From IMG/VR virus record IMGVR_UViG_3300031785_000040, positions 1-29,127 of that record: 29,127 nt of DNA. One strand, 5' to 3'. The notes under the pieces were generated by a model. That model was not told where the DNA came from. It made no database searches and worked only from the letters and a program-made list of their open reading frames with translations. Below are positions 1-29,127 of this stretch, in pieces (the first letter of the stretch is position 1; every line of letters starts with the position of its first letter). Made by a program: the position numbers and the translations under genes. Source of the stretch: a virus.

Positions 1-215
1 ATACCTCTTTTTATGTATATCATAGCACACTCAAAGTTCTTTGAGAAGTGTTCTACGATACCATTATGAATGATGGCAAACTTTCTTCCGTTAGATGGTA
101 CAGCTGCCCACATACCATCCTTTGATACCCAACCACTTGGTTGTCCTACTTTAGCATCTAATAAAGATGGTATTGTTGTTGGGTAAAACTTTTGATAGTT
201 TTCTTTTCTTGTCAT
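1..215 (-). CDS. Conserved phage hypothetical protein, 3' end cut by window edge
   Basis: The ATG is at 215-213 and the frame stays open for 71 codons to the window edge, so the C-terminus is missing. The visible protein begins MTRKENYQKF and has Trp at residues 29 and 36, with a basic start. It shows no signal peptide, membrane segment or catalytic motif that I recognise. Its start codon shares one base with the stop of the upstream 46-aa gene (TAATG) and there is no Shine-Dalgarno sequence, so translation is probably coupled. I know no function for it. It resembles the small conserved hypothetical proteins scattered through T4-like marine phage genomes, but that is an impression, not a database match. 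Confidence 0.75.
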   Translation of the reverse strand, partial: MTRKENYQKFYPTTIPSLLDAKVGQPSGWVSKDGMWAAVPSNGRKFAIIHNGIVEHFSKNFECAMIYIKRG

Positions 216-355
216 TAAAATACAGCAGTTACACTTACAACAGTTGCGTTAGGATTTCTTGCTAATGCAACTTGTCTTGCTTCCCGATAGTCAACTGCCC
301 TGACAATCTCATCAAATACTTGACCTGCAACATAGAGTTGTACTTTACACTTCAT
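215..355 (-). CDS. Small conserved phage protein (46 aa)
   Basis: A complete 46-codon gene running from ATG at 355-353 to TAA at 217-215. The protein begins MKCKVQLYVAG and ends in a hydrophobic VSVTAVF tail, with a central LARNPNATVV segment. That layout fits a tiny alpha/beta fold with beta strands at both ends. An AAAGGA ribosome-binding sequence lies about 8 bases before the start, clearer than at most genes here. It starts 23 bases after the methyltransferase gene and its stop overlaps the next start (TAATG), so it belongs to the same operon. Small proteins of this pattern recur in marine T4-like phages without known function. Confidence 0.8.
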   Translation of the reverse strand: MKCKVQLYVAGQVFDEIVRAVDYREARQVALARNPNATVVSVTAVF

Positions 356-378
356 AGTTTTCCTTTATTACTCTTCTA

Positions 379-1341
379 TTATATAATATCTAAGATGTTT
401 ATGCTAGGTTCTTGTGCCACTTCTTGAACTGGTTTATATTCTTGCACTCTCTTTTGGATTAAGTTACCATAGTCTTCGTGTAGTTCACATCCTATGTAAT
501 CACGACCAAGTGCCTTCGCTACAGCTGCTGTAGTGCCACTACCCATAAATGGGTCAAGGATTATATCTCCTTTCTCACTCCCTGCGAGTATGCAAGGTTC
601 AATCAAGTCAGGTGGGTATGTAGCAAAATGTGCTTCACGATATGGTTTATTTGTTACTGACCAGACAGATCGTTTATTCTTTGTTGGATATGATTTTGTA
701 AGTCCGCTATGCGGTTGGAGTCCTGTTCCTTCGTTGTGATATTTTCCATTGGTTCTATCTCTTGTTCCCCAATCTTTTGCGGGTTCTTTGATTGCTTCAT
801 TATCATAATAATATTTTTTATTTTTACTGAACAAAAATATATATTCGTGTGACTTGGTACACCTGTCTCTCACACTCTCAGGCATCGGGTTAGGTTTATG
901 CCATATAATGTCCTGACGTAAATACCAACCATCATTTCTCATTGCGAAGGCAAAGAGCCATGGGATTCCAATAAGGTCTTTTTCTTTGAGTCCTTCGATT
1001 CGATTTCCTCTGCGAGGACACACATCTGGTAAGTCTTGTTTAGTATTTGAGACTGTTTGTTTAACCAATCCTTGTCCTTTTCCAGGTCTGTAATTATAGT
1101 AACTATCGCCAAGATTAACCCAACAAGTTCCATCATCTGTAAGCACATTGCGAACCTCCTTAAATACGTTGACTAATTGTTCAATAAATTCATCAGGACT
1201 TTGCTCCTGACCAATTTGATTCTCCTCTCCACCATAGTCTCTTAGACCATAGTAGGGTGGAGATGTGATACAAGTTCTTGCCTGTTCATCAAACTCTTTG
1301 AGTGTCTCTCTACAATCTCCAAATAGAATTGTGTCTCTCAT
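379..1341 (-). CDS. DNA methyltransferase, beta-class SPPY type (N4-cytosine or N6-adenine)
   Basis: A 320-aa SAM-dependent DNA aminomethyltransferase of the N6/N4 MTase family. The catalytic motif IV is TSPPYYG at residues 26-32, and the SAM-binding motif I, DPFMGSGTT at 263-271, lies near the C-terminus. The order IV then I defines the beta class. SPPY rather than DPPY is more frequent in N4-cytosine enzymes, but SPPY alone does not settle the base. The region between holds the target-recognition part, with aromatic DGWYLRQDIIWHKPN at 137-151. Length is normal for an orphan phage enzyme. The ATG overlaps the stop of the upstream nucleotidyltransferase by 4 bases. No restriction endonuclease partner is nearby, so the likely role is protecting phage DNA from host restriction or marking it. 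Confidence 0.92.
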   Translation of the reverse strand: MRDTILFGDCRETLKEFDEQARTCITSPPYYGLRDYGGEENQIGQEQSPDEFIEQLVNVFKEVRNVLTDDGTCWVNLGDSYYNYRPGKGQGLVKQTVSNTKQDLPDVCPRRGNRIEGLKEKDLIGIPWLFAFAMRNDGWYLRQDIIWHKPNPMPESVRDRCTKSHEYIFLFSKNKKYYYDNEAIKEPAKDWGTRDRTNGKYHNEGTGLQPHSGLTKSYPTKNKRSVWSVTNKPYREAHFATYPPDLIEPCILAGSEKGDIILDPFMGSGTTAAVAKALGRDYIGCELHEDYGNLIQKRVQEYKPVQEVAQEPSINILDII

Positions 1342-1775
1342 CGTTTTAAAAATTCATTCAAAATCCAACTACTACTATTCATTTTATCATCGCCACCAAC
1401 ACCCCACTCAAAGATAACTCTATCATTCTCTTGGAATTTAAGATACTCAGGTACATTGGTGTTTACTCTATCTCCCCCATTACAGAATACCACTCTATCA
1501 TACATTTGTAAACACTTGTATATTGCCATACAAGATGAGTTATCTGTATCATCATAAGTAATTGTCAAGTCAACTGGTTTAAGTTCTTTGACTATTGCTC
1601 TTCTTTCTGTCATTGGTAAGAAATACTTTCCTTTCTTACGAATTAACCACTCATCAGAATTTAATCCTACACACAATGGTGTATTTGGATATAACTCTTT
1701 TGCGTTTTTGAAGTATGAAATATGACCTGTGTGTATCGGGTCAAATCCACCTGTGACTAATACTATTGTACTCAT
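1338..1775 (-). CDS. Cytidylyltransferase-like nucleotidyltransferase
   Basis: A 145-aa single-domain protein of the HxGH nucleotidyltransferase superfamily, which includes glycerol-3-phosphate cytidylyltransferase, RfaE C-domain and phosphopantetheine adenylyltransferase. It shows the nucleotide-binding GGFDPIHTGH at residues 9-18, a K-G-x-x-x-x-P-x-T-E-R-R-x-I segment in the middle and NSSSWIL near the C-terminus, matching the ISTTxI-like signature. The acceptor cannot be read from sequence: glycerol-3-phosphate, a sugar-1-phosphate or a nicotinamide or pantetheine phosphate are all possible. It is joined to both neighbours by 4-base ATGA overlaps, so it is co-translated with the helicase and methyltransferase. 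That may point to nucleotide or cofactor chemistry linked to DNA modification, though this link is only contextual. Confidence 0.85.
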   Translation of the reverse strand: MSTIVLVTGGFDPIHTGHISYFKNAKELYPNTPLCVGLNSDEWLIRKKGKYFLPMTERRAIVKELKPVDLTITYDDTDNSSCMAIYKCLQMYDRVVFCNGGDRVNTNVPEYLKFQENDRVIFEWGVGGDDKMNSSSWILNEFLKR

Positions 1776-2962
1776 CGTGTAATAACTGTAGTAGCTGCTT
1801 CGCCTTTGTTGAATATAGTATCAACAACTGCTTCAACCTTTCTTGCAGTAGTGATACCAACGTTAGAGTAAACAGGCACACATACAAGACCAAATACTTT
1901 GTCTTCTGCACCTTTACGAATGACTCTACCGATTGTTTGACTTATGCCTATGTAGTCCATATTACGCATAAACAATACTGCTTCAAGACCGTTGACATTG
2001 ATACCCTCTGAGAGTATGCTGTGATGTAGAACTACAAATCTTTTACTGTAGTCTCTACCCCACTTATTAAGTGTATCAAAAAATTCTTCTCTTGACACTT
2101 TCTCTCCATCAATCATCGCACCTGTCTTAGATGTAATCAACATCCAACTGTATCCTCTGTGTGCAAGTTCACTCACAAAGTCTGTTCTTGATATAAGACT
2201 TACAATTTGCTTGGTTGACTTGGCACATATCAGTACTTTGTCCTTACGAATATTGTCAATCGCATTTATCATCTGCTCACAATCTCTGTCAGCAACCAAC
2301 TCATCTTTCTTGAGTATTCTTGACTTATATACCTCAACCTTTGGCGGAAGTATGTGACCCGCCCTGACAAGTGTTGGTGCAGGTACTTGACATATCACAT
2401 TACCATATACATTCTTATCATTCATACCCGCCTTGAATACTGTCTTACTGTGCTTTGGTGTAGCAGTAAAGAAGTAACAACGATGAGAATTGAGTGAGAA
2501 GTATTCAGTTGCAGGGTAAAAGTTTTTCTGTACTGAGTTGTGTGCTTCATCAAAGTAGATAGTATCAACATTGACACCACTCTCCTGTATTCTGTGTAGT
2601 GAATGATAAGTTGTAAACATCATCTTGTGACCAGTGCAACTCTCAACAAACTCCTGTATCTCAAATGGTTTAGTGGTGTTGTACATACCATCAACTTTGC
2701 CACTATGAACGTGCATATAAGAGAAAGAAGTGCTGAAGTTTATATCAAGTATTTCAATGAACTCTCTACATAATTGCTCTGCAAGAAGTATGCGAGGTGC
2801 AACTACAACAAATGTTTTCTCATAACTACAATCAGTAATCTCACGAATGACATCGTGTATCATACACATTGTCTTACCACCACCAGTAGGAACAATCACT
2901 TGTCCGATGTGATTGTCTGCCATTGCCTGTAGTGCTTCTGTTTGATGTGGTCTTAGTTGCAT
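1772..2962 (-). CDS. Superfamily 2 DEAH helicase, UvsW/restriction-subunit-like
   Basis: A 396-aa two-lobed SF2 helicase. Walker A PTGGGKT is at residues 25-31, preceded by a Q-motif-like LRPHQTEA start. Walker B DEAH is at 138-141 and motif III TATP at 166-169. In lobe 2, motif V SEGIN is at 318-322 and motif VI QTIGRVIRKG at 342-351. All ATPase and arginine-finger positions are present, so it should be active in unwinding or annealing nucleic acid. It resembles the UvsW and ResIII branch. T4-type UvsW is around 500 residues, so this is a shorter relative or a different phage SF2 protein, and I therefore give no gene symbol. An extended -10 element, TGCTATAAT, lies 21 bases before the ATG. 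Confidence 0.9.
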   Translation of the reverse strand: MQLRPHQTEALQAMADNHIGQVIVPTGGGKTMCMIHDVIREITDCSYEKTFVVVAPRILLAEQLCREFIEILDINFSTSFSYMHVHSGKVDGMYNTTKPFEIQEFVESCTGHKMMFTTYHSLHRIQESGVNVDTIYFDEAHNSVQKNFYPATEYFSLNSHRCYFFTATPKHSKTVFKAGMNDKNVYGNVICQVPAPTLVRAGHILPPKVEVYKSRILKKDELVADRDCEQMINAIDNIRKDKVLICAKSTKQIVSLISRTDFVSELAHRGYSWMLITSKTGAMIDGEKVSREEFFDTLNKWGRDYSKRFVVLHHSILSEGINVNGLEAVLFMRNMDYIGISQTIGRVIRKGAEDKVFGLVCVPVYSNVGITTARKVEAVVDTIFNKGEAATTVITR

Positions 2963-2982
2963 AATTTTCTTTCGATGTACTT

Positions 2983-2991
2983 ATTATAGCA
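2983..2991 (-). promoter_or_regulatory. Candidate extended -10 promoter before helicase gene
   Basis: On the minus strand the sequence reads TGCTATAAT, a perfect -10 hexamer with the TGn extension. No convincing -35 hexamer lies 16-18 bases upstream, as expected for an extended -10 promoter. The predicted start of transcription is about 2976, giving a leader of about 14 bases. The same nonamer occurs before the neighbouring methyltransferase gene. Confidence 0.5.
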
Positions 2992-3036
2992 CAAGATTTA
3001 CCTCATAGGGGTGTCTTGTGACAGTTATATGATTGT

Positions 3037-3918
3037 CTAATCTTTAATTTTTAATTTGTTTTTAGTTTCACTATATGCTTTCACAACCAATGACTTACCA
3101 CCCACGTTCGGAGCACCCATATTTGATACATAGTCTTTCCATTCAATCTGTTCAAATATGGTGCGAACATAGTTTTTATTTGATTTGAACAAATAGTGTG
3201 TAGTTGTCTCAGGTGTAACTGCATCCATATCACAAACACCTATCTTACCCCAATACTTGAGTGCAAAATCCCAATACTCTTGATTCTTAATTTGTTTTCT
3301 CACTTCTGGGAGTCTTGGAACATTGTCACAAGTCAGGAACATTTCAAAGTCCTGATGTTTTGTTGGTGGTCTCTCTCTAATTCTAATATCTTTATATCCC
3401 TTTGACTTTGACCACACTTGCATACAACAAGGAACGTCATAGGGTTCTCCTTTGAATACAAAACTATTCTTAGGTAATATCTCGCTATGATATAATGAAA
3501 AAGACTTATCTAGTTGAAACTGAACCTTCCAAGATGTTGACCACTTTGCAGGAACTATAAAGGCAATCAGTTCACTAAAAGTTGCTGCGTGATTAAAGAA
3601 ACCCTTTGCCAATGGATTCATATAACCTGTTCCAAATGGAGGGTTAGTAACTGTAGCGATTCTTATATTATTAGTAAGTGGATGATATGGCGAATTATAT
3701 TTGAAAAAATCTTGTTTGATAATATTACTACCCTCTGGTTCTATATCCATTCCTACCGAACTCGATGGTAGATATTGTAATATATTTCCACACCCTGCAG
3801 CTGGTTCTATGACCATATCAAAAGCATCTAGTGGATAGTATTGATTGACAATATCCACAAACCTTTTAGCAATGTCAGGGTGTGTATAAAACTTATCTAA
3901 ATCCTTTTCCTTTGCCAT
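3037..3918 (-). CDS. NPPF-type N6-adenine DNA methyltransferase
   Basis: A 293-aa SAM-dependent methyltransferase. Motif I, EPAAGCGN, is at residues 38-45, followed by DIEP at 58-61 (acidic residue that holds the SAM ribose), QDFF at 69-72 and catalytic NPPFG at 92-96. The order motif I then IV and the NPPF sequence fit gamma-type N6-adenine enzymes, although NPPY/F is also used by some RNA and protein-glutamine methyltransferases. The N-terminal KDLDKFYTHPDIAKRF resembles the phage-type adenine methylase opening, where FYT-P positions the cofactor. No endonuclease is adjacent. With the SPPY enzyme it gives this phage two methyltransferases of different class within 3.5 kb. Start chosen at ATG 3918-3916, 14 bases after a predicted transcription start. 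Confidence 0.85.
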   Translation of the reverse strand: MAKEKDLDKFYTHPDIAKRFVDIVNQYYPLDAFDMVIEPAAGCGNILQYLPSSSVGMDIEPEGSNIIKQDFFKYNSPYHPLTNNIRIATVTNPPFGTGYMNPLAKGFFNHAATFSELIAFIVPAKWSTSWKVQFQLDKSFSLYHSEILPKNSFVFKGEPYDVPCCMQVWSKSKGYKDIRIRERPPTKHQDFEMFLTCDNVPRLPEVRKQIKNQEYWDFALKYWGKIGVCDMDAVTPETTTHYLFKSNKNYVRTIFEQIEWKDYVSNMGAPNVGGKSLVVKAYSETKNKLKIKD

Positions 3919-3938
3919 ATAATGATTATATTAACCCC

Positions 3939-3967
3939 ATTATAGCAAAAAATCCCGCCTTTTGCAA
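3939..3967 (-). promoter_or_regulatory. Candidate sigma70-like promoter before NPPF methyltransferase
   Basis: The minus strand has TATAAT at 3944-3939, extended by TGC (TGCTATAAT). Seventeen bases upstream is TTGCAA (3967-3962), a 4/6 match to TTGACA that lies in the loop and stem of the preceding terminator hairpin. The predicted start is about 3932. The promoter therefore begins inside the end of the previous transcription unit. Confidence 0.45.
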
Positions 3968-3973
3968 GTCGGG
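3945..3973 (-). terminator. Intrinsic terminator after halogenase gene
   Basis: On the minus strand CCCGACTT-GCAA-AAGGCGGG (3973-3954) forms an 8-position stem with one A/G mismatch and a GCAA loop, followed at once by ATTTTTT. This is a textbook intrinsic terminator. It closes the minus arm of the oxidative cassette, about 55 bases after the halogenase stop codon. Confidence 0.75.
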
Positions 3974-3979
3974 TCTTAA

Positions 3980-3996
3980 AGAAACGTAGAGTTTCT
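3980..3996. other. Short perfect hairpin
   Basis: AGAAAC-GTAGA-GTTTCT is a perfect 6-base stem with a 5-base loop, placed between the halogenase stop and the intrinsic terminator. It could stabilise the 3' end of the mRNA or be a secondary termination or processing structure. Its GC content is too low to be a strong terminator alone. Confidence 0.4.
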
Positions 3997-4027
3997 AGAA
4001 CAACTGATACAGTGTATCTATAAATTT

Positions 4028-5122
4028 TCAACTTTCTACACCTTTTTTCCAATTATCAAAATTCCATTTTCGCCATTGACCATACATTTCTTTTGAATTC
4101 ATATTATTAGAGTCACTTATCATTTCTAAAAATTTAGAATCAGGATTAAATGGTAAAGATTTAGCATATTCCCAAAATGGTGTGTCATATTTTGAACCGT
4201 ATTGATAGTGCCACAATATAATGTTTTCAAGTTGTTTCATATTTTCCCTAATTTTATTATTACAATAATTTGGTGTTTGCAGTTCAAATAATAAATCCCA
4301 AGACTGCCTACAAATAAATTGATAAAAGGCAACAGATGTCGCTTCTAGTGGTTCTATGAATCCATACATATTTCCCTGTAATATAGTTCTACTACCATTG
4401 TAGAAATTTTTTGCCATATAATTATCAAAATCAAGACAATCAGTTATTTTATCTAAATTAAATCTAGATGTAAAGTCATTAATTGCATCTTCTTTTTTAG
4501 TAATACTATTATTATACAAATAACCATAGGATACACTATCTTGATTTGGAATCACAAATGTCCAACCATTTGGTGTTGCCACACATCTAGTATAGGTTAA
4601 ATCAGGGTCTCTTTCATGTTTTTTAGAAAGAAGAACACTATTCAATGGATTTATTAAAATATCATAATTACTTTTATCTCTATTGTGCCTTCCCCTGCAA
4701 TCAAAAATAAGATTTGCATCTATATCTTTTTCTGGATTACTTATGATTTTTTCTTGAACTTTAAATAAATTTGAATCTATTACACACTCAGATAACTTTT
4801 TAGGAACAAAATGCATTGATGCATTTGGCATTAAAAATGGATGAAATATCTTATCATTTTTCTTACCCCAACCTTCATATAATATACCTGTCTTAAATGT
4901 AGCACCTATTGGATTATGATACCAATTGATATTAAGTACTGATGAAATTAATTCTGGGACTTGAATAGTAGTTCCTTGTCCTACTTTTTCTATTGGATGA
5001 TAGTGAGGACTGTGATAAATTTCAATCTCGAATTGATCAGTAACGTCTGTTAAAAATTTATGGAAGTGTAATGCTGTTACACAACCTGCATTGCCAGCTC
5101 CAATAATAGCAATTTTAATCAT
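4028..5122 (-). CDS. Flavin-dependent halogenase (tryptophan halogenase family), short form
   Basis: A 364-aa FAD enzyme. The N-terminal GAGNAGC at residues 8-14 is the Rossmann dinucleotide motif. FKTGILYEGWG at 76-86 places Lys77 where the catalytic lysine of PrnA/RebH-type halogenases lies. EPLEAT at 257-262 places Glu260 at the second catalytic acid. WTFVIP at 187-192 corresponds to the WxWxIP signature, with Phe replacing the second Trp. These residues are read by eye against the family. Family members use FADH2, oxygen and chloride or bromide to halogenate aromatic rings. Characterised tryptophan halogenases are about 500-540 residues, so this is about 150 shorter, with reduced substrate-binding regions, and the substrate may be a peptide or small molecule other than tryptophan. 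Its start overlaps the upstream oxygenase-like gene by 4 bases (ATGA). Confidence 0.82.
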   Translation of the reverse strand: MIKIAIIGAGNAGCVTALHFHKFLTDVTDQFEIEIYHSPHYHPIEKVGQGTTIQVPELISSVLNINWYHNPIGATFKTGILYEGWGKKNDKIFHPFLMPNASMHFVPKKLSECVIDSNLFKVQEKIISNPEKDIDANLIFDCRGRHNRDKSNYDILINPLNSVLLSKKHERDPDLTYTRCVATPNGWTFVIPNQDSVSYGYLYNNSITKKEDAINDFTSRFNLDKITDCLDFDNYMAKNFYNGSRTILQGNMYGFIEPLEATSVAFYQFICRQSWDLLFELQTPNYCNNKIRENMKQLENIILWHYQYGSKYDTPFWEYAKSLPFNPDSKFLEMISDSNNMNSKEMYGQWRKWNFDNWKKGVES

Positions 5123-5640
5123 TTAATAAAAAAAGAGAGTGTTAATCGACCTGTTTTAAGTGTATCTCCAAATAAATCTGTCGGTGCATGTGTGTAACAA
5201 GACGGATATGCTACTAACCTATTAAATTTATTATCTACATCATTGCTATGTTCATTAACAATAATTGTAGTTCCAGTTTTATTTGGAGCATTTGGATTTA
5301 AATAAACAACACCTGCAAATTTAGAATCATCAGTGTGAAATTTATTTACATGAAAATTTGGTAAAGAGTTTTTTGTATCATCAATTGATATATGAAAATA
5401 AAAATAATACTTGTCTGCATATGTATCATAATTATAAAACTCACTCACCTTTTGTTTAATTTTTTGGCAAGTTCTAAAAATTAAATAGTTACTTGAACCA
5501 CTTAACTCATCCGTTCTAAATCCTCTCCAGCCTACTTTATGACTCATTTCTTCATGACTAAAAAATCTAGATGACAATGCAAATTCTCTCAAATCTTCTG
5601 CATTATCAAAAAAATTATCTAAAATTAAGATTCTACTCAT
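5119..5640 (-). CDS. 2OG-Fe(II) oxygenase-like protein
   Basis: A 173-aa protein with the layout of a compact double-stranded beta-helix oxygenase. HTD at residues 102-104 gives the first two metal ligands, His151 (CYTHAPTD) the third, and Arg165 in GRLTLSFF a candidate 2-oxoglutarate anchor. It opens with a strand-helix segment, ILDNFFDNAEDLREFA, often seen in this fold. I think it belongs to a DUF6445-like branch of phage oxygenases, without certainty. It is the first gene of the minus arm and overlaps the halogenase start by 4 bases, so the two products are made together. The predicted transcription start falls on its ATG, suggesting a leaderless message. The substrate is unknown. Confidence 0.75.
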   Translation of the reverse strand: MSRILILDNFFDNAEDLREFALSSRFFSHEEMSHKVGWRGFRTDELSGSSNYLIFRTCQKIKQKVSEFYNYDTYADKYYFYFHISIDDTKNSLPNFHVNKFHTDDSKFAGVVYLNPNAPNKTGTTIIVNEHSNDVDNKFNRLVAYPSCYTHAPTDLFGDTLKTGRLTLSFFIK

Positions 5641-5646
5641 ATTAAT

Positions 5647-5675
5647 ATAATAGCAGAGATATAGACTCTTGACAA
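5647..5675 (-). promoter_or_regulatory. Sigma70-type promoter, minus arm of oxidative cassette
   Basis: On the minus strand TTGTCA (5675-5670) is followed after exactly 17 bases by TATTAT (5652-5647), with TGC as an extended -10. The predicted start is at about 5640, the A of the ATG of the 173-aa gene, so the message would be leaderless. Its -35 shares five bases with the divergent plus-strand promoter. Confidence 0.75.
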
Positions 5676-5697
5676 GTTCAACTATATAGAATATAAT
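5669..5697 (+). promoter_or_regulatory. Consensus sigma70 promoter, plus arm of oxidative cassette
   Basis: TTGACA (5669-5674), 17-base spacer, TATAAT (5692-5697): a full consensus match at both hexamers with ideal spacing. The predicted start is about 5704, 14 bases before the ATG of the first oxygenase gene. No ribosome-binding sequence fits in the leader. Such a promoter should be read by unmodified host RNA polymerase, which suggests early or lysogeny-independent expression unlike the surrounding late genes. Confidence 0.85.
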
Positions 5698-5717
5698 ATA
5701 TTATTGACTTTTTGTAC

Positions 5718-6305
5718 ATGGAAAATAATAGAGTTACTGATTTTATTATAAGATATAAAAATATTTTTTCAAGACAAGAATGTAGAGAAATAATTGAATT
5801 AATTGATTTTTTTGACGAGAATAGTTTACTTTTCCCTCAAAATTTAAATAATCGACCTTTTCAAGATCAAGATGCAAACAACTTAATGGTTGATGATGGA
5901 GTGACTTTACCCACAGTTCACAAGGTTACGAAAAAAATGTTTCCAAAAATTCAACCTTGTGTTGATAAATATCTCGAACAATTTCCACTTCTAGGTTCAA
6001 GAAAATTTATCATACACGATTGTAAAGTAAAAAAAATTATGTGTGGTGCTGGATTTCACGCTTGGCACTACGAAAATGGAAATGTCTCAGATGCAAGAAG
6101 AACATTTGTAGTTCAAATTTATCTCAATGACGATTTTGATGGTGGTGAAACAGAATTTTTGTATCAAAATAAGAGAGAGAAAGCAGTTGCTGGCGATGTT
6201 TTAATTTTTCCCTGTCAATATACTCACGTACATAGAGGTAATCCACCAATTGATGGAGACAAATATCTAGTTACCTCTTGGGGTTGGATACAAAGTGAAA
6301 ACTAA
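5718..6305 (+). CDS. 2OG-Fe(II) oxygenase, prolyl-hydroxylase-like
   Basis: A 195-aa protein of the 2-oxoglutarate/Fe(II) dioxygenase superfamily. The iron-binding HxE is His117-Glu119 (AWHYENG). Next come RTFVVQIYLN and the DGGETEF strand pair typical of prolyl-4-hydroxylase-like proteins, then the distal histidine in THVHRG (His172 favoured over His170) and Lys182 as the likely 2-oxoglutarate anchor, where many relatives use Arg or Lys. I chose ATG 5718. The frame also has TTG at 5712, but ATG is the standard start and lies after the predicted transcription start. First gene of a three-gene plus-strand operon; its stop shares one base with the next ATG. Abundant in marine T4-like phages, with substrates not established. 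Confidence 0.88.
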   Translation: MENNRVTDFIIRYKNIFSRQECREIIELIDFFDENSLLFPQNLNNRPFQDQDANNLMVDDGVTLPTVHKVTKKMFPKIQPCVDKYLEQFPLLGSRKFIIHDCKVKKIMCGAGFHAWHYENGNVSDARRTFVVQIYLNDDFDGGETEFLYQNKREKAVAGDVLIFPCQYTHVHRGNPPIDGDKYLVTSWGWIQSEN

Positions 6306-6955
6306 TGAAAGAACAACTTGAAGCAGAAATATATTGCGAACCATTTCCACTAATGGTTGTCAATAACTTTTATAATCAGCAAGAATTAAATTTGATTTGG
6401 AAAGAATTAGATTTTTATACTGCTCCTAATAAATTAGTATCTGCTGAAAATTATGGGGGTGTCGTTGGTTATACAAATGCAAAAGCTCTCATATTGGATG
6501 ATTTGTATAGAAATTATGAAAGTGATGAAAAAGGTGTAGACTATAGAAATATATCCAATATATTAACAGTCAATCGAAAATTGTTTGAATGTGGTGTTTT
6601 AGATACTTTTGCTAATATTCATGGTTGCGTAAGTATTGCGAATAAAACAAATCATGATATCACTAAAGTTAGATACTACCACGATGGCGAATACTACGAT
6701 CCTCATACAGATAAAAGCACAATGTTTCTTGCTTTCTCCTACTTTTACAGAGAACCTAAAAAATTTGTTGGTGGGGATTTAGAATTTCCAAAATATGATT
6801 TCAAATTACCATGCACCAATAATTCAATGGTTATTTTTCCTGGTTGGGTAGAACACGGAGTTCGTAAAGTTAAAATAAAAGACTCTGATTACTACGATGG
6901 TTGGGGAAGATATGCTATCACTTCTTTTTTTAGTTGCAGAGATAATAAAAAATGA
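6305..6955 (+). CDS. 2OG-Fe(II) oxygenase
   Basis: A 216-aa dioxygenase-fold protein. The HxD pair is His134-Asp136 in YYDPHTDKS, the GGDLEF segment follows at 156-161, the distal His is 184 (FPGWVEHGVRKV) and Arg202 in GRYAITSFF is the expected 2-oxoglutarate ligand. All four key positions are present and the HxD is canonical, unlike the HxE of its two operon partners, so it is not a recent copy of them. Its ATG overlaps the previous stop by one base (TAATG) and its own end overlaps the next gene by 4 bases (ATGA). A soluble cytoplasmic enzyme is expected. The substrate could be protein, nucleic acid or a small metabolite. Confidence 0.87.
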   Translation: MKEQLEAEIYCEPFPLMVVNNFYNQQELNLIWKELDFYTAPNKLVSAENYGGVVGYTNAKALILDDLYRNYESDEKGVDYRNISNILTVNRKLFECGVLDTFANIHGCVSIANKTNHDITKVRYYHDGEYYDPHTDKSTMFLAFSYFYREPKKFVGGDLEFPKYDFKLPCTNNSMVIFPGWVEHGVRKVKIKDSDYYDGWGRYAITSFFSCRDNKK

Positions 6956-7557
6956 AGGAATTTCCTAATTTTATTTCAGTATATGACAATGCTCTTACTA
7001 AAAATGAGTGTAAATTAATCATAGATGAATTTGAATCAAATAAAAATAAACATGTAAGAGGTAAAAGTGGTAATTATGAGGTGCAACCAGAAGTAAAAGA
7101 TTCTACTGATCTTGGTTATGCTATGAATGATAAATCAATTACATCAACTATATTAAGCAAATCATTAAATTTTCATGTAGATTTATATAAAAAACAATAT
7201 CCAGATTTAACTAATTTAATTTATCCTTGGGCATGTATGAATTCATACAACATACAAAAATATGAACCAAATCAGGGATATTTTAGTCACCACTGTGAAG
7301 TTGCAAGTGTTATGACCTCTAGTCGTGTTCTCGTTTGGATGTTCTATCTTAATACAGTTCCTAATGGAGGAACTCTTTTTCCATCTTATGAAATTGGAAC
7401 AAATGCAATACAAGGTAGATTGGTTTTATGGCCAGCATATTGGACTCATGGACACAAAGGACAGATAAGTGACACCCATGTAAAATACATCGCAACTGGG
7501 TGGCATATTTTTACAGAAAAAATAGTTTATTCTTGTCCTATTGATTTCAAAGATTAA
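6952..7557 (+). CDS. 2OG-Fe(II) oxygenase, prolyl-hydroxylase-like
   Basis: A 201-aa dioxygenase. It starts with the EFPNFISVYDNALTKNECKLII opening common to prolyl-hydroxylase-like phage proteins, here residues 3-24. The metal triad is His114-x-Glu116 (SHHCE) with a distal His at 166 or 168 (YWTHGHKG), and Lys178 is the likely 2-oxoglutarate anchor. NGGTLF at 138-143 is the usual strand before the distal histidine. It resembles the first gene of the operon in motif choice (HxE, HxHxG, Lys) more than the middle one. Its last 4 bases overlap the end of the minus-strand glycine-rich adhesin gene, so early and late transcripts run into each other here, with no terminator visible between them. 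Confidence 0.87.
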   Translation: MKEFPNFISVYDNALTKNECKLIIDEFESNKNKHVRGKSGNYEVQPEVKDSTDLGYAMNDKSITSTILSKSLNFHVDLYKKQYPDLTNLIYPWACMNSYNIQKYEPNQGYFSHHCEVASVMTSSRVLVWMFYLNTVPNGGTLFPSYEIGTNAIQGRLVLWPAYWTHGHKGQISDTHVKYIATGWHIFTEKIVYSCPIDFKD

Positions 7558-8570
7558 TAAAAAAGATATTGTGAACCACCTGCAGCACCCGAACCATTAG
7601 CACCTGCTAGACTTTTACCACCAGTAGCATTTCCACCAGATTGACCAGGATTTCCTCCTGCTCCCCCATTTCCACCTTCTGCTTCTGAATCATCTCCTCC
7701 AATACCGCCAGGACCACCAGAATTTTGATTTCCAGATTGACCTGGTTGAGCACCAGCAACACCACTAGTTGTGCCTCCAGAACCAGCGGGTATACCAGCA
7801 CCGCCACCGCCACCTCCACCACTAGCAGAGTTATAGTCACTAAACCAAGCAAAACTGTCATTTTGCTCTGATCCAGAACCTGAACCACCACCTCCACCAC
7901 CAGCGATTATTGCACCACCACTAGCAATAGAAATAACATTTTGCATACCAGGTATTAATTTCATTGCACTCGATCCAACACCACCGTTTGCTCCAGCACT
8001 TTCTTCATTTCCTGTACTTCCACCGTTACCACCCTTACCAGCAACAACACCTTGTGAACCAACATCTATGGAAAAAGTCGTTGCACTTGGCCAACCAGCT
8101 TGAGAGTTATTATTATTTGTATTACCTGTTTTAACTGCAACATGAGATTGACTACTAGCACCAGCAGAACCAAATGTCTTATTAATATGAATTATAACCT
8201 TCTTACCACCACGCCATCCATTTTTATTAATACTACTTTTATAATTACCAACAATCCTATAATTTCCATTAGCAAATCTATTAGCGTATACATCTAAATT
8301 GAAATTTGTATTACCACTTGAATGCATATCAACAACAATATTTAATTGTTTACCATAAAAATCACTAAATTTTATCTCTCCAGATTTAGGAATACCAGTA
8401 TCTAGAGGTAAATCATTTAATGTGCCTCCAAATGGCACCATACTCTCATTGTTAAAATCTGGATGAGTGTTTCTATAACTACCTAAACTTCTTAATGGAT
8501 TGTTTCCAAATTCTGCTTCAATATCATTTTGAAAACTTAATTGTTGTCCTGATGTTTTATTAATTGCCAT
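7554..8570 (-). CDS. Glycine-rich putative tail-fibre tip adhesin
   Basis: A 338-aa protein in two parts. Residues 1-165 are mixed and include a short phage structural segment, GEIKFSDFYGK at 64-74. Residues about 170-333 are dominated by glycine with runs such as GGGGGGGAGIPAG (251-263), alternating with Ser, Asn and Ala. The chain ends in the aromatic QYLFY. Polyglycine-rich C-terminal halves are known from T4-like gp38 adhesins, where Gly-rich helices pack side by side and exposed loops bind the receptor. Placement as the last gene of the fibre block fits that role. Homology to gp38 itself is not shown, and a general Gly-rich structural protein is the alternative. The gene starts 3 bases after the protease stop. 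Confidence 0.7.
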   Translation of the reverse strand: MAINKTSGQQLSFQNDIEAEFGNNPLRSLGSYRNTHPDFNNESMVPFGGTLNDLPLDTGIPKSGEIKFSDFYGKQLNIVVDMHSSGNTNFNLDVYANRFANGNYRIVGNYKSSINKNGWRGGKKVIIHINKTFGSAGASSQSHVAVKTGNTNNNNSQAGWPSATTFSIDVGSQGVVAGKGGNGGSTGNEESAGANGGVGSSAMKLIPGMQNVISIASGGAIIAGGGGGGSGSGSEQNDSFAWFSDYNSASGGGGGGGAGIPAGSGGTTSGVAGAQPGQSGNQNSGGPGGIGGDDSEAEGGNGGAGGNPGQSGGNATGGKSLAGANGSGAAGGSQYLFY

Positions 8571-8573
8571 GTC

Positions 8574-10244
8574 TTAAGAGGTTGTTTGATACCTAACTCT
8601 AGGATATTTAACTGTAGAGGTATTTCTATTCTTATGTAGTTGAGCTGGACTTGCCATACCACTATCAGGTCTTTTCTTAGGAATAAAGGCATAACGATTA
8701 TTACTATCACCAAAACCTTCATATGGTGATTGCTCTGGCAATCCTTGTGAACCAATTTCTGGTAGAGAATTTTCAATTAAATGTTGTAGTGCTTCTGCTT
8801 GAGTAAGATTTGGTTCTTGTTCTGCAAGACAGGCGACTATACCAGCAACTTGAGGACCTGACATACTCGTGCCACTAATAGATGCTAAATGATAGGAACT
8901 ATTTCTAGGATCTTGTGCTGTAGAACCATATTGTTCTGCTATAGCACTCGCCTGATCAAAAACAGCAGAAATAATATCACTTCCAGGTGCCCAAATATCT
9001 ACACGACTACCCCAGTTACTAAAATTAGATTTATATTCTGCAACTTTAGAACCAATTGATCCTACACAAATAACATTATCTGCTGATCCAGGTGATGACC
9101 CTCTTGAAAAATAATAGGGGGTTACACCTACTCTCAGATAATTGTTGTAATCCTGACCTGTTGGAATTTCACAATTCCAATAACTATTTCCAGCAGATGC
9201 TATAACAATGACCCCATCATTTATAGCATCTTGTAAATCAGCATCCACTGCTGAATTTCTACCAGGTACTCTATAAAGAATACTTGCGTATCCATATGGA
9301 CAAGGAATACCATTTGCCTCTAAAGTTGTTACCTTCTGACTGTCTGACATCGAAGACATATCAGTGAGTGTGCCTCGATAGTTTACAGCGTTGAATAAAG
9401 ACAAACTTAAATTACCATAAGAGGATCCCCAACTGTTATTCATTACAGTTGGATTTCTTCTTCCTGTGCTTGTATTAATAGGTTTATTTTTGTGAAAATA
9501 ACGAACATAATCCCACATATATTGAGCCCAACTATTTCCCCCGTAACCAGAGAGAGCACTTGAAAATGCAATATTGTAGATATTTGCGTCTCTTGCCCAT
9601 CCTTGTGTATTACCACATGCGGTTCCTGCAACGTGAGTGCCATGATTTTCATTTGGAGATGCACCAGAGGTACTATACGTATATGTTGTAGGAGTTCCAG
9701 AGTACCCTAAAGCAGAGCTATATTGATACCAATTAAATTGATTTACTCTACTACCACCAGTGCCATCAGTATTAACAGCAAACTCAGGATGATCTGGATT
9801 TACATGACTGTCAGCGATTATGACATCAACATTTTTTCCTGATGAAGTTGTATTAATAGTTTGATTTGATATCTCTGTTGTTGAATCACTTCCCCAATTT
9901 GATACGGAATCTCCTTTTATCATTCTATAAAGACCCCAGTTTTTATCATCAGTTTCAAGAGTTGATGTTGTTTTTTCAAAATCACCAGTTTGTGTCCAAT
10001 GTGGTAAAAATTCAATACCTTGGTCAAATGGATTCAACTCACAAGCAAGCACTCTACTATCTTGACTTATCTCATTTGCTTCTGCTTCAGTAAGCATATA
10101 ATGTGTATTTCGACTAATATTTCTTCTTTGTAATAATTCTACTGCCCTATCTGGAATATGAAGACTTCCACCTGGTGTCTCCATATCATCATAGAGACTT
10201 TGAAGGTCTTCATGAGTCTTACAAGTAACAATATATTCTTTCAT
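8574..10244 (-). CDS. Subtilisin-family (S8) serine protease
   Basis: A 556-aa peptidase S8. Residues about 1-75 look like an inhibitor-type propeptide. The catalytic domain has Asp145 (IIADSHV), His201 (NENHGTHVAGT), the oxyanion Asn353 (SAGNS) and Ser460 (GTSMSGPQVAG), so the triad is complete. About 259 residues separate His from Ser, more than in small subtilisins, suggesting inserted surface loops. No signal peptide is seen, and export would have to be by inclusion in the virion. It sits between fibre genes, which suggests a structural-associated protease acting on phage fibres during maturation or on host surface protein. A strong GGAGG site lies 4 bases before the ATG, inside the end of the upstream gene, with a TAATG overlap. 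Confidence 0.92.
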   Translation of the reverse strand: MKEYIVTCKTHEDLQSLYDDMETPGGSLHIPDRAVELLQRRNISRNTHYMLTEAEANEISQDSRVLACELNPFDQGIEFLPHWTQTGDFEKTTSTLETDDKNWGLYRMIKGDSVSNWGSDSTTEISNQTINTTSSGKNVDVIIADSHVNPDHPEFAVNTDGTGGSRVNQFNWYQYSSALGYSGTPTTYTYSTSGASPNENHGTHVAGTACGNTQGWARDANIYNIAFSSALSGYGGNSWAQYMWDYVRYFHKNKPINTSTGRRNPTVMNNSWGSSYGNLSLSLFNAVNYRGTLTDMSSMSDSQKVTTLEANGIPCPYGYASILYRVPGRNSAVDADLQDAINDGVIVIASAGNSYWNCEIPTGQDYNNYLRVGVTPYYFSRGSSPGSADNVICVGSIGSKVAEYKSNFSNWGSRVDIWAPGSDIISAVFDQASAIAEQYGSTAQDPRNSSYHLASISGTSMSGPQVAGIVACLAEQEPNLTQAEALQHLIENSLPEIGSQGLPEQSPYEGFGDSNNRYAFIPKKRPDSGMASPAQLHKNRNTSTVKYPRVRYQTTS

Positions 10245-12862
10245 TAATCCTCCAACTTAAGGTAATGTAAAGTGACTTGTATTGGGTATGCACTGCTCTC
10301 TTTGTTTACAACTTTAACGTATGTATTAGTTGAGGGAGTACTATCATTATTCCACCCAATTACACCAGGTGTTAATATTTGTGTTGCAGCACCACTTGTA
10401 ATTACTTCAGCAATGACACCAGAACCTGGTAAAGGATCAGTGGTTTCTGCTCTACTTGCGTCATTAGATCTAGAAGTCACATCTGTATATACAGTTACCC
10501 ACGCAGCATAATTTGTTTGAATTTTTTGTAAAACATATGATTTTGCTGTTGTCATATTTAAATCAGCAGCAGATCCAGATGCTAAACTAGCAGTGGTTGC
10601 TGTATCAGTGGTTCTTGATTGAAGACTACTACCACCACCTCCACCAGATGATGTAAATGTTACCTCATCTCCAGTTGAATTTGTTGTGATAGTCATGCCA
10701 GTACCACCAACAAAAGTTACAGTGTCAGTTTTTGAGTCTGCCTGTACAGTATTTTGACCACTAACAGAAATATTAGAAAATGCGTTTTGGTTTACTTCTC
10801 CTCCACCACTATTTGCTTCAAGAGGTGTCCAACTAGCACCATCATATACCTCTAACTTATTGATTGTACTATTAAAAATGAAAGCACCTGTTGCTGTACT
10901 ACCAGCTCCAGTAGTGTGTGCATTTGAAAATACATTTCTTTGAGATGTTGTTACTACAGGTGGAACCATATATGCCATTTTTTGTCTGACACCTGTATTA
11001 TCTGGGATGTTTACTACATCAGAGAAATCAACTGCACATTGTGCTGTATTACCGACTGAGATTGAATTATGAACAAATACATCAGATTTTAATTCAACAT
11101 TTACTGAACTATTTGAAAAGACATCAGTTCCAATCGCAACTCTTCCATCCGTAGTTACTAAAACTTTACTTTCTATGTTAGAGTTGATATGAAGTGCTTT
11201 TCCTTGGTCAGTAGTTCCTATACCTACTCCACTAGAAAATAATTTTGGTATTGTTGAAATACCTGTACTAGGTGAATTGATTAATCCAGTTAAATTTCCA
11301 GTTACATTTCCTTGCAAATCACCAAGAACAGTTGTTACATTCAATGTTCCTGTTGTAAATGATCCTGTGACATTAAGATTACCACCAACATCAAGATCAC
11401 TTGAAATATTAGCACTACCAAAAACATCTAATTTTTTTGAAGGGACTGTCAATCCAATACCTAGTGAACCTCCTATACCAGTCAAGGTCATTAAACGATC
11501 ATTATTAAGACCTCTATGCCAGAAGAAATTACCCTCAACATTATTAGCATTTGCTGCACTTAGATGATAATTGAAATTACCTGTTCCATAATTAATTAAA
11601 TCAAATGACTGTGCTGAACTATAATTTGCACCAATATCCTGACCATATCTTATTTCTGCATTATTAGTGTTGCTTACACCACTTTCTCTACCAACAGTGA
11701 TACCAGCTGTTCCTGTGTCGCTTGTTATTTGTAATTCAGTGTCTCCTGTTTTTCTTAAATGTATATCACTAACTGGATTTGCAACTCCTACTCCAAGTTT
11801 AGATACTGCGGTTATAGTTCCTGATGAATCTATATCTCCAACATTATAAACTTCCGTACCTGTTCCAACCCTACCATCTGTTTCTTTATTAACTATTTCA
11901 TACCATCCTCCTGCGTGTGAGAAGTAACCTCTACCAGTTGAATGAACGTGAGCAAACATACCATGATATGTACTAGCATTGGGCAAGGCACCCATATTAG
12001 AATATAATGATGGTATTTTGTTTTCTCCAGATACACCAGTTATAGTAGAATTAAATGTGGATGTTGCAGGGACAGTTAAATTATCTGATGAATTATTACC
12101 AAGAGTCGTGTTACCAAGTACATTTAAATTTCCATCAACATTGGCGTTTCCAACAGCAGAGAGAGTTGTTACAGTGATATTTGGAGTTCCTTGTAAACCA
12201 CTTGCATTACCAGAGGTATTTTGATTACCAGGTATATTAACACCTGGAAGATCAATACTGGCAGTGCCATCAAAAGGTAATCCACCTATATTTCTTGCAG
12301 TTTGTAATTTAACTGCTGCATCTGCCAGAGTAGCGGTGGTGACATTACCATTAAATGAACCAACAAAAGTTGTTGCTGTTATAATACCTGATGCGTGAAT
12401 ATTACCTACAGAACTAATACCTACACCCATATGTGAAGGTGGGAAACCTCCAACTTGCAAGGTGCTTGTAGCGTTTGTTGTTCCAATTCCACAATTTTGT
12501 GACGTAAGAGCAATACCAGTATTTGAACTTACAAATTGTGTGCTAGGAAGATTTTGTAAATATTGACCATCACCATAAAATGTAACAATTCCTCCACCAC
12601 CTGTGCTTGTAACTATACCACTTTTTATACTTACACCCGCACCAATAATCTCTGTTGGATTGAAAGTTGTTACTGTTAATACACCTGATTGAGCATTAGG
12701 AAAACTTGATATTCCAGATACAATTAAATTACCTTCAACATCAAGTGCTTCAGTAGGAACAGTTTTTCCTATTGCAACCAATCCAGTAGAGGTTACTAAC
12801 AGGTTGTCTTCATCAACCTGAACACCATTCCTAAAATTGAAACTCTTCTTAATATTCGCCAT
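10244..12862 (-). CDS. Tail-fibre / virion structural protein with GIGTT repeats (872 aa)
   Basis: An 872-aa beta-rich fibre protein. The start, ANIKKSFNFRNGVQVDED, leads straight into repeats of the pattern (V/C/L)GIGTTxPxxxLDVxG, seen near residues 28, 124, 465 and 565, each followed by short valine and asparagine-rich strands. Such repeats form trimeric beta fibres. The C-terminal part (about 745-872) is a separate beta-sandwich-like domain, with SYVLQKI, WVTVYTD, GSGVIAEVITSG and HYLKL strands, that recurs at the tips of marine phage fibres. There is no S74 chaperone tail, unlike the two larger fibre proteins. A candidate late promoter overlaps the preceding stop codon. A structural role is well supported; which fibre it belongs to is not. 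Confidence 0.85.
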   Translation of the reverse strand: MANIKKSFNFRNGVQVDEDNLLVTSTGLVAIGKTVPTEALDVEGNLIVSGISSFPNAQSGVLTVTTFNPTEIIGAGVSIKSGIVTSTGGGGIVTFYGDGQYLQNLPSTQFVSSNTGIALTSQNCGIGTTNATSTLQVGGFPPSHMGVGISSVGNIHASGIITATTFVGSFNGNVTTATLADAAVKLQTARNIGGLPFDGTASIDLPGVNIPGNQNTSGNASGLQGTPNITVTTLSAVGNANVDGNLNVLGNTTLGNNSSDNLTVPATSTFNSTITGVSGENKIPSLYSNMGALPNASTYHGMFAHVHSTGRGYFSHAGGWYEIVNKETDGRVGTGTEVYNVGDIDSSGTITAVSKLGVGVANPVSDIHLRKTGDTELQITSDTGTAGITVGRESGVSNTNNAEIRYGQDIGANYSSAQSFDLINYGTGNFNYHLSAANANNVEGNFFWHRGLNNDRLMTLTGIGGSLGIGLTVPSKKLDVFGSANISSDLDVGGNLNVTGSFTTGTLNVTTVLGDLQGNVTGNLTGLINSPSTGISTIPKLFSSGVGIGTTDQGKALHINSNIESKVLVTTDGRVAIGTDVFSNSSVNVELKSDVFVHNSISVGNTAQCAVDFSDVVNIPDNTGVRQKMAYMVPPVVTTSQRNVFSNAHTTGAGSTATGAFIFNSTINKLEVYDGASWTPLEANSGGGEVNQNAFSNISVSGQNTVQADSKTDTVTFVGGTGMTITTNSTGDEVTFTSSGGGGGSSLQSRTTDTATTASLASGSAADLNMTTAKSYVLQKIQTNYAAWVTVYTDVTSRSNDASRAETTDPLPGSGVIAEVITSGAATQILTPGVIGWNNDSTPSTNTYVKVVNKESSAYPIQVTLHYLKLED

Positions 12863-12877
12863 CAGTATTTTTTTAGT

Positions 12878-12885
12878 TATTTATT
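12878..12885 (-). promoter_or_regulatory. Candidate late promoter AATAAATA before 872-aa fibre gene
   Basis: The minus strand reads AATAAATA, a 7/8 match to the T4 late box TATAAATA. It lies over the stop codon of the 1949-aa gene, 16 bases before the next ATG. AT-rich context makes chance matches easy; support comes from similar boxes at other gene junctions. Confidence 0.45.
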
Positions 12886-15800
12886 TGTTTTCAAGAGTCT
12901 TAACTTTCGCAGTAAGTTCTTTAACTGCTTCAATCAAAACTGGAATTAATCTATCATAACGAACTGCCTTGACACCATCACCTCTTGTAGTTGTAACACC
13001 AGGTAATCCAAGTGCTTCAACTTCTTGTGCAAGAATTCCTGTATCCTTAGTACCATTTTCATATGGAAGTAAGGTGAATAAATCAGTGCTCCATGTAAAT
13101 GTGTTACCACTTAACTTATTAATCATATCAAGTGCATTTTGTATTGGTGAAATATCTTTCTTCAATGTCATATCAGATGCACTAAATGCTATAAGATCAC
13201 CTGTTGATTCAAGATTACCATATGTTTTAACACCAGTTTGAGTTGTCTCAAGTCTAAGTCCAGTATTACTACCATTCCAATGTAATTTTACTGCACCAGA
13301 ACCACTAAACTCTCCCATCATGGAAGTTCCATTAGTTTTAGTGATATAAACTATTCCATCACTTTGTAGGAATAGTTGTCCAGTTCCAGTCTCTCTGACG
13401 ATAGAATTTCCACCATCATGCAATATTTCTAAATCATTATTATCACCGAGAAATAATTTCTTACCATCTAGTAATTTAATCTCAAGACCAGTTCCTGATA
13501 GTGTAGTGCTATTGAAAGTAAGGTTAGCAGAGGTGGTTGTATCGTTGGTGGAAGAATTAAATAAAACTCTATTGGCAGCACCAACAACATCAGTTGCTAA
13601 TGATGCTGTGGTTGAGTTACCTGCAAAATTACCACTGAAGTTTGGACAAGATAAAGTATTTGTAGAAGCTGTAAATGTTAAGTCAATATCAGTCGTGCCC
13701 AAAATCATCGTGCCTGATGCCAGATGAGTTAAAACAACTTGTTGTGTATCTCCATTTGTACCTGATGGGAATAAAGTTGCACCAGTATTTGTTAGTTGAG
13801 CTCCATCACCAATGAAATTAGTCGCTGTGACATTATTGAATCCAGAAATGTTACTATTTCCATCAAACTCACCAGTACCGTTTATATCTCCTCCAATGTA
13901 AATATCTTTTGCAATTCCAACACCACCCTTAACAACAAGAGAACCAGTATTGATACTTGTTGAATTAAGAGTATTATTGAGATTAGCAATACCTTGAACA
14001 GTAAGGTTATCATTATGTCTTACGGAACCGTTGAATGTTACAGGACCATCAAATTGTGATAGAATATTTTTAGATGTTCCACCTTCAACAAGTAGTCTTT
14101 CTTTAACAATAACTTCGTCAGCAACTATACTTAAACGATTTGGATCTTCACCAGTGATAGTGGGTACGGGAATATCAAATGTTGTTTGTTGTCCACTTGC
14201 TGATGATGTTTTTGTATTTCCAATATAGAAATCACCTTTATCATTCATACCAGTGTAAACTACGTTACCACAAGATGTTTCTTGTGCCTGTGATAAGAAC
14301 TCTTCTCTCTCACTCAAAGTTCTATTCTGTAACTGAGGTAGAGCAGTAGAATAGTTACCTGGACCATAACCAACGTATTCAAATGTGTGACCTGAAGCTC
14401 TTAAAATAGATGGTCTTCTTAGTTCAATTGGTAATGGTTTTATTTTCTTAAGATGTGAGAATTGTTTATGAGTATTATTTCGACTACCTAATACACCACG
14501 AATAACCTCTATTGCTTGTCCACCACCTAGAGTGTTCTTCGCAATTCTCATTATCTCATCATTTACCTGCACGTAAGAACCTATTGGGAAACGTGACATT
14601 ATATTTTCACCAACTGTATTACCATTAGGTAATAATATTTGAATACTTGTTTCTGACTTATCAATATCTTCGTTTGCTACGAGATAATCATGGTCATAAA
14701 CAGACATACCTCTCACTGCAACATTTTCCTCTCCTACACCTGATGCAGCGTCATGAGCAGATAATCCATGTTTTAAAATATATACTGGACTTGTAATATC
14801 ACTTGGTGATTTTGCAGATATAGTTTCTTCTAATTGACCAGTTGTAGCATTGACTGAACTAGAATGAGTATTAACTATAAAATCACCTAAACTTTCATTA
14901 GAAGCATTAAGAAGTCTAAAACTGTTTCCAACCATTAAACTGGTTGCTGAGTGAGATGTTATAGTTACGATCCCTGCAACAGAGTCATATATTTTAGAAC
15001 CACTTTTGATAGAAGACCAAGCACCCATATCAACAACTTGTTGACCATTTAAGATAAGATCACTTGCTTCCTTATGAATTGATATTGAATTTTTAGAGGT
15101 AATACTATTAATTCTATGGTATGAATCGGTTCCAGTTGATATACCAGTGATTTGCACATAACAACCAGTTGCAGATGATATACCAACATCTGACGTTACA
15201 ACAAATCCACTAGCGTTTCCACCAATACCACCAGTTACAACGTCTTGTGAATCAAAGTAAAGTTGTTCTCCATTTTTATATCCAGAACCACCATCAGTAA
15301 TTGTAGCAGCAATAGCAACACCATTTTGAACTGTAACATTTGCAGTCGCTCCATCCCAGTTAGAATTGGATGCTGTAGAAGTATTGTTTAATAATTTAAT
15401 ATTATGATATGTTGCTTGACCTGATGCTGGTAGATGATTAGAACCACCAGTTAACGAACTAGGTGAAACATATTTTAATGATTCAAAACTGTGTTCTTTA
15501 TCAAATGTAAGTGTTGCAAGAGTACCAGCAACATTTGTGGATATTGATGAAATAGTATTACTAATATCAAAACCACTTATGAAATTATTTGTAGTTTCTC
15601 TTGTAATACTTTTCTTTAAATCGTTGGTTACAACATCACCTATAGGAAAATTCTTAGCAAATGAATTTGCTTCAGGTGGATTATCATTTACATTATCACG
15701 ATCATATTCTGGATATAGATTAACAATATTTTGATTAAACTTATCATCAGAAAACTCACTAGATGGATCAACCATCTTATTATTTGAATTTAATACAAAT

Positions 15801-18730
15801 AAATGATAGATACCATCCTGTACATTCTCAATATATGGAGTTATAACTGTTGATCTATAAACAAATAAGTTTTCATTATTATTGTTTCGATTAACTCTAG
15901 GAAGTTGGTTATCCCTTGTTGATGTGGTATTAATGAATGTACCCATTGAATGTGCTACACCCTCTACATCAACGTTTGAGTATCTAAATTCCTTGCTATT
16001 ATCTCTATCAGTTACAATGAATGTACCATTGAATCCTTTATCATCTACACCATTTTGATTAATAGAACATTTAATATTTCTAATAATAATTTGATCACCA
16101 ACATTTAAATTATGAGGTTTATCTGTCCTAACAACTGCCTTTGCAGGAGGACCACTTACGAATACAGCGTTTGATATAAATCTAGTATTACGTTCAAAAT
16201 CAAAATTATTAGCAGTAATCTCTGTTTTTGTAAAGTCAGTGTTAGAAGATACGTTAGTTGAACTTGAATCCTGTAGTACAAATCCGTCAGTTGGATCTTT
16301 ACCATTTGTTAATTCTTTAGGAACAACATATCTTATTTTGTATGTCTTGTCATCTAATCCACGATTATCTTCATTTCTTAGAATATAACTAATGTCTCTG
16401 TCATCTGCACCTGCATACATCGAACCATTATTGATGGTATTTCCAGATGTGCTTGTATGAATAAACCACTGTCCAGCACCTGAATCATATTGTATTGGAT
16501 GTCCAGCATCATTTGGTTTTTTATCAGATACTCTACTTACAATATTAAATTCATCCAAATTAGATACTGAATCAATAAACACACCGTTTTGAGCATTAGC
16601 AAATGATGATGCTAATTTAATTTCATCTCCCGCTAAGTCTGAGTCAACTGTAGTTGTAATCGCATAGTAAACTCTATGTGGATCAATATTTTCTGGTAGA
16701 TTTCCTGAGTCGGATATTAGTCTTACAGATTCTCCAGTTTCTAACTCATGATTTACTCTGAGTTTATATGAAGATTTTTTGAAGAATGTAGGAGAACTAT
16801 GAACTCCTTTATATACTTTTTCTGATGTAAAAGATGTGCCTGTGGTGGAATTAGTTGCTCCTTTTGCCATCACAATGGTCGCTTGGAACGTTGAACCACC
16901 CTTGTCAATATATAATTTTTCATTTACCTTTGCACCAATTCGATATCCTTGGGCAAAATGTGATGGTGGTAAAGTTTCATCACTATATCCAAGCAAATAA
17001 GCTCTAGATGATGTTGTCTCTGATACATCAAGTTGAAGATACTCAATGTCTTGCTCTTCAGTAACAATTGAACGTGGGTTTATAATTGATGTTACAAATC
17101 CCTTATCATCTTTAGCAAATGCTTCTTTCTTAAATCCCTCTGCTGCAAGTGCAAATGTACCAAAGTTAGAGTTGGAGTTTGTTATAGATGCGTCAGCACC
17201 GTTTATCATATTAAAATGACTATGGAAACCAATCGCAAATACAGATACAATTTGAACAACAGCATCATTTGATACTTTGATATGAGTTGTACGGAAACCT
17301 TTTCTATAATTCGCTTCTTGATCTAAATGATATACAGTGTTTGGATTTGTAGATGATGACTCAGATGAAAGTAGCTCACCAGTTTGTTTTGAGAATACAA
17401 TTCCGTTATATCTGCGATTTGTCTTATCATACTTAACAAATGCTCTATCGTCTTTTTGTAGTGATACAGCCGTAAACTGTGCCACAACCATTGATTTAAA
17501 TCCAGTTGCTTTCTTACCATCAGCATGCATACCTTGCATACCATATACTGAACGCATTGATATGTTAAAGATGTATGGAGATGCTCCCGATACTGTATCA
17601 GTTTCGACCAATACCTGTGCGTTTGCAGAACTTAATCCACCTACTTCACCAGCAGGTAAATTGCCCCTTACAAACGGTAACAAATAAGTAAATTTAGTTT
17701 CATTTATTACACTTGAAACCTTTGTTGAAATATTATAATCAGCAACATTAACACCTCTAACTTTAATTGGAGTACCACCAGTTAAATTATGTGGTACAGA
17801 AGTTGATACTGTGACAACTTGTCCTGGTGTAGCACCATCTCCAGACTCGATTTTTGTTACATTAAGAGGGTCAGTCGCAAAAGCACCAACAATTTCAAAT
17901 TCTGGTCGTTGTGGGGCAAATCCCTTTGGAGCAGATGGATATTTTTGAGTTATCTCTCTATTAGCAGATGCTTTATTATATGCGTTTGATAATTTACTAT
18001 AGTAAATATCTAAATCTGTAAGTTCACTATATTGTTCTAATCTAGTAATACCATCAGCATATTCAAAACAAGTTAACTTATGATGAGAAAATGTTGGAAT
18101 AGATTTGTTTGTAGTATTAAAATTAATAGGGTCTGTATAAACTGTTTCAAGTTCATCTCCATCGAAGATGGTAAACTGCCAGAAGTAACAAGCACCTGTG
18201 ATACGAAATATTGCACTTTGTTTTACATTATTATCTGTTGGGTTTGGAACATATTTTGGTCTTACCTTCGTTTTTCTTAAGTCTAATCCAACTATAGAGG
18301 TTCCTCTTGGAACTATGACTCCACCATTTACACTATTAAACTTGTAAAGTATATTATCTTCCTGTGTTAAATCAAAATTTGAGTCTAATGTAAGTGATAA
18401 AGTATTGATTGCTCCTGTTGAATCGCCACCAGGACTTACTGCCTTTGCTTGTCCTGACTCTGATTTAATACCAAAACCTGGTCTATTATCTACTATATGT
18501 TCGCCTGGAAATAAAAGAATAGTTGTTCTCTCTACAAAATCATTATCATTACCTTTCAGATATGAAAATCTTGCTGCTTCGATTAATGCCCTCTGTAAAG
18601 TTTTAAAGGGTTTCGTTAAGGAGTTTCCTTGATTTTCTATACCATCGGTGGAATCAAGATCATTTGGATTTACATAAAGTATACGTCCTTCAGCATTCTT
18701 TATGAAATTCTCTAGCTTATTAAGAGGCAT
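12881..18730 (-). CDS. Large virion fibre protein with S74 self-cleaving chaperone tail (1949 aa)
   Basis: The largest gene in the window. The N-terminal region (NAEGRILYVNPNDLDSTDG, then KPFKTLQRAL at about 41-50) resembles the pectate-lyase-like head found in marine myovirus structural proteins. Through the middle are beta modules with HNLxxGDxxxIRxx signatures, for example near residues 315 and 850. GGVGIAKDIYIGGDI near 1600 is a fibre repeat. The last 98 residues (about 1852-1949) form the intramolecular chaperone of endosialidase type (peptidase S74), with SDMTLKKDI at its start, GILAQEVEAL in the middle and an ELTAKVKTLENK coiled-coil end. In this family the chaperone folds the trimer and then cuts itself off at the serine before the SDxxxK motif. 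It acts in fibre assembly and host contact. It follows the 64-aa gene with an 81-base gap holding two late-promoter-like boxes. Confidence 0.88.
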   Translation of the reverse strand: MPLNKLENFIKNAEGRILYVNPNDLDSTDGIENQGNSLTKPFKTLQRALIEAARFSYLKGNDNDFVERTTILLFPGEHIVDNRPGFGIKSESGQAKAVSPGGDSTGAINTLSLTLDSNFDLTQEDNILYKFNSVNGGVIVPRGTSIVGLDLRKTKVRPKYVPNPTDNNVKQSAIFRITGACYFWQFTIFDGDELETVYTDPINFNTTNKSIPTFSHHKLTCFEYADGITRLEQYSELTDLDIYYSKLSNAYNKASANREITQKYPSAPKGFAPQRPEFEIVGAFATDPLNVTKIESGDGATPGQVVTVSTSVPHNLTGGTPIKVRGVNVADYNISTKVSSVINETKFTYLLPFVRGNLPAGEVGGLSSANAQVLVETDTVSGASPYIFNISMRSVYGMQGMHADGKKATGFKSMVVAQFTAVSLQKDDRAFVKYDKTNRRYNGIVFSKQTGELLSSESSSTNPNTVYHLDQEANYRKGFRTTHIKVSNDAVVQIVSVFAIGFHSHFNMINGADASITNSNSNFGTFALAAEGFKKEAFAKDDKGFVTSIINPRSIVTEEQDIEYLQLDVSETTSSRAYLLGYSDETLPPSHFAQGYRIGAKVNEKLYIDKGGSTFQATIVMAKGATNSTTGTSFTSEKVYKGVHSSPTFFKKSSYKLRVNHELETGESVRLISDSGNLPENIDPHRVYYAITTTVDSDLAGDEIKLASSFANAQNGVFIDSVSNLDEFNIVSRVSDKKPNDAGHPIQYDSGAGQWFIHTSTSGNTINNGSMYAGADDRDISYILRNEDNRGLDDKTYKIRYVVPKELTNGKDPTDGFVLQDSSSTNVSSNTDFTKTEITANNFDFERNTRFISNAVFVSGPPAKAVVRTDKPHNLNVGDQIIIRNIKCSINQNGVDDKGFNGTFIVTDRDNSKEFRYSNVDVEGVAHSMGTFINTTSTRDNQLPRVNRNNNNENLFVYRSTVITPYIENVQDGIYHLFVLNSNNKMVDPSSEFSDDKFNQNIVNLYPEYDRDNVNDNPPEANSFAKNFPIGDVVTNDLKKSITRETTNNFISGFDISNTISSISTNVAGTLATLTFDKEHSFESLKYVSPSSLTGGSNHLPASGQATYHNIKLLNNTSTASNSNWDGATANVTVQNGVAIAATITDGGSGYKNGEQLYFDSQDVVTGGIGGNASGFVVTSDVGISSATGCYVQITGISTGTDSYHRINSITSKNSISIHKEASDLILNGQQVVDMGAWSSIKSGSKIYDSVAGIVTITSHSATSLMVGNSFRLLNASNESLGDFIVNTHSSSVNATTGQLEETISAKSPSDITSPVYILKHGLSAHDAASGVGEENVAVRGMSVYDHDYLVANEDIDKSETSIQILLPNGNTVGENIMSRFPIGSYVQVNDEIMRIAKNTLGGGQAIEVIRGVLGSRNNTHKQFSHLKKIKPLPIELRRPSILRASGHTFEYVGYGPGNYSTALPQLQNRTLSEREEFLSQAQETSCGNVVYTGMNDKGDFYIGNTKTSSASGQQTTFDIPVPTITGEDPNRLSIVADEVIVKERLLVEGGTSKNILSQFDGPVTFNGSVRHNDNLTVQGIANLNNTLNSTSINTGSLVVKGGVGIAKDIYIGGDINGTGEFDGNSNISGFNNVTATNFIGDGAQLTNTGATLFPSGTNGDTQQVVLTHLASGTMILGTTDIDLTFTASTNTLSCPNFSGNFAGNSTTASLATDVVGAANRVLFNSSTNDTTTSANLTFNSTTLSGTGLEIKLLDGKKLFLGDNNDLEILHDGGNSIVRETGTGQLFLQSDGIVYITKTNGTSMMGEFSGSGAVKLHWNGSNTGLRLETTQTGVKTYGNLESTGDLIAFSASDMTLKKDISPIQNALDMINKLSGNTFTWSTDLFTLLPYENGTKDTGILAQEVEALGLPGVTTTRGDGVKAVRYDRLIPVLIEAVKELTAKVKTLENK

Positions 18731-18780
18731 CTTTTTTTATCTACTATAAATTTGATGGCAATACCATACTATACTAGGTC

Positions 18781-18812
18781 TATTTAGCTTCCCAGTCAAG
18801 TCATTATTTATT
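18781..18812 (-). promoter_or_regulatory. Two candidate late promoter boxes before the 1949-aa fibre gene
   Basis: The minus strand carries AATAAATA at 18812-18805, starting on the stop codon of the 64-aa gene, and CTAAATA at 18787-18781. Both resemble T4-like late boxes (TATAAATA; CTAAATA-like forms are reported in marine relatives). They would give leaders of about 68 and 44 bases. The rest of the 81-base gap holds no other feature. Confidence 0.45.
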
Positions 18813-19006
18813 TACTTGTCCTTCTGGGTTGCCAACTCCTTGTAAATTATTGCGTCTGGTGGAAGTAATTCGTCACATACTCTTAACACTCTCAAAAACT
18901 CATCTACGGTATCACATTTAATATTTCTAATATCTCCATGTTCACTCACTAGAGAAAAACTTCGAGAGCATAAGTCTACTACAACATTAAGAACAAAATC
19001 TTCCAT
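18812..19006 (-). CDS. Small conserved tail-region protein (64 aa)
   Basis: A 64-aa protein beginning MEDFVLNVVVDLCSR, with a central GDIRNIKCDTVDEFLRVL. The pattern is two beta strands, then a helix, then a charged tail ending in QKDK. It has two cysteines and no membrane segment. Its position between two large S74 fibre genes suggests a fibre assembly or regulatory partner, but no family is recognised with confidence. It is preceded by a GATAAATA box overlapping the stop of the 1713-aa gene. Its own stop codon is overlapped by another such box, so it may be transcribed both alone and with its neighbours. Confidence 0.75.
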   Translation of the reverse strand: MEDFVLNVVVDLCSRSFSLVSEHGDIRNIKCDTVDEFLRVLRVCDELLPPDAIIYKELATQKDK

Positions 19007-19026
19007 ATTTAACTTATGATTGTTTT

Positions 19027-19034
19027 TATTTATC
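19027..19034 (-). promoter_or_regulatory. Candidate late promoter GATAAATA before 64-aa gene
   Basis: GATAAATA on the minus strand differs from the T4 late box only in its first base. It spans the TAA of the 1713-aa gene and lies 21 bases before the next ATG. The predicted leader is about 15 bases. Confidence 0.5.
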
Positions 19035-22000
19035 CTTCGAGTGCAGCAACCTTTGCTTCAAGAGTTTCGATTTTTGCTATTGCTTCTTTTAATGCTGCGG
19101 TTAAAACAGGTATTAGTTTTGTTTGATCTACTTGTTGATAAATGGGATCACCTATTGATGTTGCTAATCCTACATTAACATCTGACTCTGTGGCTACAGC
19201 ATCTTTTGTACCAATAGTTGCCTGAGAAGTAGGTGTAGTATCTTCAATTTCATGTGCAAAAAATCCATCACACATACCTAAATCAAGATTATCTTTCCAT
19301 TTGAATCTTCTTGGTTTTAATGATTTTACTTTCTCTATGCCATCAGTTATTAAAACTTCATCTTGTTTCATTCTGTAGTCAGAAGAAGAATTGTAATAAG
19401 TGGCTGTTCCATTTGTCGTTATTGAACCACGAGCAAGATAACTTCCATTACTGTGTGTAACTCCAAATTGTATTAAGTTTCTCGTACCAGAACCATGACT
19501 ATTCCAACATATTAAAGGGTTATGATTTGTAGCACCGTCAGCTTTCAAGACACAAGTATTTCCTGATGAATACACACCTAAAGCACTTTCATTTAATAAT
19601 TGTCCAGTTGAATTAATAAGTACCAATCCAGATGATGTGATGCGAAGTTTTTCATTACCAGCAGTATCAAATTTGATAGTATTAGTATCAAAAGAAATTC
19701 TAGTATCTGTATCTCCACTATGAGCAATTTCACCGTCAATCTCAGCATTTTCTATACTTGCAGTTTCAAATCTAGAAGTTCCACTAACATTAAGACTATT
19801 AGGACTACCACTAGCAGTCATAGTTACATTACCACCAGCAAAACTAGCATTTCCACTGAATGTTGAAACACCAGTAACTAACGCATTACCAACAACATGA
19901 AGTTTAGATGTAGGAACTGTTGTACCAATACCTACTGAACCACCACTATCGATGCGAAGTCTTTCTGTACCATTAGTAGCGAAAGTTAAAATATCATCTG
20001 CATCAGATCCAAAAATATAATTATTATTACTATCTCCAAAAAATATTCCACCATCATTAGTTGAAGTTCTTCTTAATCTTATATCTGCTCTTGCGTTTAA
20101 ATATCCACTTGGATCTACAATAATTCTTTCTACTCCTTCTGTTGTTACTACAAATTTTCCGTCTGTTCCAGTATCAACTACCTCTGCCTTTGTATTACCC
20201 TCTTCTATTTTGTCTCCAATGGTAGATTTAGTTACAGTTGCTAAATCTTCGATTCTTACTTGAGTATAAATGTTATCTCCAGTAACAGATTCATTACCAG
20301 GATTGGATGATTGCTTTCTACCAAATCCTGCATCACTCTCTGTACTGCTACTATAGTGCATTACTTTAAACCAAGTTGTCTGTGTAAGATTAATGATCGT
20401 GTGACCAGTGGAATCGGTGCTTGCATTAGCGGTACCAGTGTGAACACTTGTACCCTCAACGAATGATGCTGATGCATTAAGTCCAGCAGTTGAAATATGT
20501 GATTGTGTGGTGCTATAAACTAATCTACTTTTATGTCTACTTACAGAAAATGCTGGAGCAGTCCAGTCTATCTTATAGTCTCCTGCAGGTAATGACCAAT
20601 AACCAGGTGTATTTCCAGCACTTCCTGAAGACTGTGAACCACCTGCAGTAAAATCAACAAAATTTGATGGGTCTTCTTCTACGGTTAAATCCCTGTCTCT
20701 CCAACCACCTCCAGTAAATGTTCCACCACTTGCTTGATTACCTTTCTGATCTTTTAATATTGAAACTTTGGATGTGCCTGTTTCTTGATTTAATAATTTA
20801 ACAGCTGTTTTTAAATCTTCTACTACTACCTGTGAATAAATCTCATCTTCACCACTGATATTACCAGCCTCTCCTAAAGCTTTAGTGCTACCAGCATCAT
20901 TTGATACCACATAATGCTGAAGTCTGAAATAAGTAGTTTCAGTAATCGTAACAGTTGCCGATCCACTTGCAAAAATATTAGATTCATAATTTGTTTGAGA
21001 TTGAGCACTTTCTCCACTAAGATAACTTACACCAGAAGAACTTTGAGAATTAAATAACGTATTGTAGTTGGTGCTTGTGGTATATGCAATCTTTGCTCTC
21101 TGATCACCACTATCAAAACCAGGTGCTCTCCACTGAAGAAAATAAGTACCTGCTTCTAAAGAAAAAGTATTGGCAGTTCCGTCTTTTCCTGTAGATCCAT
21201 TAACAAGGGTGACTAAACTCGTAGAGTCTATTTTTGAATTTAATCTTCTTTGATGCCAGTTATTTGTAGATGCAGTTCCACCATTTGTTCCTTGAGTTCT
21301 CACATCTTGTAACACTGCAACTCTGGTTGTTCCAGACTGTGAATTTCCACCAGAACCACTTGTCTTATAAGAAACACTTATTGTTCCAGCGTCAAAAGCA
21401 TCCTGATTGTTCTGGTTCATTATTGTTACTTTTAATCTTTCTACCGTCCCACTTACCGAAGATAAAGAACCTCGTGACACAGCTCCACTAGTATTAGTCC
21501 TTCTAAATTCACCAATTTCTGTGTAAGAACTAGAAGATGCCTTATTGATAATCATCGACCCAGTAAGACTATATCCTGCATTATTAAGGAAAATTACGAA
21601 CCCGTTTGTGGAATGTGCTTCATCAGTTCCTGCAGAATTTTCGGAGTTACTAACATATCCAGATGCGATCCAAGTATTACTATATCCTAATTGCACTAAA
21701 ACACTGTTACTTGCATTTAAAGATACACCCTTCATCATCACAGTAATTTCTTGTGCATCTGCAGGAATGCCAGTAAATTCTACTTCTGTTCCTGATGCTG
21801 ATTGCTCTGCTAATAATACAAATGAACTACCACCAGAACCACTACCTCCACTACCTGTGATTTCATTTCCATTAACATATAATTGATGACAAGTAACAAT
21901 GCCGACAGCTAACTTAGAGGTGTTTGAAGAAAGAACTGGGTCAGTAGGATTTGTCGTTCCAATACCCAAATTACCATTACCATCAAATCTTGCTATCTCA

Positions 22001-24171
22001 TATAATCCTTGTCCAAATGCGATTGGTTCATTTTGAAATGTCCTAATAGTCCAAAGTGGATTATCTTCGTTTTGATTTCTAACATTTATATTGAACCCAC
22101 CATAATCACTTTTTGTTGTGACACTAAGTACATCTTCAGCATCAACAAAATCACCTCCAGAAAAAAGATAAGGTGCTGCTCCACCACTAACAACTTCTAA
22201 TCTTTTTTCAAAACCAGTTCCATAAGAATCAAATGGACGTATAGTTCCAATACCAACATTACCATTTGTAGTGATTGTTACTTTTGAGTCGTCATTAGTA
22301 CATAAATGTAAATTATGATTAGATCGTGTTCCAATACTACTTGAACCATTAAATTCTGATGCAATCATCTGTAATTCATATGTACCACTCTTAACTAAAT
22401 TAGCCACGTAAGAACTAGGATTGTAAGTTTGAAGAACGGTTGTATTTGAACCAAAAGTTGCTGGAGCATTTGTTCCGATACCAACATCACCATTTGATGA
22501 GATGCGAAGTCTTTCATTATTACCATTCGTCTTGAATAACATTGAGTCACTTGAGTGATCATATTGTATTCGACCAGATTGACCACTAGATTCATCTCCA
22601 AAGTAAATTGTTTGAGGATTTGTACCATTACTTGGTGATAATAATTGAATTGTTGCAGCGTTGTCCGACTCTACAACTAACTCACCAATACCTGCACCAA
22701 TAGTTCCACAACCTGTTCCGTTGAAAAGATGTAATAGATGAGTGTTGCTTCCACTTAAGTTAGTACCAATACCAATATTTCCAGAAAAATCTGCATCACC
22801 ACTAGAATTGAGGCGAAATCTTCGATTATTACCATTCGTCTTGAATAACATTGAGTCATCTGAGTGATCATATTGTATTCGACCAGATGCAACACTAGAT
22901 TCATCTCCAAAGTAAATTGTTTGAGGAATTGCAGCACTACTTGGTGATAATAATTGAATTGTTGCAGCGTTGTTTGACTCTACAACAAATTCACCAACAC
23001 CTCCACCAATAGTTCCGCAACCTGTTCCGTTGAAAAGATGTAATAGATGAGTTCCACTTCCACTTAAGTCAGTTCCAATACCAACATTTGAAGATGTATT
23101 AATTCCAGCAGAAGTGGTTTCCCACACTGAATCTCCACCACCACTTCCTGCTTCTCCTTTTTGACCTTTAGTTGAGTTGTCAGCACCTGCCTCACCTTTT
23201 TGACCCTTATCACCATCAGTACCATTTGTACCATCAGAACCTGCTTCTCCTTTTTGACCTTTAGCAACATCTCCACCTTGAGCGTATTGAATAATGTATG
23301 CAAGGGCATAATATGGTGGTAAGTTAGCATTGGTAGCTGAACTACCATTAGAATTAATAGTTATTCCAGTTGTTTTTGAGTTTGTATTACCTGTATTATT
23401 AGCATTACCGTCAGTACCTACACCAAAGTTTCTAGGTTCAGCATATCCAGAACGAGCAACATAATCAACAGTGGTATGAAAGTGACCAGGATCAGTTATG
23501 GTATGACTGTGAGCAACTAATGTAGCGTCAGCAGAACCACCTTTATCAGCAACATCAAAAATATTATTATTAGAATCATAACCTACAACAAATCTACCAC
23601 TCAAATCTGGTAAATTAAACGTAGTGGATCCATCACCAGCACCGTGAGTAGTTCCTATGACAGCGTATAAAGCATCATATGTCGTCCTACTCTTTGCTGA
23701 CCCATCACATAAGAAATAACCATCAGGGAGAGAAGATGCACTTCCAGACCAAGCTACAATTCCACCAACTGCCATACCAGCACCTGTTGATCCAATTTCT
23801 CCTTTAACACCCTCATCTCCCTTATCACCTGGTTCACCTTTTTGCCCTTCATCTCCCTTATTACCCTGTGCTTCTACATCACCTTTATCTCCCTTATTAC
23901 CCTCATCTCCCTTATCACCTGGTTCACCTTTTGCACCTTTTGCTGTAACATCTCCTGGTTCACCCTTATCTCCCTGCTCACCTTTATTATCACCCTTACT
24001 CCCTTTATCACCATCAGTTCCTGCATCTCCTTTATCCCCTTTTACTCCTTTAGAAAGTGATGCTGGACTTCTTTTCCAAGCACCATTAGTACCATCCCAA
24101 ACGTATGTTAAACCGTTCTCTGTGTGAGTATCCCCATCTGAGGGACTATTTGGAAAATTAAAGGCAGCCAT
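19030..24171 (-). CDS. Multidomain tail fibre: collagen-like, tail collar and S74 chaperone domains (1713 aa)
   Basis: Domain order: a short anchoring module at residues 1-34 (DGDTHTENGLTYVWDGT); collagen-like GDK/GEP triplets at 42-128; a phage tail collar domain at about 132-296, with LPDGYFLCDG, TFNLPDLSGRF and paired HSH and HFH motifs at 221-233 like those that bind metal in gp12/gp37-type tips; a second collagen block at 304-342; two tandem 103-residue GIGT modules at 362-567; further GIGTT repeats; a lectin-like segment at about 790-945; a pair of divergent beta-sandwich domains at about 945-1315; more GIGTT repeats; and an S74 chaperone tail at about 1585-1713, with SSDYRMKQD at its start and a coiled-coil end. 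It should be a trimeric receptor-binding fibre whose chaperone tail cuts itself off. A TTGACA-type promoter precedes it. Confidence 0.92.
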   Translation of the reverse strand: MAAFNFPNSPSDGDTHTENGLTYVWDGTNGAWKRSPASLSKGVKGDKGDAGTDGDKGSKGDNKGEQGDKGEPGDVTAKGAKGEPGDKGDEGNKGDKGDVEAQGNKGDEGQKGEPGDKGDEGVKGEIGSTGAGMAVGGIVAWSGSASSLPDGYFLCDGSAKSRTTYDALYAVIGTTHGAGDGSTTFNLPDLSGRFVVGYDSNNNIFDVADKGGSADATLVAHSHTITDPGHFHTTVDYVARSGYAEPRNFGVGTDGNANNTGNTNSKTTGITINSNGSSATNANLPPYYALAYIIQYAQGGDVAKGQKGEAGSDGTNGTDGDKGQKGEAGADNSTKGQKGEAGSGGGDSVWETTSAGINTSSNVGIGTDLSGSGTHLLHLFNGTGCGTIGGGVGEFVVESNNAATIQLLSPSSAAIPQTIYFGDESSVASGRIQYDHSDDSMLFKTNGNNRRFRLNSSGDADFSGNIGIGTNLSGSNTHLLHLFNGTGCGTIGAGIGELVVESDNAATIQLLSPSNGTNPQTIYFGDESSGQSGRIQYDHSSDSMLFKTNGNNERLRISSNGDVGIGTNAPATFGSNTTVLQTYNPSSYVANLVKSGTYELQMIASEFNGSSSIGTRSNHNLHLCTNDDSKVTITTNGNVGIGTIRPFDSYGTGFEKRLEVVSGGAAPYLFSGGDFVDAEDVLSVTTKSDYGGFNINVRNQNEDNPLWTIRTFQNEPIAFGQGLYEIARFDGNGNLGIGTTNPTDPVLSSNTSKLAVGIVTCHQLYVNGNEITGSGGSGSGGSSFVLLAEQSASGTEVEFTGIPADAQEITVMMKGVSLNASNSVLVQLGYSNTWIASGYVSNSENSAGTDEAHSTNGFVIFLNNAGYSLTGSMIINKASSSSYTEIGEFRRTNTSGAVSRGSLSSVSGTVERLKVTIMNQNNQDAFDAGTISVSYKTSGSGGNSQSGTTRVAVLQDVRTQGTNGGTASTNNWHQRRLNSKIDSTSLVTLVNGSTGKDGTANTFSLEAGTYFLQWRAPGFDSGDQRAKIAYTTSTNYNTLFNSQSSSGVSYLSGESAQSQTNYESNIFASGSATVTITETTYFRLQHYVVSNDAGSTKALGEAGNISGEDEIYSQVVVEDLKTAVKLLNQETGTSKVSILKDQKGNQASGGTFTGGGWRDRDLTVEEDPSNFVDFTAGGSQSSGSAGNTPGYWSLPAGDYKIDWTAPAFSVSRHKSRLVYSTTQSHISTAGLNASASFVEGTSVHTGTANASTDSTGHTIINLTQTTWFKVMHYSSSTESDAGFGRKQSSNPGNESVTGDNIYTQVRIEDLATVTKSTIGDKIEEGNTKAEVVDTGTDGKFVVTTEGVERIIVDPSGYLNARADIRLRRTSTNDGGIFFGDSNNNYIFGSDADDILTFATNGTERLRIDSGGSVGIGTTVPTSKLHVVGNALVTGVSTFSGNASFAGGNVTMTASGSPNSLNVSGTSRFETASIENAEIDGEIAHSGDTDTRISFDTNTIKFDTAGNEKLRITSSGLVLINSTGQLLNESALGVYSSGNTCVLKADGATNHNPLICWNSHGSGTRNLIQFGVTHSNGSYLARGSITTNGTATYYNSSSDYRMKQDEVLITDGIEKVKSLKPRRFKWKDNLDLGMCDGFFAHEIEDTTPTSQATIGTKDAVATESDVNVGLATSIGDPIYQQVDQTKLIPVLTAALKEAIAKIETLEAKVAALEG
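20225..21340 (-). repeat. Tandem pair of divergent beta-sandwich domains in the 1713-aa fibre
   Basis: Two consecutive domains of about 185 residues share the same run of landmarks: RVAVLQD / KVSILKD, SLEAGTYFLQWRAP / SLPAGDYKIDWTAP, AKIAYTT / SRLVYST, TYFRLQHY / TWFKVMHY and IYSQVVVEDL / IYTQVRIEDL. The copies are well diverged, so the duplication is old. The strand pattern suggests a jelly-roll, possibly sugar-binding. Boundaries are approximate. Confidence 0.75.
22485..23088 (-). repeat. Recent in-frame tandem duplication, 309-base period
   Basis: Residues 362-464 and 465-564 of the fibre are near copies. Landmarks such as ACCATTCGTC (22522 and 22831) and TTGAAAAGAT (22721 and 23030) are exactly 309 bases apart, or 103 codons. 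Shared peptides include THLLHLFNGTGCGTIG, NAATIQLLSP and RIQYDHS. High DNA identity indicates a recent duplication that lengthens the fibre shaft. Confidence 0.9.
23146..23262 (-). repeat. Short collagen-like block in the 1713-aa fibre
   Basis: Residues 304-342 are GQK/GEA/GTD triplets interrupted once by DNST. The block joins the collar domain to the GIGT shaft. Confidence 0.8.
23788..24048 (-). repeat. Collagen-like block near the N-terminus of the 1713-aa fibre
   Basis: Residues 42-128 are mostly Gly-X-Y triplets (GDK, GEP, GDE, GNK), with Lys or Pro often in the Y position and a few phase breaks (KGDNKG, DVTAKG, DVEAQG). At the DNA level this is a 9-base-period, strand-asymmetric purine-rich tract. 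The part at 23947-23997 is duplicated in the next fibre gene. Confidence 0.88.
23947..23997. repeat. 51-base exact direct repeat shared between two fibre genes (copy 1)
   Basis: This sequence is identical to 25430-25480, and the flanking nine bases beyond a two-base mismatch also match. It encodes the GDNKGEQGDKGEPGD stretch. The copies are 1.4 kb apart, in the same orientation, in different genes. Confidence 0.95.
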
Positions 24172-24181
24172 TTAGTTTTCT

Positions 24182-24209
24182 ATCATATCATATGTATGAA
24201 AATTGTCAA
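24182..24209 (-). promoter_or_regulatory. Candidate sigma70-like promoter before the 1713-aa fibre gene
   Basis: On the minus strand TTGACA (24209-24204) is followed after 16 bases by TATGAT (24187-24182). The predicted start is about 24175, only about 4 bases before the ATG at 24171. The overlapping TATGATATGAT leaves the exact -10 register uncertain. Confidence 0.5.
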
Positions 24210-24211
24210 GT

Positions 24212-24472
24212 TTAAGAGTAAGGACTCGCACCCAAAATACTTGTATCCCATTGTGCTTTTAATTCTGTTACATTTGAAGCAGTTGCTATACCAACAGCAG
24301 CGGGAGCATCTCTTAATGCTTGTTTTTTTGAAACAATATCTGTTGTGCTTGCACTTGTTTCAAGTGCTTTTTGAAATTCAATATCAAGTTGAGCAAGTAA
24401 TATCTCTCTTGATGCCCTTATATTATTTTTATGAATTTCTCTGGCTTTCGCCATATCAATACCAAATCCCAT
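24212..24472 (-). CDS. Small phage tail-region protein (86 aa), tail-fibre-assembly-like
   Basis: An 86-aa mainly helical protein. After MGFGIDMAKA comes a charged helix (REIHKNNIRASREILLAQLDIEFQKALE, residues 11-38), then SKKQALRDAPAAVGIATASNVTELKAQW. This arrangement, with an 'LD-EF-KALE' helix and a 'K-ALRD' helix, matches a small family found downstream of fibre or spike genes in many tailed phages, usually paired with a protein like the 66-aa neighbour. An assembly-chaperone role is suspected in that family but not proven. It starts 4 bases after its partner and lies just upstream of the 1713-aa fibre. No Shine-Dalgarno sequence is evident, so translational coupling is likely. Confidence 0.82.
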   Translation of the reverse strand: MGFGIDMAKAREIHKNNIRASREILLAQLDIEFQKALETSASTTDIVSKKQALRDAPAAVGIATASNVTELKAQWDTSILGASPYS

Positions 24473-24476
24473 TTTT

Positions 24477-24677
24477 TTAAGGTGTATATGTCCAAGCGTC
24501 CCTAAAAGAACGATCAGTAGGAACCTCTGATTTGTCCACTATGTATGATGTTTTCCCTGATGGTACATCTTTTGCTCGTATTTGCTCTAGAGTAAGACCA
24601 CAATTGTCTGATGGTATCATAATAGCAATACCACCCTCATCAGTTTCAAAAATTATTCTTTTATCAGAATTTGCCAT
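24477..24677 (-). CDS. Small phage tail-region protein (66 aa), partner of the 86-aa protein
   Basis: A 66-aa protein with RIIFETDEGGIAIMIPS at residues 7-23, CGLTLEQIRAKDVPSGKTSYIVD in the middle and VPTDRSFRDAWTY at the end. The combination 'EGG-AI-IP', 'I--KDVP-G' and 'P-DR-FR-AW' is characteristic of a small protein that accompanies the 86-aa type in many tailed phages next to tail genes. The function is unknown; a tail-associated or assembly role is inferred from context. It lies 17 bases after the collagen-like fibre gene, with an AATAAATA box overlapping that gene's stop codon. Confidence 0.82.
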   Translation of the reverse strand: MANSDKRIIFETDEGGIAIMIPSDNCGLTLEQIRAKDVPSGKTSYIVDKSEVPTDRSFRDAWTYTP

Positions 24678-24688
24678 TTTTTATTGAT

Positions 24689-24696
24689 TATTTATT
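24689..24696 (-). promoter_or_regulatory. Candidate late promoter AATAAATA before 66-aa gene
   Basis: AATAAATA on the minus strand overlaps the TAA of the 863-aa fibre gene and sits 12 bases before the next ATG. That spacing would leave a leader of about 5 bases. Confidence 0.45.
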
Positions 24697-27286
24697 AAGA
24701 AAAGACGATCACACCTGCATAAACTTGATCTGCTCTTTGATTAGAGTTTTCAGTTTTGTAGCATAAGAATCTTACATGGTTTCTATCAGCAGTATATACA
24801 AATGGATGAGTGTGTGCAAGTTGACCAGGTACGTTATAAACTGTACCTGTAATCGCCAAAGAAATCGCTTGGTAATCAGTTGTACTATTATTACCATCTT
24901 TTAGTTGATTTGAATAATTAACTTGATAATCTCCAACACCATAATCAGTTATTGTGCTAACATTTACATCACTCTGAATTGATACAGTTCCCGTTCCATT
25001 AAATTGAACCCAAGCACTTGCAACAGATGCATTTTGAATAACACCTGTCATTATAAAACCTCCACCATTTTCTGATATTCTTGCATCATAATCTTCATTA
25101 ATAGTATTTTTAAAGTCAATATATGCACCACTTGAATTCCTAGTAATCTCTATAGCACCATCAGCTGGTGAAAGTAATACTTGACCATTACTATGGTTAG
25201 CAGTTACATCAATTCCATCAAAAGTAAAATTTGCTTCAGCATTTAATTCACCAGCAGTATTTGAACCAGTTATGATTCTATTATCTGCGTTATTGTTAAT
25301 TACTGCTGATCCAGATTCTCCTTTATCACCAGTTCCTGGCTCACCTTTTTGACCTTTTGTAGAATTATCAGCACCTACTTCTCCTTTTTGCCCTTTATCG
25401 CCTTCATCACCTTTATTACCTTTTGCTAAAACATCTCCTGGTTCACCCTTATCTCCCTGCTCACCTTTATTATCACCCTTTTCTCCTTTTACTGATTCAC
25501 CTTTATCACCTTTTGACGCTGCAGGTGATGTGGTTGCAACCCATTGAGATGAATTACCATCATCATAGTAAACATATAAATCACCCTCATCACTATCCCA
25601 CCACAAATCTCCAGTGTTCAATCCTGTAGTTGGTGCTGTAGTTCCAATATTTACATTAGCACCTGATCCAGCTCCTGAGTCTCCTTTATTACCTTTATCT
25701 CCCTTATCACCCTCATCTCCCTTATCACCTTCACCCTTTTCTCCCTTTTGAGATTCCTCTCCTTTATCTCCTTTATCACCTTCTCCCTTATCTCCCTTAT
25801 CTCCTTTTGTAGAATTATCTTCACCCTTTTCTCCTTGACCTCCTTTTTCTCCATCACCACCTTTATCTCCCTTATCTCCTTTTTCACCCTTTGACGCTGC
25901 TGGTCCCTCAGGTCCTTCTTCACCCTTATCACCCTTGTCCCCTTTATCACCTTTGTCTCCTTTTGTAGAATTATCTTCACCTTTAATTCCTTTATCACCC
26001 TTTTCCCCTTTATCACCCTTGTCTCCCTTATCACCTTGTACACCTACATCCCCTAAGTTTCCTTTTACACCTTTATCACCCTTTTCTCCTTTTTCACCGC
26101 CATTTCCTTTTTCTCCCTCACTTCCTTTATCACCAAGACTACCTTTACTTCCTTCTTCTCCCTTATCACCCTTAATTCCTTTTTGTCCTTTATCACCCGT
26201 TCTTGAAAAATTTAATACACACTGCTCTTGATCTGTGGGAACATTACCAAATCCATTTTGAACACCTATTGTAATATACCCAGTAGAATTTGTGGCACTT
26301 GTTATCTCAAAAATTGAAAGTGTGTTATCAGTGTTGTCATTTGAAGAAACGTATAGATAACCAGCTACAGCACTACTTGAATCATCCCAAGATAATAATT
26401 GATCTGTCATATCGACAGAATTTATGTCTAAAATATCAATGTATATTAAAGATACATTAGTTGCATTTGAGTTGTTAAAACGAAATACTCCTTGTGATGG
26501 ATCTCCTGCTGTTGTAACAGATGAAAATCTATATCTCAATCCTGCTTTTGCTCCCTGATCACCTTTATTTCCTATATCACCCTTATCTCCTTTGTCACCT
26601 TTGACACTTTCTCCTTTTTCTCCTATTCCTTTATCTCCTATACTACCTTTTATTCCCTTTTCTCCCTCATTTCCCTTATCACCTATTTCTCCCTTTTGTC
26701 CCTCAAAACCTTTATCTCCCTTTTCTCCTTTATTTCCCTTTGCTTCAACATCTCCCTTTTCACCCTTATTACCTGCAGGTCCTCTTCCTCCACCAACTGC
26801 TGTGACCCATTGTGAAGAATCAGGATCATCATAGCGTACGAATAAATCTCCTGTATCACTTTCCCACCACAATTCTCCATTTTTTGCATTTAGTGGGGGT
26901 TCATTTCCAACTGTAACAGGTATCACGGTTACAGTTGCAGCGATACCAGGATGTCCTGAAGGACTTTGTACAGATACATTTGCAGTTACAGCAGCACCTA
27001 CAAAATTTAATTGAGTGATACTACTTGCAGCACTAACTTGTACCCCTTCGTCAAATATAGTAATTGCACCTGGTATCAATCCTCCACCTACAGGAACCCA
27101 AAATCTTTGACCTGGATATCCTGGTATAGCGATCAATTGATATTGACCACCTGGTGGAGGAGTTGGTCCAATAAGAGGATCTGATAAATTTGGTTCTGCT
27201 TGTTCTAGATTAAGATACTGATAACGATCTTCTTTAAGTTGATCTTGAGGTGTTCTCTTAACTCTGCCACTTAAATATTTTACCAT
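24695..27286 (-). CDS. Collagen-like tail fibre protein (863 aa)
   Basis: The start is set at ATG 27286-27284, giving MVKYLSGRVKRTP, a recurrent N-terminus of marine myovirus structural proteins. An in-frame ATG 33 bases upstream would lie inside the previous gene and add an unrelated MQVYWRIVLVN. Residues 1-135 are a head domain. Next comes a WW module (GELWWESDTGDL, 137-148) and three collagen-like blocks: 169-247, 364-540 and 591-660. A globular insert lies at 250-360 and a second copy of the WW module at 558-588. The C-terminal domain (about 665-863) is beta-rich and ends NHVRFLCYKTENSNQ...GVIVFS. The triplets are mainly GDK and GEK, whose opposite charges stabilise bacterial and viral collagens without hydroxyproline. 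It probably forms a flexible trimeric fibre shaft. Confidence 0.87.
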   Translation of the reverse strand: MVKYLSGRVKRTPQDQLKEDRYQYLNLEQAEPNLSDPLIGPTPPPGGQYQLIAIPGYPGQRFWVPVGGGLIPGAITIFDEGVQVSAASSITQLNFVGAAVTANVSVQSPSGHPGIAATVTVIPVTVGNEPPLNAKNGELWWESDTGDLFVRYDDPDSSQWVTAVGGGRGPAGNKGEKGDVEAKGNKGEKGDKGFEGQKGEIGDKGNEGEKGIKGSIGDKGIGEKGESVKGDKGDKGDIGNKGDQGAKAGLRYRFSSVTTAGDPSQGVFRFNNSNATNVSLIYIDILDINSVDMTDQLLSWDDSSSAVAGYLYVSSNDNTDNTLSIFEITSATNSTGYITIGVQNGFGNVPTDQEQCVLNFSRTGDKGQKGIKGDKGEEGSKGSLGDKGSEGEKGNGGEKGEKGDKGVKGNLGDVGVQGDKGDKGDKGEKGDKGIKGEDNSTKGDKGDKGDKGDKGEEGPEGPAASKGEKGDKGDKGGDGEKGGQGEKGEDNSTKGDKGDKGEGDKGDKGEESQKGEKGEGDKGDEGDKGDKGNKGDSGAGSGANVNIGTTAPTTGLNTGDLWWDSDEGDLYVYYDDGNSSQWVATTSPAASKGDKGESVKGEKGDNKGEQGDKGEPGDVLAKGNKGDEGDKGQKGEVGADNSTKGQKGEPGTGDKGESGSAVINNNADNRIITGSNTAGELNAEANFTFDGIDVTANHSNGQVLLSPADGAIEITRNSSGAYIDFKNTINEDYDARISENGGGFIMTGVIQNASVASAWVQFNGTGTVSIQSDVNVSTITDYGVGDYQVNYSNQLKDGNNSTTDYQAISLAITGTVYNVPGQLAHTHPFVYTADRNHVRFLCYKTENSNQRADQVYAGVIVFS
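25307..25516 (-). repeat. Collagen-like block 3 of the 863-aa fibre
   Basis: Residues 591-660, GDK/GEP/GQK triplets with DVLAKG and DNST interruptions. It contains the second copy of the 51-base exact repeat. Confidence 0.88.
25430..25480. repeat. 51-base exact direct repeat shared between two fibre genes (copy 2)
   Basis: Identical to 23947-23997. Both encode the same collagen-like peptide in the same reading frame. Confidence 0.95.
25529..25615 (-). repeat. WW module, second copy
   Basis: Residues 558-586: GDLWWDSDEGDLYVYYDD then SSQWV. It matches the first copy at most positions and again stands directly before a collagen block. Confidence 0.85.
25667..26197 (-). repeat. Long collagen-like block 2 of the 863-aa fibre
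   Basis: Residues 364-540, the longest Gly-X-Y tract in the window, rich in GDK and GEK. DNST interruptions occur at 438-441 and 490-493, and there is a PAASKG break at 462-467. The DNA has a 9-base period with nearly all purines on the coding strand. Confidence 0.9.
26546..26782 (-). repeat. Collagen-like block 1 of the 863-aa fibre
   Basis: Residues 169-247, GEK/GDK/GNK triplets with a DVEAKG break near 179-184, directly after the first WW module. Confidence 0.88.
26795..26881 (-). repeat. WW module, first copy
   Basis: Residues 136-164: GELWWESDTGDLFVRYDD then SSQWV. Tryptophan-rich short beta module, found once more in the same protein. Confidence 0.85.
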
Positions 27287-27287
27287 A

Positions 27288-28967
27288 TTAACCAGTACTA
27301 TTCTCCAATATACTTGCAATTAATTCCATTTCTAATGGTGCAAAATAACCACCAGAATAACTTTCACCAACATTAACTACAAATGTTTTAGGAGTATTAT
27401 AATTATTATTTTGTGCTCCTCCAGTCACAGCAAGTTCAGCATCAGATGCTGGATCTGTAACACGAGGATAACTATGTTCGGTTTCTCTATTGTCCATTGA
27501 ACAAGAAAATATAATACCGTTATCAATGATTCTTACAACATCACCATTAGAAAGATTATGATTAATGTCTGTCGTTATAACAAGTTCCCCAGCTTGTAAG
27601 TCATAAGTTTCTACAACTTGCTGATCAGGATCTCTAGTTGAACCACCACCATAATAGACAGCACGAGTAACATTATATCTCGTTCCTATTTTGTGAATAT
27701 TATTTGCTAATGAATTTGCTTGATTATAAGTATGAATTGATGTGTCAGATGAGGTTCCGATGAAAACTATGATACGATTTATATTTTCAACCGACGCTCT
27801 TAATATTTTACCATATGCATAATCTGGTTTTCCAACATTTTGATTTTGTCCTGAATTTCTTGGATATTTTTTAGCAGTAGTATTACCATCAAGTGCACAA
27901 GTGAATGCAAAACTTTCCTTTTCAAGTCTTACAGAATCACCATCAGTAAATCCATGTGATGGTGAACAAATACTTAAATTACCAGTAGTGGGAGAATATG
28001 TAGTTCCTTCTGGTGCTGCAATTGTAATAGTTGGTGCGGATGTGTAACCACTTCCACCACTCAAAGTTATCTGTGTAATAACATCATTTACGATAGTTAC
28101 TGTTGCAGTGCCACCATTACCACCACCTCCAGATATGGTAACTGTTGGTGAAGCAATATATCCCATACCTCCATCGTTGATAGTTAAATTGCCAGTCAAT
28201 GCACCAGCACTGATATTGGATAAGGATGCAGTCGCTGTTGCAGTGGTACCCGCTGATGAACTTTTCTTGATATATCCTGTAGGAGATCCTGCTGCTGATA
28301 CAACTTCAATTGCAAGAGGTTTTGATCTTTCATAATAATGTACCGCAGAATTATAATAATGAGAATAGTCTTTACCTGTAACTCCAAGAGGAACTGAACC
28401 GCCAATATGAGATGTAAATGTTTTAGATGTACCGACAAATCCTTCAATTGATTCAACGGTATATGATTGTGGTGGGTCTGGAAATATGTTTGTTGTTATT
28501 CCAGTTTGTCCTGCTTTACAAGTCAAAGCAATACCAGTTAAAGTGATTGGATCACCCGCTTTAAATGGATGAGGTTCCTTAGTGTTTATTGTAACAATAC
28601 CTGTTGGTTCATCATAATCTACAAATGTTATAATTCCAACTTGTTGTTGTGTACCTTCAATGAATATCTTATCTACGATTAAAGGAGTTTTTTCTAATAC
28701 TAATCTACCATCAACAAGTATAGCAGCATCGCTAGGGGGAATCTCGACATTTTTTATAACTCTAACTTCTCTCTTATTGCCTGTACTTCTTTGGGTTCTT
28801 TGCTGAGTAAATGTTACTTTAGGAAAAGTAGCACCAATACCAACATTAGCAACTTGTAGATACAATAACAATGCAGAAGTTCCAGTTGGTACTTCGTAAA
28901 GTTTTTGTTTACCAACTGAGACAGGAACTGCTACAGATATAAATTTATTGACTGGTGCTATCGCCAT
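27288..28967 (-). CDS. Virion structural protein with GD-V-I beta modules (559 aa)
   Basis: A 559-aa beta-rich protein. The head (residues 1-105) ends with DKIFIEG. Three modules share the pattern H-x-(F/L)-xx-GD-x-(V/I)-x-(L/I) followed by a cysteine-containing strand: HPFKAGDPITL (133-143), HGFTDGDSVRL (338-348) with FAFTCALD, and HNLSNGDVVRI (470-480) with IIFSCSMD and SYPR. Between them, residues 264-318 contain two GxGYxxxPTxTI repeats flanking a glycine-rich turn. This architecture recurs in marine T4-like structural proteins. The exact part (fibre base, baseplate decoration or fibre) is unknown. The stop codon is one base from the start of the collagen-like fibre gene, so translation is likely coupled. 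Confidence 0.83.
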   Translation of the reverse strand: MAIAPVNKFISVAVPVSVGKQKLYEVPTGTSALLLYLQVANVGIGATFPKVTFTQQRTQRSTGNKREVRVIKNVEIPPSDAAILVDGRLVLEKTPLIVDKIFIEGTQQQVGIITFVDYDEPTGIVTINTKEPHPFKAGDPITLTGIALTCKAGQTGITTNIFPDPPQSYTVESIEGFVGTSKTFTSHIGGSVPLGVTGKDYSHYYNSAVHYYERSKPLAIEVVSAAGSPTGYIKKSSSAGTTATATASLSNISAGALTGNLTINDGGMGYIASPTVTISGGGGNGGTATVTIVNDVITQITLSGGSGYTSAPTITIAAPEGTTYSPTTGNLSICSPSHGFTDGDSVRLEKESFAFTCALDGNTTAKKYPRNSGQNQNVGKPDYAYGKILRASVENINRIIVFIGTSSDTSIHTYNQANSLANNIHKIGTRYNVTRAVYYGGGSTRDPDQQVVETYDLQAGELVITTDINHNLSNGDVVRIIDNGIIFSCSMDNRETEHSYPRVTDPASDAELAVTGGAQNNNYNTPKTFVVNVGESYSGGYFAPLEMELIASILENSTG

Positions 28968-28968
28968 T

Positions 28969-29127
28969 TTAGTTTAATGCTAATATCAGAGGAGTTAGTT
29001 GTGCTTGAATCGCTCTGTTGAAATCTCTTCCACGAATCGTTGAAGTTGTTTGGTCTATTGTAAGTCCATCACCAATACGGAAATTACCTTTTTGATCTGT
29101 GCTTGTAAACGGAACTTGACCTCCGTT
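28969..29127 (-). CDS. C-terminal end of a virion structural protein (partial)
   Basis: An open frame runs from the window edge to TAA at 28971-28969, giving 52 residues. The segment has GNFRIGDGLTIDQTTSTIRG followed by FNRAIQAQLTPLILALN. This 'NFRIGD - I-Q-TGTI-GR-F - L-P-ILAL' ending is a familiar C-terminus of large marine myovirus fibre or structural proteins. It ends one base before the ATG of the 559-aa gene and continues the same co-directional operon. The N-terminus lies beyond the window, so neither length nor domain order can be given. Confidence 0.75.
   Translation of the reverse strand, partial: NGGQVPFTSTDQKGNFRIGDGLTIDQTTSTIRGRDFNRAIQAQLTPLILALN

Follow-up and report, generated by a model that had tools for sequence, protein, structure and literature searches.

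Linkage of 2OG/Fe(II) oxygenase genes to a predicted gp38-type adhesin gene in marine phages

Introduction

Genes for 2OG oxygenases are among the commonest accessory genes of marine T4-like phages. According to a 2022 paper (PMC9602691), no study had specifically addressed what these enzymes do in viruses, and the working ideas for those of cyanophages are control of 2OG and nitrogen or DNA repair (PMC3037559). A phage locus in which four oxygenase-like genes adjoin a halogenase-like gene raises the question of whether the five form a unit and what their products act on.

Gene set and transcription

The window analysed is a 29,127 nt stretch of marine phage DNA (IMGVR_UViG_3300031785_000040). 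The phage is likely to be a Kyanoviridae-like cyanophage, since a neighbouring helicase gene shows 60–68% identity to genes of cyanophages and single-cell marine viruses. The features considered are as follows.

4028..5122, minus strand: HAL, compact (364 aa) flavin-dependent halogenase-fold protein (PF04820, phrog_2928)
5119..5640, minus strand: OxD, DUF6445-type 2OG/Fe(II) oxygenase-like protein (32.6 bits, cut-off 24)
5647..5675, minus strand: divergent OxD-HAL promoter, TTGTCA-17-TATTAT (10/12)
5669..5697, plus strand: oxygenase-operon promoter of strict sigma-70 type, TTGACA-17-TATAAT (12/12)
5718..6305 (ORF from TTG 5712), plus strand: OxA, P4H-type 2OG/Fe(II) oxygenase, HxE...H...K (PF13640, E 3.5e-9)
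6305..6955, plus strand: OxB, 2OG/Fe(II) oxygenase, HxD...H...R (PF13640, E 3.8e-8)
6952..7557, plus strand: OxC, P4H-type 2OG/Fe(II) oxygenase, HxE...H...K (PF13640, 27.5 bits, cut-off 27)
7554..8570, minus strand: GLY, predicted gp38-type glycine-rich receptor-binding tail-fibre adhesin, the proposed substrate
10244..12862, minus strand: T1, tail-fibre protein upstream of GLY (phrog_3269 tail protein, E 1.3e-56)
12878..12884, minus strand: ATAAATA, core of a T4-type late promoter, ahead of T1-S8-GLY

The five ORFs of the initial annotation are present, HAL and OxD on the minus strand and OxA, OxB and OxC on the plus strand, with gene overlaps of 4, 1 and 4 bases where 1–4 had been given. For OxA, ATG 5718 is a likelier start than TTG 5712. 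The description of OxA–OxC as transcribed against all other genes is correct for this window. Two DNA-methyltransferase-type genes (Pfam/PHROG matches) lie to the left of the cassette, and an HldE-like nucleotidyltransferase gene is found at 1338–1775.

The shared promoter region proposed between the two operons is real and stronger than described, the 12/12 plus-strand promoter overlapping the 10/12 minus-strand promoter back-to-back through their −35 boxes. Among convergent-class loci, in which the oxygenase genes run towards GLY, the oxygenase promoter scores at least 11/12 in 25 of 29, compared with two of 300 random windows at 11 and none of 300 at 12; the divergent promoter scores 10–11/12 in 18 of 19 loci. 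The late core ATAAATA has four minus-strand matches, all of them a short distance ahead of tail-region genes. A terminator bounding the cassette, as had been suggested, is not supported: the 3′ end of OxC runs into that of GLY with a tail-to-tail overlap of 4 bases, the terminator-like hairpin at 7356–7374 lies inside OxC, and the number of such hits is near the shuffled expectation (4 versus 2.6).

The halogenase-fold protein

HAL matches the Trp_halogenase family PF04820 (E 1.9e-33, 116.5 bits against a cut-off of 21), in agreement with its annotation as a halogenase. An AF2 model (pLDDT 92.7) superimposes on AbeH (Z 38.2, 357 residues aligned) and on VirX1 (Z 29.9). The proposed catalytic residues Lys77 and Glu260 are 100% conserved in 101 homologues, among which the G8xG10 portion of the GxGxxG motif (G8-A-G10-N-A-G13) is also conserved. 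Together, the family match and the predicted structure place HAL within the PF04820-fold flavin-dependent halogenase superfamily, with a putative activity.

HAL is not classed as a canonical tryptophan halogenase, because the WxWxIP motif and the full-length architecture of those enzymes are absent. The corresponding motif is W187-x-F189-x-I-P192, with the phenylalanine conserved, and the protein has 364 residues compared with about 500–540 in canonical members; residues 97–147 stand opposite about 96–240 of PyrH.

Most homologues of HAL outside its clade are encoded at other sites, such as the vicinity of ribonucleotide reductase or head genes. Among 33 non-redundant HAL loci that extend at least 2.5 kb on either side, a 2OG oxygenase gene is nearby in 21 (control, 65/171) and a glycine-rich gene in eight, so that a general tie between the halogenase and an adhesin is not supported.

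The oxygenases

All four genes annotated as oxygenases carry the 2OG/Fe(II) metal triad and a 2OG-binding lysine or arginine. OxA and OxB score above the cut-off of 2OG-FeII_Oxy_3 (PF13640) and OxC barely so, whereas OxD falls below it (20.4 bits, cut-off 27) and is assigned to DUF6445. The active sites, previously described as intact-looking, are kept throughout the homologues: H119xE121...H172...K184 in OxA (n = 96; numbering from TTG 5712), H134xD136...H184...R202 in OxB (n = 104) and H114xE116...H166...K178 in OxC (n = 43) are 98–100% conserved, and H102xD104...H151...R165 of OxD is present in 15/15 homologues. Profile searches of the PDB matched OxC to the bacterial prolyl 4-hydroxylase 5HV0 (E 3.7e-7) and OxB to the prolyl 4-hydroxylase 6T8M (E 0.004) and gave no match for OxA.

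The adjacent predicted adhesin

GLY gave nothing at the cut-off in Pfam and no match of note in a sequence search of the PDB (best E 0.15). Its AF2 model (pLDDT 89.3) resembles the gp38 adhesins of phages S16 (6F45_D; GLY residues 2–338, Z 17.3, 230 residues, r.m.s.d. 5.8) and PP01 (9V85; Z 15.9, 195 residues, r.m.s.d. 3.1). The predicted gp38 fold, combined with a glycine-rich domain of polyglycine type, identifies GLY as a probable gp38-type tail-fibre adhesin. In relatives, GLY comes after the tail-fibre gene T1; in the window the S8 gene lies between the two. T1 is a candidate for the gp37-like shaft.

Adhesin–oxygenase linkage

Retrieval by GLY similarity alone gave 53 non-redundant GLY genes followed by 1.5 kb or more of downstream sequence. 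An OxA/B/C-type oxygenase gene lies within 1.5 kb downstream in 52 of them and within 100 nt in 45. The same 1.5-kb test applied to other genes gives 37/361 and 16/131 in marine phage stretches and 51/162 within the GLY loci themselves, a background of about 10–30% overall. The arrangements comprise convergent OxC-OxB-OxA (18), co-directional OxA (17), OxA-OxB (9), convergent OxB (7) and OxB-OxA (1). On the GLY tree, orientation has switched at least three times by well-supported branches and the arrangement about 17 times. Where the two are co-directional, the enzyme genes usually come 6–54 nt (at most 496 nt) behind that for the adhesin and on its strand, an arrangement suggesting joint expression.

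Three loci (L264, L077 and L081) have GLY without an OxA/B/C-type neighbour and carry instead a 2OG_5-type oxygenase gene within about 5 kb, two of them with a halogenase gene within the same distance. L279 encodes a distant GLY-like protein that shares only the N-terminal part and has no recognizable oxygenase gene in the next 4 kb. Genes of OxB type also occur 13 nt behind the gene for a different glycine-rich protein in an Acidimicrobiaceae MAG contig (L281), beside exonuclease-like genes away from any GLY (L024 and L280), and in cultured cyanophages without GLY nearby, where they are still near tail-fibre genes.

The conserved unit is thus formed by the OxA/OxB-type oxygenases and GLY rather than by the five genes initially reported as a transferable module. 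A linked oxidative cassette does exist, but its five genes do not move as one: OxD is absent from many close relatives and L015 and L019 lack OxA, OxC and OxD. A single mobile five-gene unit is rejected because HAL, OxC and OxD come and go.

Proposed function

Hydroxylase genes nearly always accompany the gene for the tail-fibre tip in relatives, a pattern that suggests chemical modification, by the phage, of the protein with which it grips its host. The evidence leans towards the oxygenases hydroxylating the neighbouring gp38-type adhesin; a modified protein was among the products offered by the initial annotation. OxA, OxB and OxC would be 2OG/Fe(II) protein hydroxylases acting on GLY side chains, probably in the glycine-rich polyglycine-II domain or the tip loops. 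The enzymes could already be present when the late adhesin is synthesized, since their promoter is of the host sigma-70 type. Further hydroxylation or halogenation might be added in this lineage by OxD and the compact halogenase, which may be co-regulated with the oxygenases through the back-to-back promoter and its shared −35 sequence; action of the halogenase on the adhesin is possible, although doubtful. The modifications could affect receptor binding or adhesin stability.

The conserved active sites, the gp38 fold prediction, the linkage to GLY across varied gene sets and orientations, and the likeness of OxB and OxC to prolyl hydroxylases support adhesin modification, as do the 2OG_5-type genes near the GLY genes of L264, L077 and L081, the L281 arrangement and the enzyme runs beside tail-fibre genes in syn9 and Syn10. 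Against it stand the OxB-type genes away from GLY, L279 without an oxygenase and the lack, in the glycine-rich domain, of the X-Pro-Gly enrichment that collagen-type prolyl hydroxylation would lead one to expect. The linkage could also reflect co-inheritance in a tail-fibre exchange locus. If that locus is an exchange hot spot, the oxygenases could be hitch-hiking accessories that regulate 2OG levels, repair DNA or serve other metabolism. A part in 2OG/nitrogen metabolism or DNA repair is considered possible for cyanophage enzymes (PMC3037559), 2OG oxygenases are numerous (24 in S-SCSM1; PMC9602691) and other genes of GLY loci quite often have one close by (51/162), but near-complete and mostly immediate adjacency to one gene family across several rearrangements makes simple hitch-hiking unlikely. 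A similarly low probability is given to modification of a host surface component (LPS, nucleotide sugar, pigment or lipid) that alters the receptor, for example in superinfection exclusion; the need to fit one receptor would then keep oxygenases and adhesin together. The HldE-like gene at 1338–1775 is consistent with this, as is the fact that convergent-class oxygenases have a strict sigma-70 promoter to themselves and do not depend on the late promoter of the adhesin. The joint expression suggested for co-directional enzymes speaks against it, as do the closest solved structures obtained for OxB and OxC, which are protein prolyl hydroxylases.

Joint tailoring of a metabolite by the halogenase and oxygenases, in the style of a biosynthetic cluster, appears improbable: the fold relatives of HAL include tryptophan halogenases with small-molecule substrates and VirX1 halogenates varied small aromatics in vitro (PMC8407142), but no scaffold-building enzyme was recognized in the annotated window and the five genes are not maintained together. 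Modification of nucleic acid is the least probable function, and very much so; the two DNA-methyltransferase-type genes would fit it, but OxA–OxC match 2OG-FeII_Oxy_3, OxB and OxC resemble protein prolyl hydroxylases and the Tet_JBP model matches OxB weakly (14.7 bits, cut-off 34.9).

The broader proposal drawn from adhesin hydroxylation is tentative. In it, marine T4-like phages would possess an oxygen-dependent pathway dedicated to maturing their receptor-binding adhesins, with adjacent hydroxylases, and in some lineages a compact halogenase, altering the polyglycine tip chemically and adjusting host recognition. If true, a portion of the numerous phage 2OG oxygenases that lack an explanation would share a function, phage halogenases would have a natural substrate, and ocean phages would recognize their hosts by way of post-translational chemistry that is invisible to genome-based host prediction. 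The near-obligate link to a gp38-type adhesin allows a direct question to be asked with a named protein substrate, and adhesins become candidates for the class of natural substrates on which phage halogenases such as VirX1 act. Literature searches of open-access papers returned nothing relevant on hydroxylation of phage tail fibres.

Comparison with known systems

GLY resembles the gp38 proteins of S16, PP01 and T2 in its predicted whole-length fold, its glycine-rich domain and, in relatives, its position after a tail-fibre gene, but is longer (338 versus about 250 residues), lacks a sequence match in the PDB and is encoded next to oxygenase genes. We know of no such oxygenases beside enteric gp38 genes, and to our knowledge those adhesins work without such enzymes, a point against adhesin modification. 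Prolyl 4-hydroxylases of the Bacillus anthracis type (5HV0/3ITQ) match the OxC profile, and their HxE...H...K site is common to OxA and OxC, whereas the putative substrate GLY shows no Pro-Gly enrichment.

A close parallel to the cassette in cultured phages is the gp41–gp54 run of syn9 and its Syn10 counterpart, no description of which as a unit was found in the literature. Two halogenase genes are followed there by 2OG, JmjC and DUF6445-like genes adjoining tail-fibre genes; the run differs in having more enzymes, all co-directional, and no GLY homologue detected in that stretch. VirX1 of the marine T4-like cyanophage Syn10 shares the flavin-dependent halogenase fold with HAL (Z 29.9), although it has 531 residues rather than 364, the sequences are distant and the activity of HAL is putative. 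Its gene (1593 nt, Syn10/syn9) sits with a run of oxygenase genes, as does that of HAL.

Gene content and active sites

The window is a 29 kb virus record and covers part of the tail region of a marine T4-like phage. A helicase gene near the cassette shares 60-68% identity with Prochlorococcus and Synechococcus myovirus genes and single-cell marine virus genes, and on this sequence likeness the phage is likely to be a cyanophage. Left of the cassette, a helicase gene and an HldE-like nucleotidyltransferase gene are flanked by DNA-methyltransferase-type genes at 379-1341 and 3037-3918 (minus strand). The cassette and its neighbours are as follows.

4028-5122, minus strand: halogenase-fold protein (HAL)
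5119-5640, minus strand: DUF6445-type oxygenase-like protein (OxD)
5712-6305, plus strand: 2OG/Fe(II) oxygenase (OxA)
6305-6955, plus strand: 2OG/Fe(II) oxygenase (OxB)
6952-7557, plus strand: 2OG/Fe(II) oxygenase (OxC)
7554-8570, minus strand: predicted gp38-type adhesin (GLY)

The five enzyme genes are present where the initial annotation placed them, with overlaps of 4, 1 and 4 bases. Family models match HAL to Trp_halogenase, place OxA and OxB above the cut-off for 2OG-FeII_Oxy_3 and OxC barely above it, and assign OxD to DUF6445 with a sub-threshold 2OG match. The claim of intact catalytic residues holds for all five proteins, being borne out by conservation among homologues: Lys77 and Glu260 in HAL (n = 101), His119/Glu121/His172/Lys184 in OxA (n = 96), His134/Asp136/His184/Arg202 in OxB (n = 104), His114/Glu116/His166/Lys178 in OxC (n = 43) and His102/Asp104/His151/Arg165 in OxD (n = 15).

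GLY, outside the span first annotated, is convergent with OxC, the two genes overlapping by 4 bases, and is preceded by two tail-fibre genes, T1 and T2. Across its residues 2-338, the GLY model (pLDDT 89.3) matches phage S16 gp38 with Z 17.3 (230 residues, rmsd 5.8); it also matches the receptor-binding domain of PP01 gp38, with Z 15.9 and rmsd 3.1. T2-type long tail fibres end in gp38, a receptor-binding tip that combines a polyglycine-II sandwich with hypervariable loops (PMC12892980). A subtilase (S8) gene (8574-10244, minus strand) is inserted between T1 and GLY, as in the near-identical loci L002 and L003; it is missing there in most other relatives.

Linkage of the adhesin and oxygenase genes

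A search with GLY only found 56 GLY genes once redundancy was removed; for 53 of them the sequence extends 1.5 kb or more downstream. An OxA-, OxB- or OxC-type gene follows within 1.5 kb in 52/53 and within 100 nt in 45. Among other genes with enough downstream sequence the rate is 37/361 (halogenase-scan loci) and 16/131 (annotated cyanophage stretches); other genes of the same loci, an inflated control, give 51/162. Arrangements beside GLY are convergent OxC-OxB-OxA (18) or OxB (7), co-directional OxA (17) or OxA-OxB (9), and OxB-OxA (1). A tree of 89 GLY proteins, not used for the linkage rate because the set was partly gathered through OxB, contains at least three orientation changes on well-supported branches and about 17 arrangement changes.

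Three GLY genes of the tree lack an OxA-, OxB- or OxC-type neighbour; a 2OG_5 gene lies slightly further on, accompanied in two of the three by a halogenase. In two loci (L077 3471-9727 and L081 3597-9720) the cassette is built in another way: after a gp38-type gene come genes for a protein of 670-680 aa, an oxygenase of the 2OG_5 type, a protein of 190 aa and a halogenase, and then another 2OG gene. No recognisable oxygenase was found near a protein N-terminally related to GLY in L279. OxB-type genes also occur without GLY (L024 15004-15639, L280 1242-1868), flanked on one side by an exonuclease-like gene and on the other by the gene for a conserved protein of 198-200 aa. On an Acidimicrobiaceae MAG contig (L281 5113-6588), an OxB-type gene lies 13 nt after a gene whose product is rich in glycine (44 Gly per 100 aa) but gives no match to the GLY profile.

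Other members come and go: OxD is absent from L007-L014, and OxA, OxC and OxD from L015 and L019, while L034 has a co-directional set of GLY, OxA, OxD, a 2OG_5-like gene and HAL. HAL is missing from many co-directional loci, and its homologues outside the clade have ribonucleotide reductase, head or other genes as neighbours; HAL is thus a lineage-specific addition to the adhesin-oxygenase unit. 2OG genes are moderately in excess near HAL homologues (21/33 versus 65/171).

The compact halogenase

The HAL model (AF2, pLDDT 92.7) matches, along its whole length, the flavin-dependent halogenases AbeH (Z 38.2), MibH, a lanthipeptide halogenase (Z 33.3), and VirX1 (Z 29.9). HAL has 364 residues, whereas VirX1 has 531 (PMC8407142). 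Residues 97-147 lie opposite PyrH ~96-240, so a large block is missing after the first part of the FAD domain, and the active site may be more open. The WxWxIP motif position reads WxFxIP. HAL is a compact member of the halogenase fold superfamily, classed by fold and not as a tryptophan halogenase.

Promoters

The 71-base gap between OxD and OxA holds TTGACA-17-TATAAT (12/12) pointing to OxA and TTGTCA-17-TATTAT (10/12) pointing to OxD-HAL, their -35 boxes overlapping (TTGACAA read both ways). Upstream of the first oxygenase, 25/29 convergent-class loci score 11 or 12 of 12; in 300 random L003 windows 11 was reached twice and 12 never. The divergent promoter scores 10-11/12 in 18/19 loci. A T4-type late promoter core (12878-12884) lies upstream of the adhesin gene, and all four minus-strand ATAAATA cores (12878, 18805, 19027, 24689) lie shortly upstream of tail-region genes, the motif being below chance in the window (5 versus 14.6 expected). 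These motifs suggest that the enzymes would be expressed early and the adhesin late.

Proposed function and known systems

The best explanation, and on balance a probable one, is that OxA-C would act as protein hydroxylases on the adhesin. Its grounds are a linkage that persists through rearrangement, intact active sites, the resemblance of OxC and OxB to protein prolyl hydroxylases and a gene layout shared with the adhesin; the rival readings are modification of the receptor, hitch-hiking, tailoring of a metabolite and modification of nucleic acid. GLY was examined for a collagen-like preference for X-Pro-Gly, and none was seen. That HAL acts on the same protein is a more tentative proposal than hydroxylation by OxA-C.

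Cyanophages with multiple 2OG oxygenases and tryptophan halogenases have long been known (PMC3037559, PMC2984593), the roles proposed for the oxygenases so far being 2OG/nitrogen control and DNA repair. In syn9/Syn10, halogenase genes and a run of 2OG, JmjC and DUF6445-like genes lie beside tail-fibre genes; in cultured syn9 (L278 10966-22789, gp41-gp60) two halogenases come right after the tail-fibre genes, in a run with many 2OG, JmjC and DUF6445-like genes. A 1593-nt syn9/Syn10 gene fits VirX1 (531 aa, Syn10) by length and source, making it a candidate VirX1 gene. No paper tying oxygenases or halogenases to an adhesin was found in the open-access literature. The enzymes and the adhesin are of known kinds; the new element is their dedicated pairing.
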